From a virus, in the IMG/VR virus record IMGVR_UViG_3300007634_000002, positions 1 to 64,000 of that record: DNA of 64,000 nt; one strand, 5' to 3'. Shown one piece after another: positions 1 through 64,000 of this stretch; positions within the stretch are counted from its first letter, which is position 1; each line of letters begins with the position of its first letter. The notes under the pieces are model-generated. The model saw only the letters and a list, made by a program, of their open reading frames with translations. It was not told the origin of the DNA and did no database searches. The position numbers and the translations under genes were made by a program.

Positions 1-1
1 A

Positions 2-1537
2 GCCACGCGGATCCAAGCAAAAACAGGCAAACCTGTAACGTTTGCGCCTTTGGCCGTACCCCAGCAAATGACATCAGTTAATTTGTCGAACGCAGATGCT
101 GCTAGGTTAAACGCCATACATCACTTGGCGTACCGCATGTCCAATATGTACGATCCGTCCGATTCAGCGATGCACGACGATGCTACGTTTAAACAAAACA
201 TGGCTGATCGGTTTAGGCTTGCAGTTACAGATAAGGGTTTAACAGGCACAGTCCCCAGTCGTGCAGCAGAACAACTTTTAGGCACACGTCCCATGTATTC
301 TGCGATGGCCCCAGAATATCGTGTTAGGGATGAAGATGAAGCCATGAAAGACATGGCTCCGGAGCACAAACAAAAACTTTTAAGCATGCTTGGAACAGAC
401 AGAGGATTTTTAAGTAATAGTACTGGTACGGATAAACACGCTAGTGACGACCTGTATTTTGTTAAATGCGCAGAAACTGATCCATCCAAAGTTATTTTAA
501 TTAGCGGACATAGTGGCGCAGGCAAATCCACGGTGGCAAAACAACTTAGTGATGCTTTGGGTTTACCTGTCACGAGTATTGATGATCATCCTGCACTCAA
601 ACAGATATTTAAGAATGACCCTGAAAACAAACACATGACGCCCGGATCGATTGAACGTAGGCGTTATCTTGATGCAGCTCGACGTATGGCACTCGACACG
701 ATTAATTCGGCAAAAGACGGTGCCATTGTGGAAGGCACGCAATTAGCTGCGTTGCGTAAACAACAATTAGCGCAATACCCGCATCGTGTTTTGGTCACGA
801 CACCATTAACAGAGCTTTTGCAACAAAGACTAGATAGAACTAAGCAGAGAGTAGAAGCCAAAGGAAACCCGTGGACGCCTGAAGTTGAAGCATATCGTTC
901 TGAGTTAGGTCGGAAATTGTATGACTCCAACAAGTCAGATATGAGCAGATTTGGAAACATGCCCGGTACGCTTACACACAATACGCGCGCAGACAATCTT
1001 GATTCGTTGTTAGACAATTTTAAAAACCAGTACAAACACGCCGATGACATTCTTCCGGGGGGCATTGGGGACAAGTACAACGTCTCTGATTTTCCCAAGA
1101 AGGAAATGGCTAAGGGTGTTAAGACGGAATCCGAGCACACCACTAATCCTGCCATTGCTGCGGACATTTCCAAAGATCATTTGGTGGAAGATCTTAAGTA
1201 CTACACCAAACTTGAAAAGGTAGAAAAGAAAAGCGTTTATAGTATTGCCGACGGTATTGCCAGAGCTCGTAATAAGCGTGCCGCAGATATTGCTTCTTTG
1301 ATCAGAGAGGCAACGCCTGTAACAACAATTCGTGACATTGAGAATGCTGCGGCACGCCGTTATGAACCGCCAGAGCCTGCTGAATTACCAATTTCTGTAG
1401 CACAGACGGCGTTACCTACAGAAGAAGAATTACGAGCAGCGCGTTTGAAAGAATTACTGGAAACGAACAAAATTTTAAGGCAGCAGACAACCCAGTACAG
1501 TCCCGATCTGGGGTTACTCGATGAGGAGGTAGAGTAA
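2..1537 (+). CDS. P-loop kinase / zeta-toxin-like protein, 5' end outside window
   Basis: The reading frame is open to the first base of the window. A TTG at 50 has no visible ribosome site, so I treat the gene as 5' truncated and starting upstream. The middle carries a strand followed by the Walker A motif GHSGAGKST (Lys codon at 524-526), then an Asp-Asp about 20 residues on, and a later segment AIVEGTQL followed by an Arg-rich stretch. This is the order seen in small nucleotide/sugar kinases and zeta-toxin-type P-loop phosphotransferases. The substrate cannot be told. About 150 residues precede the P-loop and include DLYFVKCAE, a Lys-x-Ala motif shared with head proteins. The C-terminal third is charged and probably helical. 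The next gene starts two bases after its stop, so they are co-transcribed. The kinase fold is likely; phage role and virion location are inference. Confidence 0.6.
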   Translation, partial: ATRIQAKTGKPVTFAPLAVPQQMTSVNLSNADAARLNAIHHLAYRMSNMYDPSDSAMHDDATFKQNMADRFRLAVTDKGLTGTVPSRAAEQLLGTRPMYSAMAPEYRVRDEDEAMKDMAPEHKQKLLSMLGTDRGFLSNSTGTDKHASDDLYFVKCAETDPSKVILISGHSGAGKSTVAKQLSDALGLPVTSIDDHPALKQIFKNDPENKHMTPGSIERRRYLDAARRMALDTINSAKDGAIVEGTQLAALRKQQLAQYPHRVLVTTPLTELLQQRLDRTKQRVEAKGNPWTPEVEAYRSELGRKLYDSNKSDMSRFGNMPGTLTHNTRADNLDSLLDNFKNQYKHADDILPGGIGDKYNVSDFPKKEMAKGVKTESEHTTNPAIAADISKDHLVEDLKYYTKLEKVEKKSVYSIADGIARARNKRAADIASLIREATPVTTIRDIENAAARRYEPPEPAELPISVAQTALPTEEELRAARLKELLETNKILRQQTTQYSPDLGLLDEEVE

Positions 1538-1539
1538 TT

Positions 1540-2979
1540 ATGCTTACGGCATCCGAGCTTGGACGGTTAGCAGCTAGGGTAAAGATGGCTGGAGCAAGTG
1601 CGTCTATTGGCGCAGCTACACCAAAGCCAATACCGGAATTTTCTAGTGATTTTGAATCTGAGCTTTTACCTAAATTTCCTACCAGTTCAAGGACAGGACG
1701 CATTAAACCGATAGGAGAGCCTGTTGACACAAATGCCCCAATATTTGGAAGTTTATTTAATCCTAGCGAAAATAAAGCTTACGGAGATCCTACGCTTCGC
1801 GGTAGTGCGGCTAAATTTGTGCCCCAGAAAGATTTTCCGTACGCAGGCAAAGATTTGACAGGAAATGATGGTCCTAAGATGGACATGCGCACATATCAAA
1901 CATTGCTAGCAAAACATTATAGTAATCATCGTCCGTTTGGGTTTAATGTGCCGCCTTCGTTGTTAGGGCCGCTATCGGAATATTTACCGCAACAAGCATT
2001 TAGTTTCCATCCCGGGGATGAACGACACGAAACGTATTCTGCGGCTAACGCACTGTACCGTGATCCGTCAAAAGCACCGCAAAAACAAGAATTTGAAAAA
2101 ACATTAAAAAACATGAAAGACATAGCGTTTAAACAACGCACATCAAGACCGTTTTATTACGATGAATATTTTACGGATCCCGGTGTTAGAATGGGTCCCA
2201 TCGGCGCCAACGTAGAAAGCGCACAAATTATGAACATGCCGCCAGATTCAGCGTGGCAAAATCCGCCAGATAATTCGGCCATTAAACTTTTAAATAAAAA
2301 TTATCCTTCGGTTGGTCCTGACTCTGCTCGATTGCACGAACACGTGCATACGACGCAAAGTGTGCCAACACGAATGCGGCGAGACGAAGTTCCGCGCACA
2401 ATATTTGGAGCTGAATTACCAGCTGTATTAAGTGAAAGTGCTCACGTGGCGGATGCTTATCACAAGGCGACAGGACAATGGCCAAAGGGCGAAATAATGG
2501 GAATGCCGTATTCTGCGTTTGTTGAAGATTTGCGGCGACGTGGACATCTTGGCGGATCTACTCAAATGAGTGCTGTCATGAATGACCCCAAATACCGCGC
2601 GCAAATACAAAAAATGATAGATGTGCAACACGGCAAATTTGAGCAGCAAGATGCTCTAGCAGATGCTTATAACGGAATTATGCAAAATCCTCGAGTTGCT
2701 CTTTTAGGAACTGCTTTGGCAACAGCGGGAACACCCGTAAGTGCGCCATTAAACATGTTAAATAATTTACTTCCGCCCGGAGCGTGGGGAGAAGAAACTA
2801 AAAGGTCGGCGCCGGCGTATTCCGGCGTTGTTGGAAAACGAACAACGTCTTCACCTCCGTCTCAAAGGAAATACGATGCGGACGGAAAAGCCATTCCATC
2901 GGGCAATATTAACAAACCAACAACGTCTTCACCCCCGCGTCAAAACAAATACGATGCGGACGGAAAAGCCATTCCATAA
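1540..2979 (+). CDS. putative HExxH zinc metallopeptidase with N-terminal tag
   Basis: 479 residues. The protein begins with MLTASELGRLAARVKMA, almost the same 17 residues that begin the next gene although the rest of the two proteins differ. Residues 266-270 read HEHVH, an HExxH zinc-binding and catalytic motif, followed about 26-34 residues later by AELPAVLSE, which could supply a third, glutamate, ligand as in gluzincin-type peptidases. The C-terminus has a two-copy repeat with the core KYDADGKAIP. There is no signal peptide. Its place in the head region and the shared tag suggest a protein carried in or on the virion. That is inference; the HExxH motif is seen directly, but short motifs can occur by chance. 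A role in attacking a host protein or in head maturation are both open. Confidence 0.5.
   Translation: MLTASELGRLAARVKMAGASASIGAATPKPIPEFSSDFESELLPKFPTSSRTGRIKPIGEPVDTNAPIFGSLFNPSENKAYGDPTLRGSAAKFVPQKDFPYAGKDLTGNDGPKMDMRTYQTLLAKHYSNHRPFGFNVPPSLLGPLSEYLPQQAFSFHPGDERHETYSAANALYRDPSKAPQKQEFEKTLKNMKDIAFKQRTSRPFYYDEYFTDPGVRMGPIGANVESAQIMNMPPDSAWQNPPDNSAIKLLNKNYPSVGPDSARLHEHVHTTQSVPTRMRRDEVPRTIFGAELPAVLSESAHVADAYHKATGQWPKGEIMGMPYSAFVEDLRRRGHLGGSTQMSAVMNDPKYRAQIQKMIDVQHGKFEQQDALADAYNGIMQNPRVALLGTALATAGTPVSAPLNMLNNLLPPGAWGEETKRSAPAYSGVVGKRTTSSPPSQRKYDADGKAIPSGNINKPTTSSPPRQNKYDADGKAIP
2842..2977 (+). repeat. two-copy 78-bp tandem repeat at gene end
   Basis: Two copies with a period of 78 bp encode TTSSPP followed by KYDADGKAIP at the extreme C-terminus of the HExxH protein. 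The last ~30 bases of each copy are identical, which indicates a recent duplication. The repeat is Ser/Pro/Asp-rich, like a flexible tail. Confidence 0.85.
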
Positions 2980-3022
2980 ATAAAATAAGTTTTAAACAAT
3001 ATAAGCATTTAAGGAATCACCC

Positions 3023-4567
3023 ATGATTACGGCATCAGAGCTTGGAAAGTTAGCGGCTAGGGTAAAGATGGCCGCTGATCCTACGTCTAATAAGATTCCG
3101 CCGTATATTTCGGGACCAAGCTTGCCGTACGTTCCCCCTGCACCAAAAGCACCTAAACCAACGCCTACACCTGTGGGAATGTCTCAAGCAGACCGTAAGT
3201 TATACAACGGAGCTGAAGCGCAAATAGGATCACCGGCATACGCTGAACATATACGCACGTTCGCAGATCAAACGCGTACGCCAAAAAGTGAGTCAACTTT
3301 TCAGGCGCCTTTATCTCCAGCATCATCATTGCAGCGCGACGCCGGTAGACTTGCGCACGGTGTCGGCGTAGCAGGGGCATTAATGGGCGGAACTATTGAA
3401 CCCGATATGTTACCCGGCATACGATTGCCTGATCGTTTAAGTAAAAATCTTATAGGCAAAGGAGTAGGATTTGCGGGTAATGTACTGGCATTTCCTTTTA
3501 AGCACCCGGTGACTGGAATGGTAATTGATGCGGCAACGGAAACGGCGGTCCCGCGTACAACACAACAAATGCAACATGATTACGAGAATAGAACAATTCC
3601 AGCATTACGTGGTGTATTTCCGCAAATGGATCCAGAGTTCAATAAACGGTATCCGGGCGGAAAAATGACAATGTTGCAAGCGCTTGGTGAAGTTCCAAAT
3701 CAGTTGCGCAAACAATTTTGGTCTTCGCTTGATTTGGCAAGTTCTCCTATAGGGCACTTAGCTAATACAGCGGCTGTTAGAAATTTGACACCCGATGCAA
3801 TCCAAAAAGAAAAGATTCGACAAACATTAGAAGCGCAAACGCACGGTACTGCGCCGATTACTAAAACGGATCCAGCATTTTTACCTGATGGCGTAAAGGG
3901 ATACGCGCCGCCAAAAGTAACAAGAACATGGCAAGATTATTTTATGCGAGAAGATCCTACAATTACGAATCAGAGTACGCCTGCGGCTCAAAATCAAATG
4001 ACGCTACGAAAAATTACCCAAGGCGTATTGTTGAATAATGATCCTGCAAAAATACAAGCGCATGCACAATTATTAATAGATAAAAACCCCGACCACTTTA
4101 TGCAATTACATCCTAAGCAACAAGAAGCGCTAAATGCTGCTTATTCAGATGCCGAGGTACAGCGAACGCCTGAATATGCGCGGGCACAGGCACAGGGAGC
4201 TAGCGAGCAACAACTTGATACGATACGAGCGCAATACCTTAAAAAAGAGCTTGAATCGCAATTGCGTCCTGCGGATTTAAAGAAAACAGAACCCAACCTC
4301 TTACCTCCAGCAAATCTAAACGATCAAACAGACCGGTATAGGCTTTACAAAGCAATGATTGCCGCCAAAGTGATACCTGAAACAGATGCTACTCTTAATC
4401 AATTTGTATTAGAAGATCCGCAGCAACTTAAAAAAGAATTAAGTAAATTGATAGCAGCCGATAAATTAGACATTAGCCCGACGTCACCGTTAATGTTGCG
4501 ACTTAAAAACAGCCCTGACATTATTCGCGCACTGACAGCCGCAGGTTTAGACCTTGCGGGGCAATAA
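3023..4567 (+). CDS. tagged protein of unknown function, likely head-associated
   Basis: 514 residues, not recognised. It begins with MITASELGKLAARVKMA, matching the preceding gene in protein and almost base for base over the first 50 nucleotides, after which similarity ends. A Pro/Lys-rich stretch follows (residues ~30-55), then a Gly/Ala-rich mildly hydrophobic segment (~110-165), then a long charged, probably helical C-terminal half. An AAGGAA ribosome site precedes the ATG. The shared tag suggests that both proteins go to the same place, possibly the inside of the prohead, as T4 internal proteins do with their targeting sequence. No enzymatic motif is visible. Confidence 0.5.
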   Translation: MITASELGKLAARVKMAADPTSNKIPPYISGPSLPYVPPAPKAPKPTPTPVGMSQADRKLYNGAEAQIGSPAYAEHIRTFADQTRTPKSESTFQAPLSPASSLQRDAGRLAHGVGVAGALMGGTIEPDMLPGIRLPDRLSKNLIGKGVGFAGNVLAFPFKHPVTGMVIDAATETAVPRTTQQMQHDYENRTIPALRGVFPQMDPEFNKRYPGGKMTMLQALGEVPNQLRKQFWSSLDLASSPIGHLANTAAVRNLTPDAIQKEKIRQTLEAQTHGTAPITKTDPAFLPDGVKGYAPPKVTRTWQDYFMREDPTITNQSTPAAQNQMTLRKITQGVLLNNDPAKIQAHAQLLIDKNPDHFMQLHPKQQEALNAAYSDAEVQRTPEYARAQAQGASEQQLDTIRAQYLKKELESQLRPADLKKTEPNLLPPANLNDQTDRYRLYKAMIAAKVIPETDATLNQFVLEDPQQLKKELSKLIAADKLDISPTSPLMLRLKNSPDIIRALTAAGLDLAGQ

Positions 4568-4588
4568 ACGCAACGTTTGACATTTGTC

Positions 4589-4616
4589 TTGGTTTGCCTC
4601 GCTCCTACGTTATAAT
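4589..4616 (+). promoter_or_regulatory. candidate sigma-70-type promoter
   Basis: A perfect TATAAT at 4611-4616 lies in the 82-base gap before the 1037-aa gene. TTGGTT at 4589-4594 gives a 16-base spacer. A perfect TTGACA at 4577-4582 is 28 bases away, too far for a normal pair. This is one of the few gaps in the head cluster large enough for a promoter. Confidence 0.35.
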
Positions 4617-4649
4617 TTTGAATAATGTACTTACCTAAGGAACACACGC

Positions 4650-7600
4650 ATGTCACGCACACTCTCTTTTTCCTTTGAGAAAGTCGCTACAGTTGTTGGT
4701 ACGTACTGGCGAGATAAAAAAGCAGACTATAAGCATTTAAAGCATTGGATGAAACAAGCCACGATTGGTGGAGAGCAGTCCGAAGGTTTTGAGCAGGCAT
4801 TTTCGTCGCTTGCTTACGCTTATTTAAAGGACAAAGCTCCACGTCTTCTAGATTTTATCATCGGCTTTCAGTTGGTCGAACGTAACGACGACAACACTAA
4901 AGCCGTAGGCATCTTTGGCTTTAAAGTAGGCGAACAATGGCTTTACGCCCCCGTATTCTTTTTGAACGGGGATCTCAAGGGACACGAACTTCTTTATCTT
5001 AAGAAACAAGATATGTTTGTTCCCATGAAAGAGAACTGGGTCAATCACGTCATTAGTCGCAAGCCTCACGTATTAGGTGAAGCGTCTGCCAAGAATACAT
5101 TCCAGCTAGGTGGATTACTGCCTAACCTTAATCGTTTGGCAAATCCTCCTGTAGCTACCAAGTTTAGTTCCGATCTTGGTTTTAATTGTTCGGAATGGGC
5201 ACAACCATTCTTGCCGTTCTTAGCCGCAGTTGTTGCCGATCGTAATGACATATTGTTTGCTCGGCATACCAAGGTGGCTGAAAATCTGGATATGCGTAAC
5301 GTGTTGCGTTCTTTTCCGTTGTTAAAAGCCGCGTACGAAAAAATGTATCAGGCCTATCCTTTGATCAAAGAAGGGTTTGATAAGTTTTACGGACCCAATT
5401 TCTGGGCTGACATGGCGAGCGTAGCGTTGGAAGACGCAAAGAGCATTGTCAAAACCAGTGCCGATCCTTCTAGTTTCCGTACGCGTGGGCAGATGAATAT
5501 GCCTACCGCTGTGGACATGAATAAGCCGATGATGAACACGGGTGCGTCCGGTGGATCGTTCCCGTTATCAATGATGAATTTTAACGGGCAATCGCTTACA
5601 CCGCAGTCGGGACAAAACGTTGCGAGTCAGCCAAACTCTAATCTTAATTCTATGTCGTTGACGGGCACGGGCACCCCTCGGGCACAAACAGGAGCCATGT
5701 TTGCGCAAAACACAGGACGGTCAACGCCTAATGCGCCGCAACTAGCTGCGGGTAATAAACCTGCTGGATTATTACCGTCAGCGAACAAGGTTCCAACAAC
5801 ACCTGTGTCGGCGCAGATGAAACCTAAAACGGCGTACGACGTTACAGATTCGACTAAAGAATCGCGTTGTTGGGAAGGATATGAACCTGTTCCCGGCAAG
5901 AAACCATATTCTGATGATTCATGTCGCAAGACAGGCAGCAAACAAAAGGAAGAAAAAAAGTCTTTTGACATTTTGCCTGCTGCGCGTGAAACGCATCCTA
6001 TTAAAACGGGTGCTTTGAAGATCACCATGCAAAACATTCAGATGTCGGGAGACGCTGATGATTTTGACGGTGACATACTTAAGAATATTTTGCCTGATGA
6101 AATTCAGGACAAGATTGCTGACATGATGAAACGATCAGCCGAAGCTGATAACGACGTGACCATTACGGACGGCGACAACAAGAGGCTGAACTCTACAGAT
6201 GATGATCGCAAGAAGCTTTTGGATGATGGCGTTCTGATCACTGACAAGCGTGATTCCCAAGACGTGAGTATGGCGTTCAACACGCAAGTCAAAATGGAAC
6301 TGATGAATCCTAATGAGAGTGGCGTGTACGAGGTATTGGAAAAGCCCGGCACTTTTACAGAGATGGTTGTACTGAGCAATCCCGCGTCAGGTCGTGGCCG
6401 TGAAAACACTGTATTGGTTGTTCGCAAAGACGATCCAAGGTCGTGGTTGCACACTCACCGCACCAATGTGTTTGTAAAGTCGTGTGACTGTCCACTGCCC
6501 TCGGTGTTTAGGGAATGGGTCAACGGTCTTAGCGACATCAGTGATTGCAAAGTAGGCAACACTTATGTAGCTATCCACGAGATTGGCTCGGGTACATGCC
6601 CGTTTGAAGTTACCGAAGTATTGAGTAACGGTGCTTATCGTGTCAGTTGGTTAGATCACGCTGATTTGTCACGTCCCGGTAATCTGGCAGCGCGTACTTG
6701 CATGCACCCTCAGAATGACAATTTGAACGGTTACAAATCGTGGGACGCTAAGATCACAATCAATAATCGTCCCGGGACTAACCTTCGCACGGTGGCAGGG
6801 GAAATGTTCATTCCCTCTGACTACAAGGTGATTAAGGTCAGAGAGAAGAACGATACTAGCCGCAAAGACGATAGTCCTTTTACGTTCATGCCTTGCTGCG
6901 AATCTAAGCCTTTCCAGTCAGGCTCACGGTCTGATCCTTCACCCATCGAACTGGGTAACTTGGTAAATATCCAATTGATGCTGTACGAGAAAATGGCATC
7001 ACTTAAGATTCAAGACACCGGTACTGATTTCTACATTCAATCAGCCACGCACGGAAATCATCGTCTTAAGAAAATGGCCGCAGTGATTCACCTCGTAGCT
7101 GATCATGGTTTGGCCGAGAAGCAGGCGCGCGTAATGCTCAAGGAAGCATCCGCTGTTGCTAAGCACAATTCTGCCACAAGTTATTTCGTCAAGCATGCCG
7201 CGCCATTTAACAACAGTGTGCTTGCAGGCGGACCTAACACTCCCGGTTTCCCTGAGCCTTTCTACGGACAGGAACCTGTGGGTCGTGGCATGTATCCAGC
7301 CCGGTATCCTGAAGAGTACACATCTTTGGTTCCCGGCATGGACAGTAATCTGACGGATCCAAAGATTTACGATCCGTTCTACATGCCTGATACCAAAGCC
7401 ATGTTTGTCGGACAGCAGGCGTCGCAAGCCGGGCAAAAAGAAGTGTTTGACACAGCCATGATTAGTGGCATGTTGAAGACCGTGCGCCAAGACAGTCTTG
7501 TTGATAAGTACTTGGGCGACTTAATGAAAGCTCTTGACAAGCTAGGTCGTATCTTGTTCCTATTCTATTGGCATCAAGAAGAATTTGAGGACAGGTACGG

Positions 7601-7763
7601 CAAACAAGATTTGCCTGAACTGGAAGATACGTTGCGTAATGCGTTTGAAGTGCTGGGTGATCTGGTACTCTTCCTTAAGGAAAAGACGGTTCAAAGTGGC
7701 GTGATGTTTGATAGCGGCGTAGGTCGTCCTGATCCAAGCATTGACGCAGCTACTGGCGAATAA
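4650..7763 (+). CDS. large virion structural protein, function unknown
   Basis: 1037 residues, one of the longest head-region proteins. The start is supported by an AAGGAA site. Residues 1-280 form a compact conserved-looking domain with FEKVATVVG at the N-terminus. Residues ~285-400 are a low-complexity Asn/Gln/Pro/Met-rich linker. At 407-425 there is a small two-cysteine motif, CWEGYEPVPGKKPYSDDSC, resembling short Cys motifs that I recall from other large-phage proteins. A mixed domain follows (~450-830), and the C-terminal ~200 residues contain YFVKHAAPF and a helical end. It precedes the protease and capsid genes, so a head or portal-vertex role is plausible. I cannot match it to a portal, and the name portal would be a guess. 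Confidence 0.5.
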   Translation: MSRTLSFSFEKVATVVGTYWRDKKADYKHLKHWMKQATIGGEQSEGFEQAFSSLAYAYLKDKAPRLLDFIIGFQLVERNDDNTKAVGIFGFKVGEQWLYAPVFFLNGDLKGHELLYLKKQDMFVPMKENWVNHVISRKPHVLGEASAKNTFQLGGLLPNLNRLANPPVATKFSSDLGFNCSEWAQPFLPFLAAVVADRNDILFARHTKVAENLDMRNVLRSFPLLKAAYEKMYQAYPLIKEGFDKFYGPNFWADMASVALEDAKSIVKTSADPSSFRTRGQMNMPTAVDMNKPMMNTGASGGSFPLSMMNFNGQSLTPQSGQNVASQPNSNLNSMSLTGTGTPRAQTGAMFAQNTGRSTPNAPQLAAGNKPAGLLPSANKVPTTPVSAQMKPKTAYDVTDSTKESRCWEGYEPVPGKKPYSDDSCRKTGSKQKEEKKSFDILPAARETHPIKTGALKITMQNIQMSGDADDFDGDILKNILPDEIQDKIADMMKRSAEADNDVTITDGDNKRLNSTDDDRKKLLDDGVLITDKRDSQDVSMAFNTQVKMELMNPNESGVYEVLEKPGTFTEMVVLSNPASGRGRENTVLVVRKDDPRSWLHTHRTNVFVKSCDCPLPSVFREWVNGLSDISDCKVGNTYVAIHEIGSGTCPFEVTEVLSNGAYRVSWLDHADLSRPGNLAARTCMHPQNDNLNGYKSWDAKITINNRPGTNLRTVAGEMFIPSDYKVIKVREKNDTSRKDDSPFTFMPCCESKPFQSGSRSDPSPIELGNLVNIQLMLYEKMASLKIQDTGTDFYIQSATHGNHRLKKMAAVIHLVADHGLAEKQARVMLKEASAVAKHNSATSYFVKHAAPFNNSVLAGGPNTPGFPEPFYGQEPVGRGMYPARYPEEYTSLVPGMDSNLTDPKIYDPFYMPDTKAMFVGQQASQAGQKEVFDTAMISGMLKTVRQDSLVDKYLGDLMKALDKLGRILFLFYWHQEEFEDRYGKQDLPELEDTLRNAFEVLGDLVLFLKEKTVQSGVMFDSGVGRPDPSIDAATGE

Positions 7764-7783
7764 TTCTGTGTATGGAGTGTGCC

Positions 7784-8239
7784 ATGTCTATCCCGTATGA
7801 ATGTACGCCGCAAGGTGGTTTCGTGGTAAATGCCGGAGCCACTGAAACTTTTACGATTGATTTTCCTAGCCGTTCGGTGATTTCCAAGATCATCGTTATT
7901 CAGACAGACGGTGCTCCAGCAAACTTCTCAGTGATTTTGTTTAACAACGCTATTGCTGCTGGTGGTACAAATCAGTCAGAAAGCGTTGGCGATTACCAAG
8001 GCGATCTTCCGCCCGATCTGTACCGTGTAACACCGACACTTACGGCTACCGCAGGTAAGTTGTTATATTTCTCTGAGACATCCAGTGGCGGTCGTGGTTT
8101 TGTCTTTTTCAATCAAGATAAAGACACCATGGCTAACCGCTTGGGTAATCCCCACAAGCTTTACCTCCAGATCACCGTACCGGGATCTTCAGGTAACGCT
8201 ACTTTCGCTGTTACGATTGCTGGGGAAATCTTTAAGTAA
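7784..8239 (+). CDS. small beta-rich virion protein
   Basis: 151 residues. I start it at ATG 7784, not at the in-frame ATG 7772, because GGAG at 7774-7777 has correct spacing to 7784. The sequence alternates short hydrophobic strands with Gly/Ser/Thr turns (for example TETFTIDF and LYLQITVPG), typical of a single beta-sandwich such as head decoration or small fibre proteins. There is no signal peptide, cysteine motif or catalytic motif. It sits between the 1037-aa structural protein and the HTH protein. A capsid decoration or vertex protein is the best guess. Confidence 0.45.
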   Translation: MSIPYECTPQGGFVVNAGATETFTIDFPSRSVISKIIVIQTDGAPANFSVILFNNAIAAGGTNQSESVGDYQGDLPPDLYRVTPTLTATAGKLLYFSETSSGGRGFVFFNQDKDTMANRLGNPHKLYLQITVPGSSGNATFAVTIAGEIFK

Positions 8240-8250
8240 GTGGTTATTCA

Positions 8251-9318
8251 ATGCTAGGTCACGCAGATTTTGAACGCTTTAATCTATTTCGTAAACCGGA
8301 ATGGAGATTTGATCGCGTCAAGTCTTTACTTGAAAATCATCCTGCGCCTAAAAGATGCAGCGCGCGGGATGATAATTACGTCAAGGTTGCGCGTAATTTT
8401 TTGCTCAGGTGGAAAAACAAAGAAGACGATTCAAGTCGCCGTCAATTGTTTTACGAGAATCCGGGCCTGTATTACGCAGTCGATTTGTATGAACGATCTA
8501 CGGAAGACGCAACGTATCCATTTATTATTCAGGCACGGTTGTTGGCGGGTATGACATCGGAAGAAATTGCCGAGGTGATGCCGACAACATTTGAAACTAT
8601 CGACTGGTACGAACGTTTGTTTTTTAATGTCAGTGATAGGCTCGACAAGCGAGACTGGGTCACCAAGATGATCCTCGTGCCTTCGATTATGCGGTCTCTG
8701 TTTGTTAATAACCGCAATACGGGCCACGCTGATAGTCATAACGAGCATCTTGTCGATCGCAGTATTTCGATTTGCGATCCGTTTTACGATGGGACTTTAA
8801 AGCTGTTTGCGTATTTTGGCGGTAGGCACGTGCTTGAGCCATTCCTTGCTTCGTGCGAAATTGACAAAAAATTGAAGTCACCTGATAAACTAAACGAATG
8901 GTTGGACGAGTACTGGACAGGTACGATCAGGCGACGAAGTGCGCAAGCAGCTACCAAGTTTGATTTGAACAGATACAACGTTGCTGAGATCTTTGGGTTA
9001 CACTCTCAGTTGTTGGCTCTGGATAGATCAGCGACTTCTTTGCGTAAGAATGACAGCGATCTGACGACGGCTGTTAGTTCTATGATTGGTGGAATTGACT
9101 GGTTGATTGGCGATAAGGGCAAGAAGGCTTTGGCGCAGACGAAACTTGGACGTTATGATGAAGAAGCAGCGGAGTTGCGTGCGGATGAAGTTTTGAAAAT
9201 AACGGCTGGGTTTGATGACGACGATATTCAAAGGGAAATACAGAGCACAGCACTACCGCCGCCGCGCCCTACGAAGGACGACCAAACCAAGGCACTCGCT
9301 GACCACACCAGCAAATAA
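8251..9318 (+). CDS. HTH-containing protein, possible small terminase
   Basis: 355 residues. Residues ~90-125 read AGMTSEEIAEVMPTTFETID, a helix-turn-helix of the sigma region-4 / small-terminase type (helix, turn at the first Met/Pro, second helix). The remainder is helical and charged, with an acidic Asp-run (FDDDD) and a Pro-rich tail. Small terminases combine an N-terminal HTH with a helical oligomerisation domain and lie near head genes, so this is a candidate DNA-recognition subunit for packaging. No large terminase is visible in the window to support this. A transcription regulator is the alternative. Confidence 0.4.
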   Translation: MLGHADFERFNLFRKPEWRFDRVKSLLENHPAPKRCSARDDNYVKVARNFLLRWKNKEDDSSRRQLFYENPGLYYAVDLYERSTEDATYPFIIQARLLAGMTSEEIAEVMPTTFETIDWYERLFFNVSDRLDKRDWVTKMILVPSIMRSLFVNNRNTGHADSHNEHLVDRSISICDPFYDGTLKLFAYFGGRHVLEPFLASCEIDKKLKSPDKLNEWLDEYWTGTIRRRSAQAATKFDLNRYNVAEIFGLHSQLLALDRSATSLRKNDSDLTTAVSSMIGGIDWLIGDKGKKALAQTKLGRYDEEAAELRADEVLKITAGFDDDDIQREIQSTALPPPRPTKDDQTKALADHTSK

Positions 9319-9329
9319 CGGAGCTTGTC

Positions 9330-10709
9330 ATGCAAACCTTGGATTCACGCGAAGAGCAGAACTTGCTTTCGGCTATTAAACAAGCCGTTGATCTTGTTAA
9401 CGGTGGTATGGCACCTGATGCGGCAATTACTAAAATTGCTAAAGACGAACGCTACACACCCGGCAAGATTAAGTTGGTGTGCGCTGCCTACAACACGGGC
9501 AAACAAACAGCACAACGAGAAGATAATAAAAACATCCTTGATAAGTTTGCTGAATTTCCTTTGGCTGATGCTGATGCCGTGATTAATCGCATTTACGGTA
9601 AATCGGAAAAGAAAGCTGAAGATGTGCACGCGGACTACGCCAAGGCTCCATCTAATTGGTACAAAGAAAAAGAACGTGAAAAATTAGCGCACATGAAGTT
9701 GCCTGAAATTCAAAAGACAGCCGCTCCTGTGCCTACGTTTGAAACTGTAATGGGACACGTCACTAAATTAAAGTTTGCAGCAGAAGAACAACGGCGTGAT
9801 CTGTCTTCTAAAGCAGATGCCGTAAACAGCAAGTTTGCATCGCTGGTGTCATATTTCCGCACTCCAGCAGATCATCGAGAAGCTTTTGGGGTTGTGGAAA
9901 AAATCGCATCGTCTTTCTTTAATCCAGCTGACGTTAAATCACTGATGGATTCTGTGTACAACCATTTGGGTTTGCAGGAAAAGTTTGTAGGCACGTTTAA
10001 GGTATCAGGCGAGAAACGCGCTGCCGCCGTAACAATTAAACCTCAAGCTGCGCCTATCGACATTAATGCTGCACCATACAGTTTGATTCGGGACAACATT
10101 AAAGCGGCGCACGCAATGCATGAAGCTCAAGAAATGTATTTGAAAATTGCTCAATGCGCTCAGAGTCTTGAAGCTGACGTTATAAGCGCTTATGTAAACA
10201 AAGAAGCTGGTGGTATTAATACAGATGACGACGAAGATGAGGACGAAGGTATTTTTAAAAAAAAAGCGTTTAACGGCGTGATTCCCACACAGGGATTATT
10301 TGCATACAACCAGTTGCGTACAGCCATGACGCCATTTGGTAGTCCCGCAGAAGACCAGACGATTGATATGGTGAAGGATCTTGATAGTGCAGACCATCTT
10401 ACGGACATGCGTAAAATTAAAACTCAAGCCATGCTCAATCGGTTCATGACAGATGCAGAAGATCCTATCAGCGGTTATGATCCTGATCGCGTGGTAAGTG
10501 CTTTTAACGAAATTGCGGCTATGGCTCCTCGGTCTGCGGAACAGCCCGGAATTATGGGGCCTTTATTGCGTAGACGTTTAGCTGGTCGCGTTGAACCCTT
10601 TGAGTCGGGAGAAATTACCGGCACAGAAACCAAACTCAAGGAATTGGGTAGTGGCGGTTCTACTTTGGCTAAGCGTCCTTCACGTCCACCTGAAAAGGAA
10701 CGGAGCTGA
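9330..10709 (+). CDS. head-region protein of unknown function
   Basis: 459 residues, mostly helical and charged, with no recognisable domain. Several Lys-x-Ala motifs stand out (IQKTAAP, LKFAAEE, VEKIASSF, YLKIAQC). An acidic cluster DDDEDEDEG lies at about residue 295, just before KKKAFNG. These features resemble internal or scaffold-like head proteins. It starts 11 bases after the HTH gene, with CGGAG upstream, and is followed 3 bases later by the next gene, so all three form one operon ahead of the prohead protease. Confidence 0.45.
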   Translation: MQTLDSREEQNLLSAIKQAVDLVNGGMAPDAAITKIAKDERYTPGKIKLVCAAYNTGKQTAQREDNKNILDKFAEFPLADADAVINRIYGKSEKKAEDVHADYAKAPSNWYKEKEREKLAHMKLPEIQKTAAPVPTFETVMGHVTKLKFAAEEQRRDLSSKADAVNSKFASLVSYFRTPADHREAFGVVEKIASSFFNPADVKSLMDSVYNHLGLQEKFVGTFKVSGEKRAAAVTIKPQAAPIDINAAPYSLIRDNIKAAHAMHEAQEMYLKIAQCAQSLEADVISAYVNKEAGGINTDDDEDEDEGIFKKKAFNGVIPTQGLFAYNQLRTAMTPFGSPAEDQTIDMVKDLDSADHLTDMRKIKTQAMLNRFMTDAEDPISGYDPDRVVSAFNEIAAMAPRSAEQPGIMGPLLRRRLAGRVEPFESGEITGTETKLKELGSGGSTLAKRPSRPPEKERS

Positions 10710-10712
10710 CTC

Positions 10713-12467
10713 ATGCAGCGGGCTATCTTAGAAAAAGTTGCGGCACATTTGGCCAACGTTGCAGCGCATGCGCGTGTGAAGCGGGCCTATGACAGGTATT
10801 TGGAAAAGAATGCTGAACCCGGAATTGTGGACACAGCGGTAACAGCTTTCAAAAACAATCCTGCTGCGGTTGGCGCAGGTGCCGGTGCTTTGTTGGGCGG
10901 TGTTTTGGGTGGTGGTTCTACGGCCGCTGCTAACTTGTTCCGCAAAAAGGAAGACCGTAAATCCGTCTTTAATAATGCTTTGTTGGGTATCGGTGGCGGC
11001 GGTGCATTGGGTCTTGCCGGCGGTCTTGGTTATTCTGCGTTGCGCGCACCCGATCCTGCCAAAGAAGATGTACCTCGGTCTACGGCCGATTCAGCAAAAG
11101 CGCACAAAGACATTGTTACAAGCGATCGCACGTATCTTCCTCCTGACGAAAACAATGTGTCAAATTACACCAGTGCATCGACTACGGCAGCGACTAAAAA
11201 GAGAGAGGAGCTTGATACTGCACGCAAGTCTCCAGATCCTGTTGTGCAAGCAACCGTGCCAAAATTGGAACAAGAAGCAGTGTTGGCCGAGCAAAATAGC
11301 GGCAACATAAAAAATATGGGCACTACGCAAGATCAAGTAGCCGCCACGATGCCGGTCGGTTCAGACGGTAAACCGTTACCATTGCCAACGATGCACGAAG
11401 ATATGGCTACTGGATTAAAGGGACTTGGAGGACCGGCTGACATTGATGCTAATGCTTTTAAGACAATACAGGCCGGTTTACAGAGCGCAGGTGCTGTTAT
11501 GGGAGCCAAATCTACAGATAGAACTGTAAATTTGCGCGAATTGGAAAAAGTTATAAATACAGAGCCCACAGGAAAGGTAGCTACAAAAATTAATGAACTT
11601 GTGGGTACACACGGTAGTCCAGCGGAGCGAGCTGCGCGACGCACTAATGTAATGAACCGAGTTGTTGATGGTTTGTCGGCATTTCGAGGTATTACCGATT
11701 TCTCTCCGTCGAACGTAACGTTACCCGACGATCTTAATCCTAGAACTAAAAATCCTTTTACTTGGCGTAATAAGAAGATGCCGTCTGTTGTCGGAGAAGG
11801 TCAGACTGCGGCACAAGAAGCGTTTAAGACCGAAGCAGCAAGAATTGAAGCAGCGCGAGACGCGTTTAAACCGAACATTGATACATTTGAAACGCTGCGT
11901 AAAAAACTTGAAAGTTATAAATCTACCGTAGGTTTAGCACCTCTTACGCCCGCAGAGCAAAATTTGTTACAACAAACAGCACCGTCTAATAGTGCATCAG
12001 TTAAAGCCCGTCTAGAGGCATTAGCTGAATTGCGAGAAGCCGAAGTTAAAGCACAAGTGGCAAGAAATGAAGCTATGACTAGCGAGCGGCTAGAAGCAGC
12101 ACACACGGAGCAAACTAAGGCACAGGCAGAAGCTGTTGCTAGAGGTTCTTATAACCCGAAGGAATTGCGCGATCAGGTAAAAATGGAAGTAAACAATCCT
12201 AAAGGACCCGTAAAAGGTTTGTTGCCGTGGCATCACCATTTAGCACCACGCACGCGCATGGCAGCTCTTTTAGGCGTAGGCCCGTATCTTGTTGAAAAAG
12301 GTTATGAAAATCTTGTACAACCTTTGCTGTACGGCGATCCAAAAAATCCCGCAGAGCAGCCCGGTACTTTCCTTGAACAAACAAGAGAAAGCACTGCGCT
12401 TAATGAAATAGCGCGCAAATTGATCGCCGAAAGGCTGGCAAAGTTTAGAGACGGACAATCTAAGTAA
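10713..12467 (+). CDS. protein with paired glycine-zipper segments, putative ejection or internal protein
   Basis: 584 residues. The N-terminus is an amphipathic Lys/Ala-rich helix (ILEKVAAHLANVAAHARVKR). Two Gly/Ala-rich hydrophobic segments follow at residues ~50-67 (GAGAGALLGGVLGG) and ~89-110 (GIGGGGALGLAGGLG). Such glycine zippers occur in membrane-inserting channel proteins and in some phage ejection proteins. The rest is long, polar and helical, with a coiled-coil-like stretch (~370-480). There is no signal peptide, which suits a protein loaded into the capsid and released on infection. That function is inference. The alternative is an inner scaffold protein. Confidence 0.45.
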   Translation: MQRAILEKVAAHLANVAAHARVKRAYDRYLEKNAEPGIVDTAVTAFKNNPAAVGAGAGALLGGVLGGGSTAAANLFRKKEDRKSVFNNALLGIGGGGALGLAGGLGYSALRAPDPAKEDVPRSTADSAKAHKDIVTSDRTYLPPDENNVSNYTSASTTAATKKREELDTARKSPDPVVQATVPKLEQEAVLAEQNSGNIKNMGTTQDQVAATMPVGSDGKPLPLPTMHEDMATGLKGLGGPADIDANAFKTIQAGLQSAGAVMGAKSTDRTVNLRELEKVINTEPTGKVATKINELVGTHGSPAERAARRTNVMNRVVDGLSAFRGITDFSPSNVTLPDDLNPRTKNPFTWRNKKMPSVVGEGQTAAQEAFKTEAARIEAARDAFKPNIDTFETLRKKLESYKSTVGLAPLTPAEQNLLQQTAPSNSASVKARLEALAELREAEVKAQVARNEAMTSERLEAAHTEQTKAQAEAVARGSYNPKELRDQVKMEVNNPKGPVKGLLPWHHHLAPRTRMAALLGVGPYLVEKGYENLVQPLLYGDPKNPAEQPGTFLEQTRESTALNEIARKLIAERLAKFRDGQSK

Positions 12468-12484
12468 AGACTGAGGACAATACC

Positions 12485-13990
12485 ATGGCAATGGTCAAAA
12501 TCATCAGTCCAAGCGGTTGGGACTTCGACGCCCCAATCGCTTCGACGATTAAGATTGCGTCCCGTGGCCTTACTGGTGCGGACAGATCTGACTTCGTTAA
12601 AAGGGCTGGAGATGCCGCTAACATCTTTTTGCCATACTTAGACAAAGTTAAATTTGCAGCAGACGAAGAACCTGTGCATCTTATTGCTTTGGGTGCCTCA
12701 GAAGCTTATGGTCCCAATCGCAACGGGGATGGATTCAAAGAAGCTACTTGCAAATCGTGCCATGATTCTTTTGTTAAGCACGCTAAATGGTACCGCAACC
12801 ACAAGAACAAAGATCCACTCCAGAGTTACGGTTCTGTAAAACTGTCTGCTTACAATCCCACCATGCGTCGTGTTGAACTTCTTGTAGGACTTAACAAAAC
12901 CAAAGAAGCTGCCGAACGCAATAAAGGTTTTGTTGCGGACAAAGAACTTGAAAAACTAGCTATGGGCCAAGACCTCCCTGTGAGCATGGCTTGTCGTGTA
13001 GCCCACGATGTTTGTAGTTACTGCAATCACAGCGCGCGCACACGAGATGAATATTGCACGTCTTCGATGTGCAAGGCAGGCGGATGCAAAGATAATCTCA
13101 CACGCTTAATTAAAGTGGGTAACGACGTGCATCACCTGCACGTCGATAATCCTAATCCCGGTTACTTTGACATTTCTTTTGTATTCCGTCCCGCAGACCG
13201 TATTGCTTATGCCAATAAAGCTGACTGGCTTCAGAAGGCTGCATCAGACGGCGGTTTCTTTGACAAGTTTGGAGCCGAGGCCGCAGAAGCTCTTGGTGTT
13301 GTTGCGCCACTATCTTTGGTATTGCAGCAAGATCACAACAGATACGATAGGCCTTGGGTCAATGTTCAGGTAAAATTGGCGTATGGTCTTGACGTACTTG
13401 AACAAGGGGCGTTGTTACCTTCAGAAACACGCAGAGCATTTGCTGCTAACGTACAGGCTGGTTTGAATTATGCGGATTTGCAGATGCTGGTGAATGACAC
13501 AGAAAAGACAGCTGCGGCCTTAAGTGCTTTGGCCGAGCGCAAGATTATTTTACCATTACGGGAATACGCTAAATTTTGCAAAACGGCACATGAGGTTGTT
13601 GTTGATGCACAGCGACGACTTCCGGGAGTATATGGTCGAATGCTTGCCGATGGTTCTTTGGATCGGCATATTTGCAATTCTCGTTATTCCCTTTTGGAAA
13701 AACAATCATCGGTAGCACAACGTGACGCCGCCCTCAGAGCAGTGTCAAGTTATTCGTTAGAAAAAACCGCAGTGGATAGTCGATGTATGTTGTCTACACT
13801 GCGGCAGCATCCTGTTCCAGAAGTAATAGATACTTATGGAATTGCGGCGGTAGGCGGTTCTGGAGAGACGTTGGCGCGAGAGTATGCTATTTATAAACTT
13901 GCTGCTCTTACTAAAATTGCTTCTACAGAATCTAATGCTGACTTTTTGTTGACTTGCAGGATGAGTCTGTGCCAAAATCAGGTTGTGTAA
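12485..13990 (+). CDS. prohead maturation protease
   Basis: 501 residues. It shows the pattern of herpes/HK97-type prohead serine proteases: GASEAYGPNRNGDGF near residues 75-90, His99 and His106 within HAKWYRNHKNKDP, a following G-x-V strand and RVELLV, then PVSMACRV with Ser167 as the likely nucleophile. A cysteine cluster from residue 177 (DVCSYCNHSARTRDEYC) is an insertion I recall from proteases of other large phages, possibly a zinc site. The C-terminal ~200 residues are helical and contain LEKTAV and YKLAALTKIAS, which might be self-cleavage or scaffold regions. It lies directly upstream of the scaffold-like and capsid genes, as expected. It should cut scaffold and N-terminal extensions during capsid maturation. 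Confidence 0.8.
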   Translation: MAMVKIISPSGWDFDAPIASTIKIASRGLTGADRSDFVKRAGDAANIFLPYLDKVKFAADEEPVHLIALGASEAYGPNRNGDGFKEATCKSCHDSFVKHAKWYRNHKNKDPLQSYGSVKLSAYNPTMRRVELLVGLNKTKEAAERNKGFVADKELEKLAMGQDLPVSMACRVAHDVCSYCNHSARTRDEYCTSSMCKAGGCKDNLTRLIKVGNDVHHLHVDNPNPGYFDISFVFRPADRIAYANKADWLQKAASDGGFFDKFGAEAAEALGVVAPLSLVLQQDHNRYDRPWVNVQVKLAYGLDVLEQGALLPSETRRAFAANVQAGLNYADLQMLVNDTEKTAAALSALAERKIILPLREYAKFCKTAHEVVVDAQRRLPGVYGRMLADGSLDRHICNSRYSLLEKQSSVAQRDAALRAVSSYSLEKTAVDSRCMLSTLRQHPVPEVIDTYGIAAVGGSGETLAREYAIYKLAALTKIASTESNADFLLTCRMSLCQNQVV

Positions 13991-14065
13991 CAGCTTTCGC
14001 TCGTTATTCCACCCGAGGATGGCGGTTCTTAGGAACACCAAACCGGCGAGAGGAGCCACTAAGAG

Positions 14066-15322
14066 ATGTCCACCTCATTGCAAAATTCGATCAATACGAT
14101 CGAACAGTTTCTGGCAACCGTTGGCGGCTCCGTCAAGCGTGCGGAAGCTAATACCGAAGCTGGCGGTTATCAACGCGGTACAACGCATCCTGTGAAGGAT
14201 GTGGATGATCGTACCGAAGTCGCTCAGGAAGGTGCGCGCAGCGCCGAGAACGATAAGGATGTTAAAGAGGATCAGGGTGCCGTTGGCGTTAATAGCGCTG
14301 CGACTGCCAAGTCCGCTCGCGACATTCTTTCTGGTCTTTCGCGTTACGCCGCAATGCCAACGTACAACGTCAAGCGCAGTGAATCCGCTGTCTCTACTCC
14401 CGGTAGCGCAGCTGATGACCAATTGCAAATCGGTACCAACAAACAACCCACCGGCGAAGATCCAGCTAACGAAACCAACTCGGCCAAAGCCGGGAAGAAG
14501 GATTCGGATTCAGCGCATCCCGCCCGTACCGATAACGAAAGCCTCGACGGCCACAAGTTCTCGTACGACAACTACACTTCACTTGAGAAGTTGGCTTCGT
14601 ACATGAACGACATTGGCAACGAGCTTGTCGCACAGATTGCACACGTGGCGTGGACTGCTAAGAAGGCAGAAGACGAAAGCACCCACGGCTATGCACACGA
14701 AAAAAAAGAAACTAAGAAGCAAGAACGCTTTGAGCACAAAGAAGCCGTTGACGGCGAACTTGCGCAATTAGTTGGTTACGATCTTGCTAATGTTATTTCG
14801 GACAAACAAGCAACTGACAACATGGTGCATTCAGTGCTTTCCGACATTGTGAAAGCAGCATCGTTGAAGGCTGACTTGCTTGCTGAATACCATCTTGCAC
14901 ACAGCGCCGAACTGCGTAAGCAGGCCGAAGCTGACATGTTGCAGGAAGCGGTTGCTCAGGGTGGCGGCGGTGCACCTCCCGGCGGCATGGGTGGCGCGGG
15001 TGGCGCACCCGGCGGCAACGAAGCTGAAATGCTTGCGTCACTCGGTGGTATGGGCGCAGAAGGCCACGGTGGCGGCGAAGGCGGCGACGAAATGGCCAAA
15101 GCCGAACAATTGATTGAAGCCCTCAAGCAAATGGGCATCCCTGAAGAAGAAATCATGGCATTGCTGCAAGGTGGCCACGGTGGCGATGAAGGTGCTGAAG
15201 CAGGTGCTGGACTTCCTCCCGCTCCTTCCGAAAAAATGTCATCGGCTCGTACGCAACGGGCACTGGCGAAAATGGCCGAAAGCTATTTGACTGAAGTTTT
15301 TTCTCGCTCGAAGAAGCGCTAA
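14066..15322 (+). CDS. scaffold-like head assembly protein
   Basis: 418 residues. The first ~180 residues are polar and disordered (rich in Asp, Glu, Ser, Thr). Residues ~185-290 are helical, with a charged stretch KKETKKQERFEHKE. Residues ~295-345 are very Gly-rich (repeated GG, GGMG, GGAPGG), followed by a helix with EEEIMALLQGG and a basic C-terminus FSRSKKR. The size, charge, low complexity, basic tail and position between protease and capsid fit a phage scaffold, whose basic C-terminus usually binds capsid protein. GAGGAG lies 11 bases before the ATG. Codon use is richer in C-ending codons than upstream genes, suggesting high expression. The role is inferred from position and composition. 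Confidence 0.6.
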   Translation: MSTSLQNSINTIEQFLATVGGSVKRAEANTEAGGYQRGTTHPVKDVDDRTEVAQEGARSAENDKDVKEDQGAVGVNSAATAKSARDILSGLSRYAAMPTYNVKRSESAVSTPGSAADDQLQIGTNKQPTGEDPANETNSAKAGKKDSDSAHPARTDNESLDGHKFSYDNYTSLEKLASYMNDIGNELVAQIAHVAWTAKKAEDESTHGYAHEKKETKKQERFEHKEAVDGELAQLVGYDLANVISDKQATDNMVHSVLSDIVKAASLKADLLAEYHLAHSAELRKQAEADMLQEAVAQGGGGAPPGGMGGAGGAPGGNEAEMLASLGGMGAEGHGGGEGGDEMAKAEQLIEALKQMGIPEEEIMALLQGGHGGDEGAEAGAGLPPAPSEKMSSARTQRALAKMAESYLTEVFSRSKKR

Positions 15323-15352
15323 GTACACATTGTCTTAAAGGAGGACGATCCA

Positions 15353-15808
15353 GTGCTTGATCCTAATATGGCTGTCGTACTGAATAACGCACTTACACTT
15401 GCTGAAGTGGCAGGTGCGTATGAAAAGAAGGCGAACGCAGTACTCGCCTCGTACAGGAACAGCGAGAAACAGGCCGCTGAAAAGCGTTCTGGTACTTTGC
15501 AGTTGCTTGTAAATTTGGGCTTCGTGCCCCAAGGACGCGAAAAGGAAGCGGCTGCATTGCTTTCGTCGCACGCCCACACACTGGAATTGCTTGAAAATCT
15601 TGCACAGAAGACTGCTGGATACCGCAAGCAAGCTAGTGAATCCACCTCCGGCGAACTTGGAAGAGCCGTTGGGGAAGAGAAGCAAGCTGGGTTTGCTTCA
15701 CGTAATGGCAGTTCTTACAACTCACTTACCGGTGTTGTAGGTGGCAAGACGTCTGAAATTAAAGCGTCTGATCTTCCGCTGATGAAGTTAGCCGGATTGG
15801 CTGGCTGA
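15353..15808 (+). CDS. small head protein, paralogue of 17715-18101
   Basis: 151 residues, GTG start chosen because the strong AAAGGAGG at 15338-15345 is spaced for it. It is helical and Ala/Lys/Glu-rich. The segment GFVPQGREKEAAALLSSHAH resembles GFVPQNEKQAHDLLETAEML in the product of 17715-18101, so the two genes are probably old duplicates on either side of the capsid gene. It has an unusually high density of Lys-x-Ala motifs (EKKANA, EKQAAEK, QKTAGY, RKQASE, EKQAGF, MKLAGLAG). Location implies a head assembly role; nothing more specific can be said. Confidence 0.5.
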   Translation: MLDPNMAVVLNNALTLAEVAGAYEKKANAVLASYRNSEKQAAEKRSGTLQLLVNLGFVPQGREKEAAALLSSHAHTLELLENLAQKTAGYRKQASESTSGELGRAVGEEKQAGFASRNGSSYNSLTGVVGGKTSEIKASDLPLMKLAGLAG

Positions 15809-15847
15809 TTCTAAAACACCTGTTGCTTTTACTTTGGAGGTTTTACT

Positions 15848-16387
15848 ATGGCTGCTCCGCGTTCTATTACCGCTTACACGCTGAATGCCCTTAAGGGCTG
15901 GCCTAGCATGACGGCGCTGGACTACAGTGCTCCGTTTGCTAGTAGTGTTTTTGACATTGTTACTGAAGTTCTTCCCGGATCTGTTGTTCACCTGAACAGC
16001 AGCGGCGAATACGAACTGGGCGTTGGCAACACCAACCGCATGCCTTTGTTCGTGTTCAACGGATCTAGCGATCCTGACGTTCAGAACGAAAGCGGTGATC
16101 CCGCAACCGAAAAGGGTGTATGGATTGCCATCAACCCAACCGGTCAGGCTTTGGCCCTCGTCGCCACCGGCGCTTACGAGTTGGTCAGCACCGCCTACGT
16201 TGCCGGTTCCTATCCTCCCAATACTCCGCTGACTTCGTCCACTTCCGGCTCTACAACTGCTGGCAAGTTGGTTGGCGGTACAATTGGTACCAACATGATT
16301 GTGGGTATCGTTTCTCGCGGCCTCGTGGACAACGGGTACGGCTCAACCGGCCTTGCGTTCTGGCCTTGCCCTGTGTTCCACGCGTAA
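15848..16387 (+). CDS. putative capsid decoration protein
   Basis: 179 residues, beta-rich, with GGAGG directly upstream. The protein has short hydrophobic strands separated by Gly/Ser/Thr turns and ends in a compact strand FWPCPVFHA. Immediate position before the major capsid gene, small size and strongly biased C-ending codons, like those of the capsid gene, suggest an abundant head protein such as a decoration or cement protein. There is no sequence motif that proves this. It could also be a minor capsid or vertex protein. Confidence 0.55.
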   Translation: MAAPRSITAYTLNALKGWPSMTALDYSAPFASSVFDIVTEVLPGSVVHLNSSGEYELGVGNTNRMPLFVFNGSSDPDVQNESGDPATEKGVWIAINPTGQALALVATGAYELVSTAYVAGSYPPNTPLTSSTSGSTTAGKLVGGTIGTNMIVGIVSRGLVDNGYGSTGLAFWPCPVFHA

Positions 16388-16422
16388 GGAATTAGACTTA
16401 ACCAACTAACTGGAGGATTCTC

Positions 16423-17361
16423 ATGGCCGCTTTGACTCAAGATGAGAGCAAGCTTATTTCTCGCGCGGTGTTCGAGAAGTTGTCTTCTCGCGACCCGATG
16501 CTGGAAAAGGAAGCTATTGACGCTGTCAATGACTTTACCCGCACGAAAATGAGAGAAGATGGTTTCTATCGTCGGATTATGCCGCCGATTCCAATCACCA
16601 ACGACGAACTGGATCGTCAGGTTGACACCGACAAGCCAGTAAAGATCGTTGACAAGGAACCTGATAGCCCAGCAGCTATCTCGATTCCTTTCGCAACTCT
16701 GCCGACCAACCTCTACATCCGTGGTCCTCGTTACCGCGTTATGTTTGACCGTATCGTTACCCCACGTTTTACGAAAGACGTGGATGAACTAAGAACTTGG
16801 ATCATGGACATCCGTCAGGTGTTGTCGGACAACAGTATCAAGGACATGCTGGCTGAAGAAGACAGCAAGTTCCTTCGCGCTGTGAACACCGCCCTCGTAG
16901 GCGCTGGTCTGACTGTTCCCACCTCGGGCACCGTCCAGTACGAAACCATCTCCGGCGGTATCACTCGCGATACCCTTTGGGATTCGCTCAAGATCATGCC
17001 AAACACTCCGAGCAACCTCGAAGTGCACTCGGTCCTTCTGAACAACATTACCATCAAGGAAGTGTGCAAGTTCGGTTGGAACGAAATGGGTGGTCAGATC
17101 AGCGAAGACATCATGAAAAACGGCTGGTCCGCTCAAGAATTCATGGGTGTCCGTTGGGTCGTCACCATCAAGAAGGGTCTGGTTCCAACCAACACCTTCT
17201 ATCACTTCGCCGACCCCAAGTTCATCGGCAAGTCGTACGTTCTCGAAGACACCACCATGTACATCCGTCGCGAAGCGTACATGATTGAGTTCTTCGCTTA
17301 TGAAACCCTCGGCGGATCGATCGGACACACTTCCGGTCTGGCCCGTGTTGACTTTGCCTGA
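16423..17361 (+). CDS. major capsid protein, HK97 fold expected
   Basis: 312 residues with a strong GGAGG site. The N-terminal helix (LTQDESKLISRAVFEKL) is followed by the beta-rich E-loop-like region and a helical spine region with WIMDIRQVLSDNSIKDMLAEEDSKFLRAVN, as in capsid proteins of large myoviruses. Position after protease and scaffold, and the most extreme codon bias in the window (ACC, ATC, AAG, CTG preferred), fit the most abundant virion protein. A hairpin terminator lies just after the stop. There is no long N-terminal delta domain, which agrees with a separate scaffold gene. Confidence 0.85.
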   Translation: MAALTQDESKLISRAVFEKLSSRDPMLEKEAIDAVNDFTRTKMREDGFYRRIMPPIPITNDELDRQVDTDKPVKIVDKEPDSPAAISIPFATLPTNLYIRGPRYRVMFDRIVTPRFTKDVDELRTWIMDIRQVLSDNSIKDMLAEEDSKFLRAVNTALVGAGLTVPTSGTVQYETISGGITRDTLWDSLKIMPNTPSNLEVHSVLLNNITIKEVCKFGWNEMGGQISEDIMKNGWSAQEFMGVRWVVTIKKGLVPTNTFYHFADPKFIGKSYVLEDTTMYIRREAYMIEFFAYETLGGSIGHTSGLARVDFA

Positions 17362-17371
17362 TCAAACGGTC

Positions 17372-17401
17372 AAGCCCGGAGCTCTTAGGGGCTCCGGGTT
17401 T
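17372..17401 (+). terminator. hairpin terminator after capsid gene
   Basis: An 11-bp stem AAGCCCGGAGC / GCTCCGGGTTT (one G-T pair) closes an 8-base loop 11 bases after the capsid stop. The T-run is short (TTTGT), so it may be a leaky terminator or an mRNA-stabilising hairpin that sets capsid mRNA above the downstream genes. Confidence 0.6.
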
Positions 17402-17417
17402 GTCGGGAGGATTTCCT

Positions 17418-17705
17418 ATGTCTAGCACTGCCGCTGCCGGTCCATACGTCGATCAATCACTGACACTGCAAGGTCCTTACTCGCAGTCTTCTGGTACGCC
17501 GACTCCTGCACCTTCGGGTCCGACGACTCTGGGTGAAATCACCGTTTACAATGTCGCCGGTCGTTTGACGACTCTGGCTTCAATTGCCGCAGCCAATTCA
17601 AGCGCAGTATCTCCACCAAAATCACCAAACTATTGGGCGACTGGTCGGGATCTGTATGCTAATGGTGGCGCCGTAGGCCAAACTTTCTTTAACAACCAAG
17701 CATAA
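17418..17705 (+). CDS. small virion protein, Pro/Thr/Ser-rich
   Basis: 95 residues. GGGAGG at 17405-17410 is well placed for ATG 17418; an in-frame TTG at 17400 lies inside the terminator hairpin and is unlikely. The first half is Ser/Thr/Pro-rich and flexible; the second includes short strands (LGEITVYNVAGRL) and NYWATGRDLY. Not recognised. It directly follows the capsid gene and may be a small head or neck component. Confidence 0.5.
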   Translation: MSSTAAAGPYVDQSLTLQGPYSQSSGTPTPAPSGPTTLGEITVYNVAGRLTTLASIAAANSSAVSPPKSPNYWATGRDLYANGGAVGQTFFNNQA

Positions 17706-17714
17706 GGAATTGCC

Positions 17715-18101
17715 ATGAGCATGCCTGATCCCGAAACCGCTTTTGCCCGACTTGCTAGCAACGTGCACAACGGTTTGATTTTTGAGAAATTTGCCGCAGC
17801 TACTGGTTTTGTACCGCAAAACGAAAAGCAAGCGCATGATCTTCTCGAAACAGCTGAAATGCTGTTTGCCATGCATCAGCAGGGCCAGATCAAAACTGCT
17901 AGCGAAGCGTATGATCCAATTGCTAACGCCAAGGACGCGCTTCAAAATGTTCTTGGGTTTAACAAGACTGCCAGTGCGCCTGTTTCGGCACCTAGCGATC
18001 TTGCGGCTGCTTTGATGCAGAATCCTGAGATCTACGACTCGGTCGTTTCCCTGAAGGCCGCCGAAGCTATGGAGCTTCAGGCCGCTCTTCGCAACCAGTA
18101 A
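17715..18101 (+). CDS. small head protein, paralogue of 15353-15808
   Basis: 128 residues, helical. GFVPQNEKQAHDLLETAEML matches the corresponding segment of the product of 15353-15808. Lys-x-Ala motifs occur here too (FEKFAAA, IKTASEA, FNKTASAP). The C-terminus is Ala/Leu-rich helix. It begins 10 bases after the previous gene with an AAGGAA site. A head assembly or internal protein is likely; the exact role is unknown. Confidence 0.5.
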   Translation: MSMPDPETAFARLASNVHNGLIFEKFAAATGFVPQNEKQAHDLLETAEMLFAMHQQGQIKTASEAYDPIANAKDALQNVLGFNKTASAPVSAPSDLAAALMQNPEIYDSVVSLKAAEAMELQAALRNQ

Positions 18102-18126
18102 GTACTTATACAAAGGAGACTAGGAC

Positions 18127-18465
18127 ATGGCTTACAGTACGGCCTGCCTCTTCAGCACAGTAAAGAACATTAGCGGCGGTAGCCGTACGTTTGGCTTCCT
18201 GCCTCCTCACGGACGCAAGTTGGCAGCTAACGAAGAGTTCTCGGTTTTCGGGAATATCCTCGAAGCCATCCAGACTGGCCTTGATCGTAATGCCAGCCGC
18301 CGTAATATCACTGCTTTCCAGAATGCCTTAGCTAACGGCACATTGGAAATCGTCAAGACTCCCAACCCGATTCTTCTGAACGGTGTGGGTCAGTCCAAGA
18401 TGGTGCGTATTGACCGCGCCAACAACCTCAGCTTGTCAGATCCTTGCTGGGAATCGTTGGTTTGA
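18127..18465 (+). CDS. conserved small structural protein
   Basis: 112 residues with AAAGGAG upstream. It reads as a small beta/alpha protein with TVKNISGGSRTFGFLPPHGRK near the N-terminus and NPILLNG near the end. I recall this pattern (a conserved FGFLPPHG turn followed by a Leu/Ala-rich helix) from small proteins in many phage head-tail regions, usually annotated only as structural. It is the last gene before a non-coding gap and a strong terminator, so it closes the capsid operon. Confidence 0.55.
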   Translation: MAYSTACLFSTVKNISGGSRTFGFLPPHGRKLAANEEFSVFGNILEAIQTGLDRNASRRNITAFQNALANGTLEIVKTPNPILLNGVGQSKMVRIDRANNLSLSDPCWESLV

Positions 18466-18593
18466 TTTAACATGTAATCAGCCGGTCATTCGATGCGGAG
18501 TGTTTTTGCTGTTTCCTGCTCGGGCGAATGTTTAAGTGGCTGGTGAAGATTAACAGCGCCAACCGCCACTACGGCTGATATTTTAATTTTACT
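18466..18593 (+). other. non-coding gap with possible structured RNA
   Basis: No ORF with a ribosome site fits here. A nested hairpin is possible: CAGCC (18479-18483) with GGCTG (18538-18542), and inside it CATTCG (18487-18492) with CGAATG (18525-18530). A terminator follows. It may be an mRNA 3' structure or a small RNA. The region also holds a weak 16-codon reading frame from about 18528, without a ribosome site. Confidence 0.3.
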
Positions 18594-18626
18594 AAAAGCA
18601 TGTCGGTAACGGCGTGCTTTTTTTTT
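18594..18626 (+). terminator. rho-independent terminator
   Basis: An 11-bp stem, AAAAGCATGTC / GGCGTGCTTTT with two G-T pairs, closes a 6-base loop and runs into a tract of nine or more T. The AGGAGG ribosome site of the next gene follows at once. It ends the capsid operon. Confidence 0.8.
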
Positions 18627-18637
18627 AGGAGGTTATT

Positions 18638-18907
18638 ATGGCTGCAATTGATACGTGCGCAGGACAACCCGAAATATTATCAAGCCCGTGCGACAACGCT
18701 GAAATTGTCACACCCAACAACGACACCGACCTTACATACGTGACGCGTGGTTTGTGGGTTGGCGGTGCAGGTAGTGTTAACGTTGTATTGGCTGGCGGAC
18801 AGACTGTATTGTTCGCAGGTATTCAAGCCGGTACGTTGCTTCCTTTACGTGTTTCGCGCGTAAAATCGTCAAGTACCAGTGCAACCAACATCGTAGCTAT
18901 TTGGTGA
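18638..18907 (+). CDS. spike-base-like small beta protein
   Basis: 89 residues, start set by AGGAGG. The core TRGLWVGGAGSVNVVLAGG, then QTVLFAGIQAGTLLPLRVSRV and a final TNIVAIW, is the pattern of a widespread small phage protein that includes the spike base protein of the Rhodobacter gene transfer agent (RCAP_Rcc01079 family). These are single beta domains attached to the virion surface, likely supporting a fibre or spike. The family match is from memory of the pattern and is strong. Where it sits on this virion is unknown. Confidence 0.65.
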   Translation: MAAIDTCAGQPEILSSPCDNAEIVTPNNDTDLTYVTRGLWVGGAGSVNVVLAGGQTVLFAGIQAGTLLPLRVSRVKSSSTSATNIVAIW

Positions 18908-18910
18908 CAT

Positions 18911-19051
18911 ATGCCAGACATCGGCACACAAATTCCTTTGTACTGGCGTCCGTCTAATAACGACGGACCCATTGAACAATTGTTGTGGGATACGGTATCA
19001 GATCATATTATGTGGAATAGTGGCGCAACCGATTATCTTTTGTGGATTTAA
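18911..19051 (+). CDS. 46-residue Trp-rich small protein
   Basis: ATG 18911 to TAA 19051, three bases after the previous stop and three before the next ATG, so it fills the gap exactly. The product is polar with four Trp (LYWRP, LLWDT, IMWNS, LLWI) spaced through it and a short hydrophobic end. It has no close ribosome site of its own and would rely on translational coupling. I do not recognise it. It may be a short linker or adaptor for the neighbouring virion proteins. Confidence 0.5.
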   Translation: MPDIGTQIPLYWRPSNNDGPIEQLLWDTVSDHIMWNSGATDYLLWI

Positions 19052-19053
19052 CT

Positions 19054-19557
19054 ATGTCAGGTTTAAGAATAGATCAACTCAGTTCTCGGGTACCTGTCAA
19101 AACAGACATGACGGCAACTACAGCGGCTGGCGGTCCTGCGGGATTCAGCACCATGACGACTGTGGTTGAAGCTGGTTGTTCGGGTGCCACGATATTGACG
19201 ATTGGAAGTACTGGTGCCGGAGGGTCGTTTGCGCATCCGTCCAGCACAGTTAATATAAGTACTAATACAAACAATTTGGCGTTTAGCAGTTCAGCGTTTC
19301 AACGGCTGAATTGTACGAAAGCCAGTCAACTTACAGGAATAGCTCCACCCAACGGATCAGCGCATGCGGACGGCAGAATGATTCGTATTGTCAACGTCGG
19401 AACAGACACAGTTACAATTAAACACATGTCTACGTCGTCTGATGCTGCCAACAGGATTGACACTACTGGCACAGATAAAACGTTAACGTCCAAACATGCG
19501 CTTGAAGTAATTTATGATTCTACTGCCGGAAATTGGCTTGCATGGGAGTTAACTTAA
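19054..19557 (+). CDS. beta-rich virion/fibre protein
   Basis: 167 residues from ATG 19054. It begins MSGLRIDQLSSR, a short helical lead, followed by many Thr/Ser/Gly-rich strands (VNISTNTNNLAF, MIRIVNVGTDTVTIKH) and ends EVIYDSTAGNWLAWELT, a layout that resembles receptor-facing domains of phage fibres. It overlaps the next start by one base (TAATG). No enzymatic motif is seen. Fibre or spike component is the best call. Confidence 0.5.
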   Translation: MSGLRIDQLSSRVPVKTDMTATTAAGGPAGFSTMTTVVEAGCSGATILTIGSTGAGGSFAHPSSTVNISTNTNNLAFSSSAFQRLNCTKASQLTGIAPPNGSAHADGRMIRIVNVGTDTVTIKHMSTSSDAANRIDTTGTDKTLTSKHALEVIYDSTAGNWLAWELT

Positions 19558-19976
19558 TGGCAAGTCTTGTGTACAACTCGTGTATTCGTGATGGGTTGGT
19601 AGGAAACATCAACTTCAGCACAGACACGTTCAAGCTGGCTTTGGTGACATCGGCTTACGGTGCGGCCAAGTCTCATTCCAAGCGCAATGATGTCACGAAC
19701 GAAGTTACGGGCGTCGGTTATACGGCAGGCGGCAATGCTTGTGTTGTTACCGTTGCGGCCGTAGACAATGTTAACAACGACATTGAGCTGTCTTTTGTCG
19801 TAACTTCGTGGACGTCGGCTACCATCACCGCAAAAGGTGGGGTAATATACAAGTCCAGAGGTGGCGCATCATCTGCTGACGAACTTGTAGGATATGTCGA
19901 TTTTGGTAATGACATTTCCTCAACAAACGGTACATTTGCGGTTACGGTTACGACACCACTGAAGTTCCAGAACTAA
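19557..19976 (+). CDS. common phage small structural protein
   Basis: 139 residues, starting at the ATG that overlaps the previous stop. It matches a very common phage pattern from memory: DTFKLALVTSAY, KRNDVTNEVTGVGYTAGG, a central strand ending SWTSATITAKGGVIYK, then LVGYVDFG and SSTNGTFAV. The function of this family is not established; it occurs near tail and head-fibre genes and is probably a virion surface beta-sandwich. Neighbouring genes carry similar-sized beta proteins, so this may be a cluster of exchangeable surface modules. Confidence 0.6.
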   Translation: MASLVYNSCIRDGLVGNINFSTDTFKLALVTSAYGAAKSHSKRNDVTNEVTGVGYTAGGNACVVTVAAVDNVNNDIELSFVVTSWTSATITAKGGVIYKSRGGASSADELVGYVDFGNDISSTNGTFAVTVTTPLKFQN

Positions 19977-19988
19977 GGAGTTTGATTC

Positions 19989-20429
19989 ATGGCAACGTTC
20001 AATAAGGTATACGGTTTTGTTGAGCATCTTGCCGAAAAGATGCATAACCTCGGTGCAGATCAACTTGTCGTCGCTTTGAGTAACACGGCGCCATCCGCAG
20101 AAAGTACGCGTCCTGATCTTTTGACGGCTAACTGCATTTTGGCTAACGTCAGTCAGATCTCTTACACCAACTGTTCCTCACGTAACTTGACCACAACTAC
20201 GAGTTCGCAGTCATCAGGAACGTATGCTCTGGTTTTGGCGGACTTGGTTTTGACTGCAACCGGAACTGTAGGGCCTTTCCGTTACGTTTACATTTACAAC
20301 AGTTCTGCGACACTAGCCACCAACCCTCTGATTGGGTACTACGATTACGGTAGTTCCATTACGTTGGCATCGGGCGAAACATTTACAATTGACTTTGATA
20401 ACGTGAGTGGTGTTTTGACGTTGGCGTAA
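19989..20429 (+). CDS. small virion protein, paralogue of C-terminus of next gene
   Basis: 146 residues. The whole protein matches the C-terminal ~145 residues of the product of 20503-21561: FVEHLAEKMHNLGADQL, NTAPSAES, ISYTNCSSRN, TATGTVGPFRYV, IGYYDYGSSITLASG all recur with small changes. This domain is common in phages next to fibre genes. It is followed by a strong terminator. Its function is unknown; a surface beta-sandwich is likely. Confidence 0.6.
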   Translation: MATFNKVYGFVEHLAEKMHNLGADQLVVALSNTAPSAESTRPDLLTANCILANVSQISYTNCSSRNLTTTTSSQSSGTYALVLADLVLTATGTVGPFRYVYIYNSSATLATNPLIGYYDYGSSITLASGETFTIDFDNVSGVLTLA

Positions 20430-20453
20430 CAGTATAAATGTCGCAAATTTAGT

Positions 20454-20487
20454 AAGTTCTGAACGTGCAATGCGTTCAGAACTTTTT
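20454..20487 (+). terminator. rho-independent terminator
   Basis: A perfect 12-bp stem AAGTTCTGAACG / CGTTCAGAACTT closes a 7-base loop and is followed by a T-run. It lies between the two paralogous genes at 19989 and 20503. Confidence 0.85.
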
Positions 20488-20502
20488 ACTTAGGAATTTG
20501 CA

Positions 20503-21561
20503 ATGGCGCAAACGCATCATTACTTGTTTGACACCTCAGGCACGTACAACGATGCTACGGGCACGACAAATTTTACGAATGTCTACGGCTCAATCGGTAG
20601 TAGTGGGAAAGTAAACCAGTGCTACCAAACCGCATTTTACAACCTGATGGACGGGGTAAACGCATACACGTCCACCAACCTCCTTCCCACGTCAGGCGCA
20701 TTCACGATTGCGTATTGGTGGAAGGCGTCTATTGATGGTCCGGCGATACGGATTTTTTCAATGACCGGGTTTTACATCGGCTACTCGACACCGACAGGGC
20801 TCTTTATCGAGTCGCTAGCGTTTTCGCCATATTTCTACATGTCTGTCAGCGGTGCGCAGAGCGCCAGCGTATGGACGCACACGGTGATTCGCTGGGATGG
20901 CACCAACTGGTCCATTTACATCAACGGCTCGTCTGCCACCATTAGCGGATCAACAACTACTGGGCCGGGTGCGGGGGGCTACGACTCCTCGTCTCCGTTT
21001 CAAATCTTTAACCAGTCGTATAGCAACACCCTCATCGACGATCTCCGTATTTACGACACGGCAATTGATGCGACTGAAATAGCACGCATCTACAACTCAG
21101 GTACGGGCACTCAATCTGACAGTGGCGGTGGCGGAGGTAGCCCTTCCCCAGTCACGTCAGCTTTCTACAAATTCCAACCATTTGTAGAAGCGGCAATGGA
21201 AAAAGTTCACAATTTGGGATCGGATCAGTTAAAGGTAGCTCTTACCAATACGGCACCTTCTGCGGCTAATGCTGTGTTGACGGACATCAGCGAAATCTCC
21301 TACACCAACTGTTCGACACGCAACATTACGACGTCTACAAGCGCGCAAACTTCGGGAACATACAAATTAGTGTGCGCTGACTTGGTTCTTACCGCTAGTG
21401 GAACAGTTGGGCCTTTTAGATACGTCGTGTTGTATAATGACACGGCGGCCAGTAAAAATTTAATTGCTTATTACGATTATGCCAGCAGCGTTACTTTGGC
21501 AAACGGTGACACGTTTACAATTGATTTTGACGGCTCTGGTGGTGTTTTGACTGTAACTTAG
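20503..21561 (+). CDS. LamG-type lectin domain fused to small virion domain
   Basis: 352 residues in three parts. Residues 1-205 form a concanavalin A-like (Laminin G-type) domain: FTIAYWWK, HTVIRWDGTNWSIYINGS and the classic ending IDDLRIYDTAIDATEIARIYNSG. Residues ~208-220 are a Gly/Ser/Pro linker (SDSGGGGGSPSP). The rest is a paralogue of the previous gene. LamG-type domains bind sugars or proteins, so this is a good receptor-binding or surface-adhesion protein. The LamG part is noticeably richer in G+C (35 of 60 bases in 20641-20700) than the C-terminal part (21 of 60 in 21421-21480), which suggests it was acquired separately. Confidence 0.7.
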   Translation: MAQTHHYLFDTSGTYNDATGTTNFTNVYGSIGSSGKVNQCYQTAFYNLMDGVNAYTSTNLLPTSGAFTIAYWWKASIDGPAIRIFSMTGFYIGYSTPTGLFIESLAFSPYFYMSVSGAQSASVWTHTVIRWDGTNWSIYINGSSATISGSTTTGPGAGGYDSSSPFQIFNQSYSNTLIDDLRIYDTAIDATEIARIYNSGTGTQSDSGGGGGSPSPVTSAFYKFQPFVEAAMEKVHNLGSDQLKVALTNTAPSAANAVLTDISEISYTNCSTRNITTSTSAQTSGTYKLVCADLVLTASGTVGPFRYVVLYNDTAASKNLIAYYDYASSVTLANGDTFTIDFDGSGGVLTVT

Positions 21562-21569
21562 GAGGCGTT

Positions 21570-22013
21570 ATGCCGGACATCGACATGGGTAGCGGTAATG
21601 TATTTCCATCAAACAACGGAGGCATTACGCAAACCGAACATGACCGTAATGTGGCGCAAGCAATTGAAATGCGCGAAAACGAAGTGTATCAGTATCAGGT
21701 AAACATTAATAACTTTGAAGCGATGATTGCCACGTTTGCTGACTTGCCACTTACATGGCCTAATGAATTAACAAAATACAAAGGCATGGGGCGCGATCAA
21801 CTTGCTGCGTCAATTGTTGATGACGACGAGCTTGATACAGTTTCGCGGTTGGCTTTCCGTGACGAGCTGAAAATGCGTATTCGTTCGGAAAAAATGGAAC
21901 AGCGCAAAGCTAAAATGATTTTGGCTACGTTTGAAGCACAAGTGACAGATATGGCCAAAATGCGCGAATTGATTGCTGAAATTAAAGCGGCTCGGGTACA
22001 GGCAGCCGTCTAA
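21570..22013 (+). CDS. small helical protein, possible fibre chaperone
   Basis: 147 residues with GGAGG upstream. After ~20 polar residues it is a long, charged helical protein (EHDRNVAQAIEMRENEVYQYQ, ELKMRIRSEKMEQRKAKMIL) likely to form a coiled coil. It sits directly before the giant fibre gene. Small coiled-coil proteins next to fibre genes often assist fibre assembly or attachment, but here this is inference only. No family recognised. Confidence 0.45.
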   Translation: MPDIDMGSGNVFPSNNGGITQTEHDRNVAQAIEMRENEVYQYQVNINNFEAMIATFADLPLTWPNELTKYKGMGRDQLAASIVDDDELDTVSRLAFRDELKMRIRSEKMEQRKAKMILATFEAQVTDMAKMRELIAEIKAARVQAAV

Positions 22014-22026
22014 TTAGGGGTGCGCT

Positions 22027-25000
22027 ATGGCACATCTTGCATTAGCGCATTCAGGTAGTCCGTATATAGGTGTTTGCGGTTGGCATCCATCCACCGGAAC
22101 AGGCACGTTTTTTTCTAACCCTGCGTCACTTCCAGCTAGCGCAGGGAACGGCATTGCGTGGTTTGGCGGTACAAAGCCTACGGCCATTGCTGTTGCGCAC
22201 AGTACTAGCCCGCGTCTTAGTGCGTATCCGTGGTCTGTAAACGGTTTTGGTACAAGATACACCGACCCTGCTGTATTACCCGCTGCTACGGGTAACGACG
22301 TTACTTTTTCGACAACTGATATTTTTGTAGCTACCGGCAGTTCGGCGTATTTGTACGCATATCCTTTTACGGCGGCATCCGGGTTTGGTACTAGATATGC
22401 AAATCCTTTAACAATACCTAACGCCACGGGTAATGATGTTGCTCTTACGCCCGATAACGCAACGGTTGGTGTTGCAACAGGCAGCACATCATTTTTTAGT
22501 GTGTATCCGTTTACTACTGGAACTGGTTTCGGTACAAGATACGCCAACCCTGCAACGCTGCCCGCAGGCGCAGGTAATGGCATTGCTTTTACAGCTACTG
22601 CCGTAGCTGTTGCACAAACGACAAGTCCGTTTGTTTCAGTTTATCCGTTTAATACTGTATCGGGAATTGGTACACGGTATGCCAATCCTAGTCCGGTATT
22701 GCCCGGTGCAAGCGTACACGTTGACTTTTCGCCGGCAGGCGACGCGATTGCCCTTGCTTCGGCGACAACGCCGTATGTAACTGCTTATGCGTGGACAGCT
22801 GGTTCAGGGTTTGGAACAAAGTATTCTAACCCCACAACATTGTTGCTTACTGGCGCATTCTCCGCGCGGTTTACGGCGGATACTTTAACGGTAAGTTCAA
22901 GCTCAGGCGGTCCAAACGTTCTTGTGTATCCGTGGTCATCGGTTTCAGGATTTGGTACGCCACCGTCATCGGCTACCGCTTCAAATTTTGGCACAGGCGG
23001 TACAATTAATGATGCGGTTCTGGCCACAGGTTACTATTACATGCCCGCAACCGTTGCGGCATTTACACTGCCGCCGGCGCAGACTTCGTTTGTACCGCCA
23101 ATTGCTTACAGTATGCCGTGCACAACGGCGGCATTTACTCAGACCGGAATTGCAGCTTCGTTGTTGTATGCAAAATCTCCCGCCGTAGTCGCTACGGCGC
23201 AAGGGTTAACACCGTACGTAGAAGTTTTTGACTGGGCTGACACAAATACCTTAGCAACAAAATATACCAATCCAAGCACGTTACCTACCGGCGCTGGTAG
23301 TGGCGTTGCTATGAAATCCGATGTCATAGCTGTAGCCCATAGTAATACGCCATTCGTATCTGCGTACGCGTGGACGTATCGTACGGGTTTTGGTGCGCGG
23401 TTTACAAACCCAGTCACGGTTCCGGCAACAACTGGGCGCGGCGTTAGTTTCACACCAGACGGTTCCGCTATAGCGGTTTCGTCAAGCACAACACCGTTTA
23501 TAGCTGCTTATCCTTGGTCTGTAAGTGGCTTTGGCACAAAATACACTAATCCTGTAACGTTGCCTACCGGAATATCGGCACAAGTTGTTTTTAGTCCGAC
23601 CGGCGCTGCGATTGCCGTGGCGCATAATACTTCGCCTTTTGTGTCGGCATATCCGTGGTCAGTTAGTGGTTTTGGCACAAAATACGCTAATCCGTTAACA
23701 TTGCCGCCATCTAACTCAGGGGGAGCAGCATTTAATCCTGATGGAACTACTCTTGTAGTTGCATGTGGTTCTTCCGGAACAAGAGCTTATCCATTTTCAG
23801 CTGCCAGCGGTTTTGGTACGGCATACACAGATCCGGTGTCTTCCCCATCGGCAAATGCGCCTTTCTTTTTAAGCACAGGTGATCGGTTATTTTATGCGGG
23901 AACGGCATCGCCATACGTATCTGGATACATATGGAATAACAGTTCCGGTTTTGGCATTAAATACAGTAATCCTAGTTCTTTACCTGCCGGAGCAGGTCAA
24001 TCGCTGGCCGCACTTAATACGTTTAACGATTTAAGTTTGCTTGTTGGGCACAGCACTACACCATTCATTTCTATTTATTCGTTATTAGACGCGGGTCGCA
24101 GTTCGTTTGGTACTAAAACCGCTACATACTTGACACTGCCCACCTCCGCTGTTAGTAGCATTGCTACTGTGCAGTCCAAGGCGTACCGGCTTGTTGCAGA
24201 CAGCAGCAGTTTTACGCAAACAGGCACAAATACGGCGTTTAATTATACAGGCGCGTATCAAATCGCTTCGTGTCCAGCAGCTTCACCGTTTTTAAATGCG
24301 TACCAGTGGACGTCCGGCGGGTTTGGTGCAAAATATGCCAATCCGGCTACGTTGCTAGCCGCAAAAGCGTGCGACGTAACTTTTTCTGCGACTGATATTT
24401 TCTTTTTGAATGACAGTTCACCGTGTATTCACGCATACAGTTGGACAGCGGCTTCCGGATCTGGCACAAAATACACTAATCCAGTAACTGGGCCTTTTGG
24501 CGTAAATACGGGAACTACTACCGGCGGTATTGCGGTAACCCGGCAAAACGATGCTGTCATTGTCGGCGGAAACGTTAGTACGGCGCCGTCTATAGGCGCT
24601 TACCCGTGGACAACAGGTACAGGATTCGGTACACGCTTTACAACTCCTGCGTCGGCACCTACATTTTACGTAAATAATGTTAAATTTGCAGAAGACGGTC
24701 AAGCCGTTTTCTTAGCGGAATATAGTACGCCGTATCTTTCCGCATATGCGTGGTCATCTGTTTCTGGCTTTGGCACGCGCTATACAAATTATCCGACACT
24801 GCCGTCAGGGTCACCGCGTGGTTATGGTCTGGCCATACGTCCTAATATTGTCGCATTTGGTTGTCTGGTCACGCCGTATATATTTGCGTATACGTGGTCG
24901 AACACTACAGGATTTGGTACAAAATTTTCTAATCCGACAACATTACCCGCAAACATGCCGCGCCGTCTTGCGTTTTCACTTACAGGTGATGCGCTTATTG

Positions 25001-25280
25001 GAGCGGTGGATAGCGCACCTCGACAGGTAGCGTATCCATGGTCTGACAGCACAGGTTTTGGTACAAAATATGCCGATCCGGTAGATGAAATTTCAGGAAC
25101 AGCCACATCGGTTGCTGCTGGACCAGACGTAGTAGTTTTTGGTTCAGGCACGCAATCACCTTACACGTTAGCCTATCCGTTTACGACTGCGTCCGGTTAT
25201 GGAAGCCGTTATGCAGCACCACCCGATTTTCAAGCATCGGCCGTTAATGCTGTTGCGTTTAGAGTATCAAAATACTTCAT
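22027..25280 (+). repeat. 21 propeller-blade repeats in 3 x 7
   Basis: About 141-bp protein-level repeats. Each carries a hydrophobic strand, Ser/Thr-Pro-Phe/Tyr, Tyr-Pro-Trp, GFGT, Lys/Arg-Tyr, Asn-Pro. DNA copies are diverged, so the array is old, not recently amplified. Confidence 0.75.
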
Positions 25281-27933
25281 GTCCGCCACGCCCGAAGCGT
25301 CGTTTGCATTGACAGGAAATGCTGCCACTTTAACTCAAGCAGTTGCCGGCATAAATTACACCCTCACCACTACAGCCGGCGCTTATTCTGAAACCGGTCA
25401 AACCACCACACTAACTCAAACACTTGCCACGCTAAACAACTACACACTGACAGCCGCAGCAAGCTCATTTGCTTTAACAGGAATAGCCGCAACACCTAAA
25501 GCGGCACGTAAACTCACGGCTACGCTTCAAACCTATGCCTTAACAGGAACAGCAACTGGTTTAACATCAGCACGTAAACTCACGGCTACTCTTCAAACCT
25601 ATGCACTCACAGGAACAACAACTGGTTTAATCCCGGCACGTAAACTCACGGCTACTCTTCAAACCTATGCATTAACAGGCATAGCGGCTACACCTAAAGC
25701 AACACGTACGCTTGCGGCTACGCTTCAAACTTATGCCTTAACAGGAACAGCAACTGGTTTAGCCTTTGGCCATAAACTTGCAGCCGTTGTTCAATCTTAT
25801 TCAATTACAGGAACAACGACTGGACTAACTGCTGCACGTAAACTTACAGCTACTCTTCAGACCTATGCCTTAACAGGAACAGAAATTGGTTTAACATCAG
25901 CACGTAAACTTACTGCTACTTTTCAAACTTATGTCATTTCAACCACCGCTGCTGCAATTACCAGTGCACGCAAAATTTCGGCTACGACTCAAACGTATGC
26001 ACTGACACTTAATCCCGCAACCCTAACGCCAGCGCACACACTCACCGCTTCTATAAGTACTTATGCAATTACCACAAACGATACAAATTTTTCTTTAACT
26101 CGAAAAATTACGGTAGAACCGCAAACTTACTACCACATTGGATCTAACCTTACGGCTTTCTTTGTCGGGCGCGCAATCAGTGGCACCACTCAAACTTGCA
26201 CATACACAACCATAGCCGCAAACACGCTTGTTACTCGAAAACTTACAGCAACAACAAATACCGGAACATTAACAGGAAACGACAGCAATCTTTTACGCGG
26301 TTACACGTTAACTGCAACGGTATCTGCGTTCACAGTCGGGCATCACGATGTTGGGTTTTTAATAACGCGCGCATCTGCATATACGCTTTCAATTACCACA
26401 GATGATCTTACGTTTACAGGTATTTCTGCAAATCTTCGGCGTACGGCGCAGTTACCCACAACAACTGTTACGTTTGCACTAACGGGTATTGATGTTTTTC
26501 TTAGATCTGATCACAACATAACGCCAACGGTTCAGTCTTTTGCGTTGAATGGTATTTCTGCCGGTTTGCGTTTAAATGCACGGCTTACAGCAGAATACCG
26601 CGGTTTTGAGGCGCTTGGAAACAACACAAGTTTAACTGCGGCACGAAAACTTACTGGTGCGGTTCGGACTTACACACTGAGCGGAACGACAACTAATTTT
26701 GTCGGCGCGCACAAATTTACCGGTGCGACACAAACTTACACACTAACGGGCGCATCTGCGGGTTTAACTGTAACTCGTAAACTTACTGCGGCGATTAGAA
26801 CGTACGCACTGACAGGAATAGCCGCAGGTTCAAGTACTACGCGTAAACTTACAGCCGCAGTTCAAACTTACACGCTGACAGGAACAATTACCGGGCTTGC
26901 TTTTGGGTATAAAGTCACGGCTGCGGTTCAAACGTACACACTTACAGGCACATCTGCGGGTTCACGTACTGCACGTAAATTACTTGCTGTTTTACGAACA
27001 TATGCGTTTACAAGTAATGCTGCCAACTTAAGTCACAGCCATTTACTTTCACCTGTAACTCAAGCTTTCACATACACAACACAAGACGCCAATCTACTTT
27101 ACGGCAGAGCATTTATTGCTGAAACGGGCGTGTTCTTTAAAACTGAATACGACGCTCAAGGATACGTCGGTAGAAGACTTTATGGCGCCACGGGGACCTT
27201 AAACTTAACCGGTGTCTCTGTACTATTTACGCACGATCATCCATTACGTGTACAAACCGCAACGTTTAATGAAAATCGTATTGGTGCGTTTCTTCTTGTT
27301 GATCGTTTAGTTTCGGCGGCACCTGCTACCTTTGCGCTGACAGGTTTTGCTTGTGAAATAACCATTAGTGCTGCGGCTGAAGGTCCAAGCAACGAAATCA
27401 CGGTTGAGCCTCTTGATGGTTCTGCTTATGGATCTGTTGGTGTAACACTACCTACTATTACGATCTATGCGGCACAAGGCACAGCAACGGGTACGGCAAA
27501 CGTCAGCGTACCTTTGTTTAATGTTGACGTTGTACCTTTAGATGGGCTTGGGTTTGGTAACGGTTATTTATCTGCCGCCAGTGCCGCCGCTTACACAGAA
27601 TTATTGATCAAACTTGCGGCGACAACCAACACTGTTTTAGACGTTAACATTGCAGACACTAACGTTACGCGGGTACATGCGTCTACAGTCAGAATAGACG
27701 TTGTGCCTCCTACAATTGTTACATCGGCAACTCGGCCTGTTGTTTCAACTAAAAGTCAGACATCCACAAGTATTGCTGTAAAGAATAAAACTCAAGCTGT
27801 CTCGTCTGTAAGAAGTGTTGTTTCCAAAACATCTCTAGTCCAAACAACACAGGCGACACGGGTGGCATCCACGTCATCTACTACGCGCGTGGTTTCTACG
27901 ATACCGTCACAATCAACAGTTACTGGTGTGTAA
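22027..27933 (+). CDS. giant fibre: three predicted 7-bladed propellers plus 22-residue repeat stalk
   Basis: 1968 residues. Residues 1 to ~1080 hold 21 repeats of ~47 residues with the core YPWSxxxGFGTKYxNP, preceded by a strand like IAVAHSTSPF. They fall in three blocks of exactly seven (about 1-330, 385-715, 745-1080), separated by short pieces that look like the downstream repeat (AAFTQTG). Seven blades of this length is the standard beta-propeller count, so I predict three propellers. Residues ~1085-1780 are about 31 copies of a 22-residue repeat with core QTYALTG. The end (~1880-1968) is Ser/Thr/Val-rich. There is no signal peptide. It is likely a virion surface fibre, with propellers for receptor binding and the 22-mer array as a stalk. 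The GGTGCG before the ATG is only a weak ribosome site. Confidence 0.7.
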   Translation: MAHLALAHSGSPYIGVCGWHPSTGTGTFFSNPASLPASAGNGIAWFGGTKPTAIAVAHSTSPRLSAYPWSVNGFGTRYTDPAVLPAATGNDVTFSTTDIFVATGSSAYLYAYPFTAASGFGTRYANPLTIPNATGNDVALTPDNATVGVATGSTSFFSVYPFTTGTGFGTRYANPATLPAGAGNGIAFTATAVAVAQTTSPFVSVYPFNTVSGIGTRYANPSPVLPGASVHVDFSPAGDAIALASATTPYVTAYAWTAGSGFGTKYSNPTTLLLTGAFSARFTADTLTVSSSSGGPNVLVYPWSSVSGFGTPPSSATASNFGTGGTINDAVLATGYYYMPATVAAFTLPPAQTSFVPPIAYSMPCTTAAFTQTGIAASLLYAKSPAVVATAQGLTPYVEVFDWADTNTLATKYTNPSTLPTGAGSGVAMKSDVIAVAHSNTPFVSAYAWTYRTGFGARFTNPVTVPATTGRGVSFTPDGSAIAVSSSTTPFIAAYPWSVSGFGTKYTNPVTLPTGISAQVVFSPTGAAIAVAHNTSPFVSAYPWSVSGFGTKYANPLTLPPSNSGGAAFNPDGTTLVVACGSSGTRAYPFSAASGFGTAYTDPVSSPSANAPFFLSTGDRLFYAGTASPYVSGYIWNNSSGFGIKYSNPSSLPAGAGQSLAALNTFNDLSLLVGHSTTPFISIYSLLDAGRSSFGTKTATYLTLPTSAVSSIATVQSKAYRLVADSSSFTQTGTNTAFNYTGAYQIASCPAASPFLNAYQWTSGGFGAKYANPATLLAAKACDVTFSATDIFFLNDSSPCIHAYSWTAASGSGTKYTNPVTGPFGVNTGTTTGGIAVTRQNDAVIVGGNVSTAPSIGAYPWTTGTGFGTRFTTPASAPTFYVNNVKFAEDGQAVFLAEYSTPYLSAYAWSSVSGFGTRYTNYPTLPSGSPRGYGLAIRPNIVAFGCLVTPYIFAYTWSNTTGFGTKFSNPTTLPANMPRRLAFSLTGDALIGAVDSAPRQVAYPWSDSTGFGTKYADPVDEISGTATSVAAGPDVVVFGSGTQSPYTLAYPFTTASGYGSRYAAPPDFQASAVNAVAFRVSKYFMSATPEASFALTGNAATLTQAVAGINYTLTTTAGAYSETGQTTTLTQTLATLNNYTLTAAASSFALTGIAATPKAARKLTATLQTYALTGTATGLTSARKLTATLQTYALTGTTTGLIPARKLTATLQTYALTGIAATPKATRTLAATLQTYALTGTATGLAFGHKLAAVVQSYSITGTTTGLTAARKLTATLQTYALTGTEIGLTSARKLTATFQTYVISTTAAAITSARKISATTQTYALTLNPATLTPAHTLTASISTYAITTNDTNFSLTRKITVEPQTYYHIGSNLTAFFVGRAISGTTQTCTYTTIAANTLVTRKLTATTNTGTLTGNDSNLLRGYTLTATVSAFTVGHHDVGFLITRASAYTLSITTDDLTFTGISANLRRTAQLPTTTVTFALTGIDVFLRSDHNITPTVQSFALNGISAGLRLNARLTAEYRGFEALGNNTSLTAARKLTGAVRTYTLSGTTTNFVGAHKFTGATQTYTLTGASAGLTVTRKLTAAIRTYALTGIAAGSSTTRKLTAAVQTYTLTGTITGLAFGYKVTAAVQTYTLTGTSAGSRTARKLLAVLRTYAFTSNAANLSHSHLLSPVTQAFTYTTQDANLLYGRAFIAETGVFFKTEYDAQGYVGRRLYGATGTLNLTGVSVLFTHDHPLRVQTATFNENRIGAFLLVDRLVSAAPATFALTGFACEITISAAAEGPSNEITVEPLDGSAYGSVGVTLPTITIYAAQGTATGTANVSVPLFNVDVVPLDGLGFGNGYLSAASAAAYTELLIKLAATTNTVLDVNIADTNVTRVHASTVRIDVVPPTIVTSATRPVVSTKSQTSTSIAVKNKTQAVSSVRSVVSKTSLVQTTQATRVASTSSTTRVVSTIPSQSTVTGV
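25288..27372 (+). repeat. about 31 tandem 66-bp repeats (22-residue LTG repeat)
   Basis: The period is 22 codons. In 25507-25925 copies are nearly identical in DNA (CGTAAACTCACGGCTAC recurs at 25507, 25573 and 25639, exactly 66 bp apart), so recent duplication or recombination is likely there. Later copies are diverged. Confidence 0.8.
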
Positions 27934-27990
27934 TTCCCGTTTAGCGATTATCATGACAAAAGGCAGCAGCCGACAACAAACAGGTGCGTC

Positions 27991-28275
27991 ATGAATTACA
28001 CGATTGGTGATTTAATTCGGTTACTTGTGACGTTTCAAAATACTGCGGGCGCATTTATTGATCCTACGGGTTTAACACTGAGGATTAAATTGCCTGACAG
28101 TACTGTAATTGAATGGACGTATCCCGGGGATATTACTCAAACAGCTACGGGTAAATTTCACTACGATTTTCTTTCCACGGCAGCGGGTACACACAAATAT
28201 CGCTGGGAAGGAACTGGAACGGCGCAAGGTGCCGTAGAGGGTTCGTTCAAAGTCGCAGAGTCGGCTTTTGTGTAA
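27991..28275 (+). CDS. single Ig-like domain, paralogue of N-terminus of next gene
   Basis: 94 residues: MNYTIGDLIRLLVTFQ, DPTGLTLRIKLPD, TATGKFHYDF, GTHKYRWEGTG, then VEGSFKV. The same pattern begins the next protein (GNTVRLLVVF, DPTTVILAIKQPD, GEYQYDF, GTHYYQWKG, EGTFDV). It is a common phage beta-sandwich module near neck and tail genes. It is probably a free-standing duplicate of that domain. Role unknown. Confidence 0.6.
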   Translation: MNYTIGDLIRLLVTFQNTAGAFIDPTGLTLRIKLPDSTVIEWTYPGDITQTATGKFHYDFLSTAAGTHKYRWEGTGTAQGAVEGSFKVAESAFV

Positions 28276-28329
28276 GTACTTAAAGAATTCAACCGTGGTA
28301 GGATTAGGTAACTACAAAGGGAGCGTCCT

Positions 28330-29523
28330 ATGAATTACATGGTTGGAAATACAGTCAGGCTGCTTGTGGTTTTCAGGGATGCTCTTGGCATTGCTGTAGA
28401 CCCCACCACAGTGATCTTGGCGATTAAGCAGCCTGATACATCTTTTGAGAACGCCAATTATCCCGGCACCATTACGCGTAAGGCTTTTGGTGAATACCAG
28501 TACGATTTCGTGACAACTCAACCCGGCACGCACTATTATCAGTGGAAGGGTAATGCTGCTACTCAGATTATTTCCGAAGGCACGTTTGACGTCAGCGAAC
28601 TTAGCACCATCATCACGGCAGGTATTCCTGAACTTGATGACTGCAAGATAGCCACCAGATCCAAGGCATTCATCGTGCCCCAAGGTATGACAGCAACACT
28701 CGAACACATATTCAGGGACCGTAAAGGCAACCCTATGAATTTAAGTTCAATTTTTCCTGAGATTGTTGTAATTGCTGATTCGGCAAGTCTTAGTGCTAGT
28801 CCTACAGGCTACGGCAAACTCAGAGCCAAAGAAGCTATGGCAAGTGGTCCGTCTGATACCGTTAATCCAAACTGGGAATTGACTGTAACTTCGCCTGATC
28901 CCGTTAATGGTGTTTTGCAGGCCGTTCTTCCTGCTGCTCTTGTTGAGAACTCGGGCTTGTATCGTATTTCGTGGGGTGTTTTTTCTAGTAAAGACAAACT
29001 TCTTGGCGTCGATGATTCTTTCGTATTGGTAGAAAGGTCTTTGTTTCCGTCAGATAACGAAACCCTTTTTGCGGATTTTGGCCCTCCCACCATCAAAGAA
29101 ATTAGACAACAGATCATGGATTCGTCTGCCAGTGAAAACATCCTTCTAGATGACGTAGAGTTTTCCGACGATCAAATTCTGCACGCCATGACTAAGCCTG
29201 TAGAAGACTGGAATTTAATGTCTCCCCCTATCAGTTCTGCCTATCACACGACACGCAGTTTTCCTTACCGTGAACCTTGGCTCAGAGCTATTGCAGGGCA
29301 TTTACACGTAATGTCTGCCAACCATTATCGCCGAAATCGATTAGCGCATCAGGCGGGTGGTGTTGCTATTGACGATAAAAACAAAGAACGCGAATACATG
29401 GCAGAAGGTCAACGTTTATTGCAAGAATATGCTGTATGGTGTCAGACCAAGAAAATTGAAATTAACACTAAACTAATTTATGGAATTCAGGAATCTTCGT
29501 ACACCATTCGATACGGTTGGTAA
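28330..29523 (+). CDS. neck or head-completion protein with N-terminal Ig-like domain
   Basis: 397 residues. Residues 1-95 are the beta-sandwich shared with 27991-28275. Residues ~95-245 are a second beta-rich domain. From ~250 the protein is helical (IKEIRQQIMDSS, DQILHAMTKPVEDW, then a long charged helix around KNKEREYMAEGQRLLQEY), a pattern like phage head-tail connector or completion proteins, which have helical bundles. The position, after fibre genes and before the zinc-binding protein and sheath, fits the neck. AAGGGAG precedes the ATG. Confidence 0.5.
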   Translation: MNYMVGNTVRLLVVFRDALGIAVDPTTVILAIKQPDTSFENANYPGTITRKAFGEYQYDFVTTQPGTHYYQWKGNAATQIISEGTFDVSELSTIITAGIPELDDCKIATRSKAFIVPQGMTATLEHIFRDRKGNPMNLSSIFPEIVVIADSASLSASPTGYGKLRAKEAMASGPSDTVNPNWELTVTSPDPVNGVLQAVLPAALVENSGLYRISWGVFSSKDKLLGVDDSFVLVERSLFPSDNETLFADFGPPTIKEIRQQIMDSSASENILLDDVEFSDDQILHAMTKPVEDWNLMSPPISSAYHTTRSFPYREPWLRAIAGHLHVMSANHYRRNRLAHQAGGVAIDDKNKEREYMAEGQRLLQEYAVWCQTKKIEINTKLIYGIQESSYTIRYGW

Positions 29524-29548
29524 AAACACTTATTGAATGGAGGTCACC

Positions 29549-30436
29549 ATGTACTGGGATGCCGCACAAAGTGATGATCGTAATTCGTGTCAACCGTGCA
29601 GTACGACATGTCCTGCGGTATTTGATCGCGTTATCGTCAGTCATGTTATCCGTGGCGGTTCCAAGATCATGTGGGAATTGCTACAAACGTTTATTGATCC
29701 GGGTCCGTTAGTATTTCAATTGCAGGTAGCTTCAATTTCTGGCGCCGATACTGATGCTTGGGAAAATGTAGGTCTTCCTGTTGAAAACCAGTATTGCGCC
29801 ATCGATCCAGAACAACGTGTGTGGGGTAAAACTCAATACACGCACTACAGGGTAAAATTAACAACGCCATTGGGTACGTATTACTCTGCGCCTGTTTTTG
29901 GATTGGGTGTACTGGATAGACGTGGATGGCGACACGCACGAGAGATTATCCGACAAAATCGTTTGGCTTTCCGTGTGGGTCCGGGCGGTCAAGAAGGTTA
30001 TCTGCTTAAACGCCGTTGGACGGGGCAACGATGTCCTGTGTGCACAGATTTACAAACTAATGAACCACGAGACGCATATTGTCCAACCTGTTACGGTACT
30101 GGTTTTCGTTGTGGCTATTATTATCCGATGAGTTGTATTTGGGCTGAACTTAGTCCGGCACGTCGGCACATCGAACTAGATGCGGGGCAAGCTAGAGGTA
30201 CGATTAACGACGTGATTGTACAGGCGCGTATGATCGCAATAGATTTAATGTCGGAAGATGATATTTGGGTTTCAGATAAGACTGACGACAGATATTACAT
30301 TCACTCGGTGCAAAACATTGCTGAGATTCGTGGAGTACCGTTGTTGGCGCAAGTAGAAATGCGTCCAATTGCGTACACCAGTCCGGTTTATACGATTGAA
30401 ATTCCACGTGATTTTCAAAGCATTCATTGTGTGTGA
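29549..30436 (+). CDS. neck/tail-completion candidate with four-Cys zinc motif
   Basis: 295 residues from ATG 29549, which has GGAGG at the right distance; the ATG at 29537 lies within that site. Residues Cys162, Cys165, Cys178 and Cys181 form CPVC-x12-CPTC followed by YGTGF, a zinc-ribbon / DnaJ-type knuckle. The N-terminal part has further Cys (NSCQPCSTTCP). The rest is beta-rich, ending near YTIEIPRDF. It lies between the connector-like gene and the sheath. A structural metal site in a neck protein is the likely meaning. Function is inferred from location only. Confidence 0.45.
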   Translation: MYWDAAQSDDRNSCQPCSTTCPAVFDRVIVSHVIRGGSKIMWELLQTFIDPGPLVFQLQVASISGADTDAWENVGLPVENQYCAIDPEQRVWGKTQYTHYRVKLTTPLGTYYSAPVFGLGVLDRRGWRHAREIIRQNRLAFRVGPGGQEGYLLKRRWTGQRCPVCTDLQTNEPRDAYCPTCYGTGFRCGYYYPMSCIWAELSPARRHIELDAGQARGTINDVIVQARMIAIDLMSEDDIWVSDKTDDRYYIHSVQNIAEIRGVPLLAQVEMRPIAYTSPVYTIEIPRDFQSIHCV

Positions 30437-30442
30437 GGCTAT

Positions 30443-30658
30443 ATGGCAAGTTCCGCAAATAATACTAACGCAGCAAACGCATCCCAAAAAACTGGTGATG
30501 CGTTAAAATTTGGTCTAGAGACAATGCGAATGAAAGAGTTTGAACCTGATAACGAACGTTTGATGGAGCGTCTTCTAGGAAAGGGAACGACACGTGACCC
30601 AGACACCGGACAATTGGTGCCCGCCGGATTCCCTCAGTCAGGGTACGGGCTTCGGTAA
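30443..30658 (+). CDS. short protein, overlaps next gene; possible 5' part of it
   Basis: 71 residues from ATG 30443, six bases after the previous stop. Polar, helical, ending with DPDTGQLVPAGFPQSG. It overlaps the next gene by 65 bases in another frame. Either it is a small separate protein whose translation is coupled to the next, or the two make one protein through a +1 shift in 30579-30658 (or a sequencing slip). I cannot tell which from the sequence. Confidence 0.45.
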   Translation: MASSANNTNAANASQKTGDALKFGLETMRMKEFEPDNERLMERLLGKGTTRDPDTGQLVPAGFPQSGYGLR

Positions 30659-31307
30659 TAACGAACAGGCCAAAGGTCGTAGCTCTCGTGCGACAGATGG
30701 TTTGCAAATTAATTCGCTGTGTCAGATGGGTTTGCAGCCCATCATGTTGACAGGATTTTTTAGAGATTTATTAACGCGGCATTTTCAGGCAGAAAATATA
30801 GAACAGCACGATTTGCGTCGTTACATTTGGAAGGAAGATTTAACAACGGGTATATTGATAGAGAGCATTCACCGTTGGCGTGGTGATCTTGCCGAGAAGC
30901 GTCCCGCTATTTTGATTAAGCGCAACCAGTATTCAAATACACGTATGTTGGTTGGTGATCAAGCAGGTGTAGACGATTACGGTAATAGTTGTTACGCAAC
31001 TTGGTGGGCGGGGTCACATACGTTATTTTGCATTCATGCATCCGGTGCAAGTGCTGAAATTTTAGCTACAGAGGTGCAGCGCGAGATTACACAGTTTGCA
31101 CCCGTTCTGATGGATACATTGAATTTATTTAGATTAGTTGTCACAGATGTTGGACCGATTGCCGAAATCGAGGAAGCTAAAGAATCATTTGTGATTCCTG
31201 TGACTATCGGCTGGGCGTATCAGGAAGCATGGAAGATTCGGCAGGAAGCGTTGCGTCTGCAAGGTATTAAACTTAGTACTTTGTTGGACGGCGTAAATTT
31301 GACTTAG
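30594..31307 (+). CDS. tail terminator-like or neck protein
   Basis: 237 residues from GTG 30594, with AAGGGA about 8 bases upstream. The frame is open from 30579. The protein is mixed alpha/beta, with ILIESIHRWRGDLAEKRPAILIKRN, a Trp-rich middle and VLMDTLNLFRLVVTDVGPI, a pattern that fits a tail-completion or tail-terminator protein, which in contractile phages lies just before the sheath. That is inference from position and size. The N-terminal 20 residues look non-conserved, which is consistent with a start inside the previous reading frame. Confidence 0.5.
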   Translation: MTQTPDNWCPPDSLSQGTGFGNNEQAKGRSSRATDGLQINSLCQMGLQPIMLTGFFRDLLTRHFQAENIEQHDLRRYIWKEDLTTGILIESIHRWRGDLAEKRPAILIKRNQYSNTRMLVGDQAGVDDYGNSCYATWWAGSHTLFCIHASGASAEILATEVQREITQFAPVLMDTLNLFRLVVTDVGPIAEIEEAKESFVIPVTIGWAYQEAWKIRQEALRLQGIKLSTLLDGVNLT

Positions 31308-31328
31308 GTTTTGCCTTGGTTGTATAAC
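31299..31328 (+). promoter_or_regulatory. candidate promoter for sheath-tube unit
   Basis: TTGACT (31299-31304) and TATAAC (31323-31328) lie 18 bases apart, each matching five of six bases of the sigma-70 consensus, 25 bases before the sheath ATG. Tail sheath and tube are needed in hundreds of copies, so a dedicated promoter is sensible. Confidence 0.45.
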
Positions 31329-31353
31329 GAATACAGGCTTGGAGGTACAGAAA

Positions 31354-34188
31354 ATGGCTACGTACGTTCTTCCGCAAGTTCAGGTTTTTCAAGATTTTCA
31401 AGCAGCTGTGGTTGCCAATGGTAATCCATTGAACGCCCATATCTCCGGCCCGCACGCATATCTATTGCGTTATGCGGAAGAAAGTGAACGGTCTAAGGGC
31501 CTTCTGGGCTACTACGATACCGTTCTTGACAACAATTATGCGTGGCCTACTCTCCCTGCTGGCGCCATAGTAGACGAAGGTTACGTTAAGGTCTACATCA
31601 AAGACGCTCTTCTTAAATATTACGAAGACGGATTGTCGTCTGGTTCAGTCATTACCAAAGTTGACGGTTTTAGCAACCGCATCATCTCTGACACCAAGTC
31701 GTTCGCCAGCAACGGCACGGCCTACCCACGTTCAGCCGATTTCTACGATCGCGACGTTAAAACCGGCGACGTAGTTAAAGTTCGTGGTATCAGCGGCGGT
31801 CAGTCCGTGACATTGTGGACCTACGTCAAGAAATTAGTTCCTAACGTTGTTGCTTCTTCTGTCGGCACTGTAGAAGTTGACGCAAGCAACGCACCGTGGC
31901 AGAGTGATGCCGCATCTATCGTTAAACTTTCTGGCCCTGACAATTGCGTATACCCCGTTGTCGCTGCTCACGACTACGAAGGTCGCGCCAGCGGTGATGT
32001 CAACGAAACATATGACATCCTTGTAACCGGCGGATCTGTTAACGGAGACTTGACCACCGCTAAATTGCGCGTGATCTCAGGCTCTGGCCGTGACGACGTA
32101 GCCGAAGTTACGCCCGCAGCAGTCGGTCAAAGCACCGCAATCGGTACACGCGGATTTCGCGTTGAATTTTACAATTCGGCGGCTGGCGGATGCTCAGCGT
32201 CGGCTACGGCTGACGCCGTATCTGCGGATGATTTAATCATCGGTCAGCGTTGGCGTGCAAGTGTTTCTGACTTCATTGCCGCTGTTAGTGTCACAGCTGG
32301 CGGTACTTATGCCGCAAGTAAAGACACGACTTACATTATTACGGTGACCCGTGGCGGTAAGGCTATCGATACACTGCCCCCACAAATCTCCGTCACCACA
32401 AACGACGGCAGCGATGTCTCAGGGCCTACGACAGTGCTTGTAAACTGGGTGAGCAACACCACTGTTAATATTGGTACCAAAGGCGTAACCCTGACTTTCG
32501 GTCAATCTCGCGGCCTTGTTAAGGGCGACCGTTATTACATTTCGTGCACAGGTGAATCTGCGGGTGCCTATAAAACCATCGAACTTGGTCACAGTCTTGA
32601 CTCAGGTATTGCTGCTGGTGATCCCGTCGAAGTCACTTTGTACATTCGCAAACCGGTGTTGAACGTCACGAAGAACCGCATTGGATTCGCACCTCTGATT
32701 AACTGGGAAACCAGCGAAACAGAACTCAGTGTGTACTCTGGCATGGTTGCTTACGATTCAACTTGGACCGATTCCGGTGTTGAATTGCCTTTGGATGTTG
32801 TTTCCGAAGCATCTAAGGATTACGGCGCTGTGTATGTAGAATACCGCGCGTGGGTGCAAACTCTTACTAACGAAGTGAATTTTATTAACAACGTTGGTGA
32901 AATTGATGATGCGATTTCTGGACCACTTGACCCAGACAATCCACTTAAGTGGGGGGTGTTCAAGGCGCTTGAAAACAGCAATGGTACCGCTGTAGGGTAT
33001 ACGGCTGTTAGTAATCCAGACGATGCTACAACGTGGGCCGATGTGCTGGAAGCATTGCTTGGTCGCGACGATGTTTACAACCTTGTGCCGCTGACCCGCA
33101 ACCGTACGGTATTGGATCTTTACGCTGCACACGTAACGGCTTTGTCGTCGCCTGAGCGCGGACTGTGGCGCGTACTGTGGGTAAACCTCGCAGGTATTCC
33201 AGAGATTCCTGTAGTGTCCGCTGGTTCGACCGTAGTCAACCACATTGCAGCCACTACTTCTGACGGCGAAGAATGCTTGGCTACGATTGTTGACGATCCT
33301 GACACTTCAGGTTCTCAATTCACTATCGTCAGCAACACTAACGCTAATGGTAATTTTGTCACCAACGATGTGCGTGTAGGTGACATTGTACGCGCCGTTT
33401 ACGTAGGCGATGGTTTTGGTGGCGTCACTTACTCAGAATACACAATTGCTGAAGTTGTGTCAGAAGATCAGTTGCGACTTGTTTCGGGGCCTGCTGCTCC
33501 AGTTAATTCCGCGGCTAAGATTGAAATCTGGCGTTCACTCAGTGCAACAGCTGAAGCGGCTGAAATTGCGTTGGATGCTGGTAGCTGGGGCTCTCGTCGC
33601 ATTCGCGCAGTATGGCCTGACACGATCGAATCCAGCGGCACTGTCATGGAAGGTTATTTCCTTGCAGCGTCTTTGGCTGGTTTGTCTGCCGGCTTGCTTC
33701 CACAGCAACCAATGACTCGCGTTGAAATCGTTGGTTACTCTCGGGCTGCGCGCACCACGGTAAAGTTCAACCGTGCGCAATTGGATACGTTGGCAGCTTC
33801 CGGCGTATTCATTGTGACGCAGAACGGTAACAACGGCCAGATTTTTGCACGGCACGCACTCACGACCGGTGCATATACCGACATCAATCAGCGTGAAGAA
33901 TCGGTTACACGTAATGTGGACTATGTCAGTTACGCTGTACGCGATGTGCTTGATCCATTCATCGGCATCTACAATATCAACCAAAACATCATCAACCGTG
34001 TATCTTTGGCGCTGCGTGAATCGCTGGATACATTTACTGTAAATACCACAACTACGGGTCCTGTGCTGATTGCGTACGCGGATCTTGCCGTTGTACAAGA
34101 CAGTTTGCTTAAGGACAAGTTGAACGTCACGGTCAATATTTCGGTTCCGTATGCCCTCAACAACATTGCCGTACGTCTGATCGTTTGA
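31354..34188 (+). CDS. contractile tail sheath protein
   Basis: 944 residues from ATG 31354, with GGAGG at the proper distance. The C-terminal ~250 residues carry the sheath signature: RIRAVWPDTIE, then LAASLAGLSAGLLPQQPMTR, VVNHIAATTS earlier, and an ending with repeated short strands and helices (INRVSLALRESLDTFTV, LKDKLNVTVNISVPYALNNI). The N-terminus starts with a short arm (VLPQVQVFQDF) of the sort that links neighbouring subunits. Its length, larger than T4 gp18, indicates extra surface domains inserted in the middle. The next gene is the tube protein. This fixes the virus as a myovirus. Confidence 0.88.
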   Translation: MATYVLPQVQVFQDFQAAVVANGNPLNAHISGPHAYLLRYAEESERSKGLLGYYDTVLDNNYAWPTLPAGAIVDEGYVKVYIKDALLKYYEDGLSSGSVITKVDGFSNRIISDTKSFASNGTAYPRSADFYDRDVKTGDVVKVRGISGGQSVTLWTYVKKLVPNVVASSVGTVEVDASNAPWQSDAASIVKLSGPDNCVYPVVAAHDYEGRASGDVNETYDILVTGGSVNGDLTTAKLRVISGSGRDDVAEVTPAAVGQSTAIGTRGFRVEFYNSAAGGCSASATADAVSADDLIIGQRWRASVSDFIAAVSVTAGGTYAASKDTTYIITVTRGGKAIDTLPPQISVTTNDGSDVSGPTTVLVNWVSNTTVNIGTKGVTLTFGQSRGLVKGDRYYISCTGESAGAYKTIELGHSLDSGIAAGDPVEVTLYIRKPVLNVTKNRIGFAPLINWETSETELSVYSGMVAYDSTWTDSGVELPLDVVSEASKDYGAVYVEYRAWVQTLTNEVNFINNVGEIDDAISGPLDPDNPLKWGVFKALENSNGTAVGYTAVSNPDDATTWADVLEALLGRDDVYNLVPLTRNRTVLDLYAAHVTALSSPERGLWRVLWVNLAGIPEIPVVSAGSTVVNHIAATTSDGEECLATIVDDPDTSGSQFTIVSNTNANGNFVTNDVRVGDIVRAVYVGDGFGGVTYSEYTIAEVVSEDQLRLVSGPAAPVNSAAKIEIWRSLSATAEAAEIALDAGSWGSRRIRAVWPDTIESSGTVMEGYFLAASLAGLSAGLLPQQPMTRVEIVGYSRAARTTVKFNRAQLDTLAASGVFIVTQNGNNGQIFARHALTTGAYTDINQREESVTRNVDYVSYAVRDVLDPFIGIYNINQNIINRVSLALRESLDTFTVNTTTTGPVLIAYADLAVVQDSLLKDKLNVTVNISVPYALNNIAVRLIV

Positions 34189-34216
34189 TCCGAATTACCG
34201 CGGCAGGAGGTTTGAC

Positions 34217-34693
34217 ATGGCCAATATTTTTAATCGTGAAGTTCAACAGTATGCGGGCGGTTTTCGTGCCGACAAGGGCATTATCACCGCAGCAGGTGGA
34301 CTTAGCGGACTGATGATGCAGAGCTTGACTCTGCAATATCAGCGTCCAATTACGAAGGTGTACGAATTGGGCGTTGCCGGTAATGCTGCAAACGTTTATT
34401 ACGTTGAAGGCAAGCCACAGGGCAACGTCAACGTTGCACACATCGTTGGTTTTAACTTTTCCGTACGCAATTTTTACGCTGCGTACGGCGATGCTTGCTC
34501 GCCAAAACAACTGGCACTTAATGTTGGTTCGGCGCAATGTCCTGCCGCAGGCGCAGTTTCAAGCGGCGTGTTTTCGGTACTTCTCAATTCATGCGTCATC
34601 AGTTCAATCGGTATGAGCGTGCAGGCGCAGAACTTGATTATCAACGAAAACTCAGTACTTGAGTTTGCCGACCTGTCTTACACCGGCGACTAA
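34217..34693 (+). CDS. tail tube protein
   Basis: 158 residues with AGGAGG upstream. It lies straight after the sheath and before a strong terminator, the standard position and size of the tube subunit. It is beta-rich: ITKVYELGV, VYYVEGKPQGNVNVAHIVG, FSVLLNSCVISSIGMSV, then NSVLEFADLSYTGD. A similar strand order occurs in the product of 43306-43779, which may cap or start the tube. Confidence 0.78.
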   Translation: MANIFNREVQQYAGGFRADKGIITAAGGLSGLMMQSLTLQYQRPITKVYELGVAGNAANVYYVEGKPQGNVNVAHIVGFNFSVRNFYAAYGDACSPKQLALNVGSAQCPAAGAVSSGVFSVLLNSCVISSIGMSVQAQNLIINENSVLEFADLSYTGD

Positions 34694-34720
34694 GTTTAAA
34701 AGTTTGTTACTTATTATGCG

Positions 34721-34748
34721 CCCCGTGGTATTATTACCACGGGGTTTT
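34721..34748 (+). terminator. rho-independent terminator after tube
   Basis: A perfect 10-bp stem CCCCGTGGTA / TACCACGGGG with a TTAT loop and four T after it. It closes the sheath-tube unit. Confidence 0.9.
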
Positions 34749-34775
34749 CCTTTATCCTGATCTATATGGTGTTGC

Positions 34776-37571
34776 ATGAATGACTCGCATCTTGGTGCGA
34801 CTGACAATATTTTCGGTAATAACAACAATTCCAGCGTACCTCAACTAGACTCTGCGCTTCGTAACTTAGAGGCTATGTTTATTAGTCCTCACGCTAACGC
34901 GCGAGACGTTAATCGAGTTTTGCAGACACAACACAATGTACTTGGCAGTCAATCTCTCATTATCGGTGTTGTTGCGCACACTATTCCTTATCTGGGGTGG
35001 CATCGCGTTCAATTAAACGATAGTCGCGGTGTGATGCGTTGTTGTTCGCTCAGTACGGCTAGTTTTATGCCGTTTGGTGTACGTGATGCAACGGTGTATC
35101 CTGCTGGCTCAACGGTTTTGGTATATACGCCTCGAAATTCACCATTTGGTTATATTATTGGTTCTATTCCTTCGGTGTATCCCGTCAAAAAGTTAGAAGA
35201 TTTAACTCAAGGTAAAAATTATTCCGACTTTATCAGTCAAGGCGGAATGTCGGGCATGTTTCAAGAGCAAGTGCATTCGTATCCCGTGCAACGTCTTTTA
35301 AACGCCGCCAGTGCGCTTGATTTTTCAGCAGGCCGTCCTCGAGACCTAACGTCGCAAGAAAAGGTGTTTAGTACCGCTACAGGTTTGTTATTTTCGCTTG
35401 ATGACTACATGTTCCAATTACGTGTTAACGAAATGTGCGGTATTTGGGGCTCGTTGATCGATAGCCACTTACGTATCGCAGGACAGCAGTTATTGGTAGA
35501 ATCCGCAACCTACGAACTTGATACAGGTAACGATGAAGGCGAATCTACTTTTGTTGCGGGCGTAGCCACGTATCCGTGGGAAGCGCTGGGATTGTCACGT
35601 CCTGATACGCAAATTGGTAGTGACTACACTGACGGTTTAAATAATGCTGATGCGTTTAAACGGCAAGATGATCCTGACAAAGGGGCGTGGCCGTATGCGC
35701 CATATGACGTAAGCGGTAAACCCGAGACGACGGAGTCACGTGCCACAGAAGACACGGCCGATTCCCGCCCATTCTACCGTTACCGCGAATACGGCGGATA
35801 TCTAGGACAGGGACATGTGCGTGAAGTTGCCGTACCACTTTTTGACGGAAAAAATACACTTTCTGCACGTTCACCTGAGGGCGTGTTTGAGGAATGGATT
35901 GGATTAGACGGATCGTACCATTTATTTAGCGCCAAATCCGTCATGATAGGTCGGCGTGTTAACATGCCAATTGCGGAGCAGCGCAAAGATGCAGCTGACG
36001 GTACTGGCGACGACGCTAAAGCGGATAATTATCGGTATTCAGGTTACTTCGGTAACGCAACACAACATCGTGTCGGCGATGTACGCGTACCTGACGACAA
36101 TCCAAGCATTCGTCGGGTTATGGGCGTAGATGAATTAATCGCTTATGCAGTTAATTGGAAACGCGTGCATCCCTTCCATTACCACAAGAACGATTACCGG
36201 GTACGGGAAGAATCGGAAGGCACTACGTTTACACAAGTGCAGGACAATTTGAATTTTGCAGAATTGGGCGGGGCTAACACCATGTCACCGGTGTCTCCTC
36301 GCTCTATGCGTATCGATCATCGTTACGCCGAGGTCTTGTACTATCAAACAACGTCTTTCTTGTGTTTCCTCGAAGATGGCGGTGTTGTTTTAGCCGACGG
36401 TTTTGGTTCTGCAATCAAAATGGTTGGCGGTAAAATTCGATTGGAATGTGCTGGGGATATTGAACTGGTACCCGGAAGAAACATAGTTGTTATGGGTAAT
36501 CAGATTGTGTTGAGAGCTAAAACTTCTGTAGACATTTCTGCATCTGATAACGACGTGCGTATTAAAGCACAACGCAATTTGCACATGTTGGCAGGTAATG
36601 GCGGCCAAGGCGGTGTACTTGTTGAGTGCAAGGGAATGGGCTCGTTGCAAGAATACGAAAACAACATTGGCCAAGACGTTGTTTCAAATGGAATTGTATT
36701 TAAAGCTCCCGACAGCGTAGTTGCTGCATATGGCGGAGACGTGTATTTGCGTTCGGCAGCGGATAAACAAATCAATTTGGACGCTGACAAAGGACGCAGT
36801 CAAATTAATTTCTACGGTAGTCGTGTAGCTGTATTCTGCAATAAAAGCGTTGATTTCCTTATAGGTCCGTCCAACGAAGACAGTACCGTTAATTTTGCGT
36901 ATAGTTTTAACGCAACCAGCGCAATCCTTCCAGTAAACCTATTAGTTGGGGGCAACATTACTAATTACGGCGACAACAAAAGCATTTTTACAACTGGCGG
37001 CGTATACGCTAAAGGCAGCATTGCAACGCTTAAAACTTTTGCCCAGTCTAAGGCGGGTATGGTTGGAAAAGTTCCAGACACGTTATCTGGTGCTTTGGAT
37101 GACATTACCAAGCCTCAAGCAGATGCCGTAGCCGCATTTAAAGATGCAGGTAAAGAAATGCACGACACGTATTTTGTGCAGTCGTATTACCAAGACAGAC
37201 AACTTGGCAACGACACCACAATTAAAAATATGCAATTTAGTTATCGAGATACCGAAGATCAAAACCAGTATAAAACCGCAAATATGTTGTGGGATCAGCG
37301 TCGTTGGGAAAAATTTGTATCGTTGGGTCTTGGTACTGGCGGTGAAAGCTGGATTGAAAATCCCGTGTCATATCAAGGTGTAGACTTGTATCCGTGGCCC
37401 GGGCGTAAAGCGTGGAAAGAGGAAGAAAATTTTATGATAGCCATAGGTGGAGGCTTGTTAGATACAGCAACAGGAAATGCAGCGTCTCGGGCGTCGGGGG
37501 TTTACGACGAGCCTGAATTGGGTAATATACAGAACGTAACGATGGAAGAAGGTTTTCTCCAAATAGGGTGA
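34776..37571 (+). CDS. central spike / gp5-like baseplate protein
   Basis: 931 residues. Residues ~55-130 look like the OB fold of T4 gp5 and related spikes (VVAHTIPYLGWHRVQLND, VYPAGSTVLVYTP, then GYIIGSIPS). Residues ~535-680 are a run of regular short strands with Asn/Asp/Lys turns (IKMVGGKIRLECAGDIELVP, IVLRAKTSVDISA), as in the needle-like beta-helix of spike proteins. A large insert of ~300 residues lies between. The C-terminus is polar. No lysozyme domain is evident, in contrast to T4 gp5. It sits between tube and chaperones instead of next to the hub, which is unusual but possible. No clear ribosome site is seen. Confidence 0.55.
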   Translation: MNDSHLGATDNIFGNNNNSSVPQLDSALRNLEAMFISPHANARDVNRVLQTQHNVLGSQSLIIGVVAHTIPYLGWHRVQLNDSRGVMRCCSLSTASFMPFGVRDATVYPAGSTVLVYTPRNSPFGYIIGSIPSVYPVKKLEDLTQGKNYSDFISQGGMSGMFQEQVHSYPVQRLLNAASALDFSAGRPRDLTSQEKVFSTATGLLFSLDDYMFQLRVNEMCGIWGSLIDSHLRIAGQQLLVESATYELDTGNDEGESTFVAGVATYPWEALGLSRPDTQIGSDYTDGLNNADAFKRQDDPDKGAWPYAPYDVSGKPETTESRATEDTADSRPFYRYREYGGYLGQGHVREVAVPLFDGKNTLSARSPEGVFEEWIGLDGSYHLFSAKSVMIGRRVNMPIAEQRKDAADGTGDDAKADNYRYSGYFGNATQHRVGDVRVPDDNPSIRRVMGVDELIAYAVNWKRVHPFHYHKNDYRVREESEGTTFTQVQDNLNFAELGGANTMSPVSPRSMRIDHRYAEVLYYQTTSFLCFLEDGGVVLADGFGSAIKMVGGKIRLECAGDIELVPGRNIVVMGNQIVLRAKTSVDISASDNDVRIKAQRNLHMLAGNGGQGGVLVECKGMGSLQEYENNIGQDVVSNGIVFKAPDSVVAAYGGDVYLRSAADKQINLDADKGRSQINFYGSRVAVFCNKSVDFLIGPSNEDSTVNFAYSFNATSAILPVNLLVGGNITNYGDNKSIFTTGGVYAKGSIATLKTFAQSKAGMVGKVPDTLSGALDDITKPQADAVAAFKDAGKEMHDTYFVQSYYQDRQLGNDTTIKNMQFSYRDTEDQNQYKTANMLWDQRRWEKFVSLGLGTGGESWIENPVSYQGVDLYPWPGRKAWKEEENFMIAIGGGLLDTATGNAASRASGVYDEPELGNIQNVTMEEGFLQIG

Positions 37572-37578
37572 GGTTTAC

Positions 37579-38559
37579 ATGGGTAAGTCGATTAACCTGA
37601 ATCGTCAGCAAGAATTGCTGGCACGCGTCACAGGTGGTAAGAATTTGCCACCTGCGGCTGTTCCAACTGAAACAATTGTATCTACGAAAACCGACGAGAT
37701 AACTGGAAATATTGCCGAGATTATGGCAGAAGAAAAAACGCGTATGGCACAAACACCTACGCCTAACGCTGGTAAATTTATACCGCCTGAACCGATTGCC
37801 GTTGCAGATTTGTCTCCCGAAAAAATGGCTGAAATTAGAAAATCACTTAGTAACTTAGGCGGAAGTACAAATATAACCATTGAAAACGATACGCCCGAAC
37901 CTGCACCTGCATCTCCAATACCTGAACCTACGCCGCTTAATGTCTTAGGACCAGACAGCAATGAAACAGGGATTGATACACCAATTACTGTTTGCCCGCG
38001 TTGTGCGTGGGATTTGACCCTAAGAAATGGCCCTGAGCCAACGTATGACGACAAGCTCAAGTTCATCACGGCTATGTTGGCAAATAAACCTTTTGTTAAA
38101 CGGTACAGTTTATTTAACGGGGAATTGTTTGTTACGTTCCGGTCATTGCGCCCCAAAGAAATTGATACGTGTTACGAGCAAATTGTGTATGACGTCAACG
38201 AAGGCAAGATTAAATTTCAAGGGGATCTGTACGAAGTTGTTAACAGGTATCGTTTTTACTTACAGCTCGTTGAAATTAAGACCAAGAACACTAATGGTTT
38301 TTCGTTTGAGTTTCCTGAAGGTTTTACTCCCAAGACTAACAAGACGGCTACAACGTTTTGGGAGTTACCAGAAACCCTTGCACCTGACGATCGTGGGTTA
38401 GGTATCGTCGAAGAATATATGACGGCTGAGATTTTTCAAACAGAATCTCTTCACCGCGTAGTTGCCTCGACGTGCCGTGATTTTAACCGCATGGTTACGC
38501 AGTTGGAGGCGATGGTAGACAACGCAAATTTTTGGAAACAGACAGAAACGCCGTCCTGA
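37579..38559 (+). CDS. tail assembly chaperone, short (G-like) form
   Basis: 326 residues, upstream of the tape measure gene, the standard place for tail chaperones. The N-terminal ~140 residues are Pro/Glu/Thr-rich and disordered. A compact domain follows, opening with VCPRCAWDL, then FVKRYSLFNGELFVTFRSL, and a long helical end. The slippery AAATTTT (38526-38532) lies 27 bases before its stop, with a hairpin downstream. A -1 shift joins the second frame to give a predicted 487-residue GT-like protein (318 + 169). Both forms would fold the tape measure protein during tail assembly, as in lambda. Confidence 0.75.
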   Translation: MGKSINLNRQQELLARVTGGKNLPPAAVPTETIVSTKTDEITGNIAEIMAEEKTRMAQTPTPNAGKFIPPEPIAVADLSPEKMAEIRKSLSNLGGSTNITIENDTPEPAPASPIPEPTPLNVLGPDSNETGIDTPITVCPRCAWDLTLRNGPEPTYDDKLKFITAMLANKPFVKRYSLFNGELFVTFRSLRPKEIDTCYEQIVYDVNEGKIKFQGDLYEVVNRYRFYLQLVEIKTKNTNGFSFEFPEGFTPKTNKTATTFWELPETLAPDDRGLGIVEEYMTAEIFQTESLHRVVASTCRDFNRMVTQLEAMVDNANFWKQTETPS

Positions 38560-38576
38560 TTACTCGGGCGTTTCTG
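38526..38576 (+). promoter_or_regulatory. -1 programmed frameshift site with downstream hairpin
   Basis: A AAT TTT in the zero frame fits the X XXY YYZ slippery heptamer. Ten bases later a perfect 10-bp stem (CAGAAACGCC 38543-38552 with GGCGTTTCTG 38567-38576, 14-base loop) can stall the ribosome. The -1 frame has its last stop at 38484 and then stays open to 39041. Confidence 0.8.
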
Positions 38577-39041
38577 CGCGGCATTATAAAGCCGGAAACT
38601 TGTCAAATTAATGATTCTTCGTGGTGGGCAAGAACAATGCCTTTGGTGCAAGCCATGGCATCGTTGGACGAACTTGATTTGTTGAAAGTGTTACACAATC
38701 ACCAGTGCGCACTTATATCTAACAGCAGTCTGGAAAAGGATTCGTTCAAGTCGGTGCAGACGCAGGCCAGAGACCTGTTTCAGGATATGATAAGTATTAT
38801 GCGCCCTTGGCAAACCAAGGACAGTGCAGCTGTTACTAAGCAAACGCTCGTAGAAGCGTTTACGCAAGAGTTTGGAGACCCTAACGATCCTGCCGTTGTC
38901 GCTAAGTACAAGGCTGCTGCGGATAAGCAACGAGAGGAGTTGATGCAAACCAAACAAGCAGGAGTTGATGCGGCACAACAGGTACAGGAATTGGAACAAA
39001 GACTTACTCAGAAAATTCCAAGACCACGAGGTAAGACGTAA
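38532..39041 (+). CDS. tail assembly chaperone, -1 frame extension (T-like)
   Basis: 169 codons joined to the preceding gene through the frameshift; it has no convincing start of its own. It contains LRGIIKPETC, a helical core with DELDLLKVLHNHQCA, and a charged, probably coiled-coil C-terminus. In lambda the GT product is made at a few percent of G and binds the tape measure. The stop overlaps the tape measure start by one base. The same role is inferred here from the frameshift, order and size. Confidence 0.72.
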   Translation: METDRNAVLITRAFLRGIIKPETCQINDSSWWARTMPLVQAMASLDELDLLKVLHNHQCALISNSSLEKDSFKSVQTQARDLFQDMISIMRPWQTKDSAAVTKQTLVEAFTQEFGDPNDPAVVAKYKAAADKQREELMQTKQAGVDAAQQVQELEQRLTQKIPRPRGKT

Positions 39042-42000
39042 TGGACCCACAAAGCATAACTAATATTCTCGGCATGGGAGCAAGTTATGCGCCGCTGGCT
39101 TCCAATTTAGCGCCACAGTTTTCATCATCCATGTCAGGGTTACCTCTTCCCGGTGGCCCTGAGACGCGATTAATGTTTGAAATGGCGTTGGGTTCTCAAT
39201 TCAATTCGATTATGTCAAAAGCTGGAATGGCTGGAATTGGTGTCGGGCACGGTCAAAACATGTACGACAGGCTTCAGTCTCAGGAATTCTATAGACGTTT
39301 ACAGGAATCGCAGGCAGATGCAGCTAAGCAAGACAGATCTTCGTTCATGGGTACTATGCGCGGTATGGCGTTGCTGACAGGACAACCATTCACGCCAGAG
39401 ATGAAAACAGCCGCCGGGCATATTTCAGATTTAGCCGTTTCTGCTTCGCCCTTCCTCGCCCCTATGTTCGGGGATGTGATTGACCAACTTCACGGTCGGC
39501 GTGGTTCTGCAATGATTATGCAGCAACGCATGGCGTCAGCTGGGCGCTATAGATTGGATCCAACTACCGGTCAAATGGGCATGAGTAATCAATCGCTTAA
39601 ACGTTTAAACGAAAATATCATGGAGGATTTTTATTCAGACGAAAAAATCGGACAAATGAAAGGCATTTCCGCAGGACAGCTTGGTTCTCTTTACAGTGAA
39701 TTATCGACGCGTGGCATGATTGCAGGGTCAGCATTCCGTCCGTCAATTTCTGCGGCGGATTTAACCAAGAACATGTCTGCCGATGATGCCGTAGCTTTGG
39801 CTAGAAGAGCAGGCGTGCAGAACATACGTAAAGGCAAAAATGGTCAGGTTGATCTTAGCGGTATGGGTTCAGACGATTTAAGCAAATTAACACAGGCTGC
39901 AACACAAGATGCTGGATTCATGGAGAAATTGGATACAAACAAAGTAAAGCGGTCATTGAAATCGCATCTTGAAGCTATTACAGCGATGCGTGATATTTTT
40001 GGCGACGCAGGTAAACCCAATGCACCTATACCCGAATTGATGCGGGCGTTAGACGCTATGTCTATGGGTTCAATGGGACAAGTTGACGCAGGCCGTCTCG
40101 CTAAGACGGTGCGACAAACATATTATCTTGCTAAAAGCGCAGGCATCAGTGCAGATACCGCTATGTTGATTCAGCAAGACGCCGCAGTGCATGGCCGTCA
40201 GTTGGGAATTGAATCGCCGTTTGCCATGACAGCAACGCAACACGCTTTAGCATTCAACGCAACATTACGCTCTTCAGGTGCTTTCGCCACGCCTGTGTTT
40301 GGTGGTATGACAGAAGCTCAAATGACACAGTTCGGTCGCAAATTAACAACACAAGGAATCGCTTCTAATCTTGGTACGCGCTTCGGTACTTTGGCGCGTA
40401 TGCGTGATGCTATGGACGGTAAGGTAGCTGGTACCGACTTGGGGGGCGTACTGGAAGCAATCCAGAACAACGAGACATTTGCTACGATCGGCGGCCGAAA
40501 AGTTGATTTGACAAAACTTACTAATCAGCAGGTTGAACAAATTGGTGTTAACGCAGGATTGTCCAAAAGTACAATTGCGAACATGCTTACGCAGAAACCA
40601 CAAGCACGTGAAGCATTAGACCGTAACCCTGAGTTGGCAGCCTACGTACGTGAGACAGCACAACCAGCAGAAGTAGGCCGTACGCTAACACGTTCAGCTG
40701 TAGCTTCTCTTGGTGCCGGATTGCGCCCTTATGGTATTTCCGGAACGCAGCTGTCGGGACTTGCAACCAATGTCGTTGCTAAAATGCGTGAGTTAACGCC
40801 TGACGATTACAACCAAATGCCTGACTTTGAAAAGAATATGGCGCGTATTATTGAAGAGCAATTACCCGCTAATGTCCGAAACGCTTTACCTAAAAATCCA
40901 GAACAACGTCAAGCTGCTCTTCGCATGTTGGCCACGTCCGTTATTGGCAACATGGACAAGACGACAATGAAGGGCATGAACGCCAAGTTGCAGAACGTAC
41001 TGACAACTACAGATCCACGTGTTTTGGCAGAAACGCGGTCACGACAACAATACGAAAAAATACAGGATGTTGCCCGTTCTACGATGTCAGGTGTAACGGG
41101 TGATTCGATGCTACGCAGTATTGTGGACGCAGTTAAAAATACAAAAGAAGGTGATCCTGACGCTGGCATGAAAATTATTGGCGCGGCACTTGGTGGCATA
41201 GACATTGCCACAATTAGAGAAAAGCTTGGGGCACCAGTAGAAGAAATGGGCAAAGTTCAGCAAGAAATTGAAGATTTAGCTAAAAAACAAATGAAGTTCA
41301 AACCCAACACAAAAGAATACAAAGATTTGCAAAAGGAAATTGACGTCAAACAAACGGCGCTTAAAGGTGCTGTAGATAAACTTCAGAAAGGCGCCGCTGC
41401 CGTAGGAGCTGTTTCAACAACAGGAATTACCAATGCAGACATGGATGCCGCAACAGAAGCATCTAAACGTAGCAGTACGCTTAGCGTAACTATGGGTGGC
41501 ATGTTTGGCGTTAATCAGAACATTACTGCGGATGAAATTGAAAAATATAAAACAGATATTACTGCAAATGTAAAAAAACAAGCTAGTGCGGTACTGATGG
41601 ATCCTAAAGCAACACCAGAGCAAAAAGCAACAGCAACTAAACAAATAGATGATATAGCAGCAGGTAAATTTAAAGTTTCAGACGCAGCTGCGCGCAAAGG
41701 AATTAGTGACGAACGCGCCCGCATGGTTAAAGAACCGATTACAGAAGCTGAAATTGATGCCTTATTGAAAACTGACGCAGCAAAAGGCAGTACCCGTAAA
41801 GAAGCAAGCGATTTTCTTATGATGCAAAAAAGAGCCGCAGCCTTAGGCATTACTGAAGCAGACATTGAGGAGCACCTCGGCCACCGTAGAGCTATTGATG
41901 TAGTTCCAGATACGCTTGCATCGAAGCAAGAATCAATGATTGCGCTTATGACGTATAACGAATTCCGCGTATCTGACGCAGAAATTAACAAAGAAATGAC

Positions 42001-43291
42001 AAAGAATAATGTGCGCGATCCTGAACAGGCGCGTACAAACATTCTAAAACAACGTCAAAAAGAAAAAAGTGAAAAATTCGATGAGTTCCGTAAGACGGAT
42101 GCTGGCGCGCACATGAAAAAATTAGAAGATGAGGATAAGGCCAACCTTAGAAACATGATTGATAAATTGCGTGAACCGTTGGCTGTTTTGAAAATGGGCA
42201 AGGGCGCGCTAGATACCGCAGCTGAACTTGAAGGAATTCAGCAAAAAATGACCAATCTTGCCGCAGACTTTAGCGGCGGCGATATGGCTAAATTCCGTGC
42301 GGGTATTTTTACCGAAGACGTTATAAGCGATCCCAAGAAATCGCAAGCGGCTGTGGAAGCGCAGCAAGAAATGGCCAATTTAAATAAACAACGTGACGCC
42401 GTATTGAAAGGCATGCGTGGCGCAAACGTAGGGAAAGACGCCAAAGAAATCCGTATGAAAACTGCGGCGCTTAAAGCCGCTGGTGTTGACGTAAAAGGAA
42501 CAACTCTTGAAGAAATCAACAAACAAATCGCAGGGTTAGATGCGGGGGCTAAGAATAAATTTCAAACAGAATATGCTGATACTGAAAAACTAGAAAAGTT
42601 TGACGAAAAAGACGTTGCCCTTATTAAAGAAACGGGCAACGACAAATTGTCTAAAGAACAAAAAATTAAGTTAGACAAAAGCATAGAAGCGCGCGCCAAG
42701 GTTCTAGGCATGGATCCTGCGGAACTGCGGCGTTTGTACGACAAACGCAGACCTGAATTAGAAAAAGCCGCAGAGGCGGAAAAATTACAAGGTTTAAAAA
42801 ATTCTGAAGTAGCCGATCGCTTTAAAGGTTTGGCTATGCCTGAATTAAGTGCAGACGGACGCAAAAAATTAGATGAGTTGCTGGGAGGTGAAAACGGTGC
42901 CAACGTCAAACAAGAACTTATTGGATTTATTGGCGCAAAAGAACGATTGCAAACTGTTGGAAAAGATAAGAAAAAGAACTTGGACGAAATACAAAAAGCG
43001 TATGACGAAGGTATGAAAAAAGGCGACATGGCGGACTTTACGAAAGAATTTGGTGTTCGAGCAATTGATGACATTAAAACCATGAATCGCGTGGTTAAAA
43101 AAGGTGCAAAAGAAGAAGACTTCTTGAAGAGTTTGGAACAAGCCAAACAAAGGCCTGATGCAAAAGCCGCAGATCCTAAAAAAGAATTGGTCGTTAAAGG
43201 TGAATTGTCCGGTAAGTTTGAAATTGTTGGTAATCAACTGCAAGGTAAAAACCTGCAAATAAACAATGGTCGCGGCGCAATGGACGCTTAA
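39041..43291 (+). CDS. tape measure protein
   Basis: 1416 residues, mainly helical, beginning directly after the chaperone pair and followed by tube-end/baseplate genes. N-terminal ~450 residues are Met/Ala/Gly-rich. Residues ~700-1400 are strongly charged (Lys/Glu/Asp) with coiled-coil character. No lytic domain is evident. At about 0.15 nm per residue, a family rule, it would correspond to a tail of about 210 nm. It is the longest gene in the tail core and fits no other role. Confidence 0.83.
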   Translation: MDPQSITNILGMGASYAPLASNLAPQFSSSMSGLPLPGGPETRLMFEMALGSQFNSIMSKAGMAGIGVGHGQNMYDRLQSQEFYRRLQESQADAAKQDRSSFMGTMRGMALLTGQPFTPEMKTAAGHISDLAVSASPFLAPMFGDVIDQLHGRRGSAMIMQQRMASAGRYRLDPTTGQMGMSNQSLKRLNENIMEDFYSDEKIGQMKGISAGQLGSLYSELSTRGMIAGSAFRPSISAADLTKNMSADDAVALARRAGVQNIRKGKNGQVDLSGMGSDDLSKLTQAATQDAGFMEKLDTNKVKRSLKSHLEAITAMRDIFGDAGKPNAPIPELMRALDAMSMGSMGQVDAGRLAKTVRQTYYLAKSAGISADTAMLIQQDAAVHGRQLGIESPFAMTATQHALAFNATLRSSGAFATPVFGGMTEAQMTQFGRKLTTQGIASNLGTRFGTLARMRDAMDGKVAGTDLGGVLEAIQNNETFATIGGRKVDLTKLTNQQVEQIGVNAGLSKSTIANMLTQKPQAREALDRNPELAAYVRETAQPAEVGRTLTRSAVASLGAGLRPYGISGTQLSGLATNVVAKMRELTPDDYNQMPDFEKNMARIIEEQLPANVRNALPKNPEQRQAALRMLATSVIGNMDKTTMKGMNAKLQNVLTTTDPRVLAETRSRQQYEKIQDVARSTMSGVTGDSMLRSIVDAVKNTKEGDPDAGMKIIGAALGGIDIATIREKLGAPVEEMGKVQQEIEDLAKKQMKFKPNTKEYKDLQKEIDVKQTALKGAVDKLQKGAAAVGAVSTTGITNADMDAATEASKRSSTLSVTMGGMFGVNQNITADEIEKYKTDITANVKKQASAVLMDPKATPEQKATATKQIDDIAAGKFKVSDAAARKGISDERARMVKEPITEAEIDALLKTDAAKGSTRKEASDFLMMQKRAAALGITEADIEEHLGHRRAIDVVPDTLASKQESMIALMTYNEFRVSDAEINKEMTKNNVRDPEQARTNILKQRQKEKSEKFDEFRKTDAGAHMKKLEDEDKANLRNMIDKLREPLAVLKMGKGALDTAAELEGIQQKMTNLAADFSGGDMAKFRAGIFTEDVISDPKKSQAAVEAQQEMANLNKQRDAVLKGMRGANVGKDAKEIRMKTAALKAAGVDVKGTTLEEINKQIAGLDAGAKNKFQTEYADTEKLEKFDEKDVALIKETGNDKLSKEQKIKLDKSIEARAKVLGMDPAELRRLYDKRRPELEKAAEAEKLQGLKNSEVADRFKGLAMPELSADGRKKLDELLGGENGANVKQELIGFIGAKERLQTVGKDKKKNLDEIQKAYDEGMKKGDMADFTKEFGVRAIDDIKTMNRVVKKGAKEEDFLKSLEQAKQRPDAKAADPKKELVVKGELSGKFEIVGNQLQGKNLQINNGRGAMDA

Positions 43292-43305
43292 AGAGGTTAC
43301 CAGTC

Positions 43306-43779
43306 ATGCCGACATTATTTGCTAACTGTCCGGGCCGTGTCGTGCAGGTACGGCAGCCAACGTCGTATTGTGACATTCGCATGATTGCTATTAACAATCA
43401 AAGCCTTACAGACTTAAGTTATCAACGTTCTGCCGTAATACTAACGCGCATCACTGTAAGCCATCAAGTTAATGCACAGTTTCTGCACACTGTTGGCAAT
43501 CGTGTATACATTTATTCTTTTGGGGATAGGATTGGCCAAATTACGTTGTCAGGATTGGCATTTGCTCAGACATGTGAACGAGGCCCGTCTGTGCATTCTG
43601 GAGCAAATGTTTTTAACTGGTACATTGCCAACAAGGCCAGTACTAAAGTAACTCCCTTGTTTGTCACGATCTACAACACAACATTTCAGGCATTTCTTTT
43701 GGGCCTCAATATGGAAGTCATTGATCCAGCAACCAAGCTGGTGCAATGGAATCTTACTCTAGCCACTATGCCGGGATGA
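43306..43779 (+). CDS. tube-like baseplate protein, possible tube initiator
   Basis: 157 residues. The order of strands resembles the tube protein: ILTRITVSHQV, VYIYSFGDRIGQITLSGLAF, then a Cys, and a final strand LVQWNLTLATMPG. Proteins with a tube fold lie between the tape measure and hub in several myoviruses, where they start the tube. This one has the right place and size. It overlaps the next gene by ATGA. The comparison to the tube is by eye and is modest. Confidence 0.5.
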   Translation: MPTLFANCPGRVVQVRQPTSYCDIRMIAINNQSLTDLSYQRSAVILTRITVSHQVNAQFLHTVGNRVYIYSFGDRIGQITLSGLAFAQTCERGPSVHSGANVFNWYIANKASTKVTPLFVTIYNTTFQAFLLGLNMEVIDPATKLVQWNLTLATMPG

Positions 43780-44564
43780 TCATGCTTAATCATATATGGA
43801 CACTTTTGATTAATAACACCGTAACTTCAGCAGTTACTGGCCGTTTAGGCGATCTTCCACAAACGCCCGGATATAAGAGCGTGACATTACCATCAAGTTT
43901 GCAAAACATCCGACGTCTGTTGTTTGGAGGACAGCCAGATCCTGAAACGTTGAATTACCGAACACGCCAACTTCTTAGCTGCGTATTAAATAGCTCATTG
44001 GCCGAATTCGCAACCGCTTTAGATTCAAGACATACCTACGACGCCAGCGGATCTGATTTTTTTAACTTAGAGCTGTATTATCCTCGCCCGCAACGAATAA
44101 GCGGACCAACAACGGCAGGTATGAATATTCACGGTAGCCCAGAATCTGACGACGCAAATGGAATCATGGCTTATAGTTACACGATTACAGACAACGGCGC
44201 TGCTGACATTTATCTGACAGGATCTCGCAATGAATTTCAAGCCTTACCGGGATTAGCTGCCAACGAACAACAGCGACTTGGTAAAAGTGGTTATTACTTC
44301 TCACTGACGGCGCCTAATGCCGCACAAACGTGGCTAGTCGAATTTGTTAATAAACCTAAAATCACATTAGGACAAATTATAGCTAACATCAGCGTAGCCG
44401 GAGAACCGACTTTACTTGCGCTTTTTGGCATTACAGACGAACAACCTTTTCAAACTTTTCGGAATATTTTCTTTGATGTGCCTGATTTGCCGTTAAAGTG
44501 TGCTGCTGTAGCTTTGGCATTGGCGTATCGGACAGAGCAATTACGCGTAGGAGTGTCCACATGA
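43776..44564 (+). CDS. baseplate/tail protein of unknown function
   Basis: 262 residues from ATG 43776, which overlaps the previous stop by ATGA; an in-frame ATG at 43746 lies well inside the previous gene. The N-terminal half is helical; residues ~90-180 are beta-rich; the end is helical (LPLKCAAVALALAYRTEQL). It overlaps the hub start. Likely a component of the central baseplate, but I recognise no family. Confidence 0.45.
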   Translation: MIMLNHIWTLLINNTVTSAVTGRLGDLPQTPGYKSVTLPSSLQNIRRLLFGGQPDPETLNYRTRQLLSCVLNSSLAEFATALDSRHTYDASGSDFFNLELYYPRPQRISGPTTAGMNIHGSPESDDANGIMAYSYTITDNGAADIYLTGSRNEFQALPGLAANEQQRLGKSGYYFSLTAPNAAQTWLVEFVNKPKITLGQIIANISVAGEPTLLALFGITDEQPFQTFRNIFFDVPDLPLKCAAVALALAYRTEQLRVGVST

Positions 44565-46273
44565 TCATTCCGACACAAGCTGGTGTCAGTTATTCGTATT
44601 CGGATTTTACTCGACTAGGTCCTCGCTCGTTGCATTTGGCAGTAAACAACAAAGTGTTTCCATTGACAGCATTTAGTGCTGATTTCGCCATGAACGAAAT
44701 TCCCGCAGCTACGTGCACTGTTGGCGTTGGGCGCGACGTGCAATCAAGCAATGCCACACGGTATGCTCCGATTCACGACGTTTTTGTTTGGGGCAAAATG
44801 CAAGCAGCAAAAGTTTATTTTGCTCCTGTCGGGAATGAGACAACGGGTAAACCGTGGAAAACACCTATTCTTTTGTTCGATGGTTACATAACTGCTGTGC
44901 GTCGGACCAAACATTTTAATAAGTATCAAATAGAAATAACGTTGATTCATTGGTTGCATGATTTGGCAGCGTCTTCAGCACTTTCAGGCAATGCGCATGT
45001 AAACAATCCTGCGGACATGACAGTTGCAGCTGTAATGGGTTCGTTTCAAGACGTTGGTGCGTATACGAGCGATTCTGTCGCTAATACTTTAATGTTGCCC
45101 GGATTACTGGATGTTCAAATTTATCACGACATGTGGGGTGTTATTAAAACAATTTTTAGTAGTTTTGCGCAACAACAGCATTTTCCTGTTGAAGCGGCTG
45201 ATTTGACTTGTTTGCAAAATGTCATGGTAAGAAATAATACACGTGCATTACGAGCATTGAGCCGTATAGAAGGCCCTGATTGGTCTGGACTCGAAGATCC
45301 AGCCACAATCGGACAAGTTAGTGCAGGTCCCGCATACGCTAACTATACGTTCGGCAGTCCTCTAGGATTTGATGCGGGTACTGATGTTGAAATAATCGAT
45401 GCTATCATGCAATTTCTCAACAATGAAACGTTGCGCAGCTATGCAGAATCATCGTTTTGGACAAAACTCGTAACGCAGTTGTGCCCGGCTTTTGGTATGG
45501 CTGTCGTACCTATGATTGACCGTGCATTAGTGATTGCTGACGTACCGTTGTATACGGCGGCAAATAGTCAGGCGTATAAAACAATTTATTCCACGGAATA
45601 CGACTCAGAAGTTTCTTCCGGAGCACTGGAGCGTTTATTGTCCGGTGTTATTGTTATGCCTGCGTCGGGATCCGTTACAAATGTCATGAGTTCAGACAAT
45701 CTAACTGTTTCTGGTTGTTACGGATCGCTAGCAGCTGATCCAGAGGGTGTTATCTTAACTGTAAGTGGTCCGCCGTGGCTAGAACTGATCACTACGGCTG
45801 AAAATCCACTGCTGTTGGGTCAGGAAACGGGTGTTAGTGCTACCGTGACTATTTTTGATCGTTGGGCCAAAGAAATTTTTAGTAAAAATGCGTTACGGGG
45901 CAGGCAGCAACACATATCAGGTCGGTTGCGGTTCGATATCGCTCCGGGATCAATCGTGCGCATTAGCAGCGGCTCAGAACGCTTTGGCGGCGTACAAATC
46001 CGCGACACTCGTGACTCATTAGCCTTTGATACGATTGGTCAAGTTTCGCGGGTTTCTTTTTACATCAATGCGGAATCACCTGCGGCAGGTACGTCTTTTG
46101 TATTGTCAAACATACGTACTGGCTGGGAATACGCCAGCCCCGCAACGCAAGCGCGATTAGGGCGACCTGCACTCGCCGACTATAATATAGAAGGACCGAC
46201 GCTGTTTTCAGCTTCAAGTATTCACGGCGGCGGATTACACGGTGCGCCATTAAATTTCATGTTTTACAGGTAA
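44561..46273 (+). CDS. baseplate hub protein (gp27-like)
   Basis: 570 residues, starting at the ATGA overlap at 44561. The first ~150 residues read as a beta barrel: SLHLAVNNKVFPLTAFSADF, ILLFDGYITAVRRTKHFNKY, then IEITLIHWLHDLA. This is the layout of the hub proteins related to T4 gp27 and phage Mu gp44 (field of tube-like barrels followed by other domains). It lies after the tube-like gene and before the wedge genes, as expected for the hub that joins tube and spike. Confidence 0.65.
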   Translation: MIIPTQAGVSYSYSDFTRLGPRSLHLAVNNKVFPLTAFSADFAMNEIPAATCTVGVGRDVQSSNATRYAPIHDVFVWGKMQAAKVYFAPVGNETTGKPWKTPILLFDGYITAVRRTKHFNKYQIEITLIHWLHDLAASSALSGNAHVNNPADMTVAAVMGSFQDVGAYTSDSVANTLMLPGLLDVQIYHDMWGVIKTIFSSFAQQQHFPVEAADLTCLQNVMVRNNTRALRALSRIEGPDWSGLEDPATIGQVSAGPAYANYTFGSPLGFDAGTDVEIIDAIMQFLNNETLRSYAESSFWTKLVTQLCPAFGMAVVPMIDRALVIADVPLYTAANSQAYKTIYSTEYDSEVSSGALERLLSGVIVMPASGSVTNVMSSDNLTVSGCYGSLAADPEGVILTVSGPPWLELITTAENPLLLGQETGVSATVTIFDRWAKEIFSKNALRGRQQHISGRLRFDIAPGSIVRISSGSERFGGVQIRDTRDSLAFDTIGQVSRVSFYINAESPAAGTSFVLSNIRTGWEYASPATQARLGRPALADYNIEGPTLFSASSIHGGGLHGAPLNFMFYR

Positions 46274-46279
46274 TCATTT

Positions 46280-47023
46280 ATGGCACAGGACATTGAACCT
46301 GAATTTGCTGAGCCATATCGGGCGTGGAAAACTACGCCCGGACAAGAAAGCAACGCTGGTTTACTTAAAGCGTTAAAACCTACCATTGCTGGCGCAATTA
46401 AAACACACGTTGGCGAAAGCAACCCATTGATTGAAAGTCGTGCTCGTAAACTCGTGTTGGATACTATGCACGGCTATGCTCCAAATCGTGGGCGCCTCAG
46501 TGCGTATGTGTACGGACAATTGCAAGGCCTTAAACGAATTAATCGCCAACAGACCAGCGTATTAAAAACGCCTGAACGTGTAATGCAAGATAGTTATTTT
46601 CTCTCGCAGGCCGAGAAAGATTTAGAACACGAACTTGGACGATCACCCACAGATAATGAATTATCCGATAAAACGGGTTTGTCGTCAAAACGCATGCATA
46701 GCGTTCGTAAGTTCTATGCGCCAGTATCTGAAGGACAAATTGTAGACCCTGAAACCGGCACGTCTGGTTACGAAGGCGCAGCAAGCAATCCTTGGCAAAA
46801 ACAACAGCATTCTGCTTGGACTCGATTTGTATACGACGATCTTGATCCATACCATCAACAGATTATGGAACATACGTTGGGTTTAAACGGAAAACGTCTT
46901 TTAAGCAACATGGAGCTTGCTAATAAATTAAAGCGTTCCCCCGGAGCTATTAGTCAAGGTAAGGCGCGCATTCAAGCATTTTTGGATCAAGGTGGCGAAT
47001 TGTCGCCGTTTGGAGGCGGGTGA
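46280..47023 (+). CDS. sigma-70 family RNA polymerase sigma factor
   Basis: 247 residues. Residues ~25-95 resemble sigma region 2, with LKPTIAGAIKTHVG, NPLIESRARKLVLDTMHGYAPNRGRLSAYVYGQLQ and then RINRQQ. Residues ~110-150 resemble region 3 (LEHELGRSPTDNELSDKTGL, a typical region-3 HTH). Residues ~205-240 are a region-4 HTH (MELANKLKRSPGAISQGKAR). It should direct host polymerase to phage promoters, most likely late ones. It sits inside the baseplate operon, six bases after the hub gene and overlapping the next start by one base (TGATG), which is an unusual place. Confidence 0.72.
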   Translation: MAQDIEPEFAEPYRAWKTTPGQESNAGLLKALKPTIAGAIKTHVGESNPLIESRARKLVLDTMHGYAPNRGRLSAYVYGQLQGLKRINRQQTSVLKTPERVMQDSYFLSQAEKDLEHELGRSPTDNELSDKTGLSSKRMHSVRKFYAPVSEGQIVDPETGTSGYEGAASNPWQKQQHSAWTRFVYDDLDPYHQQIMEHTLGLNGKRLLSNMELANKLKRSPGAISQGKARIQAFLDQGGELSPFGGG

Positions 47024-47517
47024 TGGCAGCGCAATCTTCGCAAGAATTTCGTCCACGCAGCAAAGTCAACATGGACGCAAATTACGAAGGTCGTTTTCGT
47101 GATTTTATAACGCATGCAGAAGACGCAGTATCAAATTTATCCCAAGGACGGGGACACGTATGGTTTCGTCCGGGAGATTGGGATGGCGCACTTGGTGTTG
47201 CGGAATTAGAAAATATGTCAGGACCGTTTTCACGGCAAGACATATTTGACGAGTTTTCCGAAGTACTTTCTCCGGCAACAAAGCAAGCACCGCCGGGAAC
47301 TGTTGGCGATATTATTGCTGCCACAACTATGGCAGAAACATTAAGCGTAATGGAACGTGCGTTACGTATGCGGCATACGATGCGCAGAATACGCGCCACG
47401 TGTCATGTAATTGGACGTAAAAAAGCACACAGCTCTGACACGGGTCCATTCACGCAAAACAACGTTGAATATCTGCGCGGGCTTCTAAAACAAAGTCGTC
47501 AAGTTAAAGGTGCTTAA
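47023..47517 (+). CDS. unknown protein in baseplate operon
   Basis: 164 residues from ATG 47023 overlapping the sigma gene stop; GTG 47020 is an alternative. Basic N-terminus, then mixed alpha/beta, and a helical Arg-rich C-terminal half (RALRMRHTMRRIRATCHVIG). Not recognised. Two bases separate it from the gp25-like gene. The basic helix could bind nucleic acid or another baseplate protein. Confidence 0.4.
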   Translation: MAAQSSQEFRPRSKVNMDANYEGRFRDFITHAEDAVSNLSQGRGHVWFRPGDWDGALGVAELENMSGPFSRQDIFDEFSEVLSPATKQAPPGTVGDIIAATTMAETLSVMERALRMRHTMRRIRATCHVIGRKKAHSSDTGPFTQNNVEYLRGLLKQSRQVKGA

Positions 47518-47519
47518 TC

Positions 47520-47996
47520 ATGAGTACTGTTGCCGATTACGTAGGCCGTTTAAACGATTATTGTGTGTTACGGCAAACAAAAGCTGTAGGATCTTCGCAA
47601 GAATTAGAACAAGCTTTATTTACGGCAAAAGACGCCGGGCAGATTTGCACAGGCGTTCATAAACTGATGCAACGTTTTCTTTTAATCTTTTTGTTAAAGT
47701 CAGGAAGCTTGCGGTACGATCCAAATCGCGGCACCACATTTATGGTTGACGCCGAAAGAGGGTACTGGCGTACGGTTGCAGACGTGCGTTCATCCTTCAC
47801 AACATCTAAGGATCTTGCGCGCAGACAAATGACATCAGAAGTTAAAACAACAGATCCTAACGACGAAATTCTTGATGATGTTACATTAGATGCTGTGACT
47901 TTGGGTGATGGTAAAGTCAACTTAACAATGACTTTGACTTCTTTAGCGGGGTCAAACTACACGTTCATCACGCCCATCGGTGTCAGTGTTCGTTAA
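47520..47996 (+). CDS. gp25-like baseplate wedge protein
   Basis: 158 residues. The core GVHKLMQRFLLIFLLKSGSL and RYDPNRGTTFM is the pattern of T4 gp25 / GPW family proteins, small baseplate parts that start sheath assembly (helix then a Gly-containing turn and a beta strand; the C-terminal part is beta-rich). It lies directly before the J-like wedge gene, as in most contractile phages. Confidence 0.7.
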   Translation: MSTVADYVGRLNDYCVLRQTKAVGSSQELEQALFTAKDAGQICTGVHKLMQRFLLIFLLKSGSLRYDPNRGTTFMVDAERGYWRTVADVRSSFTTSKDLARRQMTSEVKTTDPNDEILDDVTLDAVTLGDGKVNLTMTLTSLAGSNYTFITPIGVSVR

Positions 47997-48007
47997 CGGA
48001 GTGAACC

Positions 48008-49657
48008 ATGGCAGTTACCCCACAAGCGCTTGATGCATTGTCTGCCGAATTGGTTGCGGCGTCTATCGACGAAGTTAGCCAACGAATAGCAGAAGATAAT
48101 CCTACGCTTGATGTTAGTCGTGGCGTCTTTTACGAATTACTTGTCTACTATCACGCACTGTTGGCGACTCGTCTCGATACACTCATTAATGACTATCGGC
48201 GAGCACGTAGTTTATTGGCACTGGAGCAAGATCCTGATCTGGCCGACACTGATTTGGTTGACGACGTATTATCCAATTTTCGGCTGGAACGAAAAGCCGG
48301 TACCGCAGCTACAGGCAGTGTTGCTATTATCCTGAGCAACAACATCACAGTGACGCTCGGGCGCAATACATTTTTTCAAGCTCAAGGTTTACGGTACCGC
48401 ACCACGCAAGTTTATTCTGCTAAAGCTGAAGCCGCACAAGTTAATACTGCAACGGATCGGTTGATTACGCCAACAGCCGATGGGCGGTATATGTTTACGT
48501 TGGAAGTTGAAGCACTTGCCACAGGCGCCGAATACAACATTGAAAAAAACACACTGGTTGTTCCGGTCAATCCTCCGCCCGCCTATGTAACTTCTTACGC
48601 AATCACGGATTTTTCGTCAGGTACAACTGCTGAAACAAACACAGCTGTTTTAAAACGATTGCAAGAAGGTATTGCGGCTAAAACATTGTCCAACCGCGTA
48701 ACTATGGCAGCTTTTTTACGAAACATTGATGCGTATAGCCGAATTGTTGGTACGTCAATTATTGGCTGCGGTGACGCCGAAATGTTTAGGGACAAACATT
48801 CTATTTTCCCTGTTGCATTAGGTGGGCGCGCGGATTGGTATGTTCGTAGCGAGTATTTGCCTGTTACAGTGCAAAAAACAATAACCGCTGTTCGTTTAAG
48901 TGAAAATACAATTGCAGGTCAACCTATTTGGCAATTTTCTATTTCCCGAGACACAGCACCCGGATTTTACGAGGTGCGCGCAATACGGCCTAAGAATGCG
49001 GCTGTAGCTTTGGGTAAATTGTTGTTGGTATCCGACACACGTGGATACGATCTTGGCACAGACGATTTTGTGCCTGACATTATTTCTGCAACCGAAGCTG
49101 CGTATTCTCGGTATCAAACAGCCGTTATTAAATTTGCCGACACGACTCAAGACTCTGCGACATACAGCGCAGGGGCTACGTTGGAATACGATGCCGACAT
49201 TCAATACATGCCGTTAATTATGGAAGTACAAAACACAGTTAATTCCCGAGATATTAGGCATCACGGGGCTGACTGTTTGATTAAAGCTCCTGTGCCGTGT
49301 TTCGTACAAATAAGTTTCACGGTTTACAAGCAATCCAACGAAACAGCACCCGATGTAGCTGCCATCCAGTTAGCCGTTTCAAGCGCAATTAATGCCGTAG
49401 GTTTTGTTGGGCGCGTGTACGCTTCCAAAATTCAAGACGTTGTACACGGTTTCTTGCCTACGAACAGCAGCGTCGGCGCAATTGATATTTTTGGACGCAT
49501 CCGCTACCCCGACGGATCCAATAAGTACTTGCGTAATTCAGAGTTTATTCAAATTCCCGATGCTCCAGAAAGTTTAGTAACATACCGCACAACACAATTT
49601 TTCTGTCGGGCGGAAGACGTATTTGTCACAATTGAAACGGCGATTCCTGAAGGTTAA
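48008..49657 (+). CDS. baseplate J-like wedge protein (gp6-like)
   Basis: 549 residues. It opens with a helical region, followed by FRLERKAGTAATGSVAIILS and a beta domain (VTLGRNTFFQAQGLRYRTT), then YNIEKNTLVV. This is the arrangement of the baseplate J / gp47 / T4 gp6 family (helical N-terminus, then a beta domain with a conserved Gly pattern). Next to the gp25-like gene. It forms the wedge ring that attaches fibres and the sheath. Start has GGAGTGA upstream. Confidence 0.78.
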   Translation: MAVTPQALDALSAELVAASIDEVSQRIAEDNPTLDVSRGVFYELLVYYHALLATRLDTLINDYRRARSLLALEQDPDLADTDLVDDVLSNFRLERKAGTAATGSVAIILSNNITVTLGRNTFFQAQGLRYRTTQVYSAKAEAAQVNTATDRLITPTADGRYMFTLEVEALATGAEYNIEKNTLVVPVNPPPAYVTSYAITDFSSGTTAETNTAVLKRLQEGIAAKTLSNRVTMAAFLRNIDAYSRIVGTSIIGCGDAEMFRDKHSIFPVALGGRADWYVRSEYLPVTVQKTITAVRLSENTIAGQPIWQFSISRDTAPGFYEVRAIRPKNAAVALGKLLLVSDTRGYDLGTDDFVPDIISATEAAYSRYQTAVIKFADTTQDSATYSAGATLEYDADIQYMPLIMEVQNTVNSRDIRHHGADCLIKAPVPCFVQISFTVYKQSNETAPDVAAIQLAVSSAINAVGFVGRVYASKIQDVVHGFLPTNSSVGAIDIFGRIRYPDGSNKYLRNSEFIQIPDAPESLVTYRTTQFFCRAEDVFVTIETAIPEG

Positions 49658-49665
49658 GTGAGGAA

Positions 49666-49697
49666 TCGACAAAAGGCCTTGTTTTTCATGTAATAAT
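49666..49697 (+). promoter_or_regulatory. weak candidate promoter for the peptidase cassette
   Basis: TCGACA (49666-49671) and TAATAAT (49691-49697) are 19 bases apart in the 81-base gap after the J-like gene. The match to consensus is partial and the spacer long. The gap is large for this operon, and the cassette ends in a strong terminator, so a separate promoter is plausible. Confidence 0.25.
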
Positions 49698-49738
49698 GTT
49701 GCACAACAAGTTAGACTCTTTTGTACAGGGAGTATTCG

Positions 49739-50455
49739 ATGCTTGCGCTCATACTGGCTCTTTGTGGCCAAAACATTGAAATGCCCGCTACGTTTACAGG
49801 GGCTCCCGGGCAATTTATTGCTGTGCGGCCCACTAAGACTGATGGCAAGATTGTGCAATACTTTCCGCTCGACAATGGGCTGTCCGTGTTTCCTGCTGCA
49901 TTGCTTAATGACACTACCGCAACTGTTGTCACTGCGGTAAAACCCGGAAAATACCGATTGCTGGCGTATACCGCACTTGCCGACAAGCCAAGTTTGCCGG
50001 TCATTGTCACTGTTGTTGTTGGCGACGGTAATCCTGAGCCAGTTCCACCCACCCCCATCCCTGTACCACCAATGCCAATTCCAACACCAAAGATCGATGA
50101 CGAGACGTACGGTCTCGGTACATTTATTTACAAAAGTGTGGACGGTAGTGTTGCAGCTTCTGCGGGGCGTAAAGAAGTTGCTGCGGCTTTTGCTGAAAAT
50201 TTTAGAGTGACAGCATCGCAAATCGGCGCAGGTACTTTGACGCAAGTCGCAAAGATTCTGCAAACAGTAACCGAGCAAAACGACGCAACACTGTCCAATC
50301 TGACAGCGGACAAAGCTAAATGGGAGAAAAGTGCGGTAGCTTTGCAGGACGAATTGCTTAAACTAAACCGGGACAAGAAACTGGTAAAGCCTGAAGATTT
50401 TCGTGTAGCATTCTTAGAACTTAGCAGCGGCTTTGCGGCAATGGCGGCTAAATAA
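49739..50455 (+). CDS. Ig-like and Pro-rich linker protein, host-like architecture
   Basis: 238 residues from ATG 49739, GGGAG upstream. It starts with a short hydrophobic stretch (MLALILALCG) followed by a beta domain to ~residue 95: GQFIAVRPTKTDGKIVQYFP, LSVFPAALL, ATVVTAVKPGKYRLLAYTAL. Then a Pro-rich hinge (PVPPTPIPVPPMPIPTP) and a helical C-terminus. From memory this order, beta domain with PGKYRLLAY then VVVGDG and poly-Pro, recurs in proteins of Planctomycetota, so the gene could be host-derived. The hydrophobic start is too short for a clear signal peptide, and LALC is a poor lipobox. First gene of the cassette with the papain-like peptidase. Confidence 0.5.
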   Translation: MLALILALCGQNIEMPATFTGAPGQFIAVRPTKTDGKIVQYFPLDNGLSVFPAALLNDTTATVVTAVKPGKYRLLAYTALADKPSLPVIVTVVVGDGNPEPVPPTPIPVPPMPIPTPKIDDETYGLGTFIYKSVDGSVAASAGRKEVAAAFAENFRVTASQIGAGTLTQVAKILQTVTEQNDATLSNLTADKAKWEKSAVALQDELLKLNRDKKLVKPEDFRVAFLELSSGFAAMAAK

Positions 50456-50462
50456 GGAGAGT

Positions 50463-51398
50463 ATGATGTCAATCATCGACGAATATATCGACGGTACAAC
50501 GAGGGGATGGTCGGAAGAGGGCGCAGCAGAAGAATTTGCTGGAATTAGAAGTACCTATAATTTTATACAAAATCGATTAATACTTGAGCCCGGTCGCGCG
50601 CGTAAATCATCCAATTATAAAGCTGTGCGTAAAGCTTTAGACGGCAAGGACATTAAGAATATTCCCCAAGAAGTGGGCGATTGCGTTTCTTGGGGAGCTC
50701 GCAATGCCGCCGCAGTTACGGGTTGCGTAGATATCGTCGTCCGCAATGAGAGCGAGATTTGGAAAGACCCGTTCCCGCCTTATTACTACGGCACATCCCG
50801 CGTGCAGGTTGGTAAAGGCAAAGCTGGTAACGGTGACGGTTCTTACGGGAGCTGGATGGCCGCAGCCGTAATGGCATACGGGACCATCTATTTCGGTGAA
50901 GACAAAGTGCCGCCGTACTCGGGATCTATCGCTCGGGCGTGGGGTAAGTCCGGTCCACCTGCTGGGATGCTGGACGTTGGCAAGAACTTCCTGATTAGAT
51001 CTGCCGTTGAGATCAAATCATGGGAAGACGCCGTGACTTACAGTGTTAATGGTTACGGCATGACAGTCGCCAGTAACTACGGTTTCTCCATGCTGCCTGA
51101 CTCTAGTGGTTTCCACCAACAGTCAGGTAAATGGGGACATCAGATGTGCATTCTGGACATCGATGACGAATGGAAAGAACCTTACGCAATTATTCGTAAT
51201 TCGTGGGGTGATGTGCACGGAAAGCTTTACGACTTTTACGATAAAACCCAATTGCCTGCCGGTTGCCTACGTATTACCCGCAAGGCACTGGAAGGAATGA
51301 TTTCATCCGGCGAAGTTTTTGCCTTCTGCCAATACTATCAACCTAAGTCACAGGATGTTGATGCTTCTTTGTTTAAATTGTGGAATAACACCAAGTAA
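50463..51398 (+). CDS. papain-family (C1) cysteine peptidase
   Basis: 311 residues from ATG 50463 (ATG 50466 also possible), with AAGGAGA before it. The active-site pattern is complete: Gln69 and Cys74 in PQEVGDCVSWGARNAA, His226 in GKWGHQMCILDIDDEW, Asn246 in IIRNSWG. The order Gln-Cys-His-Asn and the NSWG motif are those of papain-type peptidases. No signal peptide or long propeptide is seen before the catalytic domain, other than ~60 N-terminal residues. Targets could be host envelope proteins, host defence proteins or phage proteins. It lies between the Ig/Pro-rich gene and a small helical gene inside the baseplate operon. Confidence 0.78.
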   Translation: MMSIIDEYIDGTTRGWSEEGAAEEFAGIRSTYNFIQNRLILEPGRARKSSNYKAVRKALDGKDIKNIPQEVGDCVSWGARNAAAVTGCVDIVVRNESEIWKDPFPPYYYGTSRVQVGKGKAGNGDGSYGSWMAAAVMAYGTIYFGEDKVPPYSGSIARAWGKSGPPAGMLDVGKNFLIRSAVEIKSWEDAVTYSVNGYGMTVASNYGFSMLPDSSGFHQQSGKWGHQMCILDIDDEWKEPYAIIRNSWGDVHGKLYDFYDKTQLPAGCLRITRKALEGMISSGEVFAFCQYYQPKSQDVDASLFKLWNNTK

Positions 51399-51408
51399 GG
51401 AGTTTCTT

Positions 51409-51837
51409 GTGGATACTGCTAAGCTTCAAAGCATTGTTGATGTCATTTTTTCAGCAGCGGGTGAGTTCTTGCCCTTTCCTGCACGTTTAGTACTCAAGTT
51501 GCTGAAAACCATTGTGGACAACAAAGTAGTCCCACAGTTGGCAGCAAAGTTTCGTGTAGCGGATTCGGACGTTGATGTCCTTGGCGGGTTAGCATACGCA
51601 GCACCTGATCAGCTCAGGTTTGTTGTACAGCAAATTATCAATCTGCTGCGCGATCAGCTCAGCGACACAACGTTGCTTGCGTTGGTAGATTCATTGAGCA
51701 CCTTTATCACCGGTGCGTTGCTTGATTTGATCTGGGAACGTTTGGTTCCAACACAAGCTGATGTGATTGGTGCGCTTGATCCAACCAACATTAAGGCGGA
51801 AGCTGACGTGTTTGCTCGCTCCTTGTCGATTGAATGA
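51409..51837 (+). CDS. small helical protein of unknown function
   Basis: 142 residues from GTG 51409, set by AAGGAG at 51397-51402. It is almost wholly helical with amphipathic stretches (LVLKLLKTIVDNKVVPQL, QIINLLRDQLSDTTLLALVDSL). No clear transmembrane segment, so a holin is unlikely. A terminator follows 23 bases after the stop, closing the cassette. It may bind or control the peptidase, but nothing in the sequence shows that. Confidence 0.5.
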   Translation: MDTAKLQSIVDVIFSAAGEFLPFPARLVLKLLKTIVDNKVVPQLAAKFRVADSDVDVLGGLAYAAPDQLRFVVQQIINLLRDQLSDTTLLALVDSLSTFITGALLDLIWERLVPTQADVIGALDPTNIKAEADVFARSLSIE

Positions 51838-51860
51838 TAAGATGAAATAACGCTGTTCTG

Positions 51861-51890
51861 ACGGGCGGCCCAAAGCCGCCCGTTTCTTTT
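51861..51890 (+). terminator. rho-independent terminator
   Basis: A perfect 9-bp GC-rich stem ACGGGCGGC / GCCGCCCGT with loop CCAAA, then TTTCTTTT. Closes the peptidase cassette before baseplate genes resume. Confidence 0.9.
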
Positions 51891-51902
51891 CAGGAAGTCA
51901 TC

Positions 51903-53420
51903 ATGTCACTGCCAATTTATCCAAAAGATGACTTAGACGACTCATCCGTATTGCTAAATACCGTTGGTAATTTCTGGGCAGACTTGTTTGCACAATCGGA
52001 GCAAGTCAAATCATTATTTGTTGCTCGCGCTGCCCGCGATAAACAAATCACACAGAATTTTGATGAATTGTTGGCGTCAGTCAGTCGGCTAAAACTTAAG
52101 CCTTTACGCAAATTAGAATGGCATCTTTTGACGTTTGACACTGCACAACGCAATCAAACAATTCTTAACCGCACACGTTACGGCGTCGGTATGGATACTT
52201 ACGGACAAGGCGTAACGTATGGACAAACACAGGCGCTGCAATACACAACGTATCCACTGCCCGCCAAATTAAGCGTAGTGCCCGCGCTGAGTAACAGATT
52301 GTCAGCGGCCAGTTATACGGCAATTAACGGATCAGATTACGTAGTACAGGATGGTGTAATTCTTTTCTTGGAAGATCCCGCATCCAATCCAAACATCATT
52401 ACAGAAGACGGCAAATTTACGTTGTGGGTCTTTGGTAGCGAATGGGATGAGCGTGATCTTTTCTATCAGTTTGGATACGTCATTTCACAAGAACAAAAAT
52501 CGTCGCACACGTACCGCGATTTTATAAATGCTAATTACGATTCCATGATTGAGGGTACATCTGCTCGTGCCTTGGACCATCTGTTGGAAGCTTTTGCTGA
52601 CGTACCGTTAACCAAAACAAATGATGAAATCGTGACTCAGATTTTTGATTTTCAAAATAAAAGTTGGGTGGTAACGGATAAAAACGTGTATGGGTATGCG
52701 CTTGGAGCCACGTTACTTGTCACAGTAGGCGATCAGTTAAAACAAGGACAGCCTTTAACGGATACGTTGCAAATTTACGGTTTTAATCGTGGGGAATTGC
52801 CTGATAGCGTCAAAGCATTAGCTATCGGGAAAAACTTCATGGTGTCTGGTATTTATCAAGACATCGTGTGTGAAAATAACACATACGCAACTAATGTGTA
52901 CACCAAAGACGACGGATACACAGCGTTTGAATTCCCTGTGCAAGGTAATCCCGGCGACGTTGAAAAGTTCTGGCAAGACACGCATGACCGAGGTGTAGCC
53001 GCAGGGGCAACCTTGGCAATGCTGTTAGATAGTCGCACCGTTAAAACAGGACAGCCCGGACCTTTGGCACTTCCGGCAACAATTAATCCACTGTTGTTCC
53101 TGACTAGAAACATTTTGCGCAACAACTTTATACTGCTTGTACTTAGACCGTCGAAATTTGGCTCAAATGCGTTAAGATTAAACCTTACTTACGCGTTGCG
53201 ACGTATCGTACCACCGCATATCGGCGTAATGGTGCTTATTGCGTTGGATGCTGAAACTGACCAGATTACGATGGACGGTATCAGTTCAACAGATGCCGGG
53301 CTCGTTGAAGAAGACGTGCTGGTTTATTTTGGGAATAGTGTTGAAGAAATAATAGATGCCGATACTTTGGTGGATGATCAGGATGTCACGATTCGACTAA
53401 TTCAAGGACGCTGCGAATGA
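51903..53420 (+). CDS. large baseplate/tail structural protein
   Basis: 505 residues with CAGGAAG upstream, directly after the terminator. The N-terminal ~100 residues are helical (FWADLFAQSEQVKSLFVARA, FDELLASVSRLKLKPL), then beta-rich and mixed to the end. It resembles wedge or fibre-bearing proteins by place and size, but I recognise no family. It overlaps the next gene by ATGA, so they are co-translated and probably assemble together. Confidence 0.5.
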   Translation: MSLPIYPKDDLDDSSVLLNTVGNFWADLFAQSEQVKSLFVARAARDKQITQNFDELLASVSRLKLKPLRKLEWHLLTFDTAQRNQTILNRTRYGVGMDTYGQGVTYGQTQALQYTTYPLPAKLSVVPALSNRLSAASYTAINGSDYVVQDGVILFLEDPASNPNIITEDGKFTLWVFGSEWDERDLFYQFGYVISQEQKSSHTYRDFINANYDSMIEGTSARALDHLLEAFADVPLTKTNDEIVTQIFDFQNKSWVVTDKNVYGYALGATLLVTVGDQLKQGQPLTDTLQIYGFNRGELPDSVKALAIGKNFMVSGIYQDIVCENNTYATNVYTKDDGYTAFEFPVQGNPGDVEKFWQDTHDRGVAAGATLAMLLDSRTVKTGQPGPLALPATINPLLFLTRNILRNNFILLVLRPSKFGSNALRLNLTYALRRIVPPHIGVMVLIALDAETDQITMDGISSTDAGLVEEDVLVYFGNSVEEIIDADTLVDDQDVTIRLIQGRCE

Positions 53421-54007
53421 CCACTGACAAGATCCAACCTCCTACTGGCATGGTACGGCTCCACAACGTAGAGCCAAATAAAATCACGCCTATTACGTCG
53501 TGGCAACCTAATACCGTTCTATACGAATGGGCAGCAATTGCTGCCCAATTGCTGACGACCGGTGAAAAGCAGTATCGCATTTCGGGTATGTACATCGAAT
53601 ACGAGAATGTGGCTTCCGCAGAAGATACGGTAGTTGTGCCCAGTTACGGCAGAGAATCTTCAGCCGGTATCGATTACTACACTGGGCTGATTGGTACGCC
53701 TAACAGAGATTACCTGCGCATACCGTTGGTGTCGGCGCAAGTCATCAGCACCGACGAGGTTGCATATCCCAAGGGAAATCAGCCTGTATTTTTTGCACAA
53801 ACCACAGGCGTTGTCGGCGTACACGGCCGGCCATTCTCGGATGCCAGCAACAGTAAAGTTTTTGGGGCTGCACTCGTTGCCATCGTGGACGAAGCCGATG
53901 CTACGAGAGATTTGGTATTTAGCCGGTTCTATCTGTCAACCAGCTTGCAACAACTAAAGCTTGTTTCCAGCCAAATTGGTTTGGAATGGAAGCTCCAGTT
54001 GCGCTAA
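53417..54007 (+). CDS. baseplate/fibre-associated protein
   Basis: 196 residues. Beta-rich, with YRISGMYIEYENVASAEDTVVVP near the N-terminus and LVFSRFYLSTSLQQLKLVSS at the end. The gene overlaps the previous stop by ATGA. Proteins of this type often attach fibres to the baseplate rim. No specific family recognised. Confidence 0.45.
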   Translation: MTTDKIQPPTGMVRLHNVEPNKITPITSWQPNTVLYEWAAIAAQLLTTGEKQYRISGMYIEYENVASAEDTVVVPSYGRESSAGIDYYTGLIGTPNRDYLRIPLVSAQVISTDEVAYPKGNQPVFFAQTTGVVGVHGRPFSDASNSKVFGAALVAIVDEADATRDLVFSRFYLSTSLQQLKLVSSQIGLEWKLQLR

Positions 54008-54020
54008 GGAGAACACCAGC

Positions 54021-55817
54021 GTGTTAAACGAATACATCAATTTCGTGCGCGACGGTGAACCCGTTTCAGCTGGTGTAACCAACCGGCCCACCGCACAGCT
54101 TCAGCAAAATATTAATTACATATGGGAAGTTTTAGGTGCGTCTGGCGTTGGTTCAACAATTGTTATCCGTAAGACCGCAGTAGCCTCTGCTGTTAAAGTT
54201 GGACAGCCTGTTTACTTCTCATCGTCAAGTCAAGTCTTTGAGCAAGCTTTATCGGCTGTTGCAAGCGGTACCGTCAACGGGCATGTCGTTGCGGCAGAAT
54301 CAGCGCAGGTGTGGGGTGTCGTTCTTCAAAAACTGTCAGCCACTTCTGCTGACATTCTTGTATCAGGCTATTCAGCGTTGAACTTGAATGAAGCCGTCAC
54401 GGGTACCGTAACTGCGGGATTGTATTACTTATCGGGGTCAACTCCCGGCAAGCTTGTTAATACGCGGACACCTGTAACCGTTCCCGTATTGCGTGCGGAT
54501 GGCAACGGTAACGTGCTGGTGTTGCCGCAGTTTGCAGATTTCATCGACAGGCACGTGCACTATAAGTTTGATTTGGTATGCGCTCCTGCCGGAGCATACG
54601 CAGAACCGGCTTCAGGCGATCGGCACGTCATTACGCTTGCGGATTCAACCTTACCGGGATGGTTACCTGCTGGGGATCCAATTTTTAACGGCAAAGCTCC
54701 CGCAGGCGCCATGTTTGGCTACAACCTGTCGGCGCATTCGGAATTGCAAAATGTATGGCCGCCTATTCCTGTAACTGAAGCATATGTAGAATGGGATCGC
54801 GGATATATTACATTCTTAGGTGCCGCAGGAATCAATTTAGGCATAAACGAAGCGTGTGTTGTTGATCGTAACGGTATTTGGTGGATGTCAGACTGTTACG
54901 ATGACGTACCGTGGCCAACTGCATATAATTCTCCGGGTTTTTCTACAAGCTTGTCAGATCCACCCGATGCCGAGTGCCCACGCCGACAGCAAATGTCTAT
55001 GCGTATTTGGTTTACTAAACCGTCATTTGCTACCGATGCTACTGTAGTTACTAGCCTTAAGTCTTTAGATCCGCGCCTTGTCATCACCTGCACAGACGGA
55101 ACCGCAGGGTCTTTAGGCGCGTTAAATATTGACTTGGATCTTAATTTTTTAGCGACAACAGGTGCTACAGGTTATCAAGTCCTTAAAGAAATTACAGGTA
55201 ATTCATTTACGCAAGGACCTGTTTGTGAAGGTCTGTACACGCTGAGCTCTTCGGTATCGTTATCCAGTCCGTCTCGTCGCCGTTTAGTAGTTGGCAGTGC
55301 CAGCAGTCCTTGGCTTTATCAAGGTCCTGTGGAAATCTCCGTGGTTCCGACTGAATCGCGAGAAATTGAAGTCCAGTTAATACGTTTAGACGGCGTGGAA
55401 GAACAATTTTACGAAGACGTAACTTATCTTGGTTTCCCTGCCGCAAGTGAAACGTCTATTAGGTGTAAGTTACATGTTCCGAGCTCAACTGGTTTTGTTT
55501 CACCTGTTATTTCTCTTAAGTTGCGTATTCTTGGTCGTGCCGTTGGAAATTTACCGAGTCTTACAGTCACGGCGCGACGATTGCCAAAGCCGGCAACAGG
55601 GGCGTCGGTAGCACTTCCTTTGGCCGCTAGTGAATTTCCTGTCACTATTGTTACAACAGCCACATTAGGCGCAAGTAATAAATATATTGACGTTACAAGC
55701 ACAAGTTTTGCTGTTGCAGACGGCGATACCCTGTTATTTACAGTTCAGCGCAGCGAAGATGCTTACGCTGGAGAAGTTGGTATTTTGCAAATGACTGGAA
55801 TTTTATCTGCGTCGTAA
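54021..55817 (+). CDS. baseplate or fibre protein, large beta-rich
   Basis: 598 residues from GTG 54021, with AAGGAGA upstream. The N-terminus LNEYINFVRDGEPVSAGVTNRPTAQLQQNINYIWEVL is of the kind that trimerises at the base of many phage fibres (VTNRP followed by a Leu/Asn-rich helix). Then about 150 residues of beta domain, a central region with several Trp, and C-terminal strands with RRLVVGSASSPW and LQLIRLDG-like segments. It probably links baseplate to the fibres coded downstream. Exact role unknown. Confidence 0.5.
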   Translation: MLNEYINFVRDGEPVSAGVTNRPTAQLQQNINYIWEVLGASGVGSTIVIRKTAVASAVKVGQPVYFSSSSQVFEQALSAVASGTVNGHVVAAESAQVWGVVLQKLSATSADILVSGYSALNLNEAVTGTVTAGLYYLSGSTPGKLVNTRTPVTVPVLRADGNGNVLVLPQFADFIDRHVHYKFDLVCAPAGAYAEPASGDRHVITLADSTLPGWLPAGDPIFNGKAPAGAMFGYNLSAHSELQNVWPPIPVTEAYVEWDRGYITFLGAAGINLGINEACVVDRNGIWWMSDCYDDVPWPTAYNSPGFSTSLSDPPDAECPRRQQMSMRIWFTKPSFATDATVVTSLKSLDPRLVITCTDGTAGSLGALNIDLDLNFLATTGATGYQVLKEITGNSFTQGPVCEGLYTLSSSVSLSSPSRRRLVVGSASSPWLYQGPVEISVVPTESREIEVQLIRLDGVEEQFYEDVTYLGFPAASETSIRCKLHVPSSTGFVSPVISLKLRILGRAVGNLPSLTVTARRLPKPATGASVALPLAASEFPVTIVTTATLGASNKYIDVTSTSFAVADGDTLLFTVQRSEDAYAGEVGILQMTGILSAS

Positions 55818-55835
55818 CAAGACAGGAGAATACTC

Positions 55836-56795
55836 ATGCCTGTCGGCAATTGGAATTTAGAGTTTCTAAATCACAACAGTCAACGGAATTATCCGTTGGC
55901 AGATACCGCTACTGGTACAGATACGTCTAGCAGTTTTACAATTCCAGAAGATTTTATTGTCGAATTAGACTTACCCATTCACGCTGGATTAAACGTAGCT
56001 AGCGGTCGGTTCTTTATTAAACGTATAGATGCTTATTCCATCGGGTATGCTGTGATCGTCGGCTATGCGCCAGTTTCTGGCGATCCTGTTGATGCAGCCA
56101 CGGCATTAATTCCACGGCAATCATTTGCAACTGGCGCTAAAAACGTCGTGTTTTCTTTGGGCGGTGTCGGTAGTTTTTCTGACACTGCGGGAAAGATTGT
56201 TATCGGCAAATTGACGGGAATAGATTTGCAACCTTCGGGTAGCTGGTTTTTTGAGTTTGTCGCAAGCCAGTTAGATCCAGATGCAATTAGACCAATTATT
56301 ACAGGCGTCAGTTCTATTACGTTAATTAATGGTGCGCAAGCATCCGGTAAATTTTACGGTGACGTTGAATTAGTTGCTGGAAATAATTGCCAGCTTGTGC
56401 CTGTAGTAGTTGATGGGGATCTGGCAAGAATTCGCATTAATTTTATTCAGGGCGAAGGTTCTGTAGAAGATTGCACGTGTTATGGCGACGCTGCGTTGAC
56501 TACACCTATTAAAACGATTAACGGTGTGCCTGCAACGACGGCAGGTGGTTTTAGTTTTGCAGGTACAGATTGTTTGCAAATTGAGCCAATTACTAATGGT
56601 GTTAAGTTTGTCGATACGTGTGCAAGCCCGTGTTGTGGGGCAACGGAACTCGAACGAATCACGCAAGATTTAGAACGCTTGGCGCAGCAAGCCACTAATA
56701 TTGAAGGTTTTCTGTCGCGTTTGCAAATCTCTGTTCAAACCATGGACATGGTGGTATTGGGTTCGCGTTTGAATGACAGGAGTTGCGCTACCTAA
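55836..56795 (+). CDS. tail/fibre protein, YP-module family member 1
   Basis: 319 residues, AGGAG upstream. It starts NWNLEFLNHNSQRNYPLADTA, a short module that recurs in later genes (N-x-x-R-x-YP-F/L then an acidic or Gly stretch). A beta domain follows, and near residue 225 PIKTINGVPATTAGGFSFAG, also shared with later genes. The C-terminus has CASPCCG and a coiled-coil helix (LERITQDLERLAQQATNIEGFL). I infer a fibre or adaptor anchored by its N-terminus and trimerised by its C-terminus. Cys residues in CTCYGD and CASPCCG may cross-link. Confidence 0.5.
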   Translation: MPVGNWNLEFLNHNSQRNYPLADTATGTDTSSSFTIPEDFIVELDLPIHAGLNVASGRFFIKRIDAYSIGYAVIVGYAPVSGDPVDAATALIPRQSFATGAKNVVFSLGGVGSFSDTAGKIVIGKLTGIDLQPSGSWFFEFVASQLDPDAIRPIITGVSSITLINGAQASGKFYGDVELVAGNNCQLVPVVVDGDLARIRINFIQGEGSVEDCTCYGDAALTTPIKTINGVPATTAGGFSFAGTDCLQIEPITNGVKFVDTCASPCCGATELERITQDLERLAQQATNIEGFLSRLQISVQTMDMVVLGSRLNDRSCAT

Positions 56796-56806
56796 GGAGA
56801 TTGCCT

Positions 56807-58279
56807 GTGTCTGTTCCCGCCTGCGCAACACTTACGCGTATTGGTATTAACCAAGCTCCCGGTAACGGATCAGATTATCCTTTTGTACAGCAATCTGAAT
56901 TAGGTTGGGCGTTACTTGATGTTTATCTGTCGTACGCAGACGACACGTGCTACATAAATGCGCCGTTTTACATCAGCATTTATCCGACAGCCGTATCTCC
57001 TGTTCCCGCAGGCACTGTAAATATTAGAGACAAAGACAATGCAATTGTATTTTCCGGAACACTTGGAGCCGGACAAGCATGGGGTACAGATCGTCTTATC
57101 TGCGAAATGTTAAATGATACTGGGGTGTTGCGTCTAGTTTTACATAAACCATGCTTTCAAACTTTACCGCTAAACACATGGACAATTGCAACAGAACCAT
57201 TAGATCCACGTACGTACAGCAAAGTACCAAAACGACTTGAGACTGTTCGCGTAGGGTTAGATGCCCAAGGCGGAGCTCTTGCATTATATGCAGGATATAA
57301 CGTTGTACTGGAACCACAAGATGTAACCAACGACGACGGTGGCCGATTTAAAACACGTTTTCTTATCGATGGCGTACCCGGTGCCGGTTTAGGAAGACTT
57401 ACAGGCTGCGATCCTGATGCACAACCGATACGTACCATTAATCAAATCGGTCCGGATGCGTTTGGTAATTTCAACATGCAATGGGATGCGTGTTATCGTG
57501 GTCAACGCCGGGCCACTGTAGATTACGGTGAAGCAGAACCCGTGGGCATGTTTGCCTCTGATACTACACGGCACAGTTTTAGAGTTTTTAACGATTGTCA
57601 GCCTTGTCAGGCTTGTAATTATTTTGTGAGAACGTATCGAGGTTTGAAAGTGTTGTGGGATCGTTACGCAACGATAGCAACAACTGCCGAAACGGTCCGA
57701 GATCAATTTGTAAGTAATGTTGCGCGCTGGGATGCCGCCGCTGATTGTCGAGGAAAACGGTCACTCCAAGTAATATTTACAGCTGAAACAGAATGTCGTT
57801 TTTTTGTCGGTGCAACTTATTGCAATTATTCAGAATGTTGTGTCATACAACCTGAAATGCGTTTTACTTTTTTTAGGTACGTCGGCGGAGTACCTACTGC
57901 CGTACCAGCTACCGCAACAATTTTACGGTCGTTTGCGCAATTTGGCACTGCAAATGAAGAAGAACTTTTACCTACAGAAGCATGGCCTGTATTTTCATAC
58001 CAACCGGAATTAGTAAAAGCTCAAGATACGATTTTAGCGCGATTACGTTTGTGCGCAACCTGTTCCGATTCCGACAGTTATGGTGTGTACGTTAGTGTAC
58101 ATTTTGAGGATACTGCATACTCGCCCGATACGTGTGTGGGTGAAGTAATTGAAGTCCCTGCGGCATTGTCGGCTTTGTGGGCTGCCGAAGGAATATCCAC
58201 CCCAACAACACGTGCGTTGGAATTTAAACTGGTACCGGCTAATCCCGCTAAAGAACCATTTGGATGTGGGTGTAATTAA
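56807..58279 (+). CDS. Cys-rich tail/fibre protein, YP-module family member 2
   Basis: 490 residues from GTG 56807, set by AAGGAGA at 56794-56800. N-terminus: RIGINQAPGNGSDYPFVQQ, a divergent form of the YP module. Middle: PIRTINQIGPDAFGNFNM, the TING-like segment seen in its neighbours. The C-terminal half is rich in Cys, with QPCQACNYF, ECCV, CATCSD and the end GCGCN, possibly metal sites or disulphides. It has a helix around RDQFVSNVARWDAAAD. Unknown function; a fibre/spike shaft is likely. Overlaps the next gene by TAATG. Confidence 0.48.
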   Translation: MSVPACATLTRIGINQAPGNGSDYPFVQQSELGWALLDVYLSYADDTCYINAPFYISIYPTAVSPVPAGTVNIRDKDNAIVFSGTLGAGQAWGTDRLICEMLNDTGVLRLVLHKPCFQTLPLNTWTIATEPLDPRTYSKVPKRLETVRVGLDAQGGALALYAGYNVVLEPQDVTNDDGGRFKTRFLIDGVPGAGLGRLTGCDPDAQPIRTINQIGPDAFGNFNMQWDACYRGQRRATVDYGEAEPVGMFASDTTRHSFRVFNDCQPCQACNYFVRTYRGLKVLWDRYATIATTAETVRDQFVSNVARWDAAADCRGKRSLQVIFTAETECRFFVGATYCNYSECCVIQPEMRFTFFRYVGGVPTAVPATATILRSFAQFGTANEEELLPTEAWPVFSYQPELVKAQDTILARLRLCATCSDSDSYGVYVSVHFEDTAYSPDTCVGEVIEVPAALSALWAAEGISTPTTRALEFKLVPANPAKEPFGCGCN

Positions 58280-59934
58280 TGGCGATTCGCAACCAACACT
58301 GGTATTCGTTAAACGAGGGTATTGCTTATCCCGTTGATGAAACTGCCACAAGTGTAGATGACGCGGGGCTACGGTTACAAAATAATGTTATTACGGATTT
58401 ACATTTACGATGGTCTAATCAATTAGGGCGCTATGCATTTATAAGCTCAATCACAATTACGGATACATTTGTATCTATTACTTTTCTGGTAAGCACCACA
58501 CTAGGCGCAGCAACATTAAAACCTTTGGCGGTTATTTCGGAAGCACGTCCTGTCGTAGAAGGGCGGCAATATTCTCTAGATCCTCAAGCAGACGGTGTAA
58601 GTGGCTGGATTACATTTGGAAGCGGTGTTTCGTCTAAAACTAATTATCGTGCAAGGTTTTCCACACCACAACAAAGTTTTTTAACGGCACGCGCAGCACG
58701 CAGTTACGCGCCTCTTGCCGTTACAGGAATGCGAACACTAGATGCCGCAACGCCGCTAGAAGACATTGTGCGTTTACGCGCAACAGAACCGCTTGAGATT
58801 GTAGGAGAAGATCGTGAAATCGACGGTATATTGCGTAAAGTAGCAGTTGTACGTTTAATCGACACCGCAATAGAGACAGCGCGCCAAGATACGACAACGG
58901 CAGCATTGCAAAGCGTTTTTCAACAATTTACGGGACCGTGCGGCAAGCGTCCGGACAGCAATACGTGCACAAAACCGCCTATCGAGTTTATAAATGCGGT
59001 TGGCCCCGATTGCGACGGTTTGCTTACTGTTCAAATTAAAGGTTTTGCACTTACCGCCAAAATTGACAGCGAATGCGGCGTTCTTATTGATACGCCGGTT
59101 GGTTTGTTTGACGCGTGCTTGCCCCCGCAATTACCATCCAGTGCAGGGTTGCTACCCAGCCAGTATGCAGAAACCAACGTCATTCCGCCCGAACCTCCCG
59201 TGGAACCTCCCGTTACACCACCACCGTCTGAAAGTGTGGTTATCGTTGGATCTTTACCGTATTCCGAAGGTTTTGGCGACATGTCTGGAGACATGTTTGT
59301 ACCAATTCCAACGTCGGGTCGTTGGCTCATTACTTTGACTACCGGTGACAACACTCGGCCAACATGGATGAGTCAATCGCTGTCTGAATCTTTCAGCGAC
59401 AATTTTGTACCTCAGTACGCACTGACGTCTGAATCACAGGCATTACGTAATATCACATTGTGGCAAGGCTTTGACGTACAAACCGTATTCCGCCGCATAT
59501 CAATACATACACGCATGCGTCCGGGTACTGTCGGAAGTAAACATAACGCGGGTTTAGTATTGAATTACCGCCCGCACACAACAATAGCCGGGCGCTACGA
59601 ATATTACGTCGCTATTTTAAATTACGATACTCAAACGTTGCGGCTACATTATTTTGATGGAGTGCAGCTATTGAGCGCCGTTGCTTCTGTGTTTGTTCCG
59701 GGTATTCGTTTAGACGATTGGTATCGCATTTCGGCCACGGTTTTGCCCGGAACCGCAACGACAGAAACTAAAATTTCAGTACAGGTTACTGGTTTAACAA
59801 TTCCAACTGTTTTTGCAGAATTTGGTCCTATTGTCGTTACTAATTACCGTCCTAGCGTTGGCCGTATCGGTTTCTACGCAGATAAATCGGTTTCTGAGTT
59901 CGGCTACTTCTATCTGGAGGAAGTAAATGCCTGA
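58279..59934 (+). CDS. tail/fibre protein with C-terminal lectin-like domain, YP-module family member 3
   Basis: 551 residues. N-terminus NQHWYSLNEGIAYPVDETAT is the YP module. Near residue 235, PIEFINAVGPDCDGLLTVQI is the TING-like segment. A Pro-rich hinge (PPEPPVEPPVTPPPSES, ~300-320) leads to a concanavalin-like beta domain: RMRPGTVGSKHNAGLVLNYR, YYVAILNYDTQTLRLHYFDG, DDWYRISATVL, and VGRIGFYADKSVSEFGYFYL. The latter is the standard pattern of lectin/glucanase-type jelly rolls. A receptor-binding tip on a fibre is likely; no catalytic residues of glycosidases are obvious. Overlaps the next gene by 8 bases. Confidence 0.6.
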   Translation: MAIRNQHWYSLNEGIAYPVDETATSVDDAGLRLQNNVITDLHLRWSNQLGRYAFISSITITDTFVSITFLVSTTLGAATLKPLAVISEARPVVEGRQYSLDPQADGVSGWITFGSGVSSKTNYRARFSTPQQSFLTARAARSYAPLAVTGMRTLDAATPLEDIVRLRATEPLEIVGEDREIDGILRKVAVVRLIDTAIETARQDTTTAALQSVFQQFTGPCGKRPDSNTCTKPPIEFINAVGPDCDGLLTVQIKGFALTAKIDSECGVLIDTPVGLFDACLPPQLPSSAGLLPSQYAETNVIPPEPPVEPPVTPPPSESVVIVGSLPYSEGFGDMSGDMFVPIPTSGRWLITLTTGDNTRPTWMSQSLSESFSDNFVPQYALTSESQALRNITLWQGFDVQTVFRRISIHTRMRPGTVGSKHNAGLVLNYRPHTTIAGRYEYYVAILNYDTQTLRLHYFDGVQLLSAVASVFVPGIRLDDWYRISATVLPGTATTETKISVQVTGLTIPTVFAEFGPIVVTNYRPSVGRIGFYADKSVSEFGYFYLEEVNA

Positions 59935-60733
59935 GCGCATTCTATTTCCCGAATGGCGTAAACAAAATGAAACAACGAAGTACCCTTTTTCCGAAAAGGC
60001 TACGTTGACCAGTCGTGCAGGTAAAATCTTACTTGAAGGGACATTCCTTGACGCCAACTTGTATCCAATTGGCGGTACCGCTGGATTGTACTTGTCTAAA
60101 GTAATTGTCACACACGCCACAGTAACAATTTACGTTGGTAATGAAGGTACGTCTGAGCTTTGTTCCACAACTTTTTCTATTTTAAGCCCGCCGGTCACAC
60201 TTATTTTACGTGATGTTTATGACCGTCCCGCAGGTGTCCTTGTTTCCGCAGAATATCGGCTAGGTGTGTTTCAAGCTTTAGGCGTTGGTACCCACATATT
60301 TGAACGCAGCAGTACAGAGTTTGCTGCTACCGTATGTGTACCAGTACCCGAACAGGGCGTTAGAGGAATTTTACTAGATGACGGTACATTTCTTACGGGC
60401 GACGTATGGCTTGTCGGCGATGACGGCGTTGTACTGCGCAAACAACTTATAACTCAGAATAATATTTGTGGAGGCGGAATTCCGTGCACAGTGATTCGTG
60501 TAGATATCGTAGGTGATCCTTTATACCGCCGCAGGCTTTGTAATCCACAATCGTTGTTTACTACAGTCAATCCTATAAAAACAATGCGTTTCATTTCTGA
60601 CAACATGACATTTGACTGTGCTTCTCTTGACGGTAACATCACGATTGGCGTCAACAATGCAGCGGCAACTGATACAATACTAAGAATAACTAATACGGAA
60701 ACCGGGCTTAAAATTAGCGTGGCGGGGTCGTAA
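59927..60733 (+). CDS. tail/fibre protein, YP-module family member 4
   Basis: 268 residues. N-terminus FPEWRKQNETTKYPFSEKATL is the YP module; a beta domain follows (GLYLSKVIVTHATVTIYVG). Later NPIKTMRFISDNMTFDCASL recalls the TING segment. It is shorter than its relatives and lacks a C-terminal tip domain. It starts inside the end of the previous gene (8-base overlap), with GGAGG nearby. It may be a shorter fibre form or adaptor. Confidence 0.48.
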   Translation: MPERILFPEWRKQNETTKYPFSEKATLTSRAGKILLEGTFLDANLYPIGGTAGLYLSKVIVTHATVTIYVGNEGTSELCSTTFSILSPPVTLILRDVYDRPAGVLVSAEYRLGVFQALGVGTHIFERSSTEFAATVCVPVPEQGVRGILLDDGTFLTGDVWLVGDDGVVLRKQLITQNNICGGGIPCTVIRVDIVGDPLYRRRLCNPQSLFTTVNPIKTMRFISDNMTFDCASLDGNITIGVNNAAATDTILRITNTETGLKISVAGS

Positions 60734-60761
60734 CAGCGCGTAAACACTTATAGGATTCACC

Positions 60762-61748
60762 GTGGCCAGAGCTGGATTTTTTGACGATAATCGCAACAGA
60801 GCGTACCCGTTTATTACGGGTACTGCTGGTAGACCAATATCAGGGGTGACTACGCTTATCAATTTACCAAACTCAGCAATTGTTGATTGCGGTTTTACAT
60901 TTGGGCCTAATGTAGATTTTGATCACAGGTTTCACGTGGTGTATTTAAAACAATTACGCCGCGTGGGAAATGCATTTTTCTTTGAGTTTGCTTCAACTTG
61001 CCCTGCTTTGGCGTATGCCACACTGACATTCACGCGAACAACAACATCTGATGCATATTTGACAGAATTTACCGACAGCGGACTTGATGGTTTAAGTTTG
61101 TCGGGGTCAGAAGTTGATGCGCTTATCGAGTCTACATTTCAATCGCTTTGGACAGGATTTCTTGTTACAGGTCCTTTAGATGAATTGACTGCGTTTGTAG
61201 CCAGTAATACAACTTTAACTGGTACGCTTGCAGATTGTGTTTTAGAACCAGCACTTACGCGCAGTTCGTACAAGTCCGCTATAACGTCTATTAATGTAGC
61301 GAACAACGACAGGACTCGTTACGAAAATCCAGCCGATTGTTCAGAATTAGTGTGGCCTTTTCCGACAAACATTATTTTTATTGATTCAGTATTTTTACGT
61401 GACCTTGTGCTGTTTCAACCCGGATATAACGCAGATATTAAGCAAAATAGTCGAGATGGGTCTATTACGTTTGCGGCAAAAGTAGGTGCGGGGGAAGGAC
61501 AACCTTGTGAAGAAATTCCTTTGTTTGAAACAGAAGTACCGTTGGTGGGAATTAGTGGTTTGCTTTCGGGTGGCCCAGCTTGCGGCGAAACCATTCAAAC
61601 AATCAACGGCGTCAGTAAAAGTAACTTTACAATACAGGGCAGTAACGGTGTTCAAATTGAATCCGTGCCTGAAGAAAATAAGTTAATTATTGACATTAAT
61701 CTTGCGGGTGTCGCTGTTGTTGTCCCTGCATCACTTTCGCCGGCATGA
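60762..61748 (+). CDS. tail/fibre protein, YP-module family member 5
   Basis: 328 residues, GTG start at 60762 with a weak TAGGA site. N-terminus AGFFDDNRNRAYPFITGTA is the YP module, close to the first family member. Then a beta domain (VVYLKQLRRVGNAFFFEFAS). Near residue 285, TIQTINGVSKSNFTIQGSNG is the TING segment, followed by a short C-terminal strand. It lies just before the large Cys-repeat gene. Together with 55836, 56807, 58279 and 59927 it forms a family of five neighbouring, diverged relatives. Confidence 0.5.
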   Translation: MARAGFFDDNRNRAYPFITGTAGRPISGVTTLINLPNSAIVDCGFTFGPNVDFDHRFHVVYLKQLRRVGNAFFFEFASTCPALAYATLTFTRTTTSDAYLTEFTDSGLDGLSLSGSEVDALIESTFQSLWTGFLVTGPLDELTAFVASNTTLTGTLADCVLEPALTRSSYKSAITSINVANNDRTRYENPADCSELVWPFPTNIIFIDSVFLRDLVLFQPGYNADIKQNSRDGSITFAAKVGAGEGQPCEEIPLFETEVPLVGISGLLSGGPACGETIQTINGVSKSNFTIQGSNGVQIESVPEENKLIIDINLAGVAVVVPASLSPA

Positions 61749-61761
61749 TATAGGTGACACC

Positions 61762-64000
61762 ATGGCGGATGACGAACTAATCTTTGACCCAACTAAATGC
61801 GACATCGATGCCGTTACGCGTATCTCGCCCGGTGGCCTTTTAACCGACGCCACTGTACCACCACCGCCTGATGCCATTACCGAATGCCAACTTGTTCCTA
61901 TTGTTGAGTTACCTAGAGAATTTCCGTGCCCCGATTTGCTTGTAACCGAATCTAGCATTTTCATAGGGTATCGCGCAGACGATAGTAAGATAACCGAACC
62001 TGCGTTGTTGTTTACTGTCACAAAAGGAACATGTTGCGAATTTGATTTTCAAGTTACCATTGAAATTCCTGATGTTGTATGCCCTGATATGACGTCTTTG
62101 GCTACAGATGGTCATGCAATTACCGTCACAGGCGGAACACCCGGCGCATTACCTGACGGCAAAATTTATTTAACTGTTGTTAAAGATGATTCGTCTTGTG
62201 CGTTTGATTTTGACGTAGATTTTGACTTCACATTCAGTTGTCCTGCTCTGACATCAAATGCTGAATTAGGCAAAGATATTGCCTTTTTACAAGGTCCTGA
62301 CGGATCCCCACCTGAAGGTAAAATTTACCTAGCAGTTACCAATACCGAAAACTGCGCATTTGAATTTGACGTCGATGTTGAGTTTACGTTTAGTTGCCCT
62401 AACCTGACATCAAATGCTGAATTAGGCAAAGATATTTCTGTATATCAAGGCATTAATGGCGCTCCTCCTGAAGGCAAGATTTACTTAACCGTCAACAATA
62501 CAATCGATTGCGCGTTTGAATTTGACGTTGATTTTGACTTTACTTTTAGTTGCCCTGCGCTCACGTCTAACTCAGCAGAAGGTACTGCCGCTGTAATCAC
62601 GCAAGGTACGGCGGGTGATTTACCAGAAGCCACCATAACGCTGACAATTAACAACACCGAAAATTGCGCGTTTGAATTTGACGTTGATTTTGACTTAACT
62701 TTTAGTTGCCCGGCACTTGAGTCTAAAGCAGAAGAAGGCAATAGCATCGTCGTGACACAAGGCGATGTCGGTGCATTACCTGAAGGTTCCATTTATCTAA
62801 ATATAAGCAACACTGAAAATTGTAGTTTTGAGTTTAACGTAGATTTCGATTTAACGTTTAGTTGCCCAGCATTAACATCTTTATCTGAATCAGGTACACC
62901 TGTAACTGTAACGCAAGGAACACCGGGAGCTCTGCCCGAAGCAACATTGTATTTAACCGTAGAAAATACCGAAAATTGTAGCTTTGAATTTACTATCGAA
63001 GGTGACCTTACATTTAGTTGTCCTGCTATTAAGTCATTGGCTACTGACGGCGTACCGATTGTAATCTCGCGTGACGGTACAGAACCGTCTGGAAAAATAA
63101 CACTTACAGTCAATACCGCAGAAGATTGCAGCTTTGATTTCGACGTAAACGTGGACTTAGCCTTACCCTGTCCAATTATGACAGCTGTAACGTCTGCGGG
63201 CGCTGCAATTGAAATTTCACAGGGTATTGCAGGTAAATTACCGACGGGCACTATTTATCTGACAGCAGAGCCTTCAGATAACTGTAGTTACGACTTTGAT
63301 GTGGCCTTAGATTTTACGTTTAGTTGTCCTGCATGCTTGTCGTTGTCCGACGCCGGTACAAGCGTTGCTCTTACGCGCAATGGATCGCCCGCAGTTGGGG
63401 ATACGGCGCCTACCGGTACTATTTATCTAACTGTTGAAAATACCGAAGACTGTACGTTTGAATTTGCGGCGGATCTTGAACTAGATTTACCCTGCGCCGA
63501 AATGACGTCACTTAACGACGATGGTATAGACGTTTATGTAGAGCGTGGCATTGACGGTGAACTAACCACAGGCACCATTTATCTAACAGTTGAAAACACT
63601 GAAGACTGTTCATATGAATTTAAGGCTGATTTGGACATTGTGACTTGTTGTCCTGCGCTGACGTCATTGTCAGAAGACGGTACTGACGTTGAATTTACTG
63701 CGGCTGAAGCAACCGCAACACCCACAGGAAAAATTTATTTAACCGTAAACAATACAACAAACTGCATTTTTCAATTTGAAGCCCGCTTAGAATTGTCTTT
63801 GCCCGAACCCAGTTCTGTTGTCTACATGATAAGAGTTTCTAGTACTACGCTTACGATTAACGGCAATTATCCGGGTTACATTATTGCATACGATCCCGCG
63901 TCTAATACTTACGTCGATTTGAATTACATAGAAATACAGCCAACATTTGGAGGTACGGAGCTTTCCGTTCAAACGTATGTTGGTGTATTAGTCGGTTTTG
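61762..64000 (+). CDS. fibre protein with two-Cys ~52-residue tandem repeats, 3' end outside window
   Basis: At least 746 codons, open to the window end. ATG 61762 has AGGTGA upstream. After ~55 residues it consists of about 12 tandem repeats of ~52 residues, each with SCPALTS near the start and NTENCxFEFDVD near the end, so two Cys per unit, and an acidic/aromatic strand after the second Cys. Between them lie Gly turns and GKIYLTV-type strands. The layout suggests a chain of small beta domains, each perhaps closed by one disulphide or linked to the next. From ~residue 675 the repeats stop and another domain begins. A long shaft of a tail fibre is the best call. Not recognised as a named family. 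Confidence 0.65.
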   Translation, partial: MADDELIFDPTKCDIDAVTRISPGGLLTDATVPPPPDAITECQLVPIVELPREFPCPDLLVTESSIFIGYRADDSKITEPALLFTVTKGTCCEFDFQVTIEIPDVVCPDMTSLATDGHAITVTGGTPGALPDGKIYLTVVKDDSSCAFDFDVDFDFTFSCPALTSNAELGKDIAFLQGPDGSPPEGKIYLAVTNTENCAFEFDVDVEFTFSCPNLTSNAELGKDISVYQGINGAPPEGKIYLTVNNTIDCAFEFDVDFDFTFSCPALTSNSAEGTAAVITQGTAGDLPEATITLTINNTENCAFEFDVDFDLTFSCPALESKAEEGNSIVVTQGDVGALPEGSIYLNISNTENCSFEFNVDFDLTFSCPALTSLSESGTPVTVTQGTPGALPEATLYLTVENTENCSFEFTIEGDLTFSCPAIKSLATDGVPIVISRDGTEPSGKITLTVNTAEDCSFDFDVNVDLALPCPIMTAVTSAGAAIEISQGIAGKLPTGTIYLTAEPSDNCSYDFDVALDFTFSCPACLSLSDAGTSVALTRNGSPAVGDTAPTGTIYLTVENTEDCTFEFAADLELDLPCAEMTSLNDDGIDVYVERGIDGELTTGTIYLTVENTEDCSYEFKADLDIVTCCPALTSLSEDGTDVEFTAAEATATPTGKIYLTVNNTTNCIFQFEARLELSLPEPSSVVYMIRVSSTTLTINGNYPGYIIAYDPASNTYVDLNYIEIQPTFGGTELSVQTYVGVLVGF
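61915..63804 (+). repeat. 12 tandem ~156-bp repeats, Cys-containing
   Basis: Copies 3-7 (about 62230-63015) are closest; TTTGAATTTGACGT recurs in several of them. The outer copies are more diverged. Spacing of the CysPro codons is about 156 bp. Copies 8 and 10 differ slightly in length. Confidence 0.8.

What the first reader, a model, noticed from the sequence alone, without database searches (positions are those of the whole stretch)
22027..25280. Giant fibre with three predicted seven-bladed propellers in a row
The first ~1080 residues hold 21 repeats of ~47 residues with a YPW, GFGT and Asn-Pro core. Two breaks divide them into 7 + 7 + 7, which is the classic blade count. The breaks themselves look like single units of the 22-residue repeat found downstream. 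I know of no described phage fibre built as three serial propellers on a short-repeat stalk, so this could be a new receptor-binding architecture.
Basis: partly seen in the sequence, partly recalled or inferred. Interest (0 to 1): 0.85.

Follow-up and report, generated by a model that had tools for sequence, protein, structure and literature searches.

The report
Phage adhesin with three seven-bladed propellers
A phage protein starts with three disc-shaped seven-bladed propellers in a row and continues as a long repeat-built stalk; it belongs to a large, mostly unannotated family of propellers often found beside phage tail-fibre genes, and it probably helps the phage recognise its host.

Summary
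ORF 22027-27933 (1968 aa) carries 21 blade repeats split 7+7+7 by two breaks, then 22-residue repeats. A profile built only from relatives finds propellers 1 and 2 as whole domains; propeller 3 aligns in two pieces. AlphaFold of propeller 2 (pTM 0.82) matches seven-bladed structures (best Z 35.2). In relatives, 83 of 88 distinct complete proteins have 7, 14 or 21 blades: serial propellers are common there, even three, but without this stalk. Relatives often adjoin tail-fibre genes; one is fused to a Mtd-type N-terminus and collagen. A sibling phage is 97-100% identical in 14 of 15 downstream proteins, yet its fibre is about 31% identical and seems to have two propellers. This suggests a swappable host-recognition protein. 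Unusual are the order, heads first and stalk last, and the place of the gene between head and tail genes; whether the protein sits on head, neck or tail is open. No binding or virion data exist.

The parts
22027..23016 (+). Propeller 1 (residues 1-330), seven blades
   Evidence: Seven anchors; profile of relatives aligns as one domain, residues 3-324, E 1.2e-92
23017..23175 (+). Linker 1 (residues 331-383), probably 22-residue-type units
   Evidence: 8.7 bits to the 22-mer profile for one unit, 4 of 2000 shuffles as good; the sibling's linker 27.4 bits, 0 of 2000
23176..24192 (+). Propeller 2 (residues 384-722), seven blades
   Evidence: Profile residues 383-716, E 1.7e-100; AlphaFold pTM 0.82; Z 35.2 to the seven-bladed 7bid
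24193..24246 (+). Linker 2 (about residues 723-740), one possible 22-residue unit
   Evidence: 4.3 bits, 94 of 2000 shuffles as good: weak, like a control segment
24247..25275 (+). Propeller 3 (residues 741-1083), seven anchors, most divergent
   Evidence: Seven anchors; profile matches in two pieces, 730-825 (E 6.8e-24) and 831-1084 (E 5.8e-58), out of phase
25276..25512 (+). Neck: first 22-residue-type units (residues 1084-1162)
   Evidence: 28.5 bits to the 22-mer profile, not independent; 86% identical to the sibling phage over 80 residues
25513..27381 (+). Stalk of 22-residue repeats (residues 1163 to about 1785)
   Evidence: Autocorrelation peak at 22 residues: 44%, 28% and 25% identity in the stretches 1085-1300, 1300-1600 and 1600-1800; repeat hits
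27382..27933 (+). C-terminal region (residues 1786-1968), Ser/Thr/Val-rich end, and stop codon
   Evidence: Sequence; weak similarity to the sibling's C-terminal region, 44% over 41 residues
20503..21561 (+). Neighbouring gene: N-terminal concanavalin-type lectin domain, C-terminal phrog_644 domain
   Evidence: Laminin_G_3 E 9.2e-15; phrog_644 E 4.5e-12

Best explanation
The protein is most likely a virion adhesin. Three closed seven-bladed WD40/YVTN-like propellers form the N-terminal recognition heads, joined by short linkers of the 22-residue type. About 30 further 22-residue units (680 residues) make a stalk that carries the heads away from the virion, and the C-terminal end is the probable attachment. 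Each blade of the family has a few hypervariable positions that fall on one face of the disc, so a propeller would offer a ring of variable residues round its central opening for binding a host surface ligand. The gene changes by exchange and by gain or loss of whole propellers and stalk units while the other virion genes compared stay nearly constant. Shown: repeats, blade count, predicted fold of propeller 2, hypervariable positions in the family, divergence from the sibling. Inferred: virion location, ligand binding, polarity, face of the variable positions, stalk fold.
For: Fold: profile E-values; AlphaFold and structure match of propeller 2; profile-to-PDB sequence match to the two-propeller protein 2ymu, E 1.4e-29. 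Count: 83 of 88 relatives have a multiple of seven; in 33 of 36 with 14 or 21 blades the largest spacing(s) fall after blade 7 (and 14). Function: of 20 neighbouring proteins of relatives scanned, 10 match tail-fibre or fibre-assembly families; of 79 loci, 66 had 1 kb downstream and 61 of these carry a homologue of one tail-fibre-assembly protein there, and 47 of 70 with enough upstream sequence carry a fibre C-terminus (near-duplicates not removed); one relative is Mtd_N + collagen + propeller (L171). Exchange: sibling fibre about 31% identical against 97-100% in 14 of 15 downstream proteins; DNA identity resumes at 27941, eight bases after the stop. Variability: blade positions 22, 24, 40 carry 41, 51, 53 nonsynonymous against 3, 1, 4 synonymous codon differences in 75 adjacent blade pairs (80% or more DNA identity) of 24 proteins, while position 9 has 0 against 28 and position 19 has 0 against 24.
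Against: The window locus has no tail-fibre-assembly match among the neighbours scanned and lies between a weak major-head-protein match (16423-17361) and the tail sheath gene (31339-34188). Of the 20 neighbours of relatives, 3 match head-and-packaging families, among them a major head protein two genes upstream in L056; 6 match nothing and 1 an unknown-function family. In annotated phages the relative follows capsid genes. All 88 viral relatives end within 10 residues of the last blade, so their propellers are C-terminal, the usual receptor-binding end, whereas here they are N-terminal. Propeller 3 aligns in two pieces, and the only model covering it rests on a misregistered alignment. The hypervariable positions could be merely unconstrained: change there is near saturation, so N:S is no proof of positive selection. 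No ligand, host or virion evidence.
Confidence: 0.72

Rival explanations
1. A narrower alternative within the adhesin reading: it is a head or neck fibre (decoration) rather than a tail fibre. Attached by its C-terminus to the capsid or neck, it holds the phage near its host or in mucus or biofilm by weak binding, and the true receptor-binding proteins lie elsewhere.
For: Gene order: weak major-head-protein match at 16423-17361, then three phrog_644 proteins, then this gene, then the tail sheath at 31339; baseplate wedge only at 48008. The neighbouring 20503-21561 also has an N-terminal lectin head. In MW202701 and phage ZRG1 the relative follows capsid genes, and in L056 a major-head-protein match lies two genes upstream.
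Against: In relatives the same propellers adjoin tail-fibre and fibre-assembly genes and one is fused to a Mtd-type N-terminus with collagen.
Confidence: 0.4
2. The propellers are enzymes (lactonase- or lyase-like) that degrade host surface polymer, rather than binding modules.
For: Structural matches include 6-phosphogluconolactonases at Z about 33; a relative matches Pfam Lactonase at E 1.7e-5, above its cut-off (L100).
Against: Slightly higher matches are a designed propeller and a surface-layer propeller (7bid Z 35.2, 1l0q Z 34.5); blade sequences are near-uniform repeats whose most variable positions recur at the same places. Catalytic residues were not tested.
Confidence: 0.08
3. The repeats do not form closed discs of seven but an open solenoid or another blade number.
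For: Model of 1-1160 has poor stretches (mean pLDDT 69); five of 88 relatives give 6, 12 or 13 blades; propeller 3 aligns in two pieces.
Against: Confident seven-bladed model of propeller 2; counts in relatives; the low stretches coincide with alignment gaps.
Confidence: 0.04

Closest known systems
WRAP / Npun_R6612 C-terminal part of Nostoc punctiforme (PDB 2ymu; designed WRAP-T 7bid-7big)
   Same: Tandem seven-bladed WD40-type propellers amplified from one blade (14 blades, two rings); best sequence match and best structure match here (passages of PMC6805158, and PMC9218822)
   [quoted passage not shown] two rings; not a phage protein
phiKZ gp131C (PDB 4GBF)
   Same: Seven-bladed propeller of a myophage at the baseplate periphery, speculated to bind receptor or degrade the cell surface (passage of PMC4901313)
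   Different: One propeller, described as the C-terminal domain; homology not tested here
Phage phi11 receptor-binding protein Gp45
   Same: Propellers on a stem as probable recognition heads (passages of PMC4901313)
   Different: Five blades, one propeller per chain in a homotrimer, stem N-terminal and helical; homology not tested
PHROG 19311 (unknown function)
   Same: Two relatives of the window protein match it, E 3.6e-42 and 1.5e-19
   Different: The window protein itself gave no PHROG match
eCIS eBAP3 fibres with beta-propeller lectins and collagen shafts
   Same: Propeller heads on a repeat shaft (passages of PMC12923769)
   Different: Injection systems of bacteria; collagen shaft, not 22-residue repeats; homology not tested

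Membership tests
WD40/YVTN-like seven-bladed beta-propeller | About 40-50-residue blades of four antiparallel strands | tested here: met
   Unit about 47 residues; three to four strands per blade in the model of propeller 2
WD40/YVTN-like seven-bladed beta-propeller | Seven blades closing into a ring | tested here: met
   Propeller 2: model and Z 35.2 to seven-bladed 7bid. Propeller 1 by profile only; propeller 3 by anchors, profile in two pieces, so not settled for it
WD40/YVTN-like seven-bladed beta-propeller | Sequence relation to known members | tested here: met
   Profile of 96 rows finds 2ymu at 1.4e-29; a relative matches Pfam PD40 at 9.6e-13. The window protein alone gave no propeller family
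PHROG 19311 | Significant match to the profile | tested here: not met
   No PHROG match at E up to 1 for the whole window protein; relatives do match
Phage tail fibre / receptor-binding protein | N-terminal virion anchor and C-terminal receptor-binding tip | tested here: not met
   Propeller 1 begins at residue 3, so the heads are N-terminal. Relatives such as L171 have the usual order
Phage tail fibre / receptor-binding protein | Genes for fibre and fibre assembly next to it | tested here: inconclusive
   Seen in relatives (61 of 66 loci); in the window the neighbours scanned (27991-28275, 28330-29523, 20503-21561) matched no fibre-assembly family
Phage tail fibre / receptor-binding protein | Present on the virion and binds the host receptor | not testable with these tools
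   Virus record only; no proteome or binding data

The most novel reading that the evidence does not exclude
This is a modular, evolvable recognition platform: discs of seven near-identical blades with hypervariable positions on one face, one to three discs per chain, diversified by blade duplication and whole-gene exchange. In the window's lineage it has been turned round, with heads at the N-terminus of a 22-residue-repeat stalk anchored by its C-terminus to the head or neck, so that siblings with near-identical virions differ mainly in what they bind.
Probability: 0.4. Interest if true: 0.75.

Novelty: new variant of a known kind. Interest (0 to 1): 0.6.

Why it matters
Host-recognition proteins of uncultured phages are hard to spot. 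If the face with variable positions binds the host, it is a natural repeat scaffold with a readable binding surface, and the pair of sibling phages lets one test whether fibre exchange changes host range.

Tried and rejected
First AlphaFold job (residues 1-1160): the alignment A2 skips one whole blade (582-626), and only 4-5 of its 38 rows reach past about residue 791, so its blade assignment and low stretches are not used; its structure matches only say 'propellers'. The second job used single propellers in register.

Codon-level comparison of whole related genes failed: no pairs of equal length with 75% to 99.7% identity. I used adjacent blades within proteins instead, chosen at 80% or more DNA identity; duplication and gene conversion may bias that.

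Stalk: no PHROG match and no Pfam match worth keeping for the whole protein (best E 0.063). The 22-residue unit recurs in other phage proteins in which no blades were found (L087-L093, L112, L113), one of them behind two lectin domains (L087). Five of those proteins gave no PHROG match; L087 matched a virion structural family in its lectin part.

The second propeller scan found no further propeller-plus-stalk protein among 74 new loci. Exceptions to the seven rule: L032, L041, L046, L057, L073 (13, 13, 6, 12, 13 counted blades); L046 and L041 have one more blade matched only in part. Sibling L111 propeller 1 shows six clear blades and an 89-residue spacing where a degenerate one may lie. The loci include near-duplicates. 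Genome-contig relatives (13 loci; 14 ORFs with hits): seven ORFs have 7 blade hits, one has 14 and a partial one, six have 2-6 (two of these cut by the contig end). Four of them (L095, L096, L103, L104) have 177-482 residues after the last detected blade, so propellers that are not C-terminal are not unique to the window's lineage; no 22-residue repeats were found in them and they were not pursued.

Literature: searches listed no paper whose title or shown abstract start describes a phage protein with serial seven-bladed propellers (one search showed 10 of 49 papers, one search showed 15 of 33; two searches found none); only the held open library was searched. I saw passages of PMC10386132, PMC12923769, PMC4901313, PMC9509320, PMC9218822 and PMC6805158, nothing more of any paper. 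Terms such as WD40 'top face' are recalled; Mtd_N as a fibre N-terminus is the Pfam name.

Full report
What is there. The ORF at 22027-27933 (+) encodes 1968 residues in a virus record of 107,893 bases. Its first ~1083 residues hold 21 blades, 7+7+7, at the anchors listed in the observation check. The rest is a 22-residue repeat (autocorrelation 44%, 28%, 25% in three stretches) and a Ser/Thr/Val-rich end. A 186,054-base IMG/VR contig holds an identical stretch (21,530 of 21,530 bases for window 17991-39520), so it is the same or a near-identical virus.

Are the blades propellers? The window protein alone matched no PHROG, no Pfam propeller and no PDB propeller sequence. Relatives do: Pfam PD40 at 9.6e-13, and WD40-type models below their cut-offs, for the MW202701 protein; a profile of 96 single propellers (three rows from the window) finds PDB 2ymu at 1.4e-29 and the WRAP designs. 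A profile from 93 relatives, with no window rows, aligns to residues 3-324 (E 1.2e-92) and 383-716 (E 1.7e-100) as whole domains, and to propeller 3 in two pieces, 730-825 and 831-1084, out of phase. AlphaFold of residues 331-745 gave mean pLDDT 85.3, pTM 0.82, 292 of 415 residues at or above 90, and values under 50 only in the linkers. The structural look-up gives 7bid, a seven-bladed design, Z 35.2, 2.0 A over 283 residues, then the YVTN propeller 1l0q Z 34.5 and 6-phosphogluconolactonases Z about 33. Among predicted viral proteins the first three matches are a WD40/YVTN-type protein and a 'coagulation factor 5/8 domain' protein of uncultured phages and a protein of Pseudomonas phage POR1.

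Blade counts in relatives. Combining both (164 ORFs with blades, 146 closed, 88 after removing similar ones; window and sibling not included), the counts are 7 (47), 14 (32), 21 (4), 13 (3), 12 (1), 6 (1): 83 of 88 are multiples of seven. In 33 of 36 proteins with 14 or 21 blades the widest spacing(s) fall after blade 7 (and 14). All 88 end within 10 residues of the last blade; 20 of 88 have 100 or more residues before the first. From the fragment ends, propellers begin with half a blade and end with a strand that would complete it, the usual closure of a propeller ring (reading of the sequences). So tandem propellers are common in viral relatives and three in a row is not unique, but those proteins stop after the last blade. 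Among 13 genome-contig loci, four have 177-482 residues after the last detected blade.

What the breaks are. In the sibling L111 the linker between its two propeller groups matches the 22-residue unit clearly (27.4 bits, 0 of 2000 shuffles) and reads as two such units; in the window linker 1 is a fair match (8.7 bits, 4 of 2000) and linker 2 is not convincing alone (4.3 bits, 94 of 2000; a control segment of propeller 1 gives 124 of 2000).

Where it lies. Upstream are a weak major-head-protein match at 16423-17361 (E 0.00065), phrog_644 proteins at 19533-19976 and 19989-20429 and a lectin-domain protein with phrog_644 at 20503-21561. Downstream come a small protein at 27991-28275 and one at 28330-29523, both with weak matches to unknown-function families, the tail sheath at 31339-34188 and a baseplate wedge at 48008-49657. 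In relatives, of 20 neighbouring proteins scanned, 10 match tail-fibre or fibre-assembly families, 3 head-and-packaging families (one a major head protein two genes upstream in L056), 1 an unknown-function family and 6 nothing. The assembly protein of L056 (phrog_4912, E 5.7e-19) has a homologue within 1 kb downstream in 61 of 66 loci with enough sequence; a fibre C-terminus lies upstream in 47 of 70 (near-duplicates not removed; 79 loci examined). L171 combines Mtd_N, collagen and propeller. Of 8 relatives scanned whole, 7 of them with long N-terminal parts of at least 240 residues and L137 cut at its start, 3 (L122, L131, L171) match tail families there, 4 match nothing and 1 only phrog_19311. 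L053 has a glycine-rich domain before its propeller. In MW202701 and phage ZRG1 the gene follows capsid genes. So in relatives the propeller sits mostly at the C-terminal end of fibre-like proteins or as a separate protein beside fibre genes, but a place near head genes also occurs.

Sibling phage. IMGVR_UViG_3300042890_003048 (61,700 bases) shares the locus. Of 21 window ORFs that I compared with the sibling stretches held, 16 matched; the other 5 lie outside the stretches held. Fourteen of 15 downstream proteins are 97-100% identical (the last one over 531 of 549 residues), the sheath 85%; the fibre about 32% over its best long alignment (window residues 385-1580) and 29-36% by domain except the neck. 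DNA identity resumes at 27941, eight bases after the fibre stop; inside the gene the neck (25278-25521, 85%) is the only stretch of over 100 bases above 80%. The sibling's fibre has about 1290 residues, two propeller groups (six clear blades plus a wide spacing, and seven) and its own 22-residue stalk. Upstream the sibling contig ends, so the left edge of the divergent region is unknown; 137 bases near the end of the upstream gene are 72% identical.

Which residues vary. Over 720 unique blades the highest entropies are at positions 40, 24 and 22 (3.34, 3.32, 3.15 bits). In 75 adjacent blade pairs of 24 proteins, N and S codon differences are 574 and 574 overall, but 51:1 at position 24, 53:4 at 40, 41:3 at 22 and 42:9 at 41. 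From the strand order in the model, positions 22-24 lie at the end of the d-a loop and start of strand a, and 40-41 in the b-c loop; by the antiparallel meander these are on the same face (inference; no coordinates were at hand). Synonymous change at conserved Gly, Pro, Thr and Ser codons is seen in about a quarter to over a third of pairs, so the hot positions change at about the neutral rate or somewhat more: variability is shown, positive selection is not.

Reading. The best account is a swappable adhesin with propeller heads. The order of parts and the place of the gene leave head, neck or tail open. It works like the propeller heads of phage receptor-binding proteins (phi11, five blades; phiKZ gp131C, seven, function unconfirmed; passages of PMC4901313) and is by fold a WD40/YVTN-type propeller protein; it is not shown to be a tail fibre.

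Noticed in passing
window 31339-34188: The tail sheath gene is the only one of 15 downstream proteins that differs notably from the sibling phage: residues about 101-500 are 50-84% identical per 50-residue block (25-42 of 50), the rest 45-50 of 50, so an exposed insertion may also vary.
   Followed up: partly
window 19533-21561: Three phrog_644 proteins of unknown function in a row, the third with a lectin domain at its N-terminus.
   Followed up: no
L167 4662-8968, also L149, L186, L187, L188: Two or three separate single-propeller genes side by side (442, 372 and 382 codons in L167), a possible split counterpart of the fused triple.
   Followed up: no
L087 6651-8450: Two lectin domains followed by the same kind of 22-residue repeat, again heads first and stalk last.
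   Followed up: partly
L109 4277-12748: A Xanthomonas phage XacN1 gene of 8.5 kb annotated as a phosphodiesterase contains a stretch related to these propellers at about 26% identity.
   Followed up: no
window 27991-28275 and 28330-29523: The small protein just after the fibre resembles the start of the next one (both begin MNY; the sibling's copy of the small gene aligns to the second at 36% over 149 residues).
   Followed up: no
L095, L096, L103, L104: Relatives in bacterial and archaeal metagenome-assembled genomes with 177-482 residues after the last detected blade, the opposite order to the viral relatives.
   Followed up: no
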